Shown here: one piece after another, positions 1 to 64,000 of the stretch
How the letters are laid out: each line of letters starts with the position of its first letter
Numbering within the stretch: position 1 is the first letter of the stretch
Assembly (NCBI RefSeq): GCF_002278035.1
Contig: NZ_CP022605.1
Coordinates: 1 to 64,000 of the forward strand
DNA length: 64,000 nt
Direction: 5' to 3'
Origin: Ochrobactrum quorumnocens
Lineage (GTDB): Bacteria > Pseudomonadota > Alphaproteobacteria > Rhizobiales > Rhizobiaceae
Notes under the pieces: model-generated
The model's input: only the letters and a program-made list of their open reading frames with translations
Told to the model about the DNA's origin: nothing
The model's database searches: none
Position numbers and translations under genes: made by a program

Positions 1-662
1 TCTTAATCAAATCCGTCCACACGGCCTAGTTTCTCCAACGCAGCCATGAAAAATGGGGGACGAAGTGCTAGTGCCTTGAGCTACCTTCCAATATTCGGTC
101 AGCGATCTTGCTCTGATTGATTTGCAAGTTTCTGCGTATGACGACCCAAGAGGCGGTATCCTGGCCTTTCAGGGAGGGTATCAGTGCTCAGCGGAAACAG
201 CACCGAAAATTCAAAATGACAGCGGTTTGTGCCAGTCGCATGGAGCCAATCCCGCAAAGTAGCTTTAATCGTTGTATCCACCGTCGGTCTAGTGAAAAGT
301 CAACTTGTCTGCAGTAAGCGATGTCCGGCCTTAAAGTAACTCCATTAGGTCAATAGCCTTTGCCACAACACGGGTAAAGAAACACTTCATTGTGGATATC
401 TGGTGTGACGCAGGTTCAACCTGTCGGATCCTCATTTATAGGCTCGATGATAATTGTGTTTGGCCTTCCACTTATCAATGGGTTTTTAGAGAGTATGGCT
501 TTATGCAGGCTCTATTTAAACCACATCATAGATGGTTTTAGTTCCCACTAAATGTTCATCCTTGGGATAGCCCGTGCCACTGTAAATACAAAACTGGCGT
601 TGTTTCGCCTGGAAAAAAAGCGAGTTTATGGCTAGATTGTATCTTACGCGTTGCAACCGGAT
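1..662. other. Non-coding or unrecognised stretch at the window's left edge
   Basis: I see no convincing gene here. The open frames are short (about 60-75 codons), overlap each other on both strands, have no recognisable motif and lack good ribosome binding sites. The right end borders the hairpin that follows the TRAP transporter operon. It may contain the end of a gene lying outside the window or decayed sequence, but nothing visible supports a specific assignment. Confidence 0.4.
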
Positions 663-683
663 AGCGGGGCGACTGGCCCCGCT
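663..683 (-). terminator. Hairpin downstream of the TRAP operon
   Basis: An 8-bp perfect GC-rich stem (AGCGGGGC / GCCCCGCT) with a 5-base loop lies 36 bases beyond the stop codon of the TRAP binding-protein gene on the minus strand. No strong T-run follows, so it may act as an mRNA-stabilising end or a weak intrinsic terminator. Confidence 0.5.
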
Positions 684-719
684 CAATGTTTGGGAACGAC
701 GAGGCCTGTCATAGTCGTA

Positions 720-1838
720 TCATTTGCCTGCGGCCTGCTGCGCAAACACATAACTGTCGTAGGTATATTCAGCGACACGGAACCACTCAAAACCTTCGTC
801 ACGGAATTTCTTCCAGCTTGGATAAATCTTAGCCCATGACGGATTTTTCTCGTTGTATTCCGCATAAAGATCAAACGTAACTTTGTATGCAGCGTCGAGC
901 ACATCACGTGGTAGCGGCTGAAGTTTCACTCCCTTTGATACCAATGAACGGATCGCTGTCGTATTCTTTACGTCATAGAGCGAGATCATGTTCTGAGTTG
1001 CTGCTTCAGCAGCTGTATTGAGCGCAACCTTGTAAGGTTCCGGCAGGCTTTCATATTGCTCCTTGTTGATGAAAAAGTGGACCGAGGCACCACCCTCCCA
1101 GAATGCGGGATAATAATAATAAGGCGCAATTTGATAGAAACCTAGTTTCTCGTCGTCATAAGGGCCGACCCATTCTGCAGCATCAATGGTTCCGCGCTCG
1201 AGCGATGGGTAGATGTCGCCGCCAGGAAGCTGCTGCGGTACCACACCCAGACGTGACATGACTTCACCGGCAACACCAGCGATGCGCATCTTCAGCCCTT
1301 TGAGATCTGCTAGGCTTTTGATCTCCTTTCTATACCACCCCCCCATCTGCGCGGCTGTGTTGCCACCGACAATCCCCACGACGCCATAATCCGATAGAAA
1401 CTCGTTATAGAGTTCGTTGCCTCCACCGTGATAGAGCCATGCATTCTGTAGGCGTGTATTCATGCCGAATGGTATCGCGGTACCAATGGCAAAAGCCGGA
1501 TTTTTGCCGGTAAAATAATAGCCGCACGTATGTGCCATTTCGACCGTATTCGCTTGCACAGCGTCGATCGCCTGTGGGCCAGGTACGATTTCGCCTGCCT
1601 GGAACACTTGGATCTGAAATTTGCCTTCCGTCATCTTCGAAACGGCGTTGGCCATATAGACAGCGCCGCCATAGATAGTATCAAGATTGTTGGGGAACCC
1701 TGAAGTCAAACGCCATCGTAGTGTAGGTAGTTCCTGAGCGATGGCAGGTGTGGCAAGCGCCGTCCCGCTCGCTGCAGCGGCTGCGCCAATGGCGGCGCCC
1801 TTTGTTAAAAATGTTCGACGGTTTAAATCCTGTTTCAT
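720..1838 (-). CDS. TRAP transporter substrate-binding protein, TakP-like (DctP family)
   Basis: Periplasmic solute receptor of a tripartite ATP-independent (TRAP) transporter, 372 residues. The N-terminus has a twin-arginine signal (NRRTFLTKG at residues 6-14, followed by an Ala-rich hydrophobic stretch and an ATPAIAQ cleavage region), so it is probably exported folded through Tat. The mature protein contains QMGGWYRKEI, which resembles the 2-oxoacid-binding TakP subfamily, and a conserved Arg in the LKMRIAG segment that usually contacts the ligand carboxylate. It is the last gene of the transporter cluster, after the two membrane subunits on the same strand with a gap of about 150 bp. The ligand is most likely a carboxylate such as a 2-oxo or hydroxy acid, but the sequence alone does not fix it. 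Confidence 0.9.
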   Translation of the reverse strand: MKQDLNRRTFLTKGAAIGAAAAASGTALATPAIAQELPTLRWRLTSGFPNNLDTIYGGAVYMANAVSKMTEGKFQIQVFQAGEIVPGPQAIDAVQANTVEMAHTCGYYFTGKNPAFAIGTAIPFGMNTRLQNAWLYHGGGNELYNEFLSDYGVVGIVGGNTAAQMGGWYRKEIKSLADLKGLKMRIAGVAGEVMSRLGVVPQQLPGGDIYPSLERGTIDAAEWVGPYDDEKLGFYQIAPYYYYPAFWEGGASVHFFINKEQYESLPEPYKVALNTAAEAATQNMISLYDVKNTTAIRSLVSKGVKLQPLPRDVLDAAYKVTFDLYAEYNEKNPSWAKIYPSWKKFRDEGFEWFRVAEYTYDSYVFAQQAAGK

Positions 1839-1989
1839 GTCTTTCCTCCTCGAAGACTTTTAATTGTCTGTAATGACCGGAGCGCTTTCAGTTCAGTCGC
1901 GATCGTTGGAACCGCCATAACTGCATCTTTATAAGTTTTTGTTTCACGCAAAATCGTTCCATACTTTTGGTTCCAAGTTTAGTTTAGCG

Positions 1990-3573
1990 TCATTGTCCCG
2001 GCCTTTCCGATTGGCGGGTACCTTGTCCGAATGAAGGCGGGGAGGGTGTGCCAAATGATGGTGCAGGCAATGGTTCATTAGAAGGGGAAAACGCGGGTGC
2101 ACCAAAAGGTGCTGGTGCATTACCGAACGGGTTTCCTCCATCCGCATCTGGCATAGGCACATTGATCTGGATGGTGGAGGGATCCAGCTGTTCATGGTTG
2201 CCCTTGTAGTGAGTGACTATACCGGGAAAACCTATGATAATCCCGACCATAACGAGCTGAATTATCAGAAACGGTATGGACCCAACATAAATCTGTCCGG
2301 ATGTAACAGGTTGGATTGTCGCCCCCGTCACCTTGTCCCTGTATGGTCGGGACGGCGCGACGGAACGCAAATAGAACAATGAAAATCCGAATGGTGGATG
2401 CATGAAAGATGTTTGCATGTTAACCGCCAGCATCACGCCGAACCAGACAAGGTCAATGCCCAGACTGTCCGCGACAGGTGCCAAAAGTGGAATTATGATG
2501 AAGGCCAGCTCGAAATAATCGAGAAAGAATGCCAGTAGAAACACCAGGAGATTGGCAACGATAAGGAAGCCAACCTCGCCGCCAGGGATTGACATCATCA
2601 AGTGTTCAACCCAGACATGGCCGTTGACACCATAGAATGTGAGCGAGAACACGCGTGCACCCAACAAGATGAAAATGACGAACGACGACAGTTTTGCGGT
2701 CGCGTATAGAGCTGAAGTCAGCATTGTCAGATTGAGACGGCGATTGATGATAGCTAGAAGTAGCGCTCCCACGGCTCCCATGGCACCACCTTCTGTAGGC
2801 GTTGCCAGGCCGATAAAGATGGTTCCAAGGACAAGAAAGATCAATACAAGCGGCGGTACTAATGAGAACACCACACGCTGAACGAGCTTCCAGCCCTTCA
2901 ACGTACGCGCGTGAACCGGTAACGCGGGAACAGTCGCGGGTCGCAAGATCGACATACCTATGATAAAGGCGCAGTAAAAGCCGACAAGCATCAATCCGGG
3001 TACAAGTGCACCCTTATACATATCGCCAACTGAGCGCCCAAGCTGATCAGCGAGCACAATGAGGACAAGGCTGGGAGGAATGATCTGTGCCAGGGTACCG
3101 GAGGCGGCAATTGTTCCGGCCGCGACCTTACGGTCATAACCATAGCGGAGCATGATGGGCAGGGAAATAAGTCCCATGGAAATGACAGAGGCTGCAACCA
3201 CGCCAGTCGTTGCAGCCAGCAACGCCCCAACGATTATCACTGCAAATGCCAGCCCCCCACGTACCGGTCCGAAAAGCTGCCCGATCGTATCGAGTAGATC
3301 TTCCGCCATGCCGCTTCGTTCCAGAATTAGCCCCATAAAAGTGAAAAATGGAATGGCAAGCAATGTCTCGTTCGACATCTGCCCAAAAATGCGATCAGGA
3401 ATTGCACCGAACAGGTTGACGGGCAACAGGCTCAATTCGATGCCAATAAAGCCGAAAACGAAGCCGACAAAGGCTAGGGCGAATGCGACCGGATAGCCCA
3501 GCAGTAGTACGACCACAAGCGAAAGAAACATGAGGGGAGCGAGATTTTCTGCGAAAAAAGCGATCATATCCAT
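1990..3573 (-). CDS. TRAP transporter large permease subunit (DctM family)
   Basis: Ion-coupled membrane subunit with about a dozen hydrophobic segments and the conserved GxxLAxxTGVVAASVISMG and IAASGTLAQIIPPS regions typical of DctM. It works with the adjacent small subunit and the periplasmic receptor. The preferred start is the ATG of MDMIAFF; a TTG three codons upstream and an ATG two codons downstream are alternatives. The start overlaps or abuts the stop of the small subunit, indicating translational coupling. At about 528 residues it is longer than the usual 430-460, partly because of a C-terminal tail of roughly 60 residues rich in Pro, Gly, Ala, Phe and Asn that follows the last membrane segment and is not part of the transport fold. 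Confidence 0.92.
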   Translation of the reverse strand: MDMIAFFAENLAPLMFLSLVVVLLLGYPVAFALAFVGFVFGFIGIELSLLPVNLFGAIPDRIFGQMSNETLLAIPFFTFMGLILERSGMAEDLLDTIGQLFGPVRGGLAFAVIIVGALLAATTGVVAASVISMGLISLPIMLRYGYDRKVAAGTIAASGTLAQIIPPSLVLIVLADQLGRSVGDMYKGALVPGLMLVGFYCAFIIGMSILRPATVPALPVHARTLKGWKLVQRVVFSLVPPLVLIFLVLGTIFIGLATPTEGGAMGAVGALLLAIINRRLNLTMLTSALYATAKLSSFVIFILLGARVFSLTFYGVNGHVWVEHLMMSIPGGEVGFLIVANLLVFLLAFFLDYFELAFIIIPLLAPVADSLGIDLVWFGVMLAVNMQTSFMHPPFGFSLFYLRSVAPSRPYRDKVTGATIQPVTSGQIYVGSIPFLIIQLVMVGIIIGFPGIVTHYKGNHEQLDPSTIQINVPMPDADGGNPFGNAPAPFGAPAFSPSNEPLPAPSFGTPSPPSFGQGTRQSERPGQ

Positions 3574-3578
3574 TCCTC

Positions 3579-4127
3579 TCAAAGCGCCTGCGCTTCGGCA
3601 TCTTCAACGGCGACCTTATCGGGGATCTGCCCTTGAAGAATGGCGATACGTTTGATGAGCTCAGATATGCCCTGAAGTGCCAGCAAACCGAAACCGACAG
3701 GAATTAGCAACCAAACCGGCCACAGTATCAATCCGCCCGTATTATTGGAGGTTTCGCCGCTGGTGAGCTTTACTTCAACGATCGGCCATGAGAGGAAAAT
3801 CGTGACGAGGCAGAATGGCAGAAGGAAGAAAATGGTGCCGAATATCTCAACCAGTAACTGGGTTCGCCGTGAGTAGCGACTATAGAGTAGATCGACCTTG
3901 ACGTGCTCGTTGTTAAGCAATGTGTAGCCCGCGGCAAGTAGAAACACAGCGGAGAACAGATACCATTGTGCTTCAAGCCAAGCATTGGAGCTGACGTTGA
4001 AAAGTTTGCGGGAAATAGCATTAATGGCACTGATAAGAACCGCCACAAGTATCAGCCAGGATACCGACTTTCCGATGAAATTATTGGCCGCGTCGATAGC
4101 GCGCGAAAACGCCAGCAAGACTGACAT
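3579..4127 (-). CDS. TRAP transporter small permease subunit (DctQ family)
   Basis: Four-helix membrane protein of 182 residues that pairs with DctM. Hydrophobic segments lie near residues 15-40, 50-75, 95-118 and 140-165, and the SNAWLEAQWYLFSAVFLLA segment is characteristic of the family. The ATG at 4127 is chosen because GGGGAGG sits just upstream of it; a frame extending 24 residues further upstream has no such signal and an unusually basic N-terminus. It is the first gene of the TRAP operon. The two-component genes follow upstream on the same strand after about 140 bp. Confidence 0.9.
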   Translation of the reverse strand: MSVLLAFSRAIDAANNFIGKSVSWLILVAVLISAINAISRKLFNVSSNAWLEAQWYLFSAVFLLAAGYTLLNNEHVKVDLLYSRYSRRTQLLVEIFGTIFFLLPFCLVTIFLSWPIVEVKLTSGETSNNTGGLILWPVWLLIPVGFGLLALQGISELIKRIAILQGQIPDKVAVEDAEAQAL

Positions 4128-4266
4128 CGCTCCTCCCCTTCTTTCCCGCCTCCTCAAGCGGTTTTGGAAGATACTATGAGCGACGATTCGTTGCGGCAAG
4201 ACGACGATAGACTAAAGCAACAAAGCTCTACCCATTAGTGGGTAACAACGGTGATCGTCGGGGAAA

Positions 4267-4908
4267 TTAATGCGATGGAAGGTTCAGTCCGTTTTCGATG
4301 ACATAACGTGTGAGACCCGCAGTACTGGCTATGCCGAGCTTCTTCTTGATGTTCTTGCGATGTGTTTCAACCGTTGCTTCTGAAATACTCAGTCTGATAG
4401 CAATCTCACGGTTGCTGCCACCTTCAGCAACCAATACCAGTACATCAGTTTCGCGTGCAGACAGCCCTTCGGATTTCTTTCCTCCTCGTTCCAAAAGCGC
4501 TTCAGAACCGCCTGAGGAGAAATAGGTGCCGCCAGACGCAACAGCATGAATCGCCGTTACGATTTCCGTGGTTGAAACATCCTTCAAGACATAACCTGAT
4601 GCACCACGCATGATCGAAGTGGAGATGTATTCGCGGCTGTCATGCATGGATAACATGAGGATACGGATGCCGGGTAGCTGCTTCTTGAAAAGTTCGATCG
4701 CTTCTATACCGTTGAGAAGTGGCATATTAATATCCATCAATACAACTTCGGGACCTACCACCGATGCGAGCTCAAGGGCGGTGCGAGCATTTGCGGCAGC
4801 GCCCACTATTTGAATATCTTCATAGGTTTCAAGAACGGCACGCAACCCGTCCAGTACCAGCGGATGATTGTCGACCAGCAATACGCGAATTTTACACTCG
4901 TTCGTCAT
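4267..4908 (-). CDS. NarL/FixJ-type response regulator
   Basis: Two-domain regulator of 213 residues. The receiver domain (residues 6-120) has the acidic pocket near D13 and the phospho-acceptor D59 in LMDINMP, and a conserved K in VLKDVS. The C-terminal LuxR-type helix-turn-helix spans about residues 145-208 (LSARETDVLVLVAEGGSNREIA and following). Its ATG overlaps the TGA of the sensor kinase gene by 4 bp, so the two are translationally coupled partners. The location directly upstream of the TRAP genes suggests it controls their expression in response to the transported solute. Confidence 0.93.
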   Translation of the reverse strand: MTNECKIRVLLVDNHPLVLDGLRAVLETYEDIQIVGAAANARTALELASVVGPEVVLMDINMPLLNGIEAIELFKKQLPGIRILMLSMHDSREYISTSIMRGASGYVLKDVSTTEIVTAIHAVASGGTYFSSGGSEALLERGGKKSEGLSARETDVLVLVAEGGSNREIAIRLSISEATVETHRKNIKKKLGIASTAGLTRYVIENGLNLPSH

Positions 4909-6284
4909 GCTACTCCTGCTTCTGGCTTTTTCTCCGTGGTCGATTTCGGCAACCGGGCAGTGAGTTGCGTACCATTTACGCTCGTTTCAACCAAGAGTAT
5001 ACCGCCAAAATGTGCCATGCGTTCTTGCATGTTGCGTAACCCCAATCCCGACAACTCATCTTCCAGGTTGCGAGCAGTAAAACCGTTGCCGTTATCAGCA
5101 ACGGTCATTGTTATTTTACCCTTCAGGCCACGAAGCCGGATATCAACCCGGCTGGCACCTGAATGCCGCTCTATATTGGTAAGGGCTTCCTGCACCACCC
5201 GGTACAAAGCTGTACTCGGTTCGGGTTTTATCGTTTCGTTCAAGCCGTTCGCTTCAAAAAGTGTATCAATACCCGTACGTTCTGAAAAATGCTCGCAAAG
5301 AGCCTTTAAAGCGACTGTCAAACCCAGATCATCCAGGATGCGCGGACGCAAATCATGTGATAGGCGCCGCACTTCTTTGATCGCTCCATTAAGGGCGTCT
5401 GATGCCTTTTCGATTGCCATTGGCGCGCCGCTGCTTGCTGTTCCTACCTGGCGGCTTGCTAGATCAATGGCATAACGAACCCCGACGAGATTCTGCGATA
5501 TACTGTCATGAAGCTCGCGGGCCAGTCGTGCTCGTTCTTCTTCCTGTGTATCGATGATGCGCTGTGCAAGTTCCTTGAGTTTGGTGTCGGCCATTCGGCG
5601 TTCCCGCAAGTTGAGGAGCATGCAGGTAGCGAAGACGAGCATCACTGCTGGAACGGCAATCAAACTAACGATGAGGAATGTTGTGCGGATATTGGCTCGG
5701 AAATCCGCATTTGCTGCAGCGGTTTGTGCGTAGACATCATCAAGATAGACGCCCGTTCCGAGCATCCATTTCCATTTGTCCAACCCCACTGCGAAGGATA
5801 ACTTATCGGCCATTTCCGCACTGGAGGGTTTTTCCCATTTGTATTGATGCAAACCACCTCCTTCCTTTGCTTTCCCAATCAGATTGGCAATGACACGATC
5901 TCCATCAGGATCAACAAGATTAAGCCAATTGTGCCCCGGCCTAAACAACTGGCGTGGATGAACGATGTTGTTGCCGTCATAATCATAGACGAAGAAATAG
6001 CCATCACGGCCATAATCGAGCGACGTCAGAATCGCTCGCACTTTCTCCATAGCTTTTGCATCGCTGGGTCCGGCTTCTTCATAAATTTTCTGAATGGATG
6101 ACAGTGCGAGATTGGTGAGGTTCAACAGCTCCGTTTCCTTGGCCTTCAGCATATTTTGCTCAAAAGTGGCAATACTGCTTTGCACAAGGTTTGCCGACTG
6201 CCATGTGATGAAGGCGGTCACTGTGAGAATGGCCACGATAAGCGGCACGATTGCCAATGCGACGATCTGATAACGTAGCGTCAA
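4905..6284 (-). CDS. Cache-domain sensor histidine kinase (HisKA_3 family)
   Basis: Membrane sensor of 459 residues. A transmembrane helix at about 8-28 is followed by a periplasmic single-Cache domain (about 35-195, with DGYFFVYDYDGNNIVHP and GVYLDDVYA), a second membrane helix (about 201-224), a dimerisation helix with H259 in RELHDSIS, and a HATPase_c domain (about 340-445, motifs VVQEALTNIERH and DNGNGF). This is the NarX/DegS-like kinase class that pairs with NarL-type regulators, matching its 4-bp-overlapping neighbour. Cache domains of this form often bind small carboxylates, consistent with sensing the TRAP substrate. Confidence 0.93.
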   Translation of the reverse strand: MTLRYQIVALAIVPLIVAILTVTAFITWQSANLVQSSIATFEQNMLKAKETELLNLTNLALSSIQKIYEEAGPSDAKAMEKVRAILTSLDYGRDGYFFVYDYDGNNIVHPRQLFRPGHNWLNLVDPDGDRVIANLIGKAKEGGGLHQYKWEKPSSAEMADKLSFAVGLDKWKWMLGTGVYLDDVYAQTAAANADFRANIRTTFLIVSLIAVPAVMLVFATCMLLNLRERRMADTKLKELAQRIIDTQEEERARLARELHDSISQNLVGVRYAIDLASRQVGTASSGAPMAIEKASDALNGAIKEVRRLSHDLRPRILDDLGLTVALKALCEHFSERTGIDTLFEANGLNETIKPEPSTALYRVVQEALTNIERHSGASRVDIRLRGLKGKITMTVADNGNGFTARNLEDELSGLGLRNMQERMAHFGGILLVETSVNGTQLTARLPKSTTEKKPEAGVA

Positions 6285-6634
6285 GTCCGAGCCTCCGAAT
6301 TCATCGCAGATGACTTTAACTCTAGATTGTAGTCACTTTGAGGAAGAGGTCTAGCTGTGAAAAAACAGGATCGGATTACATTGAGGAATTCTCAACGGGA
6401 AGTCCTGACGTGTTGGGGAATGAGACAACTCCGCCCTCTAACCGCGAACTTAGCACTGTTGTTGGTAAAGCTGACAAATTATGCCAGATAATGTTGAGGC
6501 TTGAACAGGTGGACCGGAATGACTGGTAGGTGCAGTCCTGTTCAACGATGGCCACGCGGCCTTTTCGATGGCCCGGTGGGTTCACATTGATGTTTCTTTC
6601 GATGCATGTATTCGTTTCAGATCGGATAAACATG
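6285..6634. other. Intergenic region with no gene recognised
   Basis: About 350 bp between the stop of the P1 peptidase gene and the start of the sensor kinase, both on the minus strand. It must contain the kinase promoter and the 3' end of the peptidase transcript. I see no convincing hairpin terminator, operator or small gene; open frames here are extensions or shadows of the peptidase gene. Confidence 0.4.
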
Positions 6635-7663
6635 TTAGCAGTCTGTATTACGTAGCCAATCGGCGAGCGAGCGACGGCTACCGGAACGGCCGCGCATGGC
6701 TTTAGCGGCGCACATCGAGTTGAGCACAGCCTCCTGTGTGGCTTCAGCCGCAGCCCGGAAAAGAATATCGATGCGGTTTTCATTAAGTGCTGCGAAACTG
6801 ACGATATCACCCGACTCATCATGGTCGAATGATACAGCAGTTGAAAACCCGATAGCTATGTCCCCACTACCATGTCCCCAGAAAGCCCCAAGTCGGGCCA
6901 AGCCCGCACCGCAGCGGCGCGTGACGCGTTTTAATTGGCGATGTTCCATTGGAACATCGGTCGCAAGAACGAGAATGACAGAGCCTTTTTCAGTTTGAGA
7001 AGGGACTCTGGGGGAGGGCATGCGTCCGTCGGGCAATACCAGATCACCTGCGCGCCCGAAATTTGTAAGCGCCAAAATGCCCAAATGATACTTTTGGCTG
7101 TCAAGTTCGAACTGACGTGAAGATGTACCAATGCCTCCCTTGAAACCAAAACAGGTCATACCTGTTCCCGCACCAACATTGCCCTGTGCAACGTCGGAAC
7201 TTGCATTTCGCAAGGCCAGACGCGCATGCTCTTCTGTAACCGCCATTGCCTGAATGTCACTGAGCGGCCCATCATTGCATTCAAGTACAACCGGATTGAC
7301 GGTTGCTGTTGTGCGGCCAATATCAGGATTTTTGGCAACCGCGTAACGGATCAATGCGTTGGTACAGGTCCCCACACCAAATGTATTTGTAAGAAGAATT
7401 GGAGTTTCAAGCGTTCCCAATTCCTCGATCTGCAACAGACCGGTGCTCTTGCCAAAGCCATTGATAATATCGCATGCAGCAAGTACCTTGCGACGATACG
7501 TGTTCCCATCATGCGGAATGATAGCAGTTACACCCGTATTGATGTCACCGTTGCGTAGCGTATGATGACCGACACGTACACCTGGCACATCGGTAATGGT
7601 ATTATTTGCACCCGTCGGCATAATGCCACAGACGATGCCCAGATCGCGCGCCGTATCGGTCAT
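6635..7663 (-). CDS. P1 (S58) family peptidase, DmpA-like aminopeptidase
   Basis: 342-residue N-terminal-nucleophile peptidase of the DmpA/BapA family, whose members cleave N-terminal D- or L-amino acids or beta-peptides and process themselves into two chains. The start of the family domain is clear (ITDVPGVRVGHHTL), with GFGKSTGLLQIEELGTLETPI, a GAGTGM loop near residue 165, and the self-cleavage site GSVILVLATD in which S228 would become the N-terminal nucleophile. It lies 23 bp beyond an amino acid ABC importer and in the same direction as a D-amino acid aminotransferase, so a role in using D-amino-acid amides or peptides is likely. No signal peptide is seen, so it is probably cytoplasmic. 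Confidence 0.9.
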   Translation of the reverse strand: MTDTARDLGIVCGIMPTGANNTITDVPGVRVGHHTLRNGDINTGVTAIIPHDGNTYRRKVLAACDIINGFGKSTGLLQIEELGTLETPILLTNTFGVGTCTNALIRYAVAKNPDIGRTTATVNPVVLECNDGPLSDIQAMAVTEEHARLALRNASSDVAQGNVGAGTGMTCFGFKGGIGTSSRQFELDSQKYHLGILALTNFGRAGDLVLPDGRMPSPRVPSQTEKGSVILVLATDVPMEHRQLKRVTRRCGAGLARLGAFWGHGSGDIAIGFSTAVSFDHDESGDIVSFAALNENRIDILFRAAAEATQEAVLNSMCAAKAMRGRSGSRRSLADWLRNTDC

Positions 7664-7686
7664 TTTTATCCCCGGTCCTTGTTTTT

Positions 7687-8430
7687 TTAAAGGCGTCCAG
7701 CTTCTATAATGCGTTTGAGGAATGCCTGCGTCCGTTCACCCTGCGGATTGCCGAAAATCTGCGAAGGTGGACCTTCCTCATAGACTTTACCGTTTTGCAG
7801 GAAGCAGACCTTGTCTGCAACCTCACGGGCAAAGCCCATCTCATGGGTGGCAAGCACCATTGTCATGCCTTTTTTGGCCAGATCGCGCACGATATCAAGC
7901 ACTTCTGAGACAAGCTCGGGATCAAGTGCCGACGTAATCTCGTCTAAAAGCAGAAGTGTTGGGTCCATCAGAAGGGCACGCACAATGGCCACACGCTGCT
8001 GCTGGCCGCCCGAGAGACGGTCAGGATATTCCTTCGCTTTGTGATCGAGTCCAATGCGGGCGAGCAGCGCCATTCCCTTTTCTTCGGCTTCTTTGAGAGG
8101 CATACCCAGAACTTTGGTCGGAGCTAGCGTCACATTTTCCATTACGCTCATGTGAGGGAACAAGTTATATCCCTGAAAAACAATCCCAATCTCGCGACGT
8201 AACAAGTCAAGATCAACGCCTGGGCCCGTGACCCGGTCGCCATGGAGACGAATTTCACCCTCATCGATCGCTTCCAATCTATTGATGCACCGCAACAGTG
8301 TAGACTTTCCGCACCCAGAAGGACCAATCAGGCAAACGACCTGATGTTCCTCAATGTTGAGAGAAATACCGGAAAGCACTTCCAATGCGCCATAACGTTT
8401 ATAGGCCTTATCGATTTCAATCAGTGCCAT
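7687..8430 (-). CDS. Polar amino acid ABC transporter ATP-binding protein
   Basis: 247-residue ATPase of the GlnQ/HisP type. It has Walker A GPSGCGKST (about residues 36-44), the signature LSGGQQQRVAIVRAL, Walker B LLLLDEITSALDPE and the H-loop ATHEMGFA. It energises uptake together with the permease directly upstream (16 bp away) and the periplasmic binding protein further up. The D-amino acid context suggests an amino acid substrate, but specificity is set by the binding protein and is not readable here. Confidence 0.94.
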   Translation of the reverse strand: MALIEIDKAYKRYGALEVLSGISLNIEEHQVVCLIGPSGCGKSTLLRCINRLEAIDEGEIRLHGDRVTGPGVDLDLLRREIGIVFQGYNLFPHMSVMENVTLAPTKVLGMPLKEAEEKGMALLARIGLDHKAKEYPDRLSGGQQQRVAIVRALLMDPTLLLLDEITSALDPELVSEVLDIVRDLAKKGMTMVLATHEMGFAREVADKVCFLQNGKVYEEGPPSQIFGNPQGERTQAFLKRIIEAGRL

Positions 8431-8445
8431 GTGTTTGGTCCTTCC

Positions 8446-9555
8446 TCACAAGCTCGAGCGTGTTTTTCGGCGATCGCGTTCGATCAAACGATCTACGAAA
8501 CGCGCCTGCGGGATGGTGATCAAGATGAAAAGAATGGCCACCGTGGTGACAGCTGAGAGATTGAAATAATTGCTGGCGATGATCTTGGACTGATTAAAGG
8601 CGTCAATAGTGCCAATGATGGCCACCAATGCGGTATCTTTTTGCAAGCTGATGCAGTTGTTCATAAGCGGAGGGATAATTCCGCGTACGGCCAGTGGAAT
8701 AATGACATAGCGCATCGTGCGCGTATAAGAGAGACCAAGCGAGCGCGCTGCTGCAATTTGGCTTGGGTGCACGCTTTCAATGCCTGCCCGGTAGACTTCT
8801 GACGTATAGGCACCGTAAGTCAGAGTCAGTGCGATTATCGCATAGGAGATAGACGAGAGGTCCTTGAGAATCGGCAAGCCTGTAAGGGGAAGGCCGAACC
8901 CAATGAGATAGATGGTTATGATAGCTGGCAAGCCCCGAAACAGATCGCAGTAGAAGGTTGCAAGCACACGGATAGGTCTGCCTGCCTTCCCTGGCAGTGT
9001 TCGTGCAATCGCTATGACCAATGCCCAAACAAGAATCAAAAAGGCTGCAACCAGGAAGATTATTATATTGGTGACAAATGCCTTAAGCACCGTGCCAGCG
9101 GATTTCACGATAAGACTGATATCGAAGAACGTGCGACTGACGGCTGCATTATTGACGATCAGAAACCACGCGCCCGCGCTGATGATTAGAAGTGCGACAG
9201 CATAGGAAATAGCCTGCCACGATATATCCGATGCCTGTGCGCCGGACTCACGTCCCTGATAAATATCGGTATTGTTTCCGGCCCTGCTCGATAGCTGTAC
9301 TGCGCGCCAAGCAAACCAAAGAACGCCCAGCGGAGCAATAAGGACGGCTATGCTAATCGTAGTGACCGGTGTTGAAGGCCAACCTTGACTGATTGTGTAA
9401 CTGGCAACGCTATAGGCGGTCTGTGCCATTGCCAGAAAGGTGAGAAGCGAAAAAGCGAGCGCAAACAGGGATCGCCCATTATGGGTGCGGACTTTGTTGC
9501 GGTCGCGCCATTGCTGGGCGCGCTGCGCGCTGGCATCTGGTGCGAGATGGGACAT
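8446..9555 (-). CDS. Polar amino acid ABC transporter permease
   Basis: Inner-membrane permease of the His/Glu/Gln/Arg class. The C-terminal half carries the binding-protein-dependent transport domain with the EAA loop (YRAGIESVHPSQIAAARSLG), and TAL-IG-IDAF near the end. The N-terminal 130 residues add extra membrane segments, as in the longer AapM/BztC-like permeases. The ATG at 9555 (protein start MSHLAPDAS) is preferred because it gives a normal cytoplasmic N-terminus; the frame stays open for 34 more residues upstream without a clear ribosome site. It appears to be the only permease, so it probably works as a homodimer. Confidence 0.88.
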   Translation of the reverse strand: MSHLAPDASAQRAQQWRDRNKVRTHNGRSLFALAFSLLTFLAMAQTAYSVASYTISQGWPSTPVTTISIAVLIAPLGVLWFAWRAVQLSSRAGNNTDIYQGRESGAQASDISWQAISYAVALLIISAGAWFLIVNNAAVSRTFFDISLIVKSAGTVLKAFVTNIIIFLVAAFLILVWALVIAIARTLPGKAGRPIRVLATFYCDLFRGLPAIITIYLIGFGLPLTGLPILKDLSSISYAIIALTLTYGAYTSEVYRAGIESVHPSQIAAARSLGLSYTRTMRYVIIPLAVRGIIPPLMNNCISLQKDTALVAIIGTIDAFNQSKIIASNYFNLSAVTTVAILFILITIPQARFVDRLIERDRRKTRSSL

Positions 9556-9756
9556 GACTTTACTCTCGATGGAACAGGCCAGAACCTCGCTTTGTCCACC
9601 ACCCGACATACATCCCGAAAATAAAATCGGTGTTCCGAAAAGATGTATCTCTAACAAACAGTCGGAGCAGGATCTCTTTCTTTAAGATAATCGTGCTCTG
9701 GACGCGGTGTACGCTGCAAAAGCCTTCACATGGCCAGGGTCTTAGTGGAATATTGG

Positions 9757-9791
9757 CTGGGTTGCGTTAACGGCGCCTGATCGCAGCCCAG
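9757..9791 (-). terminator. Intra-operon hairpin after the binding-protein gene
   Basis: A 10-bp stem (CTGGGTTGCG with CGCAGCCCAG, one G-T pair) separates the binding-protein stop codon from the permease gene. There is no T-run. Such hairpins usually stabilise the upstream binding-protein mRNA so that it is made in excess over the membrane subunits. Confidence 0.5.
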
Positions 9792-9803
9792 AACGCCTTT
9801 GGA

Positions 9804-10667
9804 TTACGGCTTCCAAAGTGGAATGTTATCGGGAGACGTGCCCCATGACGGCAGCAAATAGGCCTCTTCAAGCTTCTTAAGCGTACCATCCTTGTGCATG
9901 TCTTCGATCAATTGATCGATGATCTTTCCATTTGGTGAACCTTTTGGATAAATGCCTGCTGTCTCGCCACTGGATCTATATTTACCCACCACTGCGAGTC
10001 TGCCATTGGAATTATGCGCCTGACCGAGTGTGATCGATAGATCAGTCATAACGGCATCGACCTTGCCTGCGGCAAGTGCTGTAAACATCGATGCGGTATC
10101 ATCAAAAACGTCCAGACTTGCGACCTTGAGGGTATCTTGGGCGAAAGGAACGAGTGTCGTTCCTGCCTGAGTACCGACTCTGACTGTTTTGATTTCGGCT
10201 TCATTGACAGGTTTGTCAGCACGTGCGGCAACGCCATAGCCCGAATTCATATAAGGCGCAGAAAAGTCGACAACTTTCTTGCGTGGTTCAGTAACGGAGA
10301 TCAGCGCCAGCGCGATGTCATAATCCTTGTTTTGCCCTGCCACGATTGAGTCAAAGGAAGCATTGACGAGCTTTACCTTTTCGAGGCCCAGGCGATGGGC
10401 AAGATTAACCGCCATGCAAAACTCATAGCCATCCTTGATCGTGTCCGGCGTGTCGCCATTGAACTGACCAACCGCAGGCAAATTGATGATTACAGTGAAC
10501 TGGTCTTCTGCTGCAGGATCGATCTTGGCTGTACCCTTTTCGCCGATCAACGGACAGTCGCCATAACCCTCAGTGGCTGCCGATGCTGTGTGGGCATGAG
10601 ACATGACGGCGGCACTTGCAAAAAGTGCTCCGTAAGCGGCTTGTTTGAAGATTGTCTTTATTATCAT
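9804..10667 (-). CDS. Amino acid ABC transporter substrate-binding protein
   Basis: 287-residue periplasmic receptor of the SBP_bac_3 family. A signal peptide covers about residues 1-30 (ending HTASAA). The domain contains GYEFCMAVNLAHRLG, the conserved DIALALISVTEPRKKVVDFS motif that marks the family, and a Cys pair outside the pocket. A strong ribosome site (GAGGGG) lies just upstream of the ATG. It is the receptor for the importer encoded downstream and is co-directional with the aminotransferase gene, 37 bp away. Confidence 0.92.
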   Translation of the reverse strand: MIIKTIFKQAAYGALFASAAVMSHAHTASAATEGYGDCPLIGEKGTAKIDPAAEDQFTVIINLPAVGQFNGDTPDTIKDGYEFCMAVNLAHRLGLEKVKLVNASFDSIVAGQNKDYDIALALISVTEPRKKVVDFSAPYMNSGYGVAARADKPVNEAEIKTVRVGTQAGTTLVPFAQDTLKVASLDVFDDTASMFTALAAGKVDAVMTDLSITLGQAHNSNGRLAVVGKYRSSGETAGIYPKGSPNGKIIDQLIEDMHKDGTLKKLEEAYLLPSWGTSPDNIPLWKP

Positions 10668-10704
10668 GTTCCCCTCTTTTTCCTTTTAAGTTGATGGTTT
10701 AAGG

Positions 10705-11568
10705 CTAAAAAACTGGCTCGCTCCCCGCGCGTGCGAGATCCAGGTAGACTTCCTGCAGGCGACGTGTGACTGTCCCTGGTTTTCCGTCTCCGATCGTATG
10801 ATCTTCGATACCGATAATCGGCGTTACGAAACTCGAAGCGCTTGTCAGAAATGCTTCTTTTGCACCCTTTGCTTCATCGACAGTGAAAAGACGCTCATCG
10901 ATGATGAGGTTCTGCTCTTTGGCGATCTGCAAAACTGCTCGGCGGGTGCATCCCGGCAAAATTGCGGGCGAATTTGGACGAGTAACCAGGACATTATCCT
11001 TGGTGATAATGAAGGCTGTCGATGAGCCTCCTTCGGTAATGAAGCCATCCTCGACGAGCCAGACCTCATGGTAGCCCTTGGCTTTGGCCTGTTTCTTGGC
11101 CAACACCTGAGCCAAAAGCATTACTGTTTTGATATCGCGGCGTGCCCAGCGGGTATCAGTGGCAACGCCAACACGAACGCCATTGAGCACCGATGGAGAG
11201 TTGGCGAGGTTTTTGGCTTGAGTGAGCATAACGAAATTAGGCTTCATGTCGTCAGCGTAAATGAAGTCACGCTCGGCTTCGCCGCGTGTGACCTGCATAT
11301 AAACGACACCTTCGAGCAAAGCATTACGGCGGATTAGCTCTTCCTGAGCTTTGCGAATACCGCTGAGCGATACAGGAAGCGGGATGCCGATTTCCTTCAA
11401 GGACCGTTCAAGACGTGCGAGGTGCAGATCATTATCCACCAGACGTCCATCGAGTACGGCGCTTACTTCATAAATGCCGTCACCAAACAGAAAGCCGCGA
11501 TCAAAAACCGAAACTTTCGCTTCGCCCTCCTCTACGAAGACCCCATTCAAATAAATTACCCTAGCCAA
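10705..11568 (-). CDS. dat: D-amino acid aminotransferase (fold-type IV PLP enzyme)
   Basis: 287-residue class IV aminotransferase that exchanges the amino group of D-amino acids with a 2-oxo acid. Family motifs visible are FDRGFLFGDGIYEV near residues 22-35, the PLP lysine K147 within RRDIKTVMLLAQVLAKK, which resembles Bacillus D-amino acid transaminase, and EGGSSTAFI plus PGCTRR for phosphate and carboxylate contacts. The start is a TTG with GAGGG upstream. It is the first gene of the leftward operon that continues with an amino acid importer and a DmpA-like peptidase, which supports a D-amino acid role. A branched-chain or 4-amino-4-deoxychorismate function is less likely. Confidence 0.88.
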   Translation of the reverse strand: MARVIYLNGVFVEEGEAKVSVFDRGFLFGDGIYEVSAVLDGRLVDNDLHLARLERSLKEIGIPLPVSLSGIRKAQEELIRRNALLEGVVYMQVTRGEAERDFIYADDMKPNFVMLTQAKNLANSPSVLNGVRVGVATDTRWARRDIKTVMLLAQVLAKKQAKAKGYHEVWLVEDGFITEGGSSTAFIITKDNVLVTRPNSPAILPGCTRRAVLQIAKEQNLIIDERLFTVDEAKGAKEAFLTSASSFVTPIIGIEDHTIGDGKPGTVTRRLQEVYLDLARAGSEPVF

Positions 11569-11653
11569 AACACGCCCTCGGACATTTCATCTTTGTTGAG
11601 GAGGACCGTAGGTAAAAAGAATTTGTCGGGCCAATGCTATGTTTTGCAATCAC

Positions 11654-11670
11654 TATGCAAAAATTGCATA
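11654..11670. promoter_or_regulatory. Palindromic operator candidate between the dat operon and its LysR regulator
   Basis: TATGCAAAAATTGCATA is a perfect dyad with 7-bp arms around a 3-base centre, located in the gap between the divergent aminotransferase operon and the LysR gene. It fits the T-N11-A pattern of LysR-type binding sites, and a further half-site (TTTTGCAAT) lies next to it. Binding by the adjacent regulator is inferred. Confidence 0.55.
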
Positions 11671-11857
11671 ACAGGCTTAAAATACTTGGAGCAAAAGTGG
11701 GAACCGCTTTTGCGTATGGAAATGCGCACAAATAAGCTGTTAATGCAGTTCCAACCACTCAAACTAACTGGAACCGTTCTCGCAGTGGCTTAACGCTGTG
11801 AGGCTTTTCCGTCGAATTGCCGTAAAGCAGAAATTAAATTTGCCGGATGGGTCGCAA

Positions 11858-12778
11858 ATGGAACTAAAGTGGCTTGAAGACTTTATTGCGCTGGCAAATA
11901 CGTCAAGCTTTTCGCGCGCCGCTGATACACGTCATGTGACGCAATCCGCATTTTCACGGCGTATTAAGCAACTCGAACTCTGGCTGGGGGTGACGCTTGT
12001 TAATCGGGCAGTTTTTCCCGCAGAGCTTACAAAAGAAGGCGCGACCTTTCTACCTGTTGCACAGGACACGGTGCGGCAGTTTTATAAAACTCGCAAGGCA
12101 CTCCAGCCAAATCGTGAAGTCAAAAATCCGTTTATCACTTTTTCAGCTCTACACACATTAACGGTTACTTTTTTTCCGCAATGGCTCAGGCAGGTGAATG
12201 GAGAAGTTGGTGCCATACGCTCGCGGCTTAGTCCGGATAGAGGAGGGTTTGAAGATAACATCGCAACGCTCACGGAAGGTGAGGTCGACTTCTTCCTTAC
12301 CTACGCGCATTCGTCTGTGCCGATACTCATAGATCCTCATCAATTCCCCTCTATTGTGTTGGGTACAGACAGATTGATACCTGTTTCATGTCCTTCTGAG
12401 ACCGGTCCGGTGCTGGATCATGCGATCGCGAGCGGTGAGGTGTTGCCTTATTTGAGTTACGGTGATTTTTCTTTCTTCGGCGCGGCACTCTCGCAAAAAT
12501 TCTTCTCCGGACCCGATTTTAAAAGACGGGTAATGCACGAGAACACAATCTCCATTGGGCTGAAGGCAATGGCGTTGGCGGGGTGGGGCATGGCGTGGCT
12601 GCCTGAAAGCCTGATTCATGACGAGATGCAACGTGGGGAACTTGTGCGCGCTTCCACTGATAACTACTGGGATCTCACAGTAGAAATCCGCATCTATCGT
12701 CACGACACGCCCCTTCAAAATCACGTTGAACTGTTCTGGGAATATCTATGCACAAAACCTGCGCGTATCTCGAAGTAG
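11858..12778 (+). CDS. LysR-family transcriptional regulator (dat/ABC locus)
   Basis: 306-residue regulator with the N-terminal winged helix-turn-helix (LKWLEDFIALANTSSFSRAA through QSAFSRRIKQLELWLG, residues 3-60) and a C-terminal effector-binding domain. The start at 11858 puts the helix-turn-helix at the normal distance from the N-terminus and has GGATGG upstream; a frame 20 residues longer exists but would be atypical. It is divergent from the D-amino acid aminotransferase operon, the usual arrangement for a LysR protein and its target. Confidence 0.9.
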   Translation: MELKWLEDFIALANTSSFSRAADTRHVTQSAFSRRIKQLELWLGVTLVNRAVFPAELTKEGATFLPVAQDTVRQFYKTRKALQPNREVKNPFITFSALHTLTVTFFPQWLRQVNGEVGAIRSRLSPDRGGFEDNIATLTEGEVDFFLTYAHSSVPILIDPHQFPSIVLGTDRLIPVSCPSETGPVLDHAIASGEVLPYLSYGDFSFFGAALSQKFFSGPDFKRRVMHENTISIGLKAMALAGWGMAWLPESLIHDEMQRGELVRASTDNYWDLTVEIRIYRHDTPLQNHVELFWEYLCTKPARISK

Positions 12779-13063
12779 GGATTTTGATAAGCGTTACCCA
12801 GATACTAAGCCAAAGCGGTCAAGGACTTGGGCGGCTACCGAAGATAAAGCCGAAGCGTTGCAGAATTATGGTCCAAACCAGCTTTACTCCCGGATCCAAG
12901 CTGAATTCGGCAATGATATCATTGCCTCGAACACCTACGCATTGACCTTTTATAGCGTTGTCATCTAAGCAACGCTGCGTTCCTCCGGGGATGGCTGGTG
13001 CTGGAGCGCAAACTGATCATACTTGCCCGAAAGCGCGTATGAAGAAACCACAAGGAGAGCCGC

Positions 13064-13882
13064 GTGAAGGGGAATAACGTTTTTGCTATGCGACATATCT
13101 GGTTGCATGCATTTGTGCTGCTAATCATTTCTATTTCAGAACTGATAGGTATCCAAAAATTATCCATCGGTATTGGTGCTGTCATCTTTTTGCCTATGCT
13201 TTACGCATTTGCTTTAGGTGTCGTATTTAATCCCAACATTCTTAAGGTAACTGGCAAAGTCCTCAAGTCAGATTCAGTTAAGCTTTCCGGGACCATGATC
13301 ACTATTGCCATTATGCCGTTTATTGCCAAGTTTGGTACGACGGTTGGCCCGCAGATTGAGAATATCATTGCTGCCGGTCCCGCTCTGGTTCTACAGGAAA
13401 TTGGCAACTTAGGCACCATTGCAGTGGCCTTCCCGATTGCAGTTTTTGTCCTGCGTATGGGACGCGAAACTGTGGGTGCGACCTATTCCATCGACCGTGA
13501 GCCGAATCTGGCTTTGATCGCCGATAAATACGGCCTTGACAGTCCTGAAGGCGCCGGTGTGATGGGCGTGTATGCGACCGGTACTTTAATTGGCACATTC
13601 GTTTTCGCGCTGCTGCCACCAATCGTTCACAGCTTCGGGCTGTTTGATTTTCGCGCGCTTGCCATGTCATGCGGAGTCGGCTCAGGCAGCATGCTCGCCG
13701 CCTGTACAGGCGGGTTGGTCAACGTTATTCCCGAACAGAAGGATCTGATCCTGGCTTTGGCTGCAGCCAGCAATATTCTCACTTATGCGACGGGCCTTTA
13801 TGTCGGTTTGTTTGTGGCGCTGCCCTTGACGGAATGGCTCTATAAGAAGTGCCGTCCTGAAGAATATCGCGATGCTGCGTAA
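13064..13882 (+). CDS. DUF3100 family membrane protein
   Basis: 272-residue polytopic membrane protein of the uncharacterised DUF3100 family, with about eight hydrophobic segments and conserved stretches GTMITIAIMPFIAKFG and CGVGSGSMLAACTGGL, which look like a transport core. The start is a GTG with AAGGAGAG five bases upstream. The next gene, 12 bp downstream, encodes another small membrane protein, and an M20 aminoacylase follows. This suggests a two-subunit importer for an N-acyl amino acid or related amide, but that is inference. Function in the family is unknown to me. Confidence 0.85.
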   Translation: MKGNNVFAMRHIWLHAFVLLIISISELIGIQKLSIGIGAVIFLPMLYAFALGVVFNPNILKVTGKVLKSDSVKLSGTMITIAIMPFIAKFGTTVGPQIENIIAAGPALVLQEIGNLGTIAVAFPIAVFVLRMGRETVGATYSIDREPNLALIADKYGLDSPEGAGVMGVYATGTLIGTFVFALLPPIVHSFGLFDFRALAMSCGVGSGSMLAACTGGLVNVIPEQKDLILALAAASNILTYATGLYVGLFVALPLTEWLYKKCRPEEYRDAA

Positions 13883-13894
13883 GGGGATGATGAG

Positions 13895-14410
13895 ATGACT
13901 TCCAATTCAATGAAGAATAAAATCGACACTCTTACCCTGTCTGTCGAGACGACTGATGAGCGTAAGATCGATATAGTCGAAAATGCATTGCTGCTTATAA
14001 TCGCCTGTTTTCTCGGGTTGGTTGCCAACTGGATCGGCAGCGGCATTACGCCGGTGCAAGCTCTGCCTGGCATGGCAATCCTTTATGCAGCTTCCATATT
14101 TGGTTTGATACTGGCCCGCTTCATGCCGTTTTATTTGCCAAGCGTTGCCTGGGTTTCGCTCATCGCCATCATCATAACGATTCCGGGCGTACCGGGAGCT
14201 GATTACGTTGTGGCCAAAGTCGCAGACCTGAACTTTCTGGCACTGGCGACGCCGGCACTTGCCTATGGTGGTTTGGCACTGACTCGTAATGAGTTTCAGA
14301 TTGCTCGGCGCTCAGGCTGGAAGATCGTTATCGTCGCTATTTGCGTGATGATCGGAACTTATCTCGGTTCGGTTATTGTCGCTGATCTGACATTGCGTAT
14401 AACAGGTTAA
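13895..14410 (+). CDS. Small membrane protein, partner of the DUF3100 protein
   Basis: 171-residue membrane protein with a short cytoplasmic N-terminus (about 27 residues) and four or five hydrophobic helices (near 30-50, 55-77, 80-100, 110-128 and 145-165). I do not recognise a named family. Its start is 12 bp after the DUF3100 stop, so the two are cotranscribed and probably form one complex. The stop TAA lies 64 bp before the M20 aminoacylase start. Confidence 0.7.
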   Translation: MTSNSMKNKIDTLTLSVETTDERKIDIVENALLLIIACFLGLVANWIGSGITPVQALPGMAILYAASIFGLILARFMPFYLPSVAWVSLIAIIITIPGVPGADYVVAKVADLNFLALATPALAYGGLALTRNEFQIARRSGWKIVIVAICVMIGTYLGSVIVADLTLRITG

Positions 14411-14473
14411 ATGGTTTCCGGGGCAGGTGAACAAACCTGCCCCGGTGCATTGCCTCACATAGGGAATATTCAT

Positions 14474-15634
14474 ATGGTTGGTTTTCTGACAGAAGCCGAT
14501 ATCGTGGAAGCGCTTACATGGCGGCATGATTTGCACCGCCATCCTGAACTGAGCTTCGAGGAAAACCGAACAGCCAGATTCATTGCCGATAAGCTCTTGC
14601 TGTGGGGCTTTGCTGTCAGGACGGGCTATGCACGAACAGGCGTTATTGGTAGCTTGACGCGCGGAACATCCAAGCGCGCCATTGGTATCCGTGCTGATAT
14701 GGATGCATTGCCAATTGTTGAGAAAAGTGGCGTGGCTCACTCCTCGCAGACGACAGGAAAGATGCACGCCTGTGGACATGATGGGCATGTAACGATGGCT
14801 CTCGCCGCAGCCAAGGCAATCAGTGGGCTCGAATTTGACGGCACAGTGCATTTCATCTTTCAGCCAGCAGAAGAAAACGAAGGCGGTGGCCGCGAGATGG
14901 TTCGCGAGGGGCTGTTCACAGATTTTCCCGTTGACGCCATTTATGGTTTGCATAACTGGCCAGCGCTTGATGTCGGTACATGTGTAGCGCGTGACGATGC
15001 CATGATGGCGGCGTTTGGTACGTTTGAGATCGAAGTCATTGGCAAGGGTGCGCACGGAGCAATGCCGCATGAAGGTGCTGACCCAGTGGTTGCGTCAGCT
15101 CAGATCGTCACTGCGTTGCAAACCATTGCCAGTCGTAACGTATCACCGCTTGAATCTGCTGTGGTTTCGGTGACGCAGATACATGGTGGTGATGCGTGGA
15201 ACGTCATCCCCGAGAGCATGATCATCCGTGGAACTACACGCTGGTTTTCCTCTGAAGTTGGGGGCACGATTTCTCGTCGTATGCAAACACTGGCAGCGTC
15301 GATTGCAGAGGGTTTCGGATGTATGGCGCGTCTCACATATGAAGAACGCTATCCATCAACAATCAATACGGCTGAGAATGCTCACAAGATACGTGAACTG
15401 GCCGCTTCGCGTGATCTCGGACTTAAGGTGCTGGATGTGGCGCCAAGTATGGCTGCAGAAGATTTCGCGTTCATGCTTCAGGAAAGGCCGGGTTGTTATT
15501 TCTGGCTTGGCAGCCGCCGCGATGGAGATAATCCGGGCCTGCATTCGCCATATTACGATTTCAACGATGCGCTTTTGCCGATAGGGGCTAATTTCTGGAT
15601 CAAGCTGGTCGCAACTGAACTGTCTCCGGAGTAA
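14474..15634 (+). CDS. M20 family aminoacylase/amidohydrolase
   Basis: 386-residue zinc peptidase of the M20D (aminoacylase, hippurate hydrolase, IAA-amino acid hydrolase) group, removing an acyl group from an N-acyl amino acid. Motifs include WRHDLHRHPELSFEE at the N-terminus, GIRADMDALPI, the metal-binding ACGHDGHVTMAL, and FQPAEENEGGGREM with the catalytic Glu pair. A lid/dimerisation domain inserts around residues 175-290. The ATG at 14474 is chosen over an upstream in-frame ATG because AGGGA precedes it and the family N-terminus begins there. It sits after the DUF3100 pair, which may import its substrate. Confidence 0.92.
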   Translation: MVGFLTEADIVEALTWRHDLHRHPELSFEENRTARFIADKLLLWGFAVRTGYARTGVIGSLTRGTSKRAIGIRADMDALPIVEKSGVAHSSQTTGKMHACGHDGHVTMALAAAKAISGLEFDGTVHFIFQPAEENEGGGREMVREGLFTDFPVDAIYGLHNWPALDVGTCVARDDAMMAAFGTFEIEVIGKGAHGAMPHEGADPVVASAQIVTALQTIASRNVSPLESAVVSVTQIHGGDAWNVIPESMIIRGTTRWFSSEVGGTISRRMQTLAASIAEGFGCMARLTYEERYPSTINTAENAHKIRELAASRDLGLKVLDVAPSMAAEDFAFMLQERPGCYFWLGSRRDGDNPGLHSPYYDFNDALLPIGANFWIKLVATELSPE

Positions 15635-15676
15635 TGATCGTGTTGACCAACGGTGGCTGCTGAGCAACATACCGGT

Positions 15677-16582
15677 ATGCAAACGCTCGACGCTAAAGAA
15701 TTACGTATGTTCATAGCGGTGGTTCGGATCGGTTCGATCCGGGGTGCTGCCGAACACATGAACGTCGCGCCTTCGGTGGTGAGCCGCCAGATTGCGGATA
15801 CAGAACGCAATATCGGCTTGCCGTTGTTTGAACGCAACGCGCGTGGCATGGCTTTGACCGAAGCGGGTGAACTGGTTCTTGAGCATAGCAGGCGGGTTCT
15901 TGAAGAAAGCAGTCTTTTGACGGAGCAATTAGGCCTCCTCAAAGGTGTGCAACAGCGGCGTGTCCGCATCCTGTGCGGAGAGGGGTTTCTGGCCGATGTA
16001 CTTGAGTATGGACTTGGCTCTTTTGTAAAAGTTTACCCCGACGTTCAGTATGATCTGCAACTTGGAAGTACCGAAAGCGTTCTCGACGGTATCGCCAATA
16101 GCGATGCTGATATTGGGATTGCTTATAATCCGCTGATGGATACGCGGGTTCGTTCGCTGGCTATTTCACGGCAGCCGCTGTGTGTGGTGACACCGCCTGA
16201 GCACCCATTGCTGAAAAAAGACCGATTGCATCTTGCTGACTGTGCAGGCTTGCCCAATGCGCTTTTGCGTCCGGGACACGGCATCACCCAATTGGTAACG
16301 CGGGTTGCTGCTGATAGTGGTTTTGCTGTTGCTCCAATGGTGGAAACAACATCAATCGATGTCCTTCGACGGTTTGTCATTGCCGGCCTTGGCATATCTT
16401 TTCTGCCTCGCTTCGCAGTTTCTACTGAACTTGCGCGCGGAGCGGTTGGGGTACGCGAATTGTCGGACCCCCCATTGGCTGAGGCGAGTGCGCATTTGAT
16501 GGTGCGCGCGCGTCGTCGCCTGCCGCTTTCGGTTGAACGTCTTAGCGGTTTCCTCGCTGGCAGCATGGCCGCATTTAGGTAA
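15677..16582 (+). CDS. LysR-family transcriptional regulator
   Basis: About 301 residues, with helix-turn-helix at residues 8-62 (FIAVVRIGSIRGAAEHMNVA through VSRQIADTERNIG) and a substrate-binding domain with CVVTPPEHPLL and GLGISFLPRF. The ATG at 15677 is preferred over a GTG eight codons upstream because it gives a standard LysR N-terminus; neither has a strong ribosome site. It follows the aminoacylase gene by 42 bp on the same strand, so it may be cotranscribed with it and control the cluster between 13 and 19 kb. Confidence 0.85.
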   Translation: MQTLDAKELRMFIAVVRIGSIRGAAEHMNVAPSVVSRQIADTERNIGLPLFERNARGMALTEAGELVLEHSRRVLEESSLLTEQLGLLKGVQQRRVRILCGEGFLADVLEYGLGSFVKVYPDVQYDLQLGSTESVLDGIANSDADIGIAYNPLMDTRVRSLAISRQPLCVVTPPEHPLLKKDRLHLADCAGLPNALLRPGHGITQLVTRVAADSGFAVAPMVETTSIDVLRRFVIAGLGISFLPRFAVSTELARGAVGVRELSDPPLAEASAHLMVRARRRLPLSVERLSGFLAGSMAAFR

Positions 16583-16720
16583 ATAGTTTTTCCACTGTTG
16601 CTTGCCGCGGGACGCTGCGTTGTCCGCAATCCGTCTATGCGCTGTCCCGCATAGGTGCGAGCCTTCTTCCATCGAATTTTGACTGGCTCCGGCTGGTTTG
16701 GTGAAAGATGGAGGTACGGA

Positions 16721-17611
16721 ATGTCGCTACAAGAAAAATCGGTGATTGGCGTTGTGGGCCTCGGCAGTATGGGGCTGGGCATGGCGCAGACGCTAGCGGC
16801 GAAAGGGTTTGCGACGCTGGGTTTTGATTTGTCTGCCGAACGTAAGGCACTGGCGGAAAAGGCGGGTGTAACGCCGTCTGACACGCTGGGCCTCCTGTTT
16901 GAGAAGTCGAACTTTCTTGTTTTCTCCCTACCGACGGCACGCGATGTTGAAAACGTCGTCAATGCGCATAGCCATTTGTTGCGCGGTGCTGATCGCGGTC
17001 GGGTGATCATCATAGACACTTCCACATCCGAACCCGATGTAAGCCGCGCGCTTGCGGCCAAGCTTGATGCCATGGAACATGGGTTCCTTGATGCGCCCGT
17101 CAGCGGTGGACCGGCTGGTGCGGCCTCAGGTAAATTGACCATGATGATTGGTGGCAGCGATGCCAATCTGGCGCTCGCTCAGCCCGTGATCGAAACCATG
17201 GCTGCCAAAGCACTGCATGTCGGCCCAAGCGGTGCAGGTAATGTCGCAAAGCTCGTCAATAATCTGTTGGCGGCCGCGCATATGGTGACCACCAGCGAGG
17301 GGCTGAAACTGGCGCTTGCTGCCGGGATAAGTCCGGAATCCGCATTGCGCGTGCTGAATGCTGCATCAGGGAAGTCTATGATAAGCGAGGTTCATTTCCC
17401 GACCTGGGTAATGAACGAAAGGTTCGACAGCGGCTTTTCGATGGGGCTGATGCGTAAGGATGTTCGTCTTGCACAGGAAATGGCTGCGCGAACTGGTGCG
17501 GGAAACCCGCTGACTTCAGTGGTGGCCAAGCTTTGGGCCGATGCTGATCACCTAAAAGACAGTGACGACTTCACCCGCATGGGTTCGTTTCAGCCTGAAA
17601 CCTCCAAATAA
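16721..17611 (+). CDS. NAD(P)-dependent beta-hydroxyacid dehydrogenase (3-hydroxyisobutyrate dehydrogenase family)
   Basis: 296-residue oxidoreductase. The Rossmann motif GVVGLGSMGLGMAQ lies at the N-terminus, the substrate signature DAPVSGGPAGAASGKLT near residue 125, and the catalytic lysine is in GNVAKLVNN. The strong GGAGGT upstream of the ATG at 16721 fixes the start. Family members oxidise small beta-hydroxyacids such as 3-hydroxyisobutyrate, tartronate semialdehyde or 2-hydroxymethylglutarate, and the exact substrate is not readable. It lies 11 bp before an aldehyde dehydrogenase, so the product is probably an aldehyde oxidised by that neighbour. Confidence 0.9.
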   Translation: MSLQEKSVIGVVGLGSMGLGMAQTLAAKGFATLGFDLSAERKALAEKAGVTPSDTLGLLFEKSNFLVFSLPTARDVENVVNAHSHLLRGADRGRVIIIDTSTSEPDVSRALAAKLDAMEHGFLDAPVSGGPAGAASGKLTMMIGGSDANLALAQPVIETMAAKALHVGPSGAGNVAKLVNNLLAAAHMVTTSEGLKLALAAGISPESALRVLNAASGKSMISEVHFPTWVMNERFDSGFSMGLMRKDVRLAQEMAARTGAGNPLTSVVAKLWADADHLKDSDDFTRMGSFQPETSK

Positions 17612-17622
17612 AGAGCAGCATA

Positions 17623-19167
17623 ATGACCCATCCAATTGATCCACAGGCACAGGCCGCACGCATCTCAGAGATTTTCAGAAGCTTCTTTCCGGCAGGGGAA
17701 ATCGGCAGTTTTGTAAATGGCGAGATCGTCAAAGGCACTGGTGCTGAGCAGAATTTAACCGATCCCGCGACCGGTAAGATTTTTGCTTCGTTTAATGATG
17801 CAGACCAATCAACCATCAATGCCGCGATGGACGGTGCTGCCCGCGCTCAGAAAGAGTGGATGTCGCTGACGGCGTCAGCACGAGGTCGTGTGATGAATGA
17901 AATCGCCCGACGTATTCGTGAACATGCCCCTTTGATTGCGGAATTAGAAAGCCGTTCGGCTGGTCGTCCAATCCGCGACATCCGTGGCGAGGCTGTGCGC
18001 GTTGCTGAAATGTTTGAATATTATGCCGGTTGGTGCGACAAGCTTTACGGCGATGTCATTCCTGTACCGAGCAGCCATCTCAATTATACGCGTCACGAGC
18101 CAATCGGTATTGTTACGCAGATTACTCCATGGAACGCACCACTCTTCACCGGCGGTTGGCAGATCGCGCCCGCCATTTGTGCCGGCAACGGCGTCGTAAT
18201 CAAACCTTCTGAACTAACACCTCTTTCGACGCTCATTCTTGGTTTAATGTGCGAGGAGGGCGGAACGCCGCGCGGACTAGTCAACGTTATTGCTGGTGGG
18301 GGACCAACCGCGGGGCAGGCTGCAGTTTCGCATCCGCGCACAGGCCTCGTGGTTTTTGTTGGTTCGGCACAGGCAGGTTCTGCCATTGCAGCAACGGCAG
18401 CCAAAAATGTGGTCCCTTGCATTCTCGAACTCGGTGGAAAATCGGGCAATATTGTATTTCCGGATGCGAATATCGAGCGCGCAATTATTGGCGCTCAGTC
18501 AGCAATCTTTAGTGGGGCTGGGCAGAGCTGCGTTTCGGGCTCTCGTTTGCTGGTGCATCGCTCCATCCATGAGCAGTTTGTGGAACGCTATGCTGATGCC
18601 GCTAACCGCATTGTTGTCGGAGATCCCTATGACGACAACTCGCATATAGGCCCGATCAACAACGAACGCCAATGGACTAAGATTGATCAGATGGTGCGTG
18701 AGGGCGTAGCAGACGGCGCTGTTCTTGCGTCCGGTGGCAAAAAACCCGAACAGCTGGAGGAAACAGGCGGTTATTATTACGCCCCGACGATCCTCGATCA
18801 GGTACATCCAGCAATGGCGATCGCGCGAGAAGAAGTGTTCGGTCCAGTAGTTGCCGTGATGCCTTTCGATGACGAAGCAGAAGCGATTGCTCTTGCCAAT
18901 GACAACCCATATGGACTGGCTGGTGCTGTGTGGACAGAAAATGTAGCTCGGGCGCATCGTGTCGCAGCAAATGTGCGGGCAGGCACCTTCTGGATCAATG
19001 GCTATAAAACCATTTCGGTCATGTCCCCGTTTGGCGGCTTCGGCCGCAGTGGTTACGGGCGCTCAAGTGGAAAGGATGCGCTCATGGCCTACACACAAGC
19101 CAAAAGCATCTGGGTTGAAACGGCAGAATACCCTGCCGTGACTTTTGGATATTCGCCGGAAACTTAA
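17623..19167 (+). CDS. NAD(P)-dependent aldehyde dehydrogenase
   Basis: 514-residue member of the ALDH superfamily, oxidising an aldehyde to the acid. Visible are the coenzyme-binding segment ITPWNAPLF, the GSAQAGSAIA turn, the general base E269 in LELGGKSGN, the nucleophile C303 in GAGQSCVSGSR, and EVFGPVVAVMPF near the C-terminus. It is 11 bp downstream of the beta-hydroxyacid dehydrogenase and probably cotranscribed. A hairpin follows the stop codon. Confidence 0.93.
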   Translation: MTHPIDPQAQAARISEIFRSFFPAGEIGSFVNGEIVKGTGAEQNLTDPATGKIFASFNDADQSTINAAMDGAARAQKEWMSLTASARGRVMNEIARRIREHAPLIAELESRSAGRPIRDIRGEAVRVAEMFEYYAGWCDKLYGDVIPVPSSHLNYTRHEPIGIVTQITPWNAPLFTGGWQIAPAICAGNGVVIKPSELTPLSTLILGLMCEEGGTPRGLVNVIAGGGPTAGQAAVSHPRTGLVVFVGSAQAGSAIAATAAKNVVPCILELGGKSGNIVFPDANIERAIIGAQSAIFSGAGQSCVSGSRLLVHRSIHEQFVERYADAANRIVVGDPYDDNSHIGPINNERQWTKIDQMVREGVADGAVLASGGKKPEQLEETGGYYYAPTILDQVHPAMAIAREEVFGPVVAVMPFDDEAEAIALANDNPYGLAGAVWTENVARAHRVAANVRAGTFWINGYKTISVMSPFGGFGRSGYGRSSGKDALMAYTQAKSIWVETAEYPAVTFGYSPET

Positions 19168-19203
19168 ACGCACGCACCAATATTCATCTATCGGTAAAGG
19201 TAA

Positions 19204-19241
19204 TGATAAAGCGTATCTGGCCAACACAGAACGCTTTATCA
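19204..19241. terminator. Bidirectional hairpin between convergent genes
   Basis: A stem of ten to twelve base pairs (TGATAAAGCG with CGCTTTATCA) around a loop of about 18 bases lies between the rightward aldehyde dehydrogenase gene and the leftward polyol operon. Its symmetrical sequence and position suit a shared transcription end. No long T-run is present. Confidence 0.55.
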
Positions 19242-19447
19242 TCATCCCGAATTTTGATTTGGATCGTGTTATAAACTCCCTATTTTGCGCCAGTTGAGTA
19301 AATCTTGCAAACAACCGGTCGCATAATCAGGTCATTTACTTTCCACTGAATACGACGACATGTTGGATTGGGATGGAACGGGTTGCCATCAGATCAGGTG
19401 CGTGTTCAGCTCGTGGCAATTGATGTGCAAGCTGCGAGGGCAGCTTT

Positions 19448-21071
19448 TTACCGGCTTGTGATTAATTCAGCTGCTTTCTCTGCAATCATGATCACTGGTG
19501 AATTGGTGTTGCCGGACACGATTTTTGGCATGATCGATGCATCGACAATACGCAATCCATCTATTCCGCGGACCCGGAGTTCATTATCCACAACTGAACG
19601 CTCATCGTTTCCCATCTTACAGGTTCCCACCAGATGGAAAATTGTGGTCGCTATGTCTCCAGCACGTTGAACCAACTCGTCATCACTTTGATACTGATTA
19701 CCTGGAAGCACTTCGAACGGCTGATATTTGGCAAGCGTTTTTGTTACCATCAGATTGCGCGCGTGACGAATGGATCGAGCTGCGATCAGTTGATCTCCAA
19801 TGGTAGAGAGATAATTGGGTTTGATATCAGGGGAAAGTTCCATGTCCGGCCCTGCAATATGAACTGAGCCTCGGCTTTCAGGGCGCAAATTGCAAACAGA
19901 GACCGTCACAGCCGGGTAACGATGCAATGGCTCACCCAGACGGTCTGTGCTTAGTGGCTGAATGTGATATTCAAGATCCGGAGTTTGAAGCGAGGCATCA
20001 CTTTTTGCAAAAATCCCGAGCTGGCTTGGTACCATTGAAAGCGGACCAGAACGGTGAAAAGCATATTGCAGCCCCATACCTGCCCGCTTGAAAAGATTAT
20101 GATAAAGCTGGTTCAGTGTTTTCGCACCTTCGATACGAAATACAGTACGGATTTGGAGATGATCCTACAAATTCTCACCAACACCGAATAGGGCATGTTT
20201 GGGCCGAATGCCCAGTTTGTTAAGAATTTCGGGGTTGCCTATGCCTGATAGCTCAAGGATTTTGGGTGAGTTAATTGCTCCGGCAGACAGAATAATTTCC
20301 CTTTTCGTCGTCGCAACACATGAATTTCCATTTTTGCGGAAGCGAATACCCGTCGCGCGTTTGTCTTTGAGTTCAAGCTGCTCAACTTCGGCTTCGGTAA
20401 TCACCCGTAGATTAGATCTTTTCATTGCAGGGCGAAGAAAGGCTTTCGTCGTATTCCAGCGGACGCCCCCCCTTTTGATTGACTTCAAAATAGCCCGAGC
20501 CTTCATTGTCGCCACTATTGAAATCATCAGTTTTTGGAAGTCCTATTTCTTCTGCGGCATCGCGAAATGCATCCAAAATAGGCCACGAAACTCGTTGCTT
20601 CTCTACGCGCCATTCACCACCAGCACGATGCAAGGGCGTATTCCCGCGATAATTGTCTTCTGATTTGAGAAAATATGGCAATACATCGTCCCAGCCCCAT
20701 CCCTTATTACCAGCCTGTTTCCAGCCATCATAATCGGCAGCCTGTCCGCGCATATAAATCATGCCGTTGATCGATGAGCAGCCTCCGAGCACTTTGCCAC
20801 GCGGGTATGCAAGTGAGCGACCATTGAGGCCAGCCTCGACTTGTGTTCTCATCATCCAATCTGTGCGAGGATTACCCATACAGTAAAGATACCCTATCGG
20901 GACATGTACCCAATGATAGCGATCATTTTTGCCTGCCTCGAGCAATAGGACACGATTCTGGGGGGTAGCCGATAATCGATTGGCCAGAACACAGCCCGCA
21001 GTCCCCGCACCAACAATGATGAAATCGTAAGTGCCTTCATCTTTCAGAGATTGATCGACACTGCTTTTCAC
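19448..21071 (-). pseudogene. GMC-family FAD oxidoreductase, broken by a frameshift and an amber codon
   Basis: Remnant of a choline/alcohol dehydrogenase-like flavoprotein. The N-terminal FAD motif ([15 protein letters not shown]), [14 protein letters not shown] and the C-terminal GTCKMGNDERSVVD and ASIMPKIVSGNTNSP segments are all present. Continuity is lost twice. A run of seven G (minus strand, near 20466) needs six to stay in frame, and a TAG at about 20165-20167 replaces a Gln codon (GEN-L-stop-DHLQIR). The GTG start at 21071 with GGAGG upstream overlaps the kinase stop by 4 bp (GTGA), so it was the last gene of the polyol operon. The G-run could be a sequencing error, but the amber codon would remain. 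Confidence 0.85.
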
Positions 21072-22597
21072 GCCGCTTCCTCCGTCGCCATTGGATCTAT
21101 TGCGGCCATGCGCTTCCATATTGGCGCCATTGCATCAGCAATATCGCAGTAAAATTGATAGCGGCGGGCATAATGTGCCGTGCGCAACTCATCGGGCTGA
21201 TAGTTGCGCTCGCTACGAACCATTGCATTGGCACCGGCTTCAAAATCTGCAAAGATTCCAACCGATGTCCCGGCAGCGATGGCCACACCTAGTGCTCCCG
21301 TTTGGTGAGAATGAGCTACCGTGACAGGCACGCCCAACACGTCGGCAAATATTTGTGGCCAGAGCAAGCTGCGCGAACCGCCACCGGAAATCACGGCTTC
21401 ACTAAAATCCACACCAGCAAGACGCAATGTTTCAATATGCTGACGATGACCAAAAGCCACACCTTCTAAGATCGCTCGGATCAGATGACCTTTTGTATGC
21501 CATCCGGCAACGCCGTAAAATCCAGCCCGCGCATTTCCGTTTTGCTGCGCACCATATAGAAACGGATGGTAGATCGGATCACTGGCAGCAGGCTCAATGG
21601 CCCCAGCCAGCTCGCAACAGATATCAAACGGGGAGCGATGATCAGAGTGCTCGTCGTGAAAAAACTCGCGAACCAGCCATTCCAGATTAGCTGCCGATGT
21701 CGCACTGGACTCAATTGCCATAAATCGCTCGCGGTCAAAAGTCGATGACATGAAGACCGGGTTTTTGAGAACTGGTTTGTCAGTAACGACCTGATTAATG
21801 CTCCACGTGCCGACAATGATAGATGCCGCATTGGTTCGGGTTACGCCTGAACCAATGGCTGAAGCAACGACATCAAAAAGTCCGCCAATAACCGGCGTAC
21901 CAACTGCAAGGCCGGTTTGCTCTGCGGCGCTTTCGGAGATCGTTCCGGCGATATCCGCACTTTCAATCAGAGGTGGCAGCAAGTCCAGGCAATCACCAAG
22001 ACCGTACGCACACATTAAGTCGTGATCATATTGTCGTTTGGCAACGTTGAGTAAGCCGCTGCCGGCCATATCGGACATCTCGCTAACCCGCTGTCCGGTC
22101 AGCCTATTGACGATGAAATCCTTGCAGAAAAAAACTGTCCCGATTTTAGCAAAGAGTTCCGGGCGATTATGCTTGATCCATGCAAGCAGTGTTGGGGTCT
22201 GCGAAGCCCAAGGGCGCTGGAGCGAAATCGGATAGGTGCGATCACCCACGTTTGCGGATTGCCATTCATCAACAAGATCTGCGGCGCGCGTATCCAGCGA
22301 TTGGATGGCCAGCAACGGCTCGCCTTCACGATCGAGTGTATAAAGTCCGTTTCCATGTCCGGCACATCCTATAGCGGAAATTTGCGTTGGGCATATGCCA
22401 GCATCAATGACTGCCTGTTTAATCACCGCACGGGCATTCGCCCATAGCTCTGTCAGCCCGCGCTCCACATGGCCCGGATGCGGCATACGGCTATGACCTT
22501 CCTGCGCAACGGATGCAATTTCATTGCCCTTTAAGTCGAAGATTACAGCCTTGATGACGGTGTTACCGGCATCTAGTCCTAAAAGATACTCTCCCAA
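21068..22597 (-). CDS. FGGY-family carbohydrate kinase (L-xylulokinase/erythritol-kinase-like)
   Basis: About 509 residues, phosphorylating a sugar or polyol with ATP in the cytoplasm. Motifs include the phosphate-binding [14 protein letters not shown] at the N-terminus, [19 protein letters not shown], the FGGY-type [19 protein letters not shown] and [10 protein letters not shown]. It resembles LyxK-type and EryA-type kinases most closely. The TTG at 22597 (LGEYLLGLD) is preferred because GGGAGGGG precedes it and it avoids overlap with the aldolase gene; the frame is open for 25 more residues. It lies in the operon after the aldolase and before the broken GMC oxidoreductase. Confidence 0.9.
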
Positions 22598-22622
22598 ACT
22601 GAACCCCTCCCAAGGTCGTGTT

Positions 22623-23471
22623 CTAATTTTGACCTTGCTGGTAAAGAGCGTAAGCATCTTCACCATTTGCATCGTCGTGGATGATTGCCATCAGCCCGCG
22701 CACTACAGCGGCAGGATTGGCATGCTGGTAAATGTTGCGTCCATAAACCATACCGACTGCACCCTGCTGCATCAGAGCTGCGGACTTTTCAAACACCGCA
22801 CGCAAATCTTCCTTGCCACCGCCACGTACCAGAACGGGACAACGTGCGGCTTCTACTACTCGGTGAAAATCTTCCGCATTGGTTGTCGGATCGGCTTTGA
22901 TGATATCTGCACCCATTTCGCGGGCAAGTCTTGTCAGCGTGACGATTTTATCGGCATCACCGTCAACCATATATCCGCCGCGCTCCGTCACGGGTTGCAT
23001 CACCAATGGTTCAATCATCAACGGCATACCATATTTATCGCAATCAGCGCGTACACGCGCAATATTTTGCACGCATTGACGGAAAAGGTCGGGCTCATCG
23101 GGCACCATAAACAAATTGACCACCACGCACGCGGCATCCATTTTGATGGCACCGATCAGTGGTTCAGCATCATTCTGCAATACTGCCCACATGGCGCGGT
23201 GGCGGATATGATTATATGGGTTACCCATATCTATCCGCATTACCAAGGCCGGTTTATCCTTTCCCTGCACATCTTGCAGTAGATCAGCCTGACCGTAGTT
23301 CATCTGAATGGCATCCGGTGCTGCTCTGATCAGAGCTTTCACGATCGCTTCCATATTTTCAAGCCCATCTAAAAAAGATGGCTCGTTGCAAACACCGTGG
23401 TCGATGGCCACATCGAGGCAGCGCCCGCCGTCAAAAAGGCGGTTCATTCGTACTTTAGAATTACTAGGCAT
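22623..23471 (-). CDS. Class I aldolase, DeoC/LacD/FbaB family
   Basis: 282-residue TIM-barrel aldolase. CLDVAIDHGV near residue 20 and the Schiff-base lysine in ADIIKADPTT near residue 190, followed by VLVRGGGKED (phosphate loop), are typical of the class I fructose-bisphosphate aldolase/LsrF group. It would cleave a phosphorylated ketose into a triose phosphate and an aldehyde. It overlaps the end of the GlpD-like gene by 8 bp and precedes the kinase, indicating tight coupling in one operon. Confidence 0.85.
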   Translation of the reverse strand: MPSNSKVRMNRLFDGGRCLDVAIDHGVCNEPSFLDGLENMEAIVKALIRAAPDAIQMNYGQADLLQDVQGKDKPALVMRIDMGNPYNHIRHRAMWAVLQNDAEPLIGAIKMDAACVVVNLFMVPDEPDLFRQCVQNIARVRADCDKYGMPLMIEPLVMQPVTERGGYMVDGDADKIVTLTRLAREMGADIIKADPTTNAEDFHRVVEAARCPVLVRGGGKEDLRAVFEKSAALMQQGAVGMVYGRNIYQHANPAAVVRGLMAIIHDDANGEDAYALYQQGQN

Positions 23472-25191
23472 GATCTAATTCCTGTTTGTTTCTGTCGATA
23501 AGGATGTCGAGGCCAACATTATGACGCTCGTTGAGAAGAGTGAAAAACCGGCTGCGCTCAGCAGCGTTCTGTGTCGGCGACCAGTGCTTATCTTGTGCCA
23601 GCAGACCAAGCGTGGCATCTGCCATGTTAAGGGATAGTTGCCCGCTGATCGCCAATGTGGTGCGGCGCAATAAAAGATCATCAAGATGTTCAACTGCTTC
23701 ATGTCTGATCAGATAGCGCAATTCGCGGACGGAATATTCCCGACATGGAAGTGGCTGATCTGGCTCCTGCGCTATGAACTCCGCTATTATACAAGCGTCG
23801 GTCCCATAGCGTTGGAAAAGCTCTTCTATTCGCGCTTGCGGCAAACCCGTTTTTGAGGCCAATTCTATAGCCCACGCTTCTGGCTTTGTTGGATAATGCC
23901 GCCCACCGCCAATAGCGCGATCGGTTGTTTCCACACGGCGCGGCTTTTTGAGGCGCTGCAAAATTAAATCGGCTGCTAATTCTCCAAAAGAACGAAATGT
24001 TGTCCATTTTCCACCGATCATGCATAGGACAGGTGGGTTACCCTCTGTGGATTCAATAAACGTGCAGTAATGCTCGCGTGGTACGCGGCCCGTGAAATTG
24101 TCTTTACTGGCGGGCAGAGGTCTCACACCGGAAAACTGAAACACAATGTCATGCGGCTTGATTTTGATATCGGGCAGCACAAACGCTAGTGATTGAAGGA
24201 TATAATCTCTCTCATCAGGAGCGCATATAGCTTCTTCTGGATTATCGATACGGATATCAGTCGAGCCGACAAGCACCTTGCCCAGATATGGAAACAGGAT
24301 GCAAATGCGCCCGTCTTCATTCTCATAGTAAAGCATGTGATTGCCAAGTGCTTGTAGCAGTTTGGCATTGTCAATAATCAGATGGGATCCTTTTGTGCCA
24401 CCCATCAGCGGAGAGACATGTGACGTTTCAGGTAAAAGGCTTTTATTGGCTATGTCGATCCAGCCACCTGTAGCGTTGATAATCACGGTTGGCTCTATGG
24501 TTATCAATCCCGCGTTGATGTGATCCCGAATGACAAAACCGCTGGTGCCATTGTTCTGCAATTCAGCGTAATTGAGCGCCCGGGCATGTGAGCCCGCCGA
24601 CAAGCCGTCCTTCAAAAGTTCGAGACCAATACGTTCAGGCTGTTTGACCCAAGCATCATAATAGGTGGCAGAGCTTTTGGTGGAAGGATTTAGTGCTGGC
24701 CATTTATCAAGCGTCGCTCGTCTGCCGCGAAAACTGTGCTTGGGCATAAGCGCTCGTTTACGCGTCAGAAAATCGTAAATACTCAAACCCGCTTTAACGA
24801 CAATCGCCCCTCTTCGGCTTGGTTTGCGGCTCAAACCAAGAAAACGCACAATACTATTTGCCAACCCCGAAAAGATACCAAACACAGGTACAGTTGTTGG
24901 AAGTGGATGAACCAGATGTGGCGCGTTGCGCAACAGCCGATCACGCTCGGCGAGGGACTCTTTTACGAGACCAAACTCGCCATTTTCGAGATATCGCAGG
25001 CCGCCATGCACCATGCGTGAGAGAGCCGCACTGGCACCTGAGCAGTAATCGTGCTTCTCAACAAGCACCACGGATAGGCCTTGAAGCGCCAGCTCGCGGA
25101 ACACACTGATCCCATTAATGCCACCACCAACAACGCACACGTCTACCTTCGGACTTTCATGAAGTCCGTTCATTATTTCTTCACGGGTCAT
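23464..25191 (-). CDS. GlpD/EryB-like FAD-dependent polyol-phosphate dehydrogenase
   Basis: 575-residue flavoprotein of the aerobic glycerol-3-phosphate dehydrogenase family. It shows VCVVGGGINGISVFRELA (dinucleotide-binding), LVEKHDYCSGASAALSRMVHGGLRYLE, GTKGSHLI, VGSTDI, and GGKWTTFRSFGELAADLI. The C-terminal domain (about 400-520) has the HYPTKPEAW and RYGTDACIIAEF features of the family. It would oxidise a polyol phosphate at the membrane and pass electrons to quinone. The combination with a kinase and a SorC-type regulator recalls the erythritol (ery) locus of Brucella, but the other genes differ. Confidence 0.88.
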   Translation of the reverse strand: MTREEIMNGLHESPKVDVCVVGGGINGISVFRELALQGLSVVLVEKHDYCSGASAALSRMVHGGLRYLENGEFGLVKESLAERDRLLRNAPHLVHPLPTTVPVFGIFSGLANSIVRFLGLSRKPSRRGAIVVKAGLSIYDFLTRKRALMPKHSFRGRRATLDKWPALNPSTKSSATYYDAWVKQPERIGLELLKDGLSAGSHARALNYAELQNNGTSGFVIRDHINAGLITIEPTVIINATGGWIDIANKSLLPETSHVSPLMGGTKGSHLIIDNAKLLQALGNHMLYYENEDGRICILFPYLGKVLVGSTDIRIDNPEEAICAPDERDYILQSLAFVLPDIKIKPHDIVFQFSGVRPLPASKDNFTGRVPREHYCTFIESTEGNPPVLCMIGGKWTTFRSFGELAADLILQRLKKPRRVETTDRAIGGGRHYPTKPEAWAIELASKTGLPQARIEELFQRYGTDACIIAEFIAQEPDQPLPCREYSVRELRYLIRHEAVEHLDDLLLRRTTLAISGQLSLNMADATLGLLAQDKHWSPTQNAAERSRFFTLLNERHNVGLDILIDRNKQELDHA

Positions 25192-25201
25192 GATCGTTCC
25201 G

Positions 25202-26197
25202 TTATTGGTCCAGTTTAATCAGCTTTGCTGCAATAGCGGTGTCGATGGTATCAAGATCGTGCCGATCGAGCCTGATTGTGCCTGCCTTTGCATTCTCCAG
25301 TGCTTGCACAGGATTGCGCGCTCCGCATAGGGCAAATGTCACTCCCGGCTGTGCCAGTGTCCAGGCGATCACGATCTGTGCAATACTCGCATGATGCTTA
25401 TTAGCAACCACATGGATGTCTTCTGCAAATGTTCGGATTTTCAAACGGTTGTCTTTGGAAAACCGTGGGTTATCTTTGCGCTGATCATCCCCTGAGAAAA
25501 TTCGCTCAGCATGCATGGTTCCTGCAAGCAGACCAAGTGCCAAAGAGGAATAGCTCAAGATTGAAACATTATTTGCCTTCGTCAATGGCAAAAGCTCCGC
25601 TTCAATATCCCTGTCTATCATACTGAACTTCTCTTGAACTGCATCAAGATATCCGGTTGTAATATAGGCGCTCAACTCATCTGCATTGACATTACTGGCA
25701 CCAATTGCGCGAATTTTTCCGGAAGTACGCAAATCTTCAAGCGCACGCACGGTTTCATCGATAGGCGTGGTGGGGTCTTGCCAATGGGTAATATAGAGGT
25801 CAATATAGTCTGTACCGAGCCGTCGCAGGCTGTCCTCGACCTCCTGCATAATTGCATCTCGTCCGAGATAGCGATGTACAGGCTGAGAGCCTTGATCAAA
25901 AAAATACTGACCTTTTTGTGTATGCCAGACGAGACCACATTTGGTGGCGATTACCGCTTTATCACGCCGCCCTTTGAGAGCTTTGCCAACAATCTCTTCA
26001 GAGCGGCCAAGCCCATAGGCTGGGGCTGTATCAATCAGCGTCACTCCAGCATCAAGCGAGGCCTGAATGGCAGCAACGGACTCCCGCTCATCGGTGCCGC
26101 CCCACATCCAGCCGCCAATGGCCCATGTTCCAAGCCCGACAGCAGAGGCCTCAACACCTGATTTTCCGATTGCGCGTGTTAATTGTGTATGGCTCAT
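25202..26197 (-). CDS. Aldo/keto reductase
   Basis: 331-residue NAD(P)H-dependent (alpha/beta)8 reductase. Visible are LGTWAIGGWMWG, DTAPAYGLGRSEEIVGKAL with the catalytic D and Y, ATKCGLVWH with the catalytic K, the conserved ITHWQDP, and SSLALGLLAGTM plus GARNPVQALENA for cofactor binding. Its start overlaps the SorC regulator stop by 4 bp. In this operon it could interconvert an aldehyde and alcohol, for example reducing the aldehyde released by the aldolase or oxidising the initial polyol. Confidence 0.92.
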   Translation of the reverse strand: MSHTQLTRAIGKSGVEASAVGLGTWAIGGWMWGGTDERESVAAIQASLDAGVTLIDTAPAYGLGRSEEIVGKALKGRRDKAVIATKCGLVWHTQKGQYFFDQGSQPVHRYLGRDAIMQEVEDSLRRLGTDYIDLYITHWQDPTTPIDETVRALEDLRTSGKIRAIGASNVNADELSAYITTGYLDAVQEKFSMIDRDIEAELLPLTKANNVSILSYSSLALGLLAGTMHAERIFSGDDQRKDNPRFSKDNRLKIRTFAEDIHVVANKHHASIAQIVIAWTLAQPGVTFALCGARNPVQALENAKAGTIRLDRHDLDTIDTAIAAKLIKLDQ

Positions 26198-27204
26198 CCC
26201 CGTGCCCCCTCTGCGCCTGCTATGTCCAAAATACGTTGTCCGGTGGCCTCATCCGTAATCAGCACATCCAGATGATTGCCGCGTAAAATGCTTAAAATCG
26301 GCCATGCTTTATTGGGTCCGCTTGCCAATCCGATTTTTGTTGGTATCGATTTGAACTCGTCGAGTTTGAGCGATACCAATGAACCATTCAGGCTATAGCT
26401 GCATACACGGCCATGATCGTCTAGCAGATGTGCAAGCAGTTCACTGCGGGCGCCGGAGCGTTCAATTGCATCTCGATCCATACTGGAAGACGGATGCAGA
26501 TCGTAATAGCTGGAATCGTCAGTCAAAATGGAACCAATGCCGACAACGGCAATGTTTGCCTCTTTGGCGCGGTTAAACACATCAGCCACGGAACGCATAT
26601 TCATCAGCATCGCACATTCAACCGGACTGTCTGCAAACAGCGGCGCGTGAATTTGGTATGCGCGACCACCAAGTTTATCGGCCATAAGGGTCGCGACATG
26701 GTTTACATCGGTATAGTGCTTGCCTTGTACGCATCCGGTCAATGGGATTACGTCAACATCAAAGCTACGGGGTGTCTGTAAGCCGGCAACGACTGCACTC
26801 ACCCCTTTGCCGCCCGTAATGCAAATCGTATCGCCATCGGTGATTACTTCGACCAACAGACGTGCGGCTGCTTCCCCTACAGCCTGAAGTGCCGTTTGCG
26901 GATTGTCAGAAACAGTCGGCACAACAATAGCCCGCCGAATTCCACCTAATGCCAACAAGCGCTCTTCCATATCGACCAGTGGCTCAATGGGCGAAGTGAT
27001 CTTAATCTCCACTAAACCCAATTGGCGTCCGCGTTTGATCAATCGATTGACTGTTGGTTGCGAAATGCCTAGTCGTTCTGCGATCTGTCCTTGTGTCAAT
27101 CCTTCTATAAAATGCAGGACTAGAGCCTGATGCATCTGGCGTGCAATTACAATTTCTTCGCGCGGGGCGGTGACAGTTTTGGGCTTCATCCGGACAACAC
27201 TCAT
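26194..27204 (-). CDS. SorC/DeoR-type sugar-sensing transcriptional regulator
   Basis: 336-residue regulator with an N-terminal helix-turn-helix (GLTQGQIAERLGISQPTVNR, about residues 35-56) and a C-terminal sugar-phosphate-binding domain (VVPTVSDNPQTALQAVGEAAAR, GGKGVSAVV, IGLASGPNKAWPI). The ATG at 27204 has AAGGCGG upstream; a TTG two codons earlier overlaps the permease stop. It sits inside the operon it probably controls, with a phosphorylated sugar or polyol intermediate as effector. EryD of the erythritol system is a member of this family. Confidence 0.9.
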   Translation of the reverse strand: MSVVRMKPKTVTAPREEIVIARQMHQALVLHFIEGLTQGQIAERLGISQPTVNRLIKRGRQLGLVEIKITSPIEPLVDMEERLLALGGIRRAIVVPTVSDNPQTALQAVGEAAARLLVEVITDGDTICITGGKGVSAVVAGLQTPRSFDVDVIPLTGCVQGKHYTDVNHVATLMADKLGGRAYQIHAPLFADSPVECAMLMNMRSVADVFNRAKEANIAVVGIGSILTDDSSYYDLHPSSSMDRDAIERSGARSELLAHLLDDHGRVCSYSLNGSLVSLKLDEFKSIPTKIGLASGPNKAWPILSILRGNHLDVLITDEATGQRILDIAGAEGARG

Positions 27205-27206
27205 AA

Positions 27207-28196
27207 TCAAGCCGCCTTTCGCTTATGGAGAAAATGGTCGATTGAAACGGCAGCGAGAAGAATGCAGCCTTTTATCATGTCCTGCCAATAGACAGACACA
27301 TCCAGCAATACCAGCGAGCTTGTAACTAAAGAAAGCAATGCAATACCTAGGATCGCTCCAAGAATGGTTCCTGAACCACCATTCAAAGATGCGCCACCAA
27401 TCACTGCCGCAGCGATAATATTCAGTTCCATGCCAACACCAAATGTAGGGGTGGCAGCGCCGAAACGCGACATGTAGATAACACCGGCGACACCGGCAAG
27501 CGTTGAGCAAAGCACAGTGACCCAGAATTTAACCTGATTGGTTTTAATGCCGGAATACAACGCGGCTTTCTCATTGCTGCCCGTGTAAAACACTTTGCGA
27601 AAAGCAGTTGCACGGCGCAGCAGAAAATCAAACAACATCACGATCATCACAAAAATGACGATGACATAAGGTACCCCATAAAAGTTGCCCTGTCCGATCA
27701 TTTTGAAGCTTGGGGGCAATGTGAATAGTGAAAGCGGTGTGCCTTTGGTAATAATCAAGCACAGGCCACGCACAATCACCATTGCGGCGAGTGATGTGAT
27801 GAAATGATTGAGCCCCACAACGGTCACAAAAAATCCCATTACACAGCCGATCAACCCGCTGGCAAAAATACCTATGAGAGATGCGGTCCATGGGTCCAAA
27901 CCCGCAAGAAACAATGAGCCTGATAGCACCATTGCGAAGCAGACGACCGATCCGACCGAAAGATCAATGCCGCCAACAATCAGCAGAATTGTCATGCCTA
28001 CAACGACAATGCCTTCGACTGAGAAACTCATCAGCATGGCGCGAAAATTGCCAAAGGTGAGGAAATGAGGAGATACGAAACTCATGGCAATACATAGAAC
28101 GAGAATGATCGCTATCAAGCCCGCCTCGCGCATTGTGGCAAGGCGTTTCCACGGTAATCTGCGATGATTGTTTGCCGGCATCGTATCTACAGTCAT
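27207..28196 (-). CDS. Sugar ABC transporter permease (RbsC family)
   Basis: About 329-residue permease of the ribose/xylose/AI-2 class, with 8-10 hydrophobic segments and the hallmark GGIDLSVGSVVCFAMVLSG and AAVIGGASLNGGSGTILGA. The ATG at 28196 (MTVDTMPANN) has AGGGA upstream; the frame stays open 20 more residues and would overlap the ATPase gene. It forms the membrane pore, as a homodimer, of the importer encoded here. Confidence 0.92.
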   Translation of the reverse strand: MTVDTMPANNHRRLPWKRLATMREAGLIAIILVLCIAMSFVSPHFLTFGNFRAMLMSFSVEGIVVVGMTILLIVGGIDLSVGSVVCFAMVLSGSLFLAGLDPWTASLIGIFASGLIGCVMGFFVTVVGLNHFITSLAAMVIVRGLCLIITKGTPLSLFTLPPSFKMIGQGNFYGVPYVIVIFVMIVMLFDFLLRRATAFRKVFYTGSNEKAALYSGIKTNQVKFWVTVLCSTLAGVAGVIYMSRFGAATPTFGVGMELNIIAAAVIGGASLNGGSGTILGAILGIALLSLVTSSLVLLDVSVYWQDMIKGCILLAAVSIDHFLHKRKAA

Positions 28197-28218
28197 TTGA
28201 GTGTTCCCTATTGTCTCT

Positions 28219-29757
28219 TTATGCAGCATGTTCTTTTGCATGCAGTGGTTGCTCAACTCGCAGACCCGATGCGAGCCGAATAATGGCTTCTTCCGTCATT
28301 TCATCTGCACTCAGTTCGCCAGCCACTGTTCCCTCGCGAATAACCAGGACGCGATCACAAAGACCCAACAGCTCTGGGAGTTCAGATGAAATGACAATAA
28401 TTCCGATGCCAGAGTTCGCCAGTTCACGAAGCAACAAATGGATTTCCGACTTTGCGCCGACATCAATGCCTCGCGTGGGCTCATCCATCAAAATTATTTT
28501 GGGACGAACTGCGAGTTGCTTTGCTATCGCAACTTTTTGTTGGTTGCCGCCGCTTAAAGCAGAGACAGGCATATCCACGTTGCTCATTCTCACATTAAGG
28601 CGTTTTGAGAAATCACTCGCCAGCTGTTTTTCACTCTTTGCATCAATCAGACCAAACCGAGTGCTCAATGCCGCAAGGTTTAAAACTGAGATATTCTGCG
28701 CAATTGAGAGATCAAGAAAGATGCCGGAACCTTTCCGGTCTTCGGATAAATATACAATTCCAGCTTTCACTGCATCGGCATATTGTCTTATTGTCTGCTG
28801 TTGATCATTCAGGCGGATTTCCCCTTGGGTAATGGCTCGCAACCCACAAATACCTTCAGCGATTTCCGTTCTTCCCGAGCCGATCAAACCACCAATACCG
28901 AGGATTTCTCCGGGCATGAGGTCAAAGCTTACATTGGTAAATCGCTCGTCATCTCTAATATTCCGTATTGTTAACAATGGCTTGGTTGATCGCTCATCAG
29001 GATTTTGCTTTGATGGGTAAAGCTGAGTAATTTCACGCCCCACCATAAGTCGCACAATATCATCGGCAGTGACGTCCGCTATGTCTTCGGTTGAAACAAA
29101 GCAACCGTCGCGCAGAACTGTTACCCGATCACAGAGGCTAAAGATTTCAGCCATACGATGGCTGATATAGATGATGGAAATTCCTTGTGCTTTCAACTCG
29201 CGGATAATGTCGAATAGGATCTGCGTCTCTGCTTCAGTTAATGCCGCTGTAGGCTCATCAAAGATCAGAACTCGGCAATCCAGTGTTAGCGCCTTAGCGA
29301 TTTCTACCAGTTGCTGACTAGAAATCGTGAGACTGCTAACTTTCTGTTGAACATCAATCGGGGCAAGCTGGTTCATGATCTTTTGTGCTTCTTGCTCCAA
29401 TCTGCGATAGTTCATTAATACCGAACGACGGCGATTTGTCGTTGCCATGAAAATGTTTTCGGCAACGCTTGCATCAGGGCACAGCGCGATTTCCTGATGC
29501 ACGAGGCCAATGCCAAGCGACTGCGCCACAGTTGGTGAGGGGATTTTAACTGGCACTCCGTCGATCAGAATTTCGCCGTCGTCGGGCTTCAAAATACCAG
29601 CAATGATATTCATCAGAGTTGATTTTCCAGCACCATTCTCGCCGCATACTGCATGAATTTCGCCTTTTTCCAAGGCAAAGTTCATGTTCGTCAGCGCCTT
29701 TACGGGACCAAACCGTTTGGTGACAGAACGGATTTTTAAGACTGACTTCAGCGTCAA
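28219..29757 (-). CDS. Sugar ABC transporter ATP-binding protein (RbsA/XylG family)
   Basis: 512-residue fusion of two ATPase domains. Domain 1 has Walker [14 protein letters not shown] (about residue 38), signature [15 protein letters not shown] and Walker [12 protein letters not shown]. Domain 2 has a degenerate Walker A ([13 protein letters not shown]), signature [15 protein letters not shown] and Walker [14 protein letters not shown]. This asymmetry is normal for the family. The start is a TTG with GGAG upstream. It is separated from the binding-protein gene by a hairpin. Confidence 0.94.
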
Positions 29758-29797
29758 GGTGCATCACTCCACGGATAGGTTTTTGGTTCTGGGGCAC

Positions 29798-29830
29798 GAT
29801 TTAGAGTGATTTTTCTATCCACTCTAAATC
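29798..29830 (-). terminator. Intra-operon hairpin between binding-protein and ATPase genes
   Basis: A perfect 11-bp stem (GATTTAGAGTG / CACTCTAAATC) with an 11-base loop, extendable with mismatches, lies in the 112-bp gap after the binding-protein stop. It probably stabilises the upstream message and reduces read-through, giving more binding protein than membrane subunits. Confidence 0.55.
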
Positions 29831-29869
29831 ATTGTCCCTTACATTCGCAGAACACTAAACGCGTGTGAC

Positions 29870-30898
29870 TTACTCTTCGATGCCTTTTGTACCGCGGCGT
29901 TTGAGATACTTATCCCAATAAAAATCATCTGCATTCGTAGCTGTAACGATGGACAATCCATTATCCACGAATGGAATACTCATCGGATTGGAACCAGCGC
30001 GTTTTGCATCATTCATGGGGTCGATCAGCTCAGGGTGCTTCGCAAACCAGAGCATCAGAAAGCCCATATAACCCTGCAAGCCCTGATTAGGATTGATCGA
30101 ACCAAAAACTTCACCAGCCTTGATCATATCCAGAATATTGGCATTCACATCGGCACACATTACAAGAACTTTGCCACCGCTTTCCTTATTGGCTTGCGCA
30201 GCACCAATGGCCGAATTTGCTTCTGGCATAAATACGGCATTAAGATTGGGATTAGCCTGGATAATACTCATCAGCGCCTGATAAGCTTTGGTTGGGTCTT
30301 GATTGGATGCGGCCCTACCAACCAGTTTCATGTTCGGCCATTTTTCCTTCATCCGTGCGGTAAATGCTGCCACGCGCTTATCATGATTATCCTGACCGGG
30401 ATTCTCAAGCACCGCATATTCGCCTTTGCCGCCCAATTTTTCAGCAATAGCATCAGCGGCATAAGTGCCTTCGCGCGTATTGTCTGATGTGATGAAGGAA
30501 ACCCGCTTGGAAAGTGGTGAATCTGCTGCAAAAGTAACCACTGCTGTTCCCTGATCAACCGCACGATTGATAGGTTCAATGAATGGATCTGAATTCATTG
30601 GGTGAACAAGGATGCCTGCTGGATTTTGGGCCAAGGCTTGGTCAAAACTAGCAATTTGCTTGTTAACATCATATTCCGGGGTGCCCGTGTAGGCAGTTTC
30701 GCAGCCAAACTGCTGACCGGCCTGTTTGAACATTTCATAGACTGGGAACCAATATTCAACCCCGGAAACCATTACGTTCATGACGTATTTTTCGCCCGGT
30801 TTGCAACGAAACGGATTCTCCGTTTCCGCATTTGCAGCGAATGTAAAAAGTGTAGATGCAAGAAATGTTAGTGCAGTCGTGCTTAGAAATTTGCGCAA
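29870..30898 (-). CDS. Sugar ABC transporter substrate-binding protein
   Basis: 342-residue periplasmic receptor of the ribose-binding (Peripla_BP_4) family. A signal peptide of about 24 residues ends at ANA. The domain includes YWFPVYEMFKQAGQQ, an internal GILVHPMNSDPFIEPIN strand typical of the hinge region, and VVTFAADSP. It is the first gene of the leftward polyol operon. Two Cys in the mature N-terminal domain and one near residue 250 are present. The ligand is probably a sugar or polyol matching the kinase and dehydrogenase encoded downstream. Confidence 0.92.
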   Translation of the reverse strand: MRKFLSTTALTFLASTLFTFAANAETENPFRCKPGEKYVMNVMVSGVEYWFPVYEMFKQAGQQFGCETAYTGTPEYDVNKQIASFDQALAQNPAGILVHPMNSDPFIEPINRAVDQGTAVVTFAADSPLSKRVSFITSDNTREGTYAADAIAEKLGGKGEYAVLENPGQDNHDKRVAAFTARMKEKWPNMKLVGRAASNQDPTKAYQALMSIIQANPNLNAVFMPEANSAIGAAQANKESGGKVLVMCADVNANILDMIKAGEVFGSINPNQGLQGYMGFLMLWFAKHPELIDPMNDAKRAGSNPMSIPFVDNGLSIVTATNADDFYWDKYLKRRGTKGIEE

Positions 30899-31026
30899 AA
30901 TTCCCCCTTTAGGGCCTTAAGCCCCTCCGTTGATGCGCGCCTTATATGGCGCCGCTATTCTTTATGAAGACCAGCACTCCTCCTCGAATGCTGATAGGGA
31001 TAACTAAGCGCAAGATCCAAACGCTG

Positions 31027-31047
31027 TCAATATAATTCATATATTGA
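31027..31047. promoter_or_regulatory. Palindromic operator candidate upstream of the polyol operon
   Basis: TCAATATA and TATATTGA form perfect 8-bp arms around a 5-base centre, about 130 bp upstream of the sugar-binding-protein start. A second AT-rich partial repeat (GAAT...ATTC) follows. It is a plausible binding site for the SorC-type regulator of the operon, which is inferred from position only. Confidence 0.45.
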
Positions 31048-31158
31048 ATAATAATTCATGGATTCAAGGTTATCACAAGGCATGGGGCATTCGCAGCGGC
31101 CAGCTACGCATCACCATATGGTTTGTATAAAAGCCTGGTAGTTGGGAAGAGTTCCCAC

Positions 31159-31884
31159 TCAAACCGATTTCAACGAAACACGCTTTTCGAGTTTGGCCGC
31201 TTCTTCCTTGCGCTCGCTATAACGGTCTGTGAGATGATCCGAGATGCCACGCGTCAGAAGTGTAAACTTCATCAGTTCTTCCATTACGTCCACTACGCGA
31301 TCATAGAAGGATGAGGATTTCATCCGTCCAGCGTCGTCAAATTCCTGCCATGCCTTTGCGACGGATGACTGGTTTGGAATGGTGATCATTCGCATCCAAC
31401 GCCCAAGAATGCGCATCTGATTGACAGCGTTGAAGCTCTGCGATCCGCCTGATACTTGCATTAATGCAAGCGTTCTGCCCTGCGTCGGACGAATTGCTCC
31501 ACCCGGCAATGGAATCCAGTCGATCTGCGATTTCATGACAGCGCTCATGGCTCCATGACGTTCTGGACTGGTCCAGACTTGCCCTTCTGACCAAAGCATT
31601 GCCTCACGCAATTCTTGAACCTTTGGATGCTCTGCTGAACCGTCGTCTGGCAAAGGAAGGCCATTGGCATGAAAGATACGCGTTTCAGCGCCCATCGCAT
31701 CGAGAAGACGCTGCGCTTCCAGCGTCAGAAGCCGACTATAGGAACGATCACGAAGTGAGCCATAGAGCAAAAGGATACGAGGCTTATGCTTTGGAAAGTC
31801 GGCGCGTAGTGCACCCACGTTGGGCAATGCGAAGGAATTCTGATCGAGGTTCGGCAGGTCCATGTCAGGGGGACTTTCTTTCAT
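31159..31884 (-). CDS. arsH: ArsH flavoprotein
   Basis: About 241-residue NADPH-dependent FMN reductase of the ArsH group, which oxidises trivalent organoarsenicals or reduces metals and quinones. The flavin-binding segment [16 protein letters not shown] and the conserved [19 protein letters not shown] and [14 protein letters not shown] regions are present. The ATG at 31884 lies inside the end of the arsC gene (20-bp overlap); a second ATG seven codons later is possible. It is the last gene of the ars operon. Confidence 0.93.
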
Positions 31885-32278
31885 AGGTGATGACTTCTCC
31901 GTCCTCTTTGGTGAATGACGACACCGGGTTTTCCAGAATGTCGAGAACCAGTTCTGACGGACGGCACAGTTTGGTGCCAATTGGCGTTTCCACGATTGGA
32001 CGATTGATCATGATAGGATGCGCCATCATGAAGTTGACCAGTTCATCATCGGTCAAGTTGAGATCGGACAATCCCAACTCGGCATATGGTGTGCCTTTCT
32101 CGCGAAGGAGTTGGCGAGGCGTCATCTGCATTGCTTGAAGCAATTCGACCAGTCGTTCTCGCGAAGGCGGATTTTGCACATATTCGATGACGACAGGCTC
32201 TTCGCCGCTGGCACGGATCAAGGCCAATGTGTTGCGAGACGTGCCACAGTTCGGATTGTGATAGATCGTAACTGACAT
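31865..32278 (-). CDS. arsC: Arsenate reductase, glutaredoxin-dependent type
   Basis: 137-residue ArsC of the E. coli plasmid R773 type, reducing arsenate to arsenite with glutathione and glutaredoxin. The catalytic Cys is C11 in [13 protein letters not shown], and the conserved arginines of the anion site appear in [10 protein letters not shown] and LCRPSE. It overlaps acr3 by one base (ATGA-type junction) and is one of two arsenate reductases of unrelated fold in this operon. Confidence 0.95.
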
Positions 32279-33336
32279 CAGAGTTTTCCTGTTTCGGTGA
32301 CTGGCTTTTGATTGGCACCGCGTTCGTACCAGCCCTTGGAGCGGTTCACGATCCAGACGACCGAGAGCATGACGGGCACTTCAACAAGAACGCCAACCAC
32401 TGTTGCGAGCGCCGCACCAGATGAGAAGCCGAAAAGGCTGATAGCGGCTGCTACTGCCAGTTCGAAGAAGTTTGAAGCACCAATCAAAGCCGAGGGACCG
32501 GCGACGCAATGTTGCTCGCCTGAAATTCGATTCAACAGATAAGCGAGGCTAGAGTTGAAATAGACCTGGATAAGGATCGGGACAGCCAGCATCACAATGA
32601 TCATGGGCTGTGCGATGATCTGCTCTCCTTGAAATCCGAATAGCAGAACAAGTGTCGCCAAAAGCGCAATCAGGGACAGCGGCTGTAGCATTCTGAGCAT
32701 TGCTTCGAAAGCTCGTTCTCCACCGCTGGCGAGAATGCTTCTGCGCAGGATTTGCGCGATAATCACCGGAATGACGATATAGAGGACAACCGACAAAACG
32801 AGCGTATCCCACGGGACAGTAATTGCCGACAATCCGAGCAGTAGCCCGACGATAGGAGCAAATGCCACAACCATGATCGCATCGTTCAGTGCGACCTGCG
32901 ACAGCGTGAAATGCGGCTCGCCCTTGGTCAGGTTGGACCAGACGAACACCATTGCCGTGCAAGGGGCGGCCGCCAGAATAATCAGCCCAGCAATGTAGGA
33001 GTCGATCTGGTCTGCAGGCAGATAAGGGCGAAATAACCAGCCAATGAACAACCAGCCAAGAAGTGCCATAGAGAATGGTTTGACGGCCCAATTGATAAAG
33101 AGCGTGACGCCGATGCCACGCCAGTGCTCAGTGACCTGTTTCAATGCGCTGAAATCGATCTTCAGCAACATGGGGATGATCATGAGCCAGATAAGAATGG
33201 CGACTGGAATGTTGACCCTGGCGACTTCAGCAGATCCGATTGCATGGAATACTGTCGGAAAGAAATGACCAAGAGCTACGCCAGAGACAATGCAAAGAGC
33301 CACCCAGACAGTCAGATAACGTTCGAATGTGGACAT
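32278..33336 (-). CDS. acr3: Acr3-family arsenite efflux permease
   Basis: 352-residue inner-membrane transporter with about ten hydrophobic helices. The conserved Cys in AAPCTAMVFVWSNLTKG and the LIGASNFFELAVAAAISLFG segment identify Acr3, which exports arsenite using the proton gradient. It lies between the two arsC genes with one-base overlaps on each side, so all three are translated from a single coupled message. Confidence 0.95.
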   Translation of the reverse strand: MSTFERYLTVWVALCIVSGVALGHFFPTVFHAIGSAEVARVNIPVAILIWLMIIPMLLKIDFSALKQVTEHWRGIGVTLFINWAVKPFSMALLGWLFIGWLFRPYLPADQIDSYIAGLIILAAAPCTAMVFVWSNLTKGEPHFTLSQVALNDAIMVVAFAPIVGLLLGLSAITVPWDTLVLSVVLYIVIPVIIAQILRRSILASGGERAFEAMLRMLQPLSLIALLATLVLLFGFQGEQIIAQPMIIVMLAVPILIQVYFNSSLAYLLNRISGEQHCVAGPSALIGASNFFELAVAAAISLFGFSSGAALATVVGVLVEVPVMLSVVWIVNRSKGWYERGANQKPVTETGKL

Positions 33337-33863
33337 CAGTTATTCTCCACATTTGTCTGTGTGCTACCTTCCATGGTGCCTATTTCTTTCAGATGATTTT
33401 GAAGCGCCATGCGGTCTATCGTGGCGTGGGGAAGGCTCAGAAATGCTGATATCCGGTTCTTCAGAAAACGGGCCGCCTGCGCAAAGGCGCGCTGTTTTTC
33501 TGCGTCATTTCCTTCGGCAGCGGCAGGGTCCTCAACGCCCCAATGGGCTGTCATGGGATGGCCAATCCAGACAGGGCAGGCTTCTCCGGCAGCGTTATCA
33601 CAGACCGTAAAAATGAAATCCATCTGAGGGGCGTCGGTACCTGAAAACACGTCCCAGCTCTTTGAGCTCAGGTTCTCGGTAGAATAGCCGAGAGCGTCCA
33701 GTTCCTTGATTGCGAGAGGATGAATGTCGCCTTTTGGCTGACTTCCAGCCGAATAGGCGTGAAATCGTCCTTCGCCATCCTTGTTCAGAATTGCCTCGCC
33801 CAAAATTGAGCGCGCGGAATTGCCCGTGCACAAGAAGAGCACGTTATAAACATGATCAGTCAT
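33336..33863 (-). CDS. arsC: Arsenate reductase, low-molecular-weight phosphatase/thioredoxin type
   Basis: 175-residue protein with the phosphatase-like P-loop LCTGNSARS (C12), an AGSQPKGDIHPLA segment and the SWDVF and VCDNAAGEACPVW region that supplies the relay Cys. It reduces arsenate, probably with thioredoxin or mycothiol-independent thiols. The C-terminal 30 residues (after about residue 140) extend past the usual fold. It is the first enzyme gene after arsR and overlaps acr3 by one base. Confidence 0.92.
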   Translation of the reverse strand: MTDHVYNVLFLCTGNSARSILGEAILNKDGEGRFHAYSAGSQPKGDIHPLAIKELDALGYSTENLSSKSWDVFSGTDAPQMDFIFTVCDNAAGEACPVWIGHPMTAHWGVEDPAAAEGNDAEKQRAFAQAARFLKNRISAFLSLPHATIDRMALQNHLKEIGTMEGSTQTNVENN

Positions 33864-33906
33864 TTGATTAGTCCGTTAGATGAGGGCCAAAATCATCGAG
33901 AATAGC

Positions 33907-34260
33907 TCATTGTGTTGCTGCTTTTGGTTCGCAGCAGGGTGTCAGGCTTTCAATTAAAGGCGCACAAAGTTTCGCATTGCCACCACAACAGTCGTTGATC
34001 ATGAACAGGGTGAGGTCGCGGAACCGGTTGAGGTCCGCGCGATAGATGATCGATCGACTTTGTCGCTCACCCTTTACGAGACCAGAACGGGATAATGTCG
34101 CCAGATGTGCAGACATCGTGTTCTGCGGAACATCCAGAATGCGTGCAAGTTCACCTGCCGCAACGCCGTCAGGTTCATGCTTCACCAGCAGGCGGAATGT
34201 GTCGAGCCGTGTTGACTGAGCGAGGGCAGCCAGCGCTGCAATTGCATCTTCGTTTTCCAT
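33907..34260 (-). CDS. arsR: ArsR-family metalloregulator
   Basis: 117-residue winged-helix repressor. The DNA-binding helix is in DVPQNTMSAHLATLSRSGLV, followed by the wing (GERQSRSIIYRAD). Possible arsenite-binding Cys are the vicinal pair in NDCCGG and the pair in LTPCCEP plus C near LCAPL, all in the C-terminal half, unlike the classical CVC motif in the helix-turn-helix of E. coli ArsR. It heads the operon and would release its operator when arsenite binds. Confidence 0.93.
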   Translation of the reverse strand: MENEDAIAALAALAQSTRLDTFRLLVKHEPDGVAAGELARILDVPQNTMSAHLATLSRSGLVKGERQSRSIIYRADLNRFRDLTLFMINDCCGGNAKLCAPLIESLTPCCEPKAATQ

Positions 34261-34280
34261 ATATCCAGAATAGAGGATAC

Positions 34281-34299
34281 ATGGATTTAGTCAATCCAT
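34281..34299. promoter_or_regulatory. ArsR operator candidate
   Basis: ATGGATT and AATCCAT form perfect 7-bp arms around a 5-base centre, about 20 bp upstream of the arsR start. A second short inverted repeat (TATCC/GGATA) sits between it and the start codon. The position in the ars promoter suits autoregulation; binding is inferred. Confidence 0.5.
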
Positions 34300-34431
34300 C
34301 TTGATGATCCTTTTTTGTAAATCTAGAATCTGGTCTGCCGCCTGAAAAGTGATCCTTTTCGAAGTATCGCATATGAGCCGAAGAAGGACATTGAAATGGC
34401 AGAGATTGAAGCTGTATAAGTAATTGATCCA

Positions 34432-34719
34432 GTGAAACGATTACCCAGCGGAACACACAAGGCGGAAGAGATCGTCACGAAGCTTCGTCAGGTTGACGTG
34501 CTGAATGCGCAGGGAAAATCGATGGCTGAGGCGATCCGATCGATAGGCGTAACGGAAGTCACATATTACCGCTGGCGCGCTGAATACGGTGGACTGAAGG
34601 GCGACCAGGTGAAGCGCCTGAAGGAATTGGAGACCGAGAACGCTCGCCTTCGCCGGGCAGTTTCCGATATGACGTTGGACAAGATGATCCTGACGGAGGC
34701 TGCTAGGGGCAACTTCTAA
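34432..34719 (+). CDS. IS3-family transposase OrfA
   Basis: 95-residue helix-turn-helix protein that provides DNA binding for the IS3 transposase. SIGVTEVTYYRWRAEYGGLK is the DNA-recognition segment and a leucine-zipper-like heptad region (KRLKELETENARLRRAV) follows at residues 58-75. The frame is intact and ends with the usual AARGNF. OrfB would be reached by a -1 frameshift near the end, but it is broken, so the element is not expected to move by itself. Confidence 0.88.
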   Translation: MKRLPSGTHKAEEIVTKLRQVDVLNAQGKSMAEAIRSIGVTEVTYYRWRAEYGGLKGDQVKRLKELETENARLRRAVSDMTLDKMILTEAARGNF

Positions 34720-35583
34720 GTCCCGCCCGCCGCCGTGCTTGTGTTGATCATGTCATCGCAGAGCTGGGCGTGTACGAACGGCGGGCCTGCCTGGTTCTCG
34801 GCCAGCATCGTTCTACGCAACGTAAGGTCGCAAAGACACGAGATGACGAAGCGGCGTTGGTCGCCGAGATCACAACGCTCTCCCTCCAATATGGCCGATA
34901 TGGATATCGCCGCATCAGGCGGGCTGGATCGTGAACGTCAAACGGGTCGAGCGGATATGGCGACGGGAAGGGCTGAAGGTTCCCTACAAGCAACCAAAGC
35001 GCGGTTGGCTCTGGCTGAACGGCAGCTCTTGCATTAGGCTTCGGCCGAAACGCCCCAACCATGTCTGGTCCTACCATTTTGTCGAGGACCGGACCATAAT
35101 GGCTGGAAAATCCGCATGTTAAACGTGATTGACGAATTCACGCGAGAATGTATCGCCATCAGGGTCGAGAGAAGGCTGAAGGCTGTCAACGTTATCGATG
35201 TGCTCTCCGATCTCTTCATCCTGCGCGGCGTTCCTGCGCATATTCGTTCCGACAATGGCCTGGAATTTATCGCCAAGACTTTGAGGGAATGGATTACGCT
35301 TGTCGGTGCCAAGACGGCTTACATTATGCCGGGGAGCCCATAGGAAAACGGGTATTGCGAAAGCTTCAACTCCAAGCTCAGGGATGAACTGCTTAATGGA
35401 GAAATCTTTTACACGCTCAAGGAGGCGAAGATCATAATCGAGGGCGGGCGGAAACACTACAACACCGTGCGACCGCACTCATCCTTGGGCTACAAGCCGC
35501 CGGCGCCAGAAGCCTCTGTCTGGCCACCTCAAAACGGACCTGTATCAACGCCGACGCTAGCGATTAGTCCCAGCACGCACTAA
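34709..35583 (+). pseudogene. IS3-family transposase OrfB, broken
   Basis: Integrase-core part of the transposase, readable across three frames. The first piece (LLSPARRRACVDHVIAELGVYERR...) loses frame near 34924, the second (VNVKRVERIWRREGLKVPYKQ) near 35094, and a TAG at 35341-35343 replaces Trp before ENGYCESFNSKLRDELL. The DDE elements are recognisable: IDEFTRECIAI for the first Asp region, IRSDNGLEF for the second Asp, and the Glu in ENGYCESFNSK. No functional OrfAB is expected. Confidence 0.88.
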
Positions 35584-35812
35584 CATTAAACCCGCATCAC
35601 CCGATGGGGGCAGACCAGTTCGGAGATGTACATAAGTCGAAAAGTCGTGTGGATATACATCTGCAATAGAATATCTCTATGATGCATTTATTCATGAGGT
35701 GTATTTATGCTTTAAAATTATTATTTATAATTTAACTTTTGTATATTCTTGAATGACATCAATTAAAACACTAACATTTTTAATTTAGAAAATGTTTATG
35801 CTGAAAAATGGT

Positions 35813-36817
35813 TCATCTTCTTTTAATAAGGTGTTTGGGGGTAATGTTAAACTGGCGTCTAAATGCCGTCGCGAAGTTTTCAGGAGTGGAGTATCCTGCC
35901 AGGCTACTGGCGCTTGAAACTCCGACTTCTCCCGACGCGAGAGCCTCATACGCGTTTTCGAGCCTCGCTTTGCGGATATATTCGAATACACTCGACCCTT
36001 CATGTAGCCGAAACAGATGCTGAAGTCCGCTGACATTGATCCCAGCAGCACGCGCGATTGTGGGCACGTTGAGCGACGCAGCCAAATTGGTCGCGATAAA
36101 TTCCTTTGCTCTTGTAAGGCGTACCCCATCTTGCCGGGTCGAGAGACGACTGGATGAGTTGCTTGATGGTGACTGCGTAATCGCGGAAAGAGCCTCAGCA
36201 ATGATCTCAACCGCCCGGCTTTCCAGAAAAAGTTTGCGTAAGCACGGAGCCAAATTGGTAGGTGCTACAATTTGATGGAGAAGCTCTATCGCGCGGGGCG
36301 TTACCGTCCAACGTTGACTGGCGAGGTGATTGCTAAACAGTTTTGTACCCGCTTCACTGTCCTCCAAACCGTCCATATCCAGCCACTCTGGTGAGGCCGT
36401 GACCACGAGATGCCGCAGCCTTTGGCCACCGAAGGAGCTACGTTGAAAACTCTCGGGGCGGGCATTCATAATCGCTGTTCCCTCGACTGCGCCCATCCGC
36501 GCACCGTCAAAATGGAATGGCCTGTCGCCCATTCTCATGTCAACCGCCCCATCTAGAAAAAAGATGCACGATAAGCCGGCAGATAATTGGGACGTGGCTG
36601 TGAATGGACGTCTTTCTAGAGCGTCGCTGACATGCAGGAAAAGACCGTTGCGCAGTTCTTGATGAATGAACCGTCCTTCAATCAGTGTATCTTCGGGGGA
36701 AAGTTTATCGTCAGGGCTTTCGAGTTGCACACCTTCGCGTTGCAAAAAATCGCGAACGCGCAGTTTGGTAGTTTCGGGCTTTGAACGAGAATGTCGCTCT
36801 CTCTTAGAGGGGCTCAT
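35813..36817 (-). CDS. AraC-family regulator (PchR-like, siderophore locus)
   Basis: 334-residue regulator. The C-terminal AraC domain (about residues 235-334) has two helix-turn-helices (SLNVPTIARAAGINVSGLQH and the second in VSSASSLAGYSTPENFATAF). The N-terminal part resembles the sensing domain of PchR/YbtA-like regulators that respond to ferric siderophores. It is divergent from the TonB-dependent receptor gene about 270 bp away, so it probably activates that gene when the siderophore is present. Confidence 0.88.
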   Translation of the reverse strand: MSPSKRERHSRSKPETTKLRVRDFLQREGVQLESPDDKLSPEDTLIEGRFIHQELRNGLFLHVSDALERRPFTATSQLSAGLSCIFFLDGAVDMRMGDRPFHFDGARMGAVEGTAIMNARPESFQRSSFGGQRLRHLVVTASPEWLDMDGLEDSEAGTKLFSNHLASQRWTVTPRAIELLHQIVAPTNLAPCLRKLFLESRAVEIIAEALSAITQSPSSNSSSRLSTRQDGVRLTRAKEFIATNLAASLNVPTIARAAGINVSGLQHLFRLHEGSSVFEYIRKARLENAYEALASGEVGVSSASSLAGYSTPENFATAFRRQFNITPKHLIKRR

Positions 36818-37085
36818 GCCAAATAACTTTCAGAAGTCGCTGAGGTTCAAGGCTTTAAGCCGTGAGACAAGTTCATATGCCTTCATATTGCATCCCTGTA
36901 CATTCCGCGCAGCTTCCAGAGATCTTTGTGCTTCCAACAAAGGTTTTTCTTTCTCTGTCAAAGCTTCCCCACTTGCAGAAAGGCTCACCCATTTTGTAAT
37001 TCTACATTAATATGAATTTATAGGTCAAGTTTAATTCGATCATCGATGAAAGCGCCCTGAATTCAAAAATTTGTTATTGCATCAT

Positions 37086-39347
37086 ATGGATGGGAATTTC
37101 GTGAAATATGTTATCGTCGGTCAGTGGAACGCCTGCAAAGGACCAAGAGGATTATACGCACGGCTGGCGACGCTTCTTGTCGCTTCCACTGCGATTGGCA
37201 TCTGTTGTATTGAAACGGCATTCTCTGAGGAACAGACAGTAAGTACGACGATACTGGGTACAATCACAATTGGCGGTGACAGTGAAAGCCTGACTGGACC
37301 TGATGATTCAATCATCGCTAAGCGAAGCAAGGCGGCTTCTAAAACTAACACGTCGCTTCTGGAAACGCCCCAGGCAGTCAGTGTCGTAACGCGTCAGCAA
37401 ATGGATGCCCAAAGCGCCGACACGGTTCCGCAAGCGTTGCGTTATACGCCCGGTGTTCTTTCTGAAGCAAATGGTTACGACATACGATACGACTGGCTTC
37501 ATATCAGGGGCTACAACACCTATGGCACAATTTGGATGGATGGCCTGGCACTTCCGGGAGATCCGAGCAGTTATGCAACACCAAGCGTGAATCCTTATGC
37601 CCTCGAAAGAATCGAGGTAATCAAAGGACCTGCTTCGGTGCTTTATGGTCGAACAATGCCAGGTGGTCTCGTAAATTACGTGAGCAAGTCTCCGCAGGCC
37701 ACGCCGCATAATGAAGTTGTCATCGGCACCTCAGCTTTTGGTGGCATCCAGACTTCGGTGGATTCAACAGGGCCAGTTACGAAAAACGGCGATTGGCAGT
37801 ACCGGTTTGTCGGTCAATGGCGCAATATGCATACGCAGATTGATCAGGAGCGCGATCGTGCTCTGATGTTTTCGCCGAGCCTGACCTGGAGCCCTTCCAC
37901 GGAAACTTCGCTGACGCTATCTGGTTACTATCAGCGGGACCGTGCAATCTTCAATCCTCGATTTTACCCTGCGGTGGGAACATTGCTGCCCAATCCCCAC
38001 GGCCAGATACCGCGTGATCTTTATCTGGGTGATCCAGAAGCAAATGAATTCAATCGGGATTTTTACACGCTAGGCTACGAATTTTCCCATGACTTCAACG
38101 AAACCTGGAGCGTGAGACAGAACCTGCGATATAGCCGGTCCTCACAGGATATGTTCCTCGTGCTCGTTAATCCGGCATTTGCGTATCAGCCGGATGGACA
38201 TACGCTTAACCGCGCGTCAGGTGCTTCCGACGATAGACTGACATCGTTTACCGTCGATACTCAAGCTGAAGCACGTTTCAATACCGGAGAAATTGATCAC
38301 ACGGTGCTTCTCGGTCTCGAATACTTGCGCGCCACTTCAGACCGCAATTTCGGTAACACGACCGCAGGCGTTCCTCCAATAGACTATCTCAATCCCGTCT
38401 ATGGTGGGGTATCCATTCCCTATCCTGCTTATTCGACTTCAGCATTGCAAAAACAGCAGCAACTGGGGGTATATGTGCAAGATCAGGTACGTTACGATCG
38501 CTGGGTGGGAACGCTGGGTCTACGTTATGATCAATCAGAAATATCGACCTTCAATCGCCGTGCAACACCAGATAAGGCATATGTTGAGAACAGCGAAGGC
38601 CAGATTTCTGGGCGCGCAGGTCTAACTTATTTGTTTGACAACGGCCTAGCCCCTTATGTGAGTTATTCAACCACATTCACGCCTTTACTCGGCGTTGATG
38701 CGTTTGATGAGCCCTACAAAGCCCAGCGCGCCGGTCAAATCGAGGTTGGTGTGAAATATGAGCCCTTGGGGAGTAACGGTATGATCGCCGTTTCGTTCTA
38801 CAATCTTGATATTAAAAACGCGCTGACCCCTTATCTGACTACTGGGGTACAGACTGGCTACGTGCAGTCAGGAAAACAACGGGTTCGTGGAGTCGAGGTT
38901 GAAGGCAAGTTTGAGCTTACACGCGAGATTGAACTTCTTGGATCCTACGCGTACTCGGACTCAGAAATACTGGAATCCAATCTGGCTGTCGAACGGGGTC
39001 GCGAAATCCTCCGTTTGCCTGAACATCAGGCAAGCGTCTGGGCTAAATACAGCCCTATCTGGGCTTCTGGTCTTTCGGTGAGTGCGGGCGTGCGCGGCTG
39101 GTCATCCTATCAGACCGACAGCAAGTATCTAGAGAAATTACGTATCCCGGGGCAAATGCTTGTTGATCTCGGTGTCGAAATGGACTTCGGTAAAGTGAGA
39201 AAAGAGCTTGATGGCATGACACTGCGCGTCAACGCGACCAACCTGTTTGACCGTAAATATGTCTCTCACTGTCTAAATGACACCGGCGGCAGCTGTAACT
39301 ATGGAGCAGGACGTGCTGTCAACGCCAGCCTGAAATACCGTTGGTAG
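37086..39347 (+). CDS. TonB-dependent siderophore receptor
   Basis: Outer-membrane receptor of about 753 residues. A long N-terminal signal region (hydrophobic part ATLLVASTAIGICC) is followed by a possible TonB box (TTILGTITIGG), the plug domain (TPQAVSVVTRQQMDAQ through KGPASVLYGRTMPGGLVNYVSK, about 85-205) and a 22-strand barrel ending in the aromatic-terminal NASLKYRW. The ATG at 37086 is used; an in-frame TTG lies five codons earlier and a GTG six codons later. It belongs to the ferrichrome/pyoverdine-like receptor class. The gene for a periplasmic binding protein overlaps its end. Confidence 0.93.
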   Translation: MDGNFVKYVIVGQWNACKGPRGLYARLATLLVASTAIGICCIETAFSEEQTVSTTILGTITIGGDSESLTGPDDSIIAKRSKAASKTNTSLLETPQAVSVVTRQQMDAQSADTVPQALRYTPGVLSEANGYDIRYDWLHIRGYNTYGTIWMDGLALPGDPSSYATPSVNPYALERIEVIKGPASVLYGRTMPGGLVNYVSKSPQATPHNEVVIGTSAFGGIQTSVDSTGPVTKNGDWQYRFVGQWRNMHTQIDQERDRALMFSPSLTWSPSTETSLTLSGYYQRDRAIFNPRFYPAVGTLLPNPHGQIPRDLYLGDPEANEFNRDFYTLGYEFSHDFNETWSVRQNLRYSRSSQDMFLVLVNPAFAYQPDGHTLNRASGASDDRLTSFTVDTQAEARFNTGEIDHTVLLGLEYLRATSDRNFGNTTAGVPPIDYLNPVYGGVSIPYPAYSTSALQKQQQLGVYVQDQVRYDRWVGTLGLRYDQSEISTFNRRATPDKAYVENSEGQISGRAGLTYLFDNGLAPYVSYSTTFTPLLGVDAFDEPYKAQRAGQIEVGVKYEPLGSNGMIAVSFYNLDIKNALTPYLTTGVQTGYVQSGKQRVRGVEVEGKFELTREIELLGSYAYSDSEILESNLAVERGREILRLPEHQASVWAKYSPIWASGLSVSAGVRGWSSYQTDSKYLEKLRIPGQMLVDLGVEMDFGKVRKELDGMTLRVNATNLFDRKYVSHCLNDTGGSCNYGAGRAVNASLKYRW

Positions 39348-40525
39348 AGCAGTTGGGCACCCATGTTCGCGCAATTCTCACACGATTATTGCTTATCATC
39401 GGGATTCTGCCGATTTTTCTTTTGGCTGATCTTATGGGGCCAGTTCGAGAGGCGACAGCGCAGATCGTGCTTGAGGATGCTGCGGGGCGGGAGGTTCGGC
39501 TGAACGCTCCCGCAAAACGAATTGTTTTTAACGAGAGCCTGCTTCTTCTTTCATTAGCTTTGATCGAAAACGATCCTGTTTCGAGGATCGCAGGGTGGGC
39601 AAATCCGCAGCGGATCGATAAGGGGGTGTATGCTTCTTTCCACAAGCTATTTCCGGAGATCGATAACATCGCAACAGTAGGTGCGCTACAGCCAACCGAT
39701 ACTTCGGTCGAGAGTATCCTCAGCGCGTCGCCAGATCTGTTTGTGATCAACCAGTGGCAAGCGGGTTGGGAAGATACAGTTGAACTGCTCAATGCGGCCG
39801 GAGTCCCCGTGATATTTCTGGACGGGCCAGTCAATGACAAGCGAAACCCCTTGGAATCTACGGCGTTCTCCGTTGAACTACTCGGAAAGGCGATCGGGCG
39901 TGTAAAACAAGCCGGGGAATATACGGCGTTCGTGCGCCAGCGGTATAGATCGATTACCGAGCGTCTAAAAAATGTTTCAGAGCACCCAAAAGTGCTGGTT
40001 GACGGTTTTGCTAATGCCACGTGCTGTTCCACGCCTGGGCAAAACAATCGAATGACCCAAAACATTGTCTTGGCCGGAGCAGTGAGTATCGGTGCAGACG
40101 TGGTTTCTGCCTATGAAGGCAGACTCAGTCCAGAATACGTGCTTGAAACTGACCCACAGATTTACATTGCGACAGGCGCACCAAACTTATCGCCAGACAC
40201 GAGTTTGATTGTAGGGGGCGGTGTTTCCAAGGAAACCGCGCTCGCATCACTTCGCAATGTCGTTTTCAACAGTATTCGTCGCAATCTTACAGCGGTGAGT
40301 GAACGACGCGCTTTCGGTATATCGCATCAGGTGTCTATTTCGGCACTGAATGTTTTGATATTCGAGTGCTTTGCGAAATGGGCGCATCCAGAAATATTTG
40401 CAGACATTGATCCCAATGCGACGCTTGCCGAAATAAATCGGCGCTTTCTCGCGGTGCCGATAGAGGGAACATTTTGGGTGGGCCTTGACGACGAAATGAC
40501 AAAAATCGAGCCCGTAGCTCAATGA
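39341..40525 (+). CDS. Iron-siderophore ABC transporter substrate-binding protein (FecB/FhuD-like)
   Basis: Up to 394 residues. A hydrophobic signal segment (RLLLIIGILPIFLLADL) precedes the mature start near ATAQIVLEDAAGREV, and the fold has the PAKRIVFNES and VESILSASPDLFVIN features of class III binding proteins. There is no ATG near the start: TTG at 39341 overlaps the receptor stop by 7 bp, and a second TTG lies at 39353. It would hand the ferric siderophore to an inner-membrane permease, but no permease or ATPase gene follows, so those must be encoded elsewhere. Confidence 0.82.
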   Translation: MVEQLGTHVRAILTRLLLIIGILPIFLLADLMGPVREATAQIVLEDAAGREVRLNAPAKRIVFNESLLLLSLALIENDPVSRIAGWANPQRIDKGVYASFHKLFPEIDNIATVGALQPTDTSVESILSASPDLFVINQWQAGWEDTVELLNAAGVPVIFLDGPVNDKRNPLESTAFSVELLGKAIGRVKQAGEYTAFVRQRYRSITERLKNVSEHPKVLVDGFANATCCSTPGQNNRMTQNIVLAGAVSIGADVVSAYEGRLSPEYVLETDPQIYIATGAPNLSPDTSLIVGGGVSKETALASLRNVVFNSIRRNLTAVSERRAFGISHQVSISALNVLIFECFAKWAHPEIFADIDPNATLAEINRRFLAVPIEGTFWVGLDDEMTKIEPVAQ

Positions 40526-40546
40526 CGGAATTATAAAACAAACAAT

Positions 40547-41535
40547 TTGCAGCTTCTGCCATTGTTGAGTTGCCCCCACCCTGGCCTTGTCGTCAACAAG
40601 CTGTGTGATCATATGCTCGAACATGACGGGGAAGCTGAGCGCGAAGGTGCTGGAACGCTTTTGCGCATGAGATCCGCCAGCACACGGTTTGTTACAAAGG
40701 CGCGCAAGCGCGTATCGATTTATGAGCGTCAAATCTGGAAGACATTTATTTCATTCGTACGGCAGTTGTTTCCCATGTAATGGAATTTGCAAGTGAGACA
40801 GCGCCAGTTATCATCTGGCGTGACGATGGTGACGACCTTGAACGTTCACCAAATTTCCGTAAACTCGAGGTGCAGTCGATATGCGATATTACTCCGCATA
40901 TGCGACGCATTACCTTTCATTGCGACGATGCAGTAAGGTATGCCATCAACGGCCTCATACTGTGGGCAAATCCTGAGCTAAGGCCAGATATGCTTAAGTA
41001 CACACTGCGCTCGGTCGACGTTGATACCGGACTTATCGATATTGACTTTATATTGCATAACAATGCTGGACCTGGTTCAAACTATGCAGCTCAAACGCGC
41101 GTGGGTGATGAGCTCAGTGTGATTGGCCCGGGTGGCGGCGGTCTGATAGATGCTCAGTGGTATCTGTTTGCCGGAGATGAAACAGCTCTGCGCGTAATTG
41201 CGCGCATGCTGGAGTATCTACCTGCATCTGCCAGCGGCTATGCCTTTATAGAAGTCACAGATGAAAGTGAAGTCCAGTCACTATTCTTTAAAGCCGCAAT
41301 AAAGGCGAATTGGCTTTGCCGCGGTCGTGCTGCAGCGCGAACCAGAAGTTTGCTTCAGGGTGCGATATGAAGTGTGAGAATGCCGGATCTCCAAATACGC
41401 CGATATGTTTGGGCGGGCTGTGAGTACGATGCTTTCTGCTCCATCCGCATCTACCTTCCTGGTGAACAAAAATTGGATAAGGCAGAACATCTCGTCGTTC
41501 CCTACTGGCGCAGGGGTGTCGACGACCATAGTTGA
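40547..41535 (+). pseudogene. Siderophore-interacting protein (DUF2218 + FAD-binding SIP), broken
   Basis: Remnant of a ferric-siderophore reductase. The N-terminal DUF2218 part starts with VVNKLCDHMLEHDGEAE in one frame, then continues in another (YKGAQARIDL), so a frameshift lies between about 40650 and 40690. An in-frame TGA at 40723-40725 and another at 41368-41370 interrupt the second frame. The middle part (ITPHMRRITFHCDD, YTLRSVDVDTGLIDIDFILH) and the C-terminal part (YVWAGCEYDAFCSIRIYL, VVPYWRRGVDDHS, stop at 41533-41535) are clear. The stretch 40780-41370 alone is open for 196 residues but lacks both ends of the protein. Confidence 0.82.
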
Positions 41536-41598
41536 TCGACGGCATCTTCAATGTTTACGATAAAGAGACTTATAAACCGAACGACAATTAATTCTCTC

Positions 41599-42501
41599 TT
41601 ATGGAAGGAGATGTCGCTTGAGTAGAGCCTCAAGCCAGTCAGCGAAGACCTGTAACCGTCGTGAGAGATGTTGGCGATGGGGATAGAGCAGTGTCATGGG
41701 CATAGGTTGGGCGCGGTGTCGTGGCATTACTTCGATCAGATCACCTGCTTCTAAATGATTGTGCACATCATATGCTGGGATTTGGATCAAGCCGAGACCA
41801 GCTAAACAACAAGCGATGTACGCTTCCGCACTATTTACTGTAATACGCCCAGGCAGATGCACCGCGTGAAGCACATCATCTTCTAGCCATTCCCAAGGTT
41901 CAACCCGACCGCTTGATGGGGATGAATAGTTAATTGCCAAATGGCTTGCGAGTTCGTCCGGTGTGTGAGGTCTGCCATAGCGCTTTAAGTAAGCTGGGCT
42001 GGCAACATTGATTAGAGGCAGCTTGCCAATTGAACGCCCGATAAGGCCGGAGTCGCTTAGTGGGCCGACACGCAAAACGCAGTCAACACTGTCCTCTATC
42101 AGGTTCACTGCACGATCCGTTACCCCGAAATCAATGTCGATCTGCGGATAAAGATTAAGAAAATCTGGCAACGCAGGCGCTATTATCAGACGACCGATAC
42201 GTCCCGGAACATCAACGCGGAGCTTTCCGGATGGCTGTGCTGCTGCTTGTCGAAAGAGACTTTCGGCATCTTCGACATCGGCTATGACCCGCTGGCAGCG
42301 TTCGTAAAATGCCTCACCATCGTGTGTCGGAGAGACTTTACGGGTCGTGCGGTGAAGCAGTCGTGTGCCGATACGCCCTTCCAACTCCTGAATTGCCGCC
42401 GAGACTGAAGACCGCGGAATGGAAAGCGTATTGGCGGCACGTGTGAAACTTGAACACTCGACAACACGAGTAAAAATTCGAAATAGGTCTATCCGGTCCA
42501 A
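41599..42501 (-). CDS. LysR-family regulator divergent from an SDR gene
   Basis: 300-residue LysR protein. The helix-turn-helix is at residues 3-60 (LFRIFTRVVECSSFTRAANT, RSSVSAAIQELEGRIG). TTG at 42501 is preferred since GAGG and AGGG lie upstream and it gives the standard N-terminus; the frame extends 45 residues further into the divergent promoter region, which is unlikely. The C-terminal domain belongs to the class that often controls a divergent oxidoreductase (CAEAYIACCLAGLGLIQIP-like region). It probably regulates the SDR gene next to it. Confidence 0.87.
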   Translation of the reverse strand: MDRIDLFRIFTRVVECSSFTRAANTLSIPRSSVSAAIQELEGRIGTRLLHRTTRKVSPTHDGEAFYERCQRVIADVEDAESLFRQAAAQPSGKLRVDVPGRIGRLIIAPALPDFLNLYPQIDIDFGVTDRAVNLIEDSVDCVLRVGPLSDSGLIGRSIGKLPLINVASPAYLKRYGRPHTPDELASHLAINYSSPSSGRVEPWEWLEDDVLHAVHLPGRITVNSAEAYIACCLAGLGLIQIPAYDVHNHLEAGDLIEVMPRHRAQPMPMTLLYPHRQHLSRRLQVFADWLEALLKRHLLP

Positions 42502-42634
42502 TCGCCCTAATTCCTCAATTGTATCGGTTTTCTGACAAGTGATGTCAGGATGCACATCTTTATCTTGAATGTATAGACGATACATTCCTCCAACGAAAGT
42601 GACCGAGGTCGCCATTGGGCATAGGAGGCTATTC

Positions 42635-43408
42635 ATGACTGATCACAGCATCAAAGGTAAAACCGTCTTTATCGCTGGCGGTGGCAAAAACCTTGGCGGC
42701 TTGCTTGCACGCGATTTTGCCGCTCACGGTGCCAAAGCAATCGCTATTCACTACAATAGCGTTGCGAGCAAGGCAGATGCAGAAGCTACCGTAGCCGCTG
42801 TAAAAGCCGTTGGCGCTGAAGCAATCGCCTTTCAGGCCGATCTGACAACGGCCGATGCTGTCGAAAAGTTGTTTACAGACGCTGTAGCGTCAATCGGTCG
42901 TCCAGACATCGCGATTAATACGGTCGGCAAAGTGCTTAAAAAGCCGATTTTAGATATTTCGGAGGCTGAGTACGATGAAATGAGTGCAGTTAACGCTAAG
43001 GCCGCATTTTTCTTTATTAAAGAAGCAGGCAACCATCTCAATGATAATGGTAAGCTTTTGACGCTGGTCACCTCGCTATTGGGTGCCTTCACGCCATTTT
43101 ATGCGAGTTATGCAGGTACCAAGGCCCCCATTGAGCATTTCACGAGGGCAGCCTCAAAGGAGTTTGGCGGTCGCGGCATCTCGGTCACAGCAATCGGACC
43201 TGGCCCGATGGATACGCCGTTTTTCTATCCGGCTGAAGGAGACGATGCGGTTGCTTATCACAAGACCGCTGCGGCACTGTCAAATTTCTCCAAAACAGGT
43301 CTCACCGATATTGAGGATATTGTTCCTTACATCCGCTTCATGGTTTCAGATGGCTGGTGGATGACCGGTCAGACTATTCTGGTCAATGGAGGGTATACGA
43401 CGAAGTAA
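42635..43408 (+). CDS. Short-chain dehydrogenase/reductase
   Basis: 257-residue SDR oxidoreductase using NAD(P)H. The cofactor motif is AGGGKNLGGLLA (a variant of TGxxxGxG), and the catalytic residues are S147 in LVTSLLGAF and Y159-x3-K163 in YAGTK. The strong AGGAGG upstream of the ATG at 42635 decides the start over one 22 codons earlier. It is divergent from a LysR regulator, a common arrangement. The substrate is unknown. Confidence 0.92.
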   Translation: MTDHSIKGKTVFIAGGGKNLGGLLARDFAAHGAKAIAIHYNSVASKADAEATVAAVKAVGAEAIAFQADLTTADAVEKLFTDAVASIGRPDIAINTVGKVLKKPILDISEAEYDEMSAVNAKAAFFFIKEAGNHLNDNGKLLTLVTSLLGAFTPFYASYAGTKAPIEHFTRAASKEFGGRGISVTAIGPGPMDTPFFYPAEGDDAVAYHKTAAALSNFSKTGLTDIEDIVPYIRFMVSDGWWMTGQTILVNGGYTTK

Positions 43409-44218
43409 AAAATAGGGGGCGGTTTATCGAATTGGTCAGACCGCCCATTCGCTTTGGTTTATCAAGACCATATTGAAAACGAAGAATTGCAATGGATTAT
43501 TTGCGAAAAGATCTGGGTATTTAGTTGGAAAACCCACAGAAAAGCTTTCGGAAACTATTTGAATTGCGGCATGAATCGGTCCCGCAAGTCAGGCTTGGTA
43601 GAACAGATCCGTCCACAATGTAGAGATTGTCTGATTCTCGCAGATGCAATTGAGCGTCCACTACGGACAACTCATTCTTGCCCATGCGACAGGTGTCTGA
43701 AGGATGGTGATGGGCAATTCGCCGCGACTGGTCGGATGTTTAACACCAAACAGCAATGAATAAGCGCTGGCCGTTACGGGAGCAGTGAAGCATTCCGACG
43801 AGATCGCGCGACGCCGTAACCAACAACGATTTCGGGTTGGCCATCCGCGGAAAAGTCGCCCGCGCATATAGGCCGTGCTCTTCGCATATTTACGAAGTGT
43901 AAGGCGTTCCAGTGGTCGGGCGGAGAAGATCACATGACGCGTTGGTCGGATTTGATCTCAAAGGTGGACGCGAGGCAGGCCGCAGCATTTCTAACACGTC
44001 CCCGATACTAGCGACGCACGTTCTCTAGCGTTCCATCCATTAACGGCACCACATTCGCAACTGGCTGCCGATGACCAGCTCGGGACCTGCTCAAACGGAC
44101 GGCTTTCGATCGGTATCGAACATCCGGGCTACATTGTTGCCGATCTCAGCGAGGCCATTTAAGTGGCCGGATAAGGCGAAAAGACTAAAACCTGCTATGG
44201 TTTCCTATGCGCGCGCAT
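43409..44218. other. Gene-poor stretch with no intact gene recognised
   Basis: About 810 bp between the SDR gene and the YehW-like permease. Short open frames on both strands (for example a 90-codon one on the minus strand around 43661-43933) have no recognisable motif or ribosome site. The region may hold decayed sequence and the 3' end of the leftward importer transcript, but I cannot name any remnant. Confidence 0.4.
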
Positions 44219-44950
44219 TTAGTGGGCGTTGCTTCTCAACCTTCGCTCAGCATAAACGAAGGCCGCATTGATAAGGATCGCAAGTGCTGCGACGATAAAG
44301 CCCCCCTGTAAAACGAAAGCCGTATTTCCCGATAACAGTCCTGCAACAATAACTTCACCCAGTGTACTTGCAGCGACGGTCGAGCCGATGGTTGCAGTGG
44401 AGAGCGAGATGATCGCGGCTAGACGAACGCCCGACAGGATGACCGGCAGAGCTAATGGCAGTTCGACATTAAACAGCAATTGTCGGCCGGTCATGCCCAT
44501 GCCACGTCCTGCATCAACCACGGATGGTTCAAGCTCGGTGAGACCTGTCAGCGTGTTTTCAAAGATCGGCAGCAAGCCATAAAGCAGAAGCGCGATGAAG
44601 GCAGGAATCGAGCCGAAGCCAAAGATCGGCACAGCGATGGCGAGAACTGCGACCGGCGGAAAAGTTTGGCCGATATTGGCCACTGCGCGCGAGATCGGCA
44701 GGAATTCACGTCCGCTAGGTCGCGTCGTTAAAATACCGAGCGTCACGGCGATGATGGTTGCAGTCAGTGTTGCGATGCCGACCAGCGCCAGATGGTTCAT
44801 GGTCAGTGCCAGCAGGGAGTTCTGCGTATAGATGGCCGGTGCATTATTGCGGGTGAAAGGTGCCAACCAGCTTTGAAACCATTCCGGCTTCAGAATGAAA
44901 GTACAAAGCAGGACCAGCAGTGCGATCTTCAGGACTGTGCCCAGTCTCAT
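44219..44950 (-). CDS. yehW: YehW-like betaine-type ABC transporter permease
   Basis: 243-residue permease of the OpuC/ProW class with about five or six helices and the EAA-type loop (VDAGRGMGMTGRQLLFNVELPLALP). Length and gene order (binding protein, long permease, ATPase, short permease) match yehZYXW of enterobacteria. Its start overlaps the ATPase stop by 4 bp. It probably pairs with the long permease to form the pore for a quaternary-amine substrate. Confidence 0.88.
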   Translation of the reverse strand: MRLGTVLKIALLVLLCTFILKPEWFQSWLAPFTRNNAPAIYTQNSLLALTMNHLALVGIATLTATIIAVTLGILTTRPSGREFLPISRAVANIGQTFPPVAVLAIAVPIFGFGSIPAFIALLLYGLLPIFENTLTGLTELEPSVVDAGRGMGMTGRQLLFNVELPLALPVILSGVRLAAIISLSTATIGSTVAASTLGEVIVAGLLSGNTAFVLQGGFIVAALAILINAAFVYAERRLRSNAH

Positions 44951-45885
44951 GCGACCCTCCGGGCGTGCTTTTCAATTGCAGCGCGGGTGATGCGGCCGAT
45001 GATCTGACCATCACGGCTGACAGGGAGTGCGGTGCGACCTGACCATAGGCTTGCGCCCAGTGCTTCACGCAGCGACATGTCACTGTTGATCGCATCACCA
45101 CTCGCGCCGCCGGTCTCGACGAGACCGTCAACGGTTTCAAGCGACAACAGACGGAATACGCGGTCACTGCCACCGCCGAGCAGGGCATGGACAAAGTCCG
45201 TTGCTGGTTTGGTGATGATTTCTTCCGGCGTTGCATATTGCAGCAACTTGCCCTTATCCATCACTGCAATACGCGAGCCAAGGCGGATCGCTTCTTCCAT
45301 ATCATGGGTAACAAGCACGATGGTGGTGCCATAATGTTTCTGGATCGCCAGCAGATCTTCCTGAGCTTTGTCGCGGATGATCGGGTCAAGCGCACCGAAT
45401 GGCTCATCCATCAGGAGGATTGCTGGATTGGATGCCAAAGCACGGGCAACGCCAATACGCTGTTGCTGACCGCCTGAAAGTTCATGCGGCATACGGTTGC
45501 GATAGATCGCAGGATCGAGGTGAAACAGTGATAGCAATTCATCCACACGCGTGGAGATTTTAGCCTTGTCCCAGCCGAGCAGCGTGGGGACTGTGCCGAT
45601 ATTTTCCGCAATGGTGCGGTGTGGAAACAGTCCATGGCCCTGAATGGCATAGCCGATGCCGCGTCGCAGAATATGAGGTGGTAGTTCTCGGTTGTCTTTG
45701 CCGTCGATCTTGATCACGCCATGGCTTGGTTCGACAAGGCGGTTAATCATGCGCATCAGCGTTGTCTTGCCGGAGCCAGACGTGCCAACGATGACGGCCA
45801 AATCACCCGCGTCGATTGTCAGCGAAACATTGTCGACGGCCGTTTGCGCGCCATAAATACGGGTGATGTTTGAAATCTCGATCAT
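44947..45885 (-). CDS. yehX: YehX-like betaine-type ABC transporter ATP-binding protein
   Basis: 312-residue ATPase of the OpuCA/ProV class. Walker A is VGTSGSGKTTLMRMI (about residues 34-48), the signature LSGGQQQRIGVARAL and Walker B ILLMDEPFGALDP. A C-terminal extension of about 80 residues includes a CBS-like module (DMSLREALGASLWSGRTALP, DGQIIGRITRAA), which in this class can sense ionic strength or nucleotides. It lies 11 bp after the long permease gene. Confidence 0.92.
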   Translation of the reverse strand: MIEISNITRIYGAQTAVDNVSLTIDAGDLAVIVGTSGSGKTTLMRMINRLVEPSHGVIKIDGKDNRELPPHILRRGIGYAIQGHGLFPHRTIAENIGTVPTLLGWDKAKISTRVDELLSLFHLDPAIYRNRMPHELSGGQQQRIGVARALASNPAILLMDEPFGALDPIIRDKAQEDLLAIQKHYGTTIVLVTHDMEEAIRLGSRIAVMDKGKLLQYATPEEIITKPATDFVHALLGGGSDRVFRLLSLETVDGLVETGGASGDAINSDMSLREALGASLWSGRTALPVSRDGQIIGRITRAAIEKHARRVA

Positions 45886-45896
45886 AGGACGGGCTC

Positions 45897-47084
45897 CTAA
45901 TTCTGGTGGCCGCGGCTGATTTCTATCAGCGCGTCAAGCAAGATGGCGGCGACGAAGGCCATGGCAACGGTCGGCAAAGCACCGAGCAACACCAGATCGG
46001 TGGCTGTCTGGGCGATGCCCTGAAAGACGAACATGCCAAGACCTCCGCCGCCCACAAGGCCGGCAATAACCGCAAGGCCGATATTCTGCACCAACACCAC
46101 GCGGATGCCGGTGAGGATTACGGGGAACGCCAACGGCAATTCCACTGAGAACAAGCGCTGGCGGCGGGTCATGCCCACACCGCGAGCGGCGTCCACAACG
46201 GAAGGCGAGACATTATCAAGGCCGGTAACGGTTGCTGAAACGATGGGCAGAAGTGCATAGGCGACGAGAGCGATGAAGGCTGGTGCTGGACCGATACCAG
46301 CGATGCCAAGTACTCTCGCACCGGGCAGATTGGCGCCAACCCATGCCAGCGGCGCAATCAGCACGCCGAACAGGGCCATGGATGGGATAGTCTGGATGAC
46401 ATTGAAGAAGGACAGAACAGCATCGCGCAGGCGCTTGACGCGGTGGATAAGTATGCCGATTGGCGTGGCGATGATGAAGGCTGCAATGAGGGAGCCGATC
46501 GCGAGAAAAGCGTGAGTGCTCAGTGCGCTCATGAACGCACCGCGACGAGAGGCATACTCCTTGAGAATGGAAATGTCGTTCCAGACGCCGCTATAGAGAA
46601 ACACGCCAAGAAGGACCACGAAGATACCTAGCGCTGCCAGCCGTGAAAGCGGCTTGAGACGCATGCGGACAAGCGTGTCACCAATGGCGAGTGCCAGCGC
46701 AAAGAGTATTAGCCACAGGCTGCCGCCGGGCGAAACACGGGCATAATTATTGCCTGCCGGTGTAAGGTAGGTCGCGCTCCAGCCAATAGCGATGGCGAGC
46801 GTAACAAGGGTGATTACCAGAAGGCCAAGACGCAATGTCAGCTGCGTGCGCAGCGCCATGACGAGGGCAGTGACCAACGACAGGACAATCAGTGCAAACG
46901 CCTGTAACGATGGTAAGGCATTCCAAATAAAGACTGGTGCAGTCGCCGCGACGCGATTGGGACGCACGAGGGCAAAAGGCTGGATGAACATCGCAGCAAT
47001 GATGATGAGGGAAATTACCAGCCCCAGTCGGTCAAAGGCAAAACGTGGGTGAGAGGCGGCGGTACGGTCTGCGGCTAATTGCAT
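45897..47084 (-). CDS. yehY: YehY-like betaine-type ABC transporter permease, long form
   Basis: 395-residue permease. The C-terminal half is the transport domain with the loop VDAARGVGMTRRQRLFSVELPLAFP, near-identical in pattern to that of the short permease. The N-terminal half adds four or five extra helices, as in YehY. With YehW it would make a heterodimeric channel. It follows the binding-protein gene after 121 bp containing a hairpin. Confidence 0.9.
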   Translation of the reverse strand: MQLAADRTAASHPRFAFDRLGLVISLIIIAAMFIQPFALVRPNRVAATAPVFIWNALPSLQAFALIVLSLVTALVMALRTQLTLRLGLLVITLVTLAIAIGWSATYLTPAGNNYARVSPGGSLWLILFALALAIGDTLVRMRLKPLSRLAALGIFVVLLGVFLYSGVWNDISILKEYASRRGAFMSALSTHAFLAIGSLIAAFIIATPIGILIHRVKRLRDAVLSFFNVIQTIPSMALFGVLIAPLAWVGANLPGARVLGIAGIGPAPAFIALVAYALLPIVSATVTGLDNVSPSVVDAARGVGMTRRQRLFSVELPLAFPVILTGIRVVLVQNIGLAVIAGLVGGGGLGMFVFQGIAQTATDLVLLGALPTVAMAFVAAILLDALIEISRGHQN

Positions 47085-47169
47085 GGTGAGTCCTGTTCGC
47101 CGGGAATTCTACTGGCTTTAGCGACGATTGCGCTTAGCATCGCTCGAGAACCAGCCTTAAGGATTGAGT

Positions 47170-47198
47170 CCCTGCCGAAGCAATTTATTCCGGCAGGG
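47170..47198 (-). terminator. Intra-operon hairpin after the YehZ-like gene
   Basis: A perfect 8-bp stem (CCCTGCCG / CGGCAGGG) with a 13-base loop starts 8 bp beyond the binding-protein stop. There is no T-run on the minus strand. It probably protects the binding-protein mRNA and lowers expression of the permease genes relative to it. Confidence 0.55.
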
Positions 47199-47205
47199 AA
47201 AAGGG

Positions 47206-48120
47206 TTACTTGATGAAGCCTTTGGAGGTTAAGTATTCGCGTGCAACATCAGCTGCAGGTTCGCCACCGACCTGGACGCGGCCATTGAGTTCCTGAAGAT
47301 TTTCGAGGGAAAAGGATTCAAACACTGGCTTTAGCAGTTCGGCTATTTGCGGATTTTCGTTCAGAACTGCTTCGCGAATAATGGGGGTGGGTAAATAAAC
47401 CGGCTGCACACCCTTGTCATCTTGCAATACGACGAGATCCGCAGGCGCAATACCGCCATCAGTACCGTAGACCATGGCCGCATTGGCGCCCGAAGTTTGC
47501 TGTGCAGCAGCAGCGATCGTAGCCGCAGTGTCACCCCCTGAAAGCGTAATCAGTTGATCAGGCTTGAAGGTAAAGCTGTATGCCGTCTGGAAAGCCGGTA
47601 AAGCTGTGGCCGAGCTTACAAATTCTGACGACGCCGCAAGTTTGATCTGCCCACCACCACTCACATATTTTCCGAAATCAGTCAGAGACTTGAGTTTGTT
47701 TTTTTCCGCGACATCGCGGCGCACAGCAATTGCCCAGGTATTGTTGGCATTAGCCGGCGTCAACCAAACAATCTTGTTGGCTTCATAATCCAGTTTCTTG
47801 GCTTCTTCATATCCCTCGCGCGCCTTGTTCCATAGAGGAAGATCGCCCTTATTGAAGAAGAAGGCAGCATTCCCGGTATATTCCGGGTAAATATCGATTT
47901 GACCTTGGGTAATTGCTTCACGCACGATTGGGGTTGCACCAAGCTGGATCTTGTCGACAACAGCAATATTGTTTGCCTTAAGAACCTGCGAAATGATGTT
48001 GCCCAGCACCCCGCCCTCGGTATCGATCTTGGAACCCACCACAACATCTGCTGCGAAAGCAAAGCTGGTAGCAGTTACCAGGCTGGCCACTACGCCAGCA
48101 ATAATCAATGATGTTTTCAT
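47206..48120 (-). CDS. yehZ: YehZ/OsmF-like substrate-binding protein for a quaternary amine
   Basis: 304-residue periplasmic receptor of the OpuAC/OsmF type (MKTSLIIAG start with signal peptide ending SFAFAA). Segments DVVVGSKIDTEGGVLGNIIS, REAITQGQIDIYPEYTGNA and LAASSEFVSSATALPAF follow the family pattern. AGGGAG lies upstream of the ATG. The family binds betaines, choline or related trimethylammonium compounds; ergothioneine receptors of Gram-positive bacteria belong to the same wider group. The adjacent catabolic operon suggests the ligand may be ergothioneine or a relative. Confidence 0.88.
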   Translation of the reverse strand: MKTSLIIAGVVASLVTATSFAFAADVVVGSKIDTEGGVLGNIISQVLKANNIAVVDKIQLGATPIVREAITQGQIDIYPEYTGNAAFFFNKGDLPLWNKAREGYEEAKKLDYEANKIVWLTPANANNTWAIAVRRDVAEKNKLKSLTDFGKYVSGGGQIKLAASSEFVSSATALPAFQTAYSFTFKPDQLITLSGGDTAATIAAAAQQTSGANAAMVYGTDGGIAPADLVVLQDDKGVQPVYLPTPIIREAVLNENPQIAELLKPVFESFSLENLQELNGRVQVGGEPAADVAREYLTSKGFIK

Positions 48121-48289
48121 AGTTGTGTTCTCCCTCACAGTCATCTGCTGTTTGATTTGCAGGCTAGTTTAAAACACCGGAAAGGGATATATCCCAGATT
48201 CCGAACGAAGGATGCCTCAGCAAAATTCTGTCATCCCGGTGGTGTTTTATAAGCGTCATAAACTAGTCGTCGCGAGAAATAAAATTCTA

Positions 48290-49456
48290 CTAATTGTCCT
48301 CTGTCAGTAGTGACACCATCTCATTTAACATCGTTGGTGTGAAAGTGTTCCGTCGCCATACAAATGAAAGTATCTGGCGGTGTTCTTGACCAAGCAGGTA
48401 TTGCGTAATCGGGAAGGGAAGACGGGCAACAACTGGTTCGGGCAATATCGAAAGATAACCGTGTCGCGTGACCAGATTAATGATGACCGGAATTGAATCC
48501 ATCTCGATTAAACGAAGTTTTGATGGACTTACCGGACCAAGCACGCTTTCCAAATAGAGCATCGCATGTTGTCGGATACCGCTCTTCGCACTGGGAAGTG
48601 CCAGGCGATGCTTTTGCAAGAACGTTGCCATGTCGCCATTGAGTTCCGCCATGACACGATGATCACCAATCAGGGCGAGCGGGGCATCTGATACGACGCG
48701 GCCATCAAAATCCCGGGAGAAGTCGTCGTGGTCGATGAGGATCGCATCATAGCGGCGGCTTTTGAGCCCAGAGATCAGTTCTTCTGCGGTGTTGGCCGAA
48801 ATCGATAGCGGTTGGCGCGGATAGAGCTTTTCCCATCCGGCTGTCAGATTGGCAAGGATCTGCGCAATATTGCTTTCATGGCCAAGCGGCATAACAGACC
48901 CGACCCGACAGGTCGCGAGCTTGTATCGGAAGCGATCAGACGATGCATGAGACAGCTCCTCCCAATTGCTTATAATTGTTTCCACAAGAGTGAGCATTTG
49001 CTTACCGGCTTCGGTGCAACTGACACCAGATCGTGTCCGCTCAAATAAGCGGCAATCAAGGTTACGCTCCAGTTCCGATAGCTGACGAGTCAGCTGTGGC
49101 TGCCCCATGCCGAGGCTTTTGGCTGCGGCACGGATACTGCCCGCCTGGGCTGCAACAGAAAAGCGAATGAGAGCGGTGAGAGAGATGGCTGCACGATTAT
49201 TGTTGGTGCCGCCGATAGATTGAAGCTCGCGACTGAGCTGCGCTGTTTCATTAAATACTCTGCGGCGCTTTTGTGCCTCGAGTGTAAGGCTTAGAACTGC
49301 TCCCTCTCGCCGCATGAGTGGTACCGCGAGCGCCGTTTCCATTCGATCCAGGGCCGCGCTGACCGTGGACGGAGCGCGACCTTCCAGACGTGCGGTTTCG
49401 CGGATGGAGCAAGTTGCAATCAGCGAATTGATGATCAGAATAGTGGCAATGTCCAT
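48290..49456 (-). CDS. LysR-family regulator with two helix-turn-helix domains
   Basis: 388 residues from the ATG at 49456 (MDIATILIINS). Two LysR-like DNA-binding domains are visible in tandem. The first (residues 1-80: IATCSIRETARLEGRAPSTV, ALDRMETALAVPLMRR) is degenerate. The second (about 90-150: LIRFSVAAQAGSIRAAAKSL, PQLTRQLSELERNLDCRLFE) is standard. A C-terminal effector-binding domain follows. LysR proteins are normally about 300 residues with one such domain. It is divergent from the lyase-headed operon and co-directional with the importer, so it is the likely regulator of both. Confidence 0.85.
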   Translation of the reverse strand: MDIATILIINSLIATCSIRETARLEGRAPSTVSAALDRMETALAVPLMRREGAVLSLTLEAQKRRRVFNETAQLSRELQSIGGTNNNRAAISLTALIRFSVAAQAGSIRAAAKSLGMGQPQLTRQLSELERNLDCRLFERTRSGVSCTEAGKQMLTLVETIISNWEELSHASSDRFRYKLATCRVGSVMPLGHESNIAQILANLTAGWEKLYPRQPLSISANTAEELISGLKSRRYDAILIDHDDFSRDFDGRVVSDAPLALIGDHRVMAELNGDMATFLQKHRLALPSAKSGIRQHAMLYLESVLGPVSPSKLRLIEMDSIPVIINLVTRHGYLSILPEPVVARLPFPITQYLLGQEHRQILSFVWRRNTFTPTMLNEMVSLLTEDN

Positions 49457-49557
49457 TAATATACCCCGATCTACACTACATTCGCGCCGCATGTGATGTG
49501 CTTGCAGAATAATAAGCCTCAAGTTGTCGATGGCCTATCGCATAGATTCATATTGCT

Positions 49558-49575
49558 TGCATCATGACTTATGCA
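49558..49575. promoter_or_regulatory. LysR-type operator candidate in the divergent promoter
   Basis: TGCAT and ATGCA form inverted arms separated by 8 bases, in the 320-bp gap between the tandem-HTH LysR gene and the lyase operon. The spacing fits the T-N11-A rule for LysR sites. Binding by the adjacent regulator is inferred from position. Confidence 0.45.
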
Positions 49576-49776
49576 GGTCTTTATAATTCTCGAAGGCCAA
49601 TTCAGCGAGATCGGCAATGTTGCTCTAAGTCGCGACCTGAAACATATCATCCAGTATTCACGGCGCATACTCCTCCAAAATTCCCACATCGCGCGTTCGC
49701 AATATGGGATATCCCTTGTGATCTCTCTGTCAGGTAAACTCATCCCGACAGCCTAATCTTGAAGGTATCGAACACA

Positions 49777-51369
49777 GTGCAGATCGTTTTGAACGGGCAG
49801 CCGCTTGGCTTTGCCGATATGATGAAAATCGGGAATGGGGAAGTGGAAGTTGCTGCTTCTGCGGAGGGCATGGAGCGGGTCAAAGCCTCGCGCGAAGTGC
49901 TGGAAGAGGCAATCCGCAACGGTGTGCCCGTGTATGGCAGCACGACCGGTGTCGGTGCGATGAAAGATGTGAGCTGGTCTGATGATGAGCTCGAAGAGTT
50001 CAATATGGGGCTGGTGCGCGCGCATCATTTCGGTACCGGTGCTGCTTTCCCGCCGTCAATCGTGCGTAAAGCTATTGCAATCCGCATCAATACAATCCTG
50101 ACCGGTCAGGTTGGTTGCACTACGGGTCTGGTTGATGCCTATCTCGATCTGATGCGTGCCGATGTTATTCCTGTCGTGCGTCGCACTGGCTCGATTGGTT
50201 GCGCCGACATTGGCCTGATGGGGCAGATTGGCGCTGTGCTAACCGGTGTTGGCGAGGCGATGTATCAAGGCAAGCGCATGCCTGCCAGTGAAGCGCTGAA
50301 ACAGGCAGGGCTAAAGCCGCACCGTATGGCACCGCGAGATGCACTGGCTTCGCTTTCGGCCAATGCCGTGAGCTTTGCTGCCGCTGCCCGCGCCCTGCGT
50401 GATGCCGCTTCAGTCATCCGCGTTATGCTTGCAACAAGCCTCACGGCTTCTGGTGCGCTTGGCGCATCACCTGATCCGTGGCTTGCGGCATGTCATGTGG
50501 GCACGCCGCGCGAAGCACTGGTTGGAAAATGGTACTGTGATGCGGCAGCGTCATGGCAATGGCCGGTATCGACCCATGTGCAGGACCCGCTGAGCCTTCG
50601 CATGGTAGCGCAGGTTTTTGGTACGATTATAGAGAGCCTGCTTGGTGCCGGTTACAAGATTTTGCAAGCAACCGGACGCTCTGATGACAATCCGGTTGTG
50701 GTTGAAGGCCGTGTCGTGACTTCGGGCGGATCATTACCACTTGATGTGACAGTGTTGCTTGAATCCGTCTCCGTCTGTATGGCGCATGCAGCGCGTAATG
50801 CATTCAATCGCTGCGTGCTGTTGGGTAATGGGCATCGCCGTGGTCTACCACTCAATCTCGTGCCGGACGGTAAGATCGCAACCGGATTTGGCCCGATCAT
50901 AAAGCTCGCAGGTGAAATTTTCTCCCGCGTGCTTTCGCTCAGTAGTCCAGTGTCTGCGCAGTCGCTGGTTGTTGCTGGTGGGATGGAAGATGAAGCCGCG
51001 TTCCTGCCATTGGTGATTGAACGTTTTGAACGTCAGGTGGAGGCGCTGAAGCGTCTCGCCGCTTTGGAAGCGCTGCTGGCATCGCAGGCCATAGATATTG
51101 TGGGTGATGAGCCGCAGGGTGTGGCGGGCCTGATCTATGAACAGGTGCGCAAATGCTCGCCATTCTATGAGAAAGATCGACCGCTTTCTGCTGAGGTGGA
51201 ATGCATCGAAGAGTTGATATGTTCGGATGCGATTGTGGCACAGATCATCGACCGCGCGCCGATCAACAGTTTCGATAGTTTCTTCGCTTTGGGTACAGCC
51301 CCCGAAGGCACGCCGGAAGCAACACGCGCGAAAGTCGTGGTTGCCGCCCCCGCTTTTAAAGAAAACTGA
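49777..51369 (+). CDS. MIO-less histidine-ammonia-lyase homologue, putative ergothionase
   Basis: 530 residues from a GTG at 49777; an in-frame TTG lies six codons earlier. The fold is that of the aromatic amino acid ammonia-lyases: VYGSTTGVG with Y53, RTGSIG at 138-141, VQDPLSLR with Q269 and R275, and SDDNPVV. However, the Ala-Ser-Gly that cyclises to the MIO electrophile is replaced by Cys142-Ala143-Asp144. This should abolish normal ammonia elimination from histidine. From memory, ergothionase, which eliminates trimethylamine from ergothioneine, is a related lyase that works without MIO. With the downstream hydratase, desulfurase and hydantoinase this is the best functional guess. Confidence 0.8.
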   Translation: MQIVLNGQPLGFADMMKIGNGEVEVAASAEGMERVKASREVLEEAIRNGVPVYGSTTGVGAMKDVSWSDDELEEFNMGLVRAHHFGTGAAFPPSIVRKAIAIRINTILTGQVGCTTGLVDAYLDLMRADVIPVVRRTGSIGCADIGLMGQIGAVLTGVGEAMYQGKRMPASEALKQAGLKPHRMAPRDALASLSANAVSFAAAARALRDAASVIRVMLATSLTASGALGASPDPWLAACHVGTPREALVGKWYCDAAASWQWPVSTHVQDPLSLRMVAQVFGTIIESLLGAGYKILQATGRSDDNPVVVEGRVVTSGGSLPLDVTVLLESVSVCMAHAARNAFNRCVLLGNGHRRGLPLNLVPDGKIATGFGPIIKLAGEIFSRVLSLSSPVSAQSLVVAGGMEDEAAFLPLVIERFERQVEALKRLAALEALLASQAIDIVGDEPQGVAGLIYEQVRKCSPFYEKDRPLSAEVECIEELICSDAIVAQIIDRAPINSFDSFFALGTAPEGTPEATRAKVVVAAPAFKEN

Positions 51370-51416
51370 CTTAAAACACGCTGAGTCAAAAAAGTTGATT
51401 GGGCAGGAGAATTGAT

Positions 51417-52796
51417 ATGGCCGATTTCGATCTGGTTTTACAGGGAGCCGTTGTGCTGCCTGATCGCGTGGTGGAGCGCGGTTATGTGGCCGTGCGTGAT
51501 GGCAAAATCATCCAGCTAGGCACCGGAACGCCGCCTGAAGCCAAAGAGCGTCATCTGTTGGGCGAGGCGCTGATCATGCCGGGTGCAATTGACGCGCAGG
51601 TACATTCGCTCTCGCAGAAAAATCAGGAAGATTTCATCTGGTCAACTCGTACCGCGGCTGCCGGTGGTGTCACGACGATTGTTGATATGCCTTATGATGA
51701 GGGCGATCTAATCTGTTCGGCAGCGGCCGTGGAACGCAAAATCGCCCATGCCGGAAAACAGGCTTTTGTCGATTTCGCGCTCTATGGCACGATTGACCCG
51801 CTTGAAGGTGCCAAACGTATTGCCGAACAGGCGGAAGCCGGTGTGGCAGCGTTTAAATTCTCGACCTTTGGCACTGATCCCAAGCGCTTTCCGCGTATCA
51901 ATCCGCCGCTTTTGGCAGAGTGCTTTGCGGAAGTGGCCAAAACCGGTCTGACCGCCGGCGTGCACAATGAGAATGACGAATATGTGCAGTCGGCGATGAA
52001 GAAGGTGAAAGAAGCGGGCATTACCGATTATCGTGCGCATGGCATGTCGCGTCCACCGCTGACCGAACTTCTCGCCATGACCGAGATTTATGAGATAGGT
52101 GCTGCAATCGGCTGTCCGGCGCATGTCGTGCATTGCTCGCTTGGTCGCGGTTATGAAATCGCCGCATCTTACCGTGCGCAGGGGTATCAGGCGACGGTCG
52201 AATGCCTAATCCACTATCTGATGCTGGATGATGAAAATGACGCCAAGCGTCTTGGCGGTCGTTCCAAGTGCAACCCGCCGCTGCGCCCGCGTGCGGAAGT
52301 CGAAAAGCTCTGGCGTGAACTGGCCAATGGCAATGTAACGCTGCTCTCGACCGACCATGTGAGCTGGTCGCTTGATCGCAAAACCAATCCGGACATGTTG
52401 GCCAATGCATCAGGCCTGCCGGGCTTGGAAACGCTCATCCCGCTATTCGTGAAGGGTGCGATGGAACGCGGCGTGTCGCTGTCATGGGGTGCCAAACTGA
52501 TGGCAGAGAACCCTGCCAGGCATTTCCGCCTTGATCATATCAAGGGCGCTCTGACGCCGGATCGCGATGCTGATATCACGATCCTGACACCTGAAACATA
52601 TATCTACGATGCGGCCTCAACGGGAAATAATGTTGCTGGATGGTCACCTTTCGACGGGATAGAGCTGCCCTATAAAGTGGCGGCAACCTATGTGCGCGGG
52701 CAAAAGGTCTATGACGGCAAGAACGTGATAGCGGAGGCTGGCTTTGGCCATTTCGTTCGCCCGCCACTGCGCCATATCATTGCAGGACATGCATAA
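51417..52796 (+). CDS. Hydantoinase/dihydroorotase-like amidohydrolase
   Basis: 459-residue metal-dependent hydrolase opening a cyclic amide such as hydantoin-5-propionate. ALIMPGAIDAQVH (the usual HxH is QVH at 61-63, as in some dihydroorotases), the bridging lysine in VAAFKFSTFG, VHNENDEY, AHVVHCSLG and LLSTDHVSW fit the cyclic amidohydrolase fold. AGGAGA precedes the ATG at 51417. Its stop overlaps the start of the next gene by one base (TAATG). In the proposed pathway it makes N-carbamoyl-glutamate. Confidence 0.85.
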   Translation: MADFDLVLQGAVVLPDRVVERGYVAVRDGKIIQLGTGTPPEAKERHLLGEALIMPGAIDAQVHSLSQKNQEDFIWSTRTAAAGGVTTIVDMPYDEGDLICSAAAVERKIAHAGKQAFVDFALYGTIDPLEGAKRIAEQAEAGVAAFKFSTFGTDPKRFPRINPPLLAECFAEVAKTGLTAGVHNENDEYVQSAMKKVKEAGITDYRAHGMSRPPLTELLAMTEIYEIGAAIGCPAHVVHCSLGRGYEIAASYRAQGYQATVECLIHYLMLDDENDAKRLGGRSKCNPPLRPRAEVEKLWRELANGNVTLLSTDHVSWSLDRKTNPDMLANASGLPGLETLIPLFVKGAMERGVSLSWGAKLMAENPARHFRLDHIKGALTPDRDADITILTPETYIYDAASTGNNVAGWSPFDGIELPYKVAATYVRGQKVYDGKNVIAEAGFGHFVRPPLRHIIAGHA

Positions 52797-54043
52797 TGAG
52801 CACCAATCTGCCGGTTCGGGCGATACGCATCGCGGAAGATCTCGACGCGTTGGCCGCCATTACCGAGCCGGGTCGCCCGTGGACACGGCGCGTGTTCTCG
52901 CCGCTTTATCTCGAAGGCCGTGCTTACTTGCAAAAGCGCATGCAGGCGGCGGGTCTTGAAACCCGTATTGATGCTGCCGGAAATCTGATCGGCTTTCGCA
53001 AAGGTAAAAGTGTCGGCAAAGGCGTGATCATGCTCGGATCGCATTCCGATACGGTGCCGGAAGGCGGGCGTTTTGACGGCATCGCTGGTGTTGTCACCGC
53101 GCTGGAAGTGACGCGTGCGCTAAGCGATCATAGCATTGAACTTGATCATGATCTTGAAGTGGTTGATTTTCTGGCAGAGGAAGTAAGCCCGTTTGGGGTT
53201 TCCTGCATTGGCAGTCGCGGCATGACAGGCCAGTTGCCAAAGGAATGGCTGGATCGGGTCAGCGATGGGCGCACGCTTTATACAGCTTTTGGTGAGGTTG
53301 GTGGCGATGCAGGCACTGTTCTAAGCCAGAGCCGTCCTGATCTTGCAGCCTTTATGGAGCTGCATATCGAGCAGGGGCCGGTGCTGGAAGCCGAGCATAA
53401 AGATATCGGCATTGTCACTGCCATTGCCGGTATCAGCCGGTTTGAAATCATCATCGAAGGCCGTGCAGATCATGCAGGCACCACACCGATGGGACAGCGT
53501 GCCGATGCGCTTGTCGCGGCTTCAAAACTGGTGCTGGAGATTAACGAAAAGGCCTTTGAACTTTCGGCTACGCCGGGGCATTTCACGGCAACAGTCGGTG
53601 AGTTCCGCATCGAGCCAAATGCTGCCAATGTGGTGCCTTCACTGGTGCGGCTGCTGATCGATGCACGCGCGGAATATCGCGATGATATGCTCAATTTTGC
53701 TGCATGGCTCGATGGTGCGTGCATCAAATGTGCTGAGACCGATGGTGTGGCAATTGCTGGCGTTAATCGCGTTTCGGATAACAATCCGGCGCCAAGCGAT
53801 GCAACTGTGCTGACACATCTGGAGCAGGCATGTGAGAAGGTTGGTGCCACGCATCGGCGTTTGGCATCCGGTGCGGGGCACGATGCGGCATGGCTCTCGA
53901 AAGTCACGCCGACGGCGATGATTTTTGTGCCGAGCAAAGGCGGGCGCAGCCATACGCCCGAAGAATGGACCGAAAACAGCGAAATCACCTTAGGCGCAGC
54001 CGTGCTTTATGAAGCGGTGCTGACGCTCGACAAGACATTATAG
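52796..54043 (+). CDS. M20-family N-carbamoyl-amino acid hydrolase
   Basis: 415-residue zinc hydrolase of the HyuC/allantoate amidohydrolase/beta-ureidopropionase group. Visible are MLGSHSDTVPEGGRFDGIAGV with metal ligands, FLAEEVSPFG, FMELHIEQGPVLE, GRADHAGTTPMGQRADAL and SGAGHDAAWLS. It removes the carbamoyl group, giving an amino acid, CO2 and ammonia. It is translationally coupled to the hydantoinase by the TAATG junction; the pair is the classic hydantoin-to-amino acid module, here with a likely glutamate product. Confidence 0.88.
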   Translation: MSTNLPVRAIRIAEDLDALAAITEPGRPWTRRVFSPLYLEGRAYLQKRMQAAGLETRIDAAGNLIGFRKGKSVGKGVIMLGSHSDTVPEGGRFDGIAGVVTALEVTRALSDHSIELDHDLEVVDFLAEEVSPFGVSCIGSRGMTGQLPKEWLDRVSDGRTLYTAFGEVGGDAGTVLSQSRPDLAAFMELHIEQGPVLEAEHKDIGIVTAIAGISRFEIIIEGRADHAGTTPMGQRADALVAASKLVLEINEKAFELSATPGHFTATVGEFRIEPNAANVVPSLVRLLIDARAEYRDDMLNFAAWLDGACIKCAETDGVAIAGVNRVSDNNPAPSDATVLTHLEQACEKVGATHRRLASGAGHDAAWLSKVTPTAMIFVPSKGGRSHTPEEWTENSEITLGAAVLYEAVLTLDKTL

Positions 54044-54047
54044 AATT

Positions 54048-54147
54048 AGAGCGCATCCCGAAAAGTGTGAAGCGGTTTTCGGATAAGATGCGTAAAACTA
54101 AAAAAACTAGAACGCAGATCTGATGCAATCAGATCGAAACGCGCTCT
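54048..54147. repeat. Intergenic palindromic repeat (Rhizobiales/Brucella type)
   Basis: About 100 bp bounded by AGAGCGC and GCGCTCT. Internally it contains ATCCCGAAAAGTG-like and GGTTTTCGGAT segments that pair with each other, and a second small inverted repeat (GATCTGAT/ATCAGATC). This layout and sequence resemble the RIME/Bru-RS mosaic palindromes scattered between genes in Rhizobiales. It lies inside the catabolic operon, between the carbamoylase and DUF917 genes, and may fold in the mRNA. Confidence 0.65.
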
Positions 54148-54172
54148 AGAACGAACAGGCAGGAGAAGCTGA

Positions 54173-55267
54173 ATGGGACGCATACTCGTTGAGAAAGACG
54201 TCGAAGCCGCGGTCAAGGGCGGCTCCGTTTACGCGGCTGGCGGTGGTGGCTGGGCAGATCATGGCCGCATGTTGGGTTACGCGGCGGTGAGTATCGGCAA
54301 GCCGGAACTGGTTTCGATTGATGAACTTGATGACAATGACTGGATTGCTACGGCTGCGGCCATTGGTGCACCGGCTTCGACCACACCGTGGGAAATGCAG
54401 GGCGTTGATTACGTCAAGGCTGTCGATTTGCTGCAAAAAGAACTGGGCGAGCCGCTGAAAGGTTTGATCATCGGGCAGAACGGTAAGTCCTCGACACTCA
54501 ACGGGTGGTTGCCTTCGGCCGTTCTCGGTACCAAAGTTGTCGATGCCGTGGGCGATATCCGCGCTCATCCGACTGGTGATATGGGTTCCATCGGTATGGC
54601 CGGTTCGCCTGAACAGATGATCCAGACCGCTGTTGGCGGTAATCGCTCTGAAAACCGCTATATCGAGTTGGTGGTGAAAGGTGCAACGGCGAAAGTCTCG
54701 CCAATTCTGCGTGCGGCTTCTGATCAGTCGGGCGGCTTTATCGCTTCTTGCCGTAATCCGCTGCGCGCATCTTATGTGCGAACTCATGCGGCTCTTGGCG
54801 GCGTCTCGATGGCTCTGAGCCTTGGCGACGCGATTATCGCTGCTGAAGCCAAGAGCGGTCATGCGGTGATTGATGCTATCTGCAAGAACACCGGCGGTCA
54901 TATTCTGGCGGAAGGTGTAATCACGGAAAAGAACGTCGTCTACACCAAAGAAGCATTCGATATTGGCACCGTGAAGGTTGGTAGCGGCGATAAGGCCGTG
55001 ACGCTTCATGTGATGAACGAATATATGGCGGTGGATGACAAGGACGGCCAGCGTGTCGCAACTTTCCCATCGGTCATCACTACGCTTTCCGAGGACGGTC
55101 ATGCGCTCAGCGTTGGTGAACTGCGCCAGGGCATGAAGATTTTCATTCTGCATGTGCCGATGAACATCATCCCGCTTTCAGCCAGTGTATTGGATGCGGC
55201 GGTCTACCCTTCGGTTGAGAAAGCCATGGGCATTGAAATTGCGAAATATGTGCAGGGAGTGAAGTAA
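54173..55267 (+). CDS. DUF917-family protein, putative thiohydantoin desulfurase
   Basis: 364-residue protein of the former DUF917 family. Segments VYAAGGGGWADHGRMLGY, IDELDDNDWIATAAAIGAP, and the acidic/Asn-rich loop near GQNGKSS are typical. The family often lies next to hydantoinases, and from memory it has been linked to S-methyl-thiohydantoin desulfuration. In this operon it is the one enzyme positioned to remove sulfur from the thiohydantoin produced by the hydratase, giving hydantoin-5-propionate. AGGAG precedes the ATG. It is 2 bp from the urocanase-like gene. Confidence 0.82.
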   Translation: MGRILVEKDVEAAVKGGSVYAAGGGGWADHGRMLGYAAVSIGKPELVSIDELDDNDWIATAAAIGAPASTTPWEMQGVDYVKAVDLLQKELGEPLKGLIIGQNGKSSTLNGWLPSAVLGTKVVDAVGDIRAHPTGDMGSIGMAGSPEQMIQTAVGGNRSENRYIELVVKGATAKVSPILRAASDQSGGFIASCRNPLRASYVRTHAALGGVSMALSLGDAIIAAEAKSGHAVIDAICKNTGGHILAEGVITEKNVVYTKEAFDIGTVKVGSGDKAVTLHVMNEYMAVDDKDGQRVATFPSVITTLSEDGHALSVGELRQGMKIFILHVPMNIIPLSASVLDAAVYPSVEKAMGIEIAKYVQGVK

Positions 55268-55269
55268 TC

Positions 55270-56931
55270 ATGCCAAAGGCAAATCCACGTCACCCGAATT
55301 TTCCCATACCGGGCGGTTCGGAACTTCGTGCCAAGGGCTGGCGGCAGGAAGCACTGCTGCGCCTGCTCGAAAACGTGCTTTCGGTCGGTGAAGACCCTGA
55401 AAACCTGATTGTCTATGCAGCACTTGGCAAGGCTGCGCGCAGCTGGCCTGCGCATGGTGCCATCGTCAAGACGCTCTTGGAAATGGATGAGAACCAGACA
55501 TTGCTCATCCAGTCGGGCAAGCCGGTTGGTCTGATGAAAACCCACGCCAAGGCGCCGCTCGTCATCATGGCGAATTGCAATATTGTCGGGCAGTGGGCGA
55601 AGGCTGAGTATTTCTATGATTTGCAGCGCAAGGGGCTGATCTGCTGGGGCGGTCTGACCGCTGGTGCATGGCAATATATCGGCAGTCAGGGCGTTATTCA
55701 GGGCACTTATGAAATCTTCATGCGCATTGCTCAGAAACGTTTCGACGGTGATCTGGCCGGACGTTTTATCCTTACCGCCGGCCTTGGCGGCATGGGTGGC
55801 GCACAGCCGCTGGCTGGTCGTATGGCTGGTGCGGCGATCCTCTGCGTTGATATCGATCCTGAACGCGCCCGCATGCGCAAGGAAATAGGCTATTTGCAGG
55901 AAATAGCCCCTGATCTTGATACGGCACTCGCCATGATCGATCAGGCGGTGAAGGAAAAACGGGCTCTGTCCGTTGGTCTTGTTGGCAATGCCGCAGAAAT
56001 CTATCCGGAAATCGCCCGTCGCGGTATCGTGCCGGATATTGTCACCGATCAGACCTCGGCGCATGATCTCGTCTATGGTTATGTGCCTAAGGGCATGAGC
56101 CTTGGTCAGGTTAAGGGCTTGCGCGAAGACGGCCAAGGCCAGTTGATGGCGGCCAGCCGCGCGTCAATCGTCGAGCACGTGACGGCGATGTTGGATTTCC
56201 AGAAAAAGGGTTCAGAAGTGTTTGACAACGGCAACCTGATCCGCACGCAGGCGCGGGAAGGCGGCGTCGAAAATGCGTTCGATATTCCGATCTTCACGGA
56301 AGCATACTTACGTCCGCTGTTTGCCCGCGCGATTGGCCCATTCCGTTGGATGGCAACGTCCGGTGAAGAAAGCGACATTGCCAAGATTGATGATGTGTTG
56401 CTGGAAATGTTTGCCGACAATCACATTGTCACCAACTGGATTAAGCTTGCGCGTGAGTATGTGCCATTTGAGGGCCTGCCAGCACGCATTGCATGGCTTG
56501 GTCATGGTGAACGCACGGCGCTGGCGCTTCGCGTCAATGAAATGGTGGCATCTGGCGAACTCAAAGGCCCTGTTGCCTTCTCGCGCGACCATCTTGATGC
56601 AGGAGCCATGGCGCATCCCAACATCATGACCGAAGGCATGAAGGATGGTTCTGACGCCATTGCTGATTGGCCGCTGATCGACGCGATGATGCTCTGCGCA
56701 TCGATGGCCGATCTCGTCGTCGTGCATTCCGGCGGCGGCGGTTATGCCGGTTACATGACCAGTGCTGGTGTAACAGTGGTAGCTGATGGTACGCCGGAAG
56801 GCGCGGAGCGTCTTGAGCACTCGCTGACCAATGATACGGCGCTTGGTGTCATTCGTTATGCCGATGCAGGCTACGAAGAGTCTTTTGACGAAATCGCCAA
56901 GAAGAACGTGCCTTATATTCCGCTTGTCTAA
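55270..56931 (+). CDS. Urocanase homologue, putative thiourocanate hydratase
   Basis: 553-residue NAD-dependent hydratase of the urocanase (HutU) family. It has LMKTHAKAPLVIMANCNIVG, GLTAGAWQYIGSQGVIQGTY, NAD-binding GLGGMGGAQP (171-180), SVGLVGNAAE, TDQTSAHD (259-266) and a GGGGYAG-type segment near the C-terminus. True urocanases belong to a hut operon with a MIO-containing HutH; neither is here. Its neighbours fit hydration of thiourocanate or its S-methyl form. It is the last gene of the operon, and its stop is one base from the stop of the convergent Crp-type regulator. Confidence 0.85.
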   Translation: MPKANPRHPNFPIPGGSELRAKGWRQEALLRLLENVLSVGEDPENLIVYAALGKAARSWPAHGAIVKTLLEMDENQTLLIQSGKPVGLMKTHAKAPLVIMANCNIVGQWAKAEYFYDLQRKGLICWGGLTAGAWQYIGSQGVIQGTYEIFMRIAQKRFDGDLAGRFILTAGLGGMGGAQPLAGRMAGAAILCVDIDPERARMRKEIGYLQEIAPDLDTALAMIDQAVKEKRALSVGLVGNAAEIYPEIARRGIVPDIVTDQTSAHDLVYGYVPKGMSLGQVKGLREDGQGQLMAASRASIVEHVTAMLDFQKKGSEVFDNGNLIRTQAREGGVENAFDIPIFTEAYLRPLFARAIGPFRWMATSGEESDIAKIDDVLLEMFADNHIVTNWIKLAREYVPFEGLPARIAWLGHGERTALALRVNEMVASGELKGPVAFSRDHLDAGAMAHPNIMTEGMKDGSDAIADWPLIDAMMLCASMADLVVVHSGGGGYAGYMTSAGVTVVADGTPEGAERLEHSLTNDTALGVIRYADAGYEESFDEIAKKNVPYIPLV

Positions 56932-56932
56932 G

Positions 56933-57697
56933 CTATCGGTTCGTGCGGAAACGGGGAAAAATCTCCATTGAGAGATAGTCTTCATCGAAACTGGAGATAT
57001 GAACCAGAGCGGCACGGTTGAGAAATTCAACCGTGTTGTTTCGAAATGTCAGTAAATCGTCACTTCGCAATTCGCGTAACATCCGATTGATATGTATCGG
57101 CGTAAGTCCGAGTGCATCGCCAAGTTCTGATTGAGTAAGGGGACAGAAGAAACGGTCCTCATTTCCTGTTCCGTTCAATCGTGCGCGATGACCAAGCTCT
57201 AACAATAGATGGGCCACGCGTACGAGGGCGCTGCGCCGTCCGATGCTGATAATATGTTCCACAAGGATTGCGCGTTGTCTCGCCATCAATTCCATGAAGG
57301 TCATGGCAAGGCGGGGGGATTTTGACAGACATTCTGTGAGATGATCCAGAGAAAGCTCGAAGACCGAAAGTTCAGTGACCGAGATCAGAGTATAATAATT
57401 AAATCCGATTCCGGTTCTGAAGCCGAGAAAGTCACCCTTCATCGGAAAGTCGAGGATCTGCCGGTCGCCGTCAGCGAGATCGCGGTAGATGCAGCCCCAC
57501 CCCCCTTTAATGATATGGAGAGAATTAGCCCAATCACCTTGACTGCTGACAACAGTATGAGGCGCGTAAGTTTTGACGGACACTGGAAGTGAACTGATGA
57601 TGCCGAAATCGCTCTCTTCAAAGACCGCACCGATTGGGGGGCTTTCGAGGAAATGGCGAAATGTTTTTGCGTCGTCAGTGCTGACCGCCATTGGCAC
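56933..57697 (-). CDS. Crp/Fnr-family transcriptional regulator
   Basis: 254-residue regulator with an N-terminal cyclic-nucleotide-like beta-roll (about 40-150, GGWGCIYRDLADGDRQILDFP, GDFLGFRTG) and a C-terminal winged helix-turn-helix (LTQSELGDALGLTPIHINRML). The N-terminal Cys cluster of true Fnr proteins is absent. This subtype, common in Rhizobiales, lacks the Fnr iron-sulfur site. Its gene converges on the catabolic operon with a one-base gap, so antisense overlap of transcripts is likely. Whether it controls that operon is unknown. Confidence 0.88.
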   Translation of the reverse strand: MPMAVSTDDAKTFRHFLESPPIGAVFEESDFGIISSLPVSVKTYAPHTVVSSQGDWANSLHIIKGGWGCIYRDLADGDRQILDFPMKGDFLGFRTGIGFNYYTLISVTELSVFELSLDHLTECLSKSPRLAMTFMELMARQRAILVEHIISIGRRSALVRVAHLLLELGHRARLNGTGNEDRFFCPLTQSELGDALGLTPIHINRMLRELRSDDLLTFRNNTVEFLNRAALVHISSFDEDYLSMEIFPRFRTNR

Positions 57698-58053
57698 ATA
57701 TCCATATAAGTGATGGTTTGCCTGATTCTCACGCCGCCCACCTTTCTAGGGAGTAGGCGTTCCACTAAGTGTCAGGGAGCGCATTTGTTTTGGCAAGGTA
57801 GTAATCTCTACCACTAATTGCGTAGATGTCTGAGCTTTTACTAAACCATATTTCCCGCAAGTGCTTAATCTAGGTTAATGACATTGTGATAAAATTCAGG
57901 CAATCTTCTAATCAATAAAAGAAAAAATAAGAATTGATTACGGATATATAAATATATCTCACTGAAATCCAAAACAGGCGACCGTTGCTTTTCAGTCATC
58001 GTGACATGAGAACGATAGAACTGTGCGCGTAATTCGGTTTTGAGGGCGAAAAA
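57698..58053. other. Divergent intergenic region
   Basis: About 355 bp between the leftward Crp-type regulator and the rightward LuxR-type regulator, AT-rich in the middle. It must contain both promoters. I see no clear palindrome, terminator or small gene. Confidence 0.4.
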
Positions 58054-58830
58054 ATGAACGTTTCTCCGCATTTCAATAGCGTAAGCAGTGAAATAAAAAA
58101 TAATAGTCACATTAACACCAAAGATGCAGCAAACAAATCCGCAGATTCATTCGACAGTTTGTTGCCATTACTTGTTATCATCGACAACCGTGCGTTGGAT
58201 CGTGAATGTCTGGCACATGGGCTAACCAACCACAGTATAGAGATGTCGATCGCGACATTCAGCTCCTTCGAGCAATGGCAGCATCAACGCCGGGGACGTA
58301 CTGTAAGTGCCGTACTTTTTAATATAGGCGGTCAAAAAGTTTCGGATCCTGCAGTAGGCAATTATCTGAACCGTATAGTCAGTGACTGCGCACCGGCACC
58401 AGTCATTATTCTCGCGGACAAAGAGGAAATCTCCCAGGTCCTCAAGGCGCTCGATTATGGTGTAAGGGGTTATATTCCAACATCCGTCAATGTGAATGTA
58501 TGTGTGGAGGCTTTACGGCTGGCCATGGCTGGAGGAACCTTTGTTCCTGCAAGCAGCGTTCTTGCGCTTCGTAACGCCACTGATCCCAACTCGCACCGGA
58601 TTCAACCGTTAGGCGGCATGTTTACCCAGCGTCAGGCAGAGGTTGTTAATGCGTTACGTCGTGGCAAGGCAAACAAGATTATCGCGTATGAACTCAAGCT
58701 TCGGGAAAGTACCGTTAAAGTTCATATTCGTAACATCATGAAGAAACTAAAGGCGTCCAATCGCACAGAAGTTGCCTGCATTATCAACGAACTGTTTCCG
58801 TCGGAAACATCTTTTTCCGACATCCATTAA
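58054..58830 (+). CDS. LuxR-type regulator with a pseudo-receiver domain
   Basis: 258-residue regulator. An N-terminal receiver-like fold (about 38-155, LLVIIDNRALDRECLAHGL, VIILADKEE) has no phospho-acceptor Asp: the expected position reads VLFNIGG. The C-terminal LuxR helix-turn-helix is at about 188-245 (FTQRQAEVVNALRRGKANKI, ESTVKVHIRNIMKKL). It precedes the polysaccharide genes on the same strand and is the likely regulator of exopolysaccharide production. Activity may be set by something other than phosphorylation. Confidence 0.85.
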   Translation: MNVSPHFNSVSSEIKNNSHINTKDAANKSADSFDSLLPLLVIIDNRALDRECLAHGLTNHSIEMSIATFSSFEQWQHQRRGRTVSAVLFNIGGQKVSDPAVGNYLNRIVSDCAPAPVIILADKEEISQVLKALDYGVRGYIPTSVNVNVCVEALRLAMAGGTFVPASSVLALRNATDPNSHRIQPLGGMFTQRQAEVVNALRRGKANKIIAYELKLRESTVKVHIRNIMKKLKASNRTEVACIINELFPSETSFSDIH

Positions 58831-58897
58831 AGCCCTTTTGGGCTCGTTAAACAGCTTCGTCACAACGCAGAGCCTTTTCTCTCAAAGGAGACTTTTT

Positions 58898-61093
58898 GTG
58901 ATTATCTCCGACGTTTCATCAGGAAACGCGCGGCAGCCTCTTGCTGACGTGCTAGAAACTATAAAACGCAGAAAGACGCTGCTTATCGTTCCGGTGGCGG
59001 CGGGGGCCTTCATCGGGTTCGTAGGTTATCTCACCGCGCCGGTAAGTTACGTTTCAGAATCCGTTCTTGTGCTTGATATGCGACGTGTACAAGCACTTCC
59101 AAACGAGAGTGCTATCACCCCACTACCTCAGGATAGTCCAGTTCTGCGTTCTGAACTCGATATCATCAGTTCACGCATGATGGCACGTAAGGTTATAGAC
59201 ATTCTACAAGCTGAAAATGTCGTCGTGCCCACTGAGTTCCGCTCACGCACAGTGCTTTCTTCTGCATCTGATAGTGTAACGCGGGAGCGTGAAGCACGCG
59301 ATGTAGACCCTGTAGCACGCGAACGCCAGAGGATTGATCTTTTACTCTCACGACTACGTGTAAACAACGATGGTCGATCCTATACAATATTCATTTCATA
59401 TCGTGCACCAGATCCCATTTACGCAGCAAAGGTCGCCAATGCATTCGTAACGGCTTACCTTGATCATCAGATCGATGTGCAACAATCGGCTGCGCGACGC
59501 GTGAGTGAATGGCTTGGGGAAAAGCTCGTGACGTTGCGCAGCAATCTGGAAGACGCCGAGCGCGCTGCTGAAGACTTCAGACAAAAATCGCGGCTCGCTG
59601 GAGATCCAGGACAAATCAGTTTCCAGGCTCAACGTGTTGCCGCACTAAACACTGAAATCGTTGCGGCAACAGGCGCGGTATCACTTGCGGAAGCACGGCT
59701 TCGCACGGCTGAGTCTCTGAAAACAAACAATGAAGCGCCCGCTATGACCGAAGTGTTAGCCTCACCGGCAATCCAGACACTTCGCAATGAGCAAGCGCGT
59801 GTTGAGCGCCAGCTGGATGAGCTGAAGTCCAACGGAGCTTTGAAAAGCTCAGAAATCCCGGTTCTCACTGCTGAACGCGAAGCTCTCAAGCAGCAGATTA
59901 CAGCCCAAGTTGATGAAATCACAAAAAGCCTCGGTAACGAGATTCAAATCGCTCGACAACGGCGGGTAGGGCTCGAAGAAGCACTCAAATCCGCAGAAGT
60001 CGAACTTGGAGATGCTAATCAGGCTCAGGTCAAAGCAGTGCAACTCGATCGGGAGGCCAATGCCAGCAGGACCGTTTATGAGAGTTACCTAACGCGCTAC
60101 AAACAGCTCATTGAGCAAGATGGCATTGCAGTCCCTGAAGCGCAGATGATCTCTGCTGCTGAACCGGCAATGGCCAAGGCGGGGCCTAATCTCGCAAACT
60201 GGTTGTTACTTGGTTTGGGACTGGGTGGACTGGCCGCGCTTGTAGGCACGGTTTTGAGAGAAACTTTCGATAAAATTCGTCCCGCTCAGACAGCGTCTTT
60301 TATACTGCCCGGAATTCCCGCAGCGACCCTGCTTCCATTGACGCGACAACTGACTGTGCCGATGCTTGTCAATCGTGGGCTCGATCCGGCGACCGCTTTC
60401 GGACGCGCGATCAAATCAGTTCATGATCGTCTGCGTTTGCTGACACGTGGGAGAGATTCACTTGCTCTTTCAGTCGTGTCTCTGACTGACAATGAGGGGA
60501 AAACCCTTCTTATTACAGCGCTGGCCCAACAGTTTGCGGCATCGGGCATGGCTGTGGCTGTCATTGATGCAACCAACCGGCATTCGGGACTATCGGAAGC
60601 TTTCGGACTTCCTGAAAATGAATATGGTGTGACGTCATTTGGCCGGGTCCTCCCGGGGGCAACTCTCATACATGACCACAGTTCAGGAATTGATATCATA
60701 ACCCCTGGAAAGCAATTACAAGAGGGTGAATGGCTCGCAGATCTCATAGCCCAACTCCGCTCGGACCATAAAATTATACTGGTGGACCTACCGGCAGTGA
60801 TGGAGGACAAGCGCTCGCTCCTTCTATCTCGAGCCACTGACACTGCAATTCTAGTGGTCCAGCCGGATCGAAAGGATCAGCATGCGAACCTGGCGCTCAT
60901 TCAAACAATGGCGTCTTTGGGACGTAAGCCAGCGCTTGCAGTCGTCAATCAGGTCTCAACCAGCTATCGCAACTGGATCAATATTGCTTTTGCGTATTGT
61001 CGTCCGGGCGCCAGAAAAGCCAGCAGATTTCTGCAAGCGGCAATAGCGCGGCGCAATCGGTCCGGGGCTGACAAAATGCAAGATCAGGTGTGA
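58898..61093 (+). CDS. Wzc/ExoP-like polysaccharide co-polymerase
   Basis: 731 residues from GTG 58898 (AAAGGAG seven bases upstream). Two membrane helices (about 28-48 and 431-452) flank a periplasmic Wzz domain with long coiled coils (about 200-420). The C-terminal cytoplasmic domain (about 490-700) is of the CpsD/BY-kinase type, but the nucleotide loop is TDNEGKTLL instead of the usual PGEGKS, the second Walker motif reads VAVIDATNR, and no C-terminal Tyr cluster is seen. It probably controls chain length and export with the outer-membrane partner encoded next. Kinase activity is doubtful. Confidence 0.87.
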   Translation: MIISDVSSGNARQPLADVLETIKRRKTLLIVPVAAGAFIGFVGYLTAPVSYVSESVLVLDMRRVQALPNESAITPLPQDSPVLRSELDIISSRMMARKVIDILQAENVVVPTEFRSRTVLSSASDSVTREREARDVDPVARERQRIDLLLSRLRVNNDGRSYTIFISYRAPDPIYAAKVANAFVTAYLDHQIDVQQSAARRVSEWLGEKLVTLRSNLEDAERAAEDFRQKSRLAGDPGQISFQAQRVAALNTEIVAATGAVSLAEARLRTAESLKTNNEAPAMTEVLASPAIQTLRNEQARVERQLDELKSNGALKSSEIPVLTAEREALKQQITAQVDEITKSLGNEIQIARQRRVGLEEALKSAEVELGDANQAQVKAVQLDREANASRTVYESYLTRYKQLIEQDGIAVPEAQMISAAEPAMAKAGPNLANWLLLGLGLGGLAALVGTVLRETFDKIRPAQTASFILPGIPAATLLPLTRQLTVPMLVNRGLDPATAFGRAIKSVHDRLRLLTRGRDSLALSVVSLTDNEGKTLLITALAQQFAASGMAVAVIDATNRHSGLSEAFGLPENEYGVTSFGRVLPGATLIHDHSSGIDIITPGKQLQEGEWLADLIAQLRSDHKIILVDLPAVMEDKRSLLLSRATDTAILVVQPDRKDQHANLALIQTMASLGRKPALAVVNQVSTSYRNWINIAFAYCRPGARKASRFLQAAIARRNRSGADKMQDQV

Positions 61094-61102
61094 GGCAATA
61101 AA

Positions 61103-62350
61103 ATGGTTTATAGACTTAATCAATTCCGGTTGAGCGCCCATTTCAAAGCAGCGATGTTGTCGGGATTTATCGCTATTGGGGCGAGTAATGGGGTCTTGGC
61201 ACAAGGTCAGGCATATCTCGTTAGTCCCAACGATGTTTTGCAGGTCACAGTTTACGGCCAACCATCTCTAACCGGCCTTTATCCGGTCGATGTGGATGGC
61301 AATATTGGCTATCCGGTTGTGGGCAACATCAATGTAAGCGGCCTGACAACCCCACAAATCAGTGAAAAGATTGCCAGTTCTTTGTCCGAACATATTCCGG
61401 GACTCACTGTAACTGCAGCGATCAATCAATATGCGCCGGTGTTTGTCGTAGGAGACGTCAAAGCACCCGGTAAATATGAATTTCGTCCGGGAATGGTTGC
61501 GCTTGAGCTTATGGCTTTGGGGGGAGGTGCCGGAAAAGGTGAAGCCCCAGCAGTCACGGCCGGCATGCAGCTCATTTCCGCACAACAAGAATATGCTGAT
61601 TTGCAAATGCAGATCACAACGACTAGTATTCGTAGGGTCCGTCTGCAAGCTGAACTCAATGGCACAGAGTTCAAGTATGAATTACCGGATTCTACCGCTG
61701 CGAATAAGCAGGCTGCTGCACTCAGTCAGCATATGCTTGAGGGCGAAAAAACGCTGTTTGATGTCCGTCGTAATAATCTCGCAGCCGAACGTCAGGCATT
61801 GGAAGCGCAGTCGGCAAGTTATGGAGATGAGATTCAGACACTCCAGCAGAGCATCAAGCTTCACGATGCTGAAATTCAGCTTCTGCAGGAAAATGTCGAT
61901 TCAAGTAAGTCTCTCGTCGATCGCGGTCTTGCCGCAAAATCCAATCTTCGTGATATGGAACGCGATCTTTCAGCAACGCGGCGCGATGCACTGGAGTTAG
62001 GGTCGTTTTTGGCGCGCGCAAGACAAAATCAACTCGCAGTGCAACAGCGTATCGCAAATCTTGAGGAAGTCCGGAAAAGCGAAGCCGCTGGTAGTCTACA
62101 GGAGCTGGATCTCAATATTGCCCGTATGGAATTGCGCAGCAATGCGCAACTTCAGACGATGGCCGAAATCGCCAAATCTTCAGGCAATATTTCATCTTCA
62201 GACATGCGTCAGAAACTGGTCTTTACAATCAGTCGGAATGTAAACGGTGCATTTGCGGACATCGTCGGCAACGAACGCACCGAGATCAAGCCTGGTGATA
62301 TTTTGCGTATCGAATTGGACATGAGCAAATTAACTGGTTCACCTTCATAA
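61103..62350 (+). CDS. Polysaccharide export protein (Wza/ExoF-like)
   Basis: 415-residue exported protein. A signal peptide (about 1-33, ending NGVLAQ) is followed by the poly-export domain (YLVSPNDVLQVTVYGQPSLTG, GNIGYPVVGNINVSGLT, about 36-115), an SLBB-like segment (VFVVGDVKAPGKYEF) and a long coiled coil (about 200-340), the arrangement of ExoF from rhizobial succinoglycan systems. It lacks the lipobox of Wza. It lies 9 bp after the co-polymerase gene. Confidence 0.88.
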   Translation: MVYRLNQFRLSAHFKAAMLSGFIAIGASNGVLAQGQAYLVSPNDVLQVTVYGQPSLTGLYPVDVDGNIGYPVVGNINVSGLTTPQISEKIASSLSEHIPGLTVTAAINQYAPVFVVGDVKAPGKYEFRPGMVALELMALGGGAGKGEAPAVTAGMQLISAQQEYADLQMQITTTSIRRVRLQAELNGTEFKYELPDSTAANKQAAALSQHMLEGEKTLFDVRRNNLAAERQALEAQSASYGDEIQTLQQSIKLHDAEIQLLQENVDSSKSLVDRGLAAKSNLRDMERDLSATRRDALELGSFLARARQNQLAVQQRIANLEEVRKSEAAGSLQELDLNIARMELRSNAQLQTMAEIAKSSGNISSSDMRQKLVFTISRNVNGAFADIVGNERTEIKPGDILRIELDMSKLTGSPS

Positions 62351-62379
62351 GTTTAGACTATCACGGATTCCAACAAGGA

Positions 62380-62408
62380 AGGCGCCCCCCATGAAAAAGG
62401 AGGCGCCT
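62380..62408. terminator. Bidirectional terminator between convergent polysaccharide genes
   Basis: A 7-bp GC-rich stem (AGGCGCC / GGCGCCT) around a 15-base loop lies between the export gene and the convergent fcl gene, and is followed on the plus strand by a T-rich stretch (TTGTTTTAAT). The position and composition suit an intrinsic terminator. Confidence 0.7.
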
Positions 62409-62440
62409 ATCGTTGTTTTAATGACAGTGAAATTTGCGGC

Positions 62441-63421
62441 TCAAGCCGCAACTGGTGCGGTGATGTTTTGAACCCAGTTCCGATAAACTTCTTGGATGCC
62501 CTCATTCAAACGGATACGCGGTTTCCAGCCAAGTGCATGCATGAGCGAAGTGTCGAGGAGCTTGCGCGGAGTTCCGTCTGGTTTACTCAGATCATGTTCC
62601 AGTTTGCCTTCGAACCCGACTACGTTCGCGATCATCAGAGCAAGTTCCTTGATCGAAATTTCTTCTCCAGTACCGATATTTATAGGCTCGATGCTGTCGC
62701 TGAAACGCAACAGATGCACACAGGCATCAGCAAGATCATCCACGTGCAAGAACTCACGTAATGGCGTACCGCTTCCCCACAGCGTTATATGATCACTGCA
62801 ATTGATTTTTGCTTCATGGATACGACGCATTAATGCCGGTAATACATGTGATGTATGAGGATCAAAGTTGTCGTTGGGTCCATAGAGGTTTGTCGGCATT
62901 GCCGTCATAAATTGGTTGCCGAATTGACGTGAACACGCCTGAGCGTACTTCAGCGCCGCGATTTTCGCGATTGCATAGGCTTCATTGGTTGGCTCTAAAG
63001 AGCCAGTCAGTAATGCTGGCTCATGCAAGGGCTGAGGAGCGTCGCGGGGATATATACAGCTCGACCCGAGCCAAAGCAGACGCTCTACATTTGATAGATT
63101 TGCCGCACGAATAACATTCATGCCAATAGCCAAATTGTCGTACAGAAAGTCTGCCGGGTATTGTGAGTTGGCTAGAATTCCACCAACGCGAGCAGCAGCT
63201 ACGATAACGACATCGGGCTTATGATGAGCGATATATTGCTCTGTCTGACTTTGTCGCGTGAGATCAAGATCGCTATGGGCGATACTAATGACGTCACAAT
63301 CCACAGATTGAAGCCTTCGCAGGATAGCTGATCCCACCATGCCGGTATGACCAGCAACGAACACCTTTTTTCCTGAAAGCGAATAGACAGGACGAAGCTT
63401 ATCATCAGCCGTAGAAATCAT
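62441..63421 (-). CDS. fcl: GDP-L-fucose synthase
   Basis: 326-residue epimerase/reductase of the SDR superfamily, converting GDP-4-keto-6-deoxymannose to GDP-L-fucose with NADPH. The cofactor motif [17 protein letters not shown] and the catalytic YAIAK motif are present, along with the [15 protein letters not shown] and [12 protein letters not shown] regions. The ATG at 63421 has GAGG upstream and overlaps the end of gmd by 17 bp; a longer in-frame extension is only gmd sequence in another frame. With gmd it supplies fucose for the exopolysaccharide. Confidence 0.93.
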
Positions 63422-64000
63422 TGCGTCCAGCCTCTCGCATAATATTGCGCATATCCCAGTCGACCATTTCGCTAACAAGACTTCCAAACCCCGTCGTATG
63501 TTCCCATCCAAGTCTGTTCTTTGCTTTGGATGCGTCGCCCAACAGGAAATCAACTTCATTGGGACGGAAATAGCGCGGGTCAATCTCGATGAGACATTTA
63601 CCTGATCTTCGATCGACACCGATTTCTTTTATACCGTCACCGTCCCACTCGATCTGTTTGTCAACAGCGTTAAACGCCAGCTCAACAAATTCGCGCACGG
63701 TATGGGTTTCCCCTGTGGCAAGCACGTAGTCGTCCGCCACATCTTCTTGCAGAATTCGCCACATCCCCTCAACATAGTCACGCGCGTGGCCCCAGTCACG
63801 GCGAGCATTAAGATTACCCAGACGCAGCTTTTCCTGAAGTCCTCTTTCGATTGCTGCGACCGCGCGCGTGATCTTACGTGTCACGAAGGTTTCGCCACGC
63901 AGAGGACTTTCATGATTGAATAAAATGCCATTGGAGGCATGAAATCCATATGCCTGACGATAGTTGACGGTTGTCCAGTAGGCGAAAAGTTTTGCCGTTG
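63405..64000 (-). CDS. gmd: GDP-mannose 4,6-dehydratase, 5' end cut by the window edge
   Basis: The C-terminal 198 or so residues are visible. Matching segments are [37 protein letters not shown], the SDR-fold [14 protein letters not shown], the [11 protein letters not shown] loop and a C-terminal [19 protein letters not shown]. It dehydrates GDP-mannose to the 4-keto-6-deoxy sugar used by the fucose synthase downstream. The N-terminus and promoter lie beyond position 64000. Confidence 0.93.

What the first reader, a model, noticed from the sequence alone, without database searches (positions are those of the whole stretch)
44219..56931. Putative import and catabolic locus for ergothioneine or S-methyl-ergothioneine
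One contiguous region encodes a quaternary-amine importer (YehZYXW type), a dedicated regulator, a MIO-less histidine-lyase homologue, a urocanase homologue, a DUF917 protein (family linked to thiohydantoin desulfuration), a hydantoinase and an N-carbamoyl-amino acid hydrolase. These five enzymes match the reaction order trimethylamine elimination, hydration, desulfuration, ring opening and decarbamoylation, ending in glutamate. As I recall, a five-step ergothioneine breakdown pathway of this kind has been reconstituted in other bacteria. The set here, with its own importer and tandem-HTH regulator, would be a compact version. The link to this substrate is inference.
Basis: partly seen in the sequence, partly recalled or inferred. 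Interest (0 to 1): 0.9.

Follow-up and report, generated by a model that had tools for sequence, protein, structure and literature searches.

The report
Ergothioneine uptake, breakdown and control locus
An environmental bacterium carries side by side the known genes for breaking down the fungal antioxidant ergothioneine, a probable importer for it, and a regulator whose predicted DNA switch sits in front of both gene sets.

Summary
In detail: all ten genes are open at 44219-56931. The ergothioneine reading is strongly supported; S-methyl-ergothioneine is disfavoured. Four of the five enzymes pass NCBI equivalog cut-offs for the ergothioneine pathway and the two S-methyl models fail theirs. The lyase lacks the MIO triad and shares ergothionase-type residues with the T. 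denticola enzyme, also its closest fold, narrowly. The pathway is published, so the catabolic part is a new member of a known kind.

What looks new is the control and import layer. The tandem-HTH LysR lies beside ert genes in 22 of 26 family-wide hits. Where the ert operon lies elsewhere, it stood beside a YehZYXW importer in 19 of 19 Rhizobium-type genomes checked. A site, CATN5GTTCN6TGGGATAT, occurs exactly twice in the 5.65 Mb genome: before the lyase and before the importer. Its core precedes the lyase in 68 of 70 loci, with no other exact match in their 1.48 Mb, and the importer in 16 of 16 Rhizobium-type genomes. Counter-examples exist and are told. Transport of ergothioneine, DNA binding and the inducer remain inference; nothing was assayed.

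The parts
44219..44950 (-). ABC importer permease, YehW/YehY type
   Evidence: BPD_transp_1; found with SBP and ATPase inside or beside ert in other genera
44947..45885 (-). ABC importer ATPase (ProV/YehX-like)
   Evidence: ABC_tran; best NCBIfam TIGR01186 proV, 285.5 bits, below its cut-off of 326.6
45897..47084 (-). ABC importer permease, larger subunit
   Evidence: BPD_transp_1
47206..48144 (-). Periplasmic binding protein, OsmF/YehZ type (likely start ATG 48120); proposed ergothioneine binder
   Evidence: NF049931 OsmF 495 bits over cut-off 400; nearest structures 5teu, 5uve, 4nd9; pocket comparison with EgtU
48186..48214 (-). Predicted operator before the importer, CATCCTTCGTTCGGAATCTGGGATATATC
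   Evidence: exact match to CATN5GTTCN6TGGGATAT, one of only two in the genome; 2 mismatches to the first, longer pattern
48290..49456 (-). Tandem-HTH LysR regulator (388 aa), proposed name ErtR
   Evidence: Two HTH_1 stretches and LysR_substrate; predicted model with the same winged-HTH order of elements twice; start from relatives; neighbours
49687..49715 (+). Predicted operator before the catabolic operon, CATCGCGCGTTCGCAATATGGGATATCCC
49759..51369 (+). Ergothionase (ergothioneine trimethylamine-lyase), MIO-less; start codon (TTG) uncertain
51417..52796 (+). ErtD, hydantoin-5-propionate amidohydrolase (ORF opens at TTG 51399; ATG 51417 more likely)
   Evidence: NF058538 775 bits over cut-off 600
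52796..54043 (+). ErtE, N-carbamyl-L-glutamate amidohydrolase
   Evidence: NF058540 597 bits over cut-off 520; also over the cut-off of generic NF009531, 703 over 486
54173..55267 (+). Thiohydantoin desulfurase (DUF917 / S-Me-THD-like)
   Evidence: NF058529 597 bits over cut-off 440; S-methyl model NF058532 279, below 450
55270..56931 (+). Thiourocanate hydratase
   Evidence: NF058530 1049 bits over cut-off 930; S-methyl model NF058531 735, below 880; generic hutU model also over its cut-off, 684 over 375; 67% identical to PDB 7ned (titled urocanate hydratase; that it is the solved thiourocanate hydratase is recalled), 53% to urocanase 1x87

Best explanation
This is a self-contained ergothioneine utilisation regulon. 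A YehZYXW-type ABC importer brings in ergothioneine. Ergothionase removes trimethylamine to give thiourocanate, thiourocanate hydratase makes the thiohydantoin propionate, thiohydantoin desulfurase releases sulfide to give hydantoin propionate, ErtD opens the ring to N-carbamyl-glutamate, and ErtE releases CO2 and ammonia to leave L-glutamate. A LysR-family regulator with two N-terminal HTH domains senses ergothioneine or an early product and binds one operator in front of the catabolic operon and a second in front of the importer. Shown here by sequence: gene content, family membership, residues, conservation, operator-like sites. Inferred: substrate of the importer, DNA binding, inducer, activation or repression. 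The chemistry of each step is taken from the published pathway, which I recalled and saw only as a reference-list entry.
Against: No NCBIfam ergothionase model was hit; the lyase is only 27% identical to the T. denticola enzyme, and its fold lead over HALs is about one Z unit with the active-site loops at low confidence. The binding protein lacks the G244 and F293 determinants of EgtU and has S for R379; its pocket is the same as in OsmF proteins not linked to ert. The ert-linked binding proteins are not one clean clade (2 changes on the tree; one origin not ruled out). 31 of 37 fetched ert loci have no YehZYXW genes in the stretch held. Nine of 33 ert-positive genomes lack this regulator at E <= 1e-60, and G533 has importer plus ert with no regulator or site found. 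Regulator without a site: Neorhizobium L244 (none at 11 or more) and the variant loci L172 and L173 (none at 14 or more). Five of 10 lyase-only loci still carry a site-like sequence (2 exact, 3 with one mismatch). The Rhizobium importer sites score only -8.6 to 6.0 on a matrix made from ert sites.
Confidence: 0.82

Rival explanations
1. The catabolic operon is for ergothioneine but the importer is an ordinary osmoprotectant (glycine betaine/choline) system that happens to sit beside it.
For: NCBIfam names the binding protein OsmF; pocket residues equal those of unlinked OsmF; 31 of 37 ert loci lack it in the stretch held.
Against: Own operator of the same kind before it, one of two in the genome; embedded between lyase and ErtD in G040 and G533 and between lyase and desulfurase in G602; regulator-importer unit in 16 of 16 split-locus genomes; no exact core site at 11 unlinked OsmF loci, though two of them hold one-mismatch sites away from the binding-protein gene.
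Confidence: 0.15
2. The locus degrades S-methyl-ergothioneine.
For: Same families; the DUF917 Pfam domains are named after S-methyl-thiohydantoin desulfurase.
Against: Hydratase and desulfurase score below the S-methyl cut-offs and above the ergothioneine ones.
Confidence: 0.03
3. The true substrate is ergothioneine sulfonate, for which a bacterial route is on record (Yan 2022, seen only as a reference in PMC13405746).
For: PMC13405746 lists Agrobacterium radiobacter among ergothionase bearers with that reference; that a lyase of this kind may accept both is recalled.
Against: The operon keeps a thiohydantoin desulfurase, which a sulfonate route should not need (inference).
Confidence: 0.05
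4. These are duplicated histidine utilisation (hut) genes.
For: Deposited records call such hydratases 'urocanate hydratase' or hutU and related lyases 'histidine ammonia-lyase'; the hydratase also passes the hutU cut-off.
Against: No MIO triad; separate hutH- and hutU-like genes on C3; a desulfurase has no place in hut; the thiourocanate model scores far higher, 1049 against 684 bits.
Confidence: 0.01

Closest known systems
Five-step bacterial ergothioneine catabolism (Beliaeva, Leisinger, Seebeck 2021, doi 10.1021/acschembio.0c00968; seen as a reference in PMC9732360; content recalled)
   Same: All five enzymes, reaction order, end product glutamate
   Different: Here with a conserved regulator, a predicted operator and a linked importer, which I did not find described in the papers searched
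Ergothionase of Treponema denticola (PDB 6s7j; Maurer 2019, seen as a reference)
   Same: MIO-less HAL fold; K, D, N, L, S, D, H, K and E at matching places; top structural match
   Different: 27% identity; C-A-D instead of E-G-D at the former MIO site, E412 for H413
EgtU ergothioneine importer (PMC9732360, passages read)
   Same: Quaternary-amine binding fold; K242, I243, T275, N339, E375, Y419, Y443 equivalents kept
   Different: G244 is D, T274 is A, F293 is Y, T296 is N, Y341 is W, R379 is S, D381 is T; binding protein not fused to a permease
YehZYXW / OsmF osmoprotectant importer
   Same: Gene set; binding-protein family above cut-off
   Different: Linked to ergothioneine genes and to their operator-like site
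LysR-type regulators
   Same: HTH_1 and LysR_substrate domains; residues 109-410 of the model align with full-length LysR proteins such as OxyR and BenM
   Different: A second HTH_1 in front, in the window protein and in 10 of 10 relatives scanned

Membership tests
Ergothioneine five-step pathway | Thiourocanate hydratase | tested here: met
   NF058530 1049 over 930 bits
Ergothioneine five-step pathway | Thiohydantoin desulfurase | tested here: met
   NF058529 597 over 440 bits
Ergothioneine five-step pathway | ErtD and ErtE hydrolases | tested here: met
   NF058538 775 over 600; NF058540 597 over 520
Ergothionase | HAL fold without the Ala-Ser-Gly MIO triad | tested here: met
   GSIGCA-D in place of GSVGASGD; HAL-type fold
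Ergothionase | Catalytic residues of the T. denticola enzyme (that K384 and E411 are among them is recalled) | tested here: met
   K382 aligns with Td K383 in my count, E410 with E411; the full list of essential residues was not available
Ergothionase | Trimethylamine release from ergothioneine | not testable with these tools
   Needs an assay
S-methyl-ergothioneine pathway | S-methyl hydratase and S-methyl desulfurase models over cut-off | tested here: not met
   735 under 880; 279 under 450
EgtU | G244 and the Y-to-F switch at 293 (named as determinants in PMC9732360) | tested here: not met
   D and Y in the window protein
EgtU | E375 contacting the imidazole nitrogen (PMC9732360) | tested here: met
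   E kept, but also in unlinked OsmF
YehZYXW/OsmF | OsmF-type binding protein with two permeases and ATPase | tested here: met
LysR-type regulator | HTH_1 plus LysR_substrate domain | tested here: met
   with a second HTH_1
Ergothioneine sulfonate pathway | Its enzyme set | not tested
   Paper not read; features not available

The most novel reading that the evidence does not exclude
The YehZYXW/OsmF importer family takes up ergothioneine more generally, not only in these regulons: three pocket residues that meet the carboxylate or the imidazole in EgtU (K242, T275, E375) are kept in ert-linked and unlinked members alike, and the E. coli protein (4wep) also has R379 and D381. E. coli and many other bacteria would then own an unrecognised ergothioneine importer.
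Probability: 0.2. Interest if true: 0.8.

Novelty: new variant of a known kind. Interest (0 to 1): 0.62.

Why it matters
Ergothioneine is made by fungi and some bacteria and is kept by plants and animals; who destroys it in soil and how that is controlled is open. The enzymes were known in vitro. Here the probable regulator, its DNA site and an importer are tied to them by independent lines of evidence, which makes induction and uptake directly testable. Several public records label these genes urocanate hydratase or allantoinase.

Tried and rejected
Specificity from binding-protein residues: ert-linked and unlinked proteins have the same pocket motifs, so no proof of an ergothioneine-specific change. 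Substitutions beside the pocket in the window group (PANANNTW, EFVSSAT, VYLPTP; in part in G602) are absent from G040 and G533.

Regulator absence in lyase-only genomes: 0 of 10 at E <= 1e-60 with the Rhizobium-type protein, but that threshold would probably miss the more distant types, and at least one of the ten (CC-CFT758, L083) has ErtD, ErtE, desulfurase and hydratase matches on a plasmid, so I do not claim that these genomes lack the pathway.

Sigma-70 scan: 10 sites, shuffles mean 9.8; terminator-like sites 18, shuffles mean 14.0. DNA folding of the operator region: z = -1.29.

Literature: the five-step paper, Maurer 2019 and Yan 2022 did not turn up in the searches and were not read. 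Listings show nothing by title on an ergothioneine regulator or on tandem-HTH LysR proteins; several were capped (20 of 530, 20 of 651, 20 of 21, 10 of 87), and most subscription papers are not held, so this is weak evidence of novelty. In PMC9516567 the terms looked for were not found.

Structure models: the regulator model (mean pLDDT 86.6) repeats helix-helix-helix-strand-strand-helix at 25-103 and 115-198; the 50 rows shown match about 196-410 or 109-410 and leave 23-105 untested. The lyase model has mean pLDDT 77.7, with loops 60-71, 146-148 and 399-412 under 50.
Full report
1. What is there. The window is the first 64 kb of a 1.03 Mb contig (C4) of a 5.65 Mb genome in four contigs. One same-genus genome, G007, carries the same locus on a contig of the same length (151,359 bases) as that of Brucella rhizosphaerae PR17 (L013; [quoted passage not shown] its species is not told. 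All ten genes of the finding are open and at the stated places. Regulator and importer lie on the minus strand, five enzymes on the plus strand.

3. How widespread. Thiourocanate hydratase above cut-off: 4 of 35 same-genus genomes including this one, 33 of 247 sampled family genomes, 6 of 398 sampled phylum genomes. A scan for the lyase confirmed 187 loci and returned 80. Of the 80, 69 have all five enzymes, one (L022) is cut by a contig end within ErtD, and 10 have the lyase without the other four. In Rhizobium-group loci read the lyase sits next to ubiB-like and ubiE-like genes (my reading). For one of the ten the other genes lie on a plasmid. Plasmids of Paracoccus, Thalassospira, Burkholderia and Neorhizobium also carry ert genes.

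4. The regulator. The LysR has two HTH_1 stretches, as do 10 of 10 relatives scanned, and the predicted model shows the winged-HTH order of elements twice. A profile of 29 relatives found 26 hits in 25 of 247 family genomes at E <= 1e-60. From lie beside ert genes (G388 only beside ErtD, ErtE and a lyase-like gene; G616 with the hydratase on another contig), three (G310, G165, G102) lie beside a YehZYXW importer, and one (second copy in G550) lies beside UbiD and aromatic-lyase genes. It is present in 24 of 33 ert-positive and 1 of 214 ert-negative genomes. Relatives stand beside ErtD in Paracoccus, Thalassospira and Neorhizobium plasmids.

5. The importer. In 6 of 37 fetched ert loci the four YehZYXW-like genes lie beside or inside the ert operon: three same-genus genomes, G040 (another family), G602 and G533. 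In G040 the order is regulator, then divergently lyase, SBP, permease, ATPase, permease, ErtD, ErtE, desulfurase, hydratase. In Rhizobium-type genomes the ert operon sits elsewhere, yet in 16 of 16 with it the regulator is divergent from the importer at a second locus. I gave those two of the 80 loci: 16 with the operon (14 titled Rhizobium, 2 'Rhizobiales bacterium') and all 10 lyase-only ones, of which none had the importer-type regulator and 9 had an OsmF-type binding protein.

6. The operator. The regulator-lyase gap of the window, the regulator-importer gap of Rhizobium and the region before the Rhizobium ert operon hold the same site. In strict form (YATN5GTTCN9GATATSCC) it occurs 19 times in 16 of 247 genomes: 12 matches in 9 of the 33 ert-positive genomes, all at ert or importer promoters, and 7 single matches in 7 of the 214 ert-negative genomes; the backwards control gave none. 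A form refined after seeing the window's two sites occurs twice in this genome, before the lyase and before the importer, with no further match at one mismatch. Among the 16 genomes of that call, G007 and G008 show the same pair, G020 the pair plus two one-mismatch sites, G010 (no hydratase above cut-off) one exact and two one-mismatch matches, and G602, G252, G533, G310 and G102 one one-mismatch match each away from the known sites; the backwards control gave one match, in G008. Chance expectation in the window is 0.01.

With a weight matrix, each of the 25 ert loci in which the regulator was found scored 14 or more, and the seven loci L132-L138 without it none; most of these sites were in the training set, but L108, L119, L121 and L129, and the Rhizobium loci L109-L111, were not. 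Paracoccus and Thalassospira loci score 14.8 to 26.5. In the 80 lyase loci, 67 have a site of 20 or more before the lyase (66 of 70 with the operon, 1 of 10 lyase-only), and the only other site in 1.69 Mb is the importer site of L013; the same DNA read backwards gave none. The core is exact before the lyase in 68 of 70, within one mismatch in 70 of 70, with no other exact match in those 1.48 Mb; it is exact in 16 of 16 Rhizobium-type importer units and at none of 11 unlinked OsmF loci.

Many of these genomes are close relatives, so the counts are not independent; the separate genera and the two kinds of promoter matter more. Against: five of 10 lyase-only loci keep a site-like sequence; Neorhizobium L244 has the regulator but no site at 11 or more, and the variant loci L172 and L173 none at 14 or more; the Rhizobium importer sites score -8.6 to 6.0 on a matrix built from ert sites of other genera, while Rhizobium ert promoters score 13.9 to 37.2, so the importer sites share mainly the GTTC and GATATCCC blocks.

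7. Substrate of the importer. Compared with EgtU, the binding protein keeps K242, I243, T275, N339, E375, Y419 and Y443 but not G244, T274, F293, T296, Y341, R379 or D381 (roles of these residues from passages of PMC9732360). It is therefore not an EgtU. Unlinked OsmF proteins have nearly the same pocket, so either linkage to ert is recruitment of a betaine importer or this family can take ergothioneine in general. The tree needs two changes for ert linkage.

8. Verdict. The catabolic part is a new member of a published pathway. The tandem-HTH regulator, its operator and the regulator-importer-catabolism link are, as far as the searches named in Tried and rejected show, not described. I rate the whole as a new variant of a known kind.

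Noticed in passing
L240, L132 (after the hydratase); L172 and L173 (beside the regulator); L137: UbiD-family decarboxylases (annotated in L240; Pfam UbiD in L132, L172, L173), UbiX-like flavoproteins (L132, L137) and TRAP transporters (L240; by my reading L132, L137) lie beside ert genes where no lyase like the window's was found, or beside tandem-HTH LysR copies with a distant aromatic lyase. Possibly a branch that decarboxylates or imports a pathway intermediate.
   Followed up: partly
L083 (chromosome) and L243 (plasmid) of Rhizobium/Aliirhizobium CC-CFT758: The pathway seems split: lyase alone on the chromosome, ErtD, ErtE, desulfurase (matched in several pieces) and hydratase on a plasmid beside an amino-acid-type ABC importer.
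   Followed up: partly
PDB 4wep (E. coli OsmF/YehZ): Keeps the equivalents of EgtU R379 and D381 as well as E375, unlike the Rhizobiaceae proteins compared.
   Followed up: no
window 56933-57697: Crp/Fnr-type regulator converging on the hydratase gene; among the 37 ert loci found only in the three same-genus ones.
   Followed up: no
L027, L032, L058, L079, L086: Operator-like sites remain before a lyase that stands alone, though no importer-type regulator was found in those genomes at E <= 1e-60.
   Followed up: no
G010:C2:118072-118097: Exact operator match in a same-genus genome without an above-cut-off hydratase; its neighbours were not looked at.
   Followed up: no
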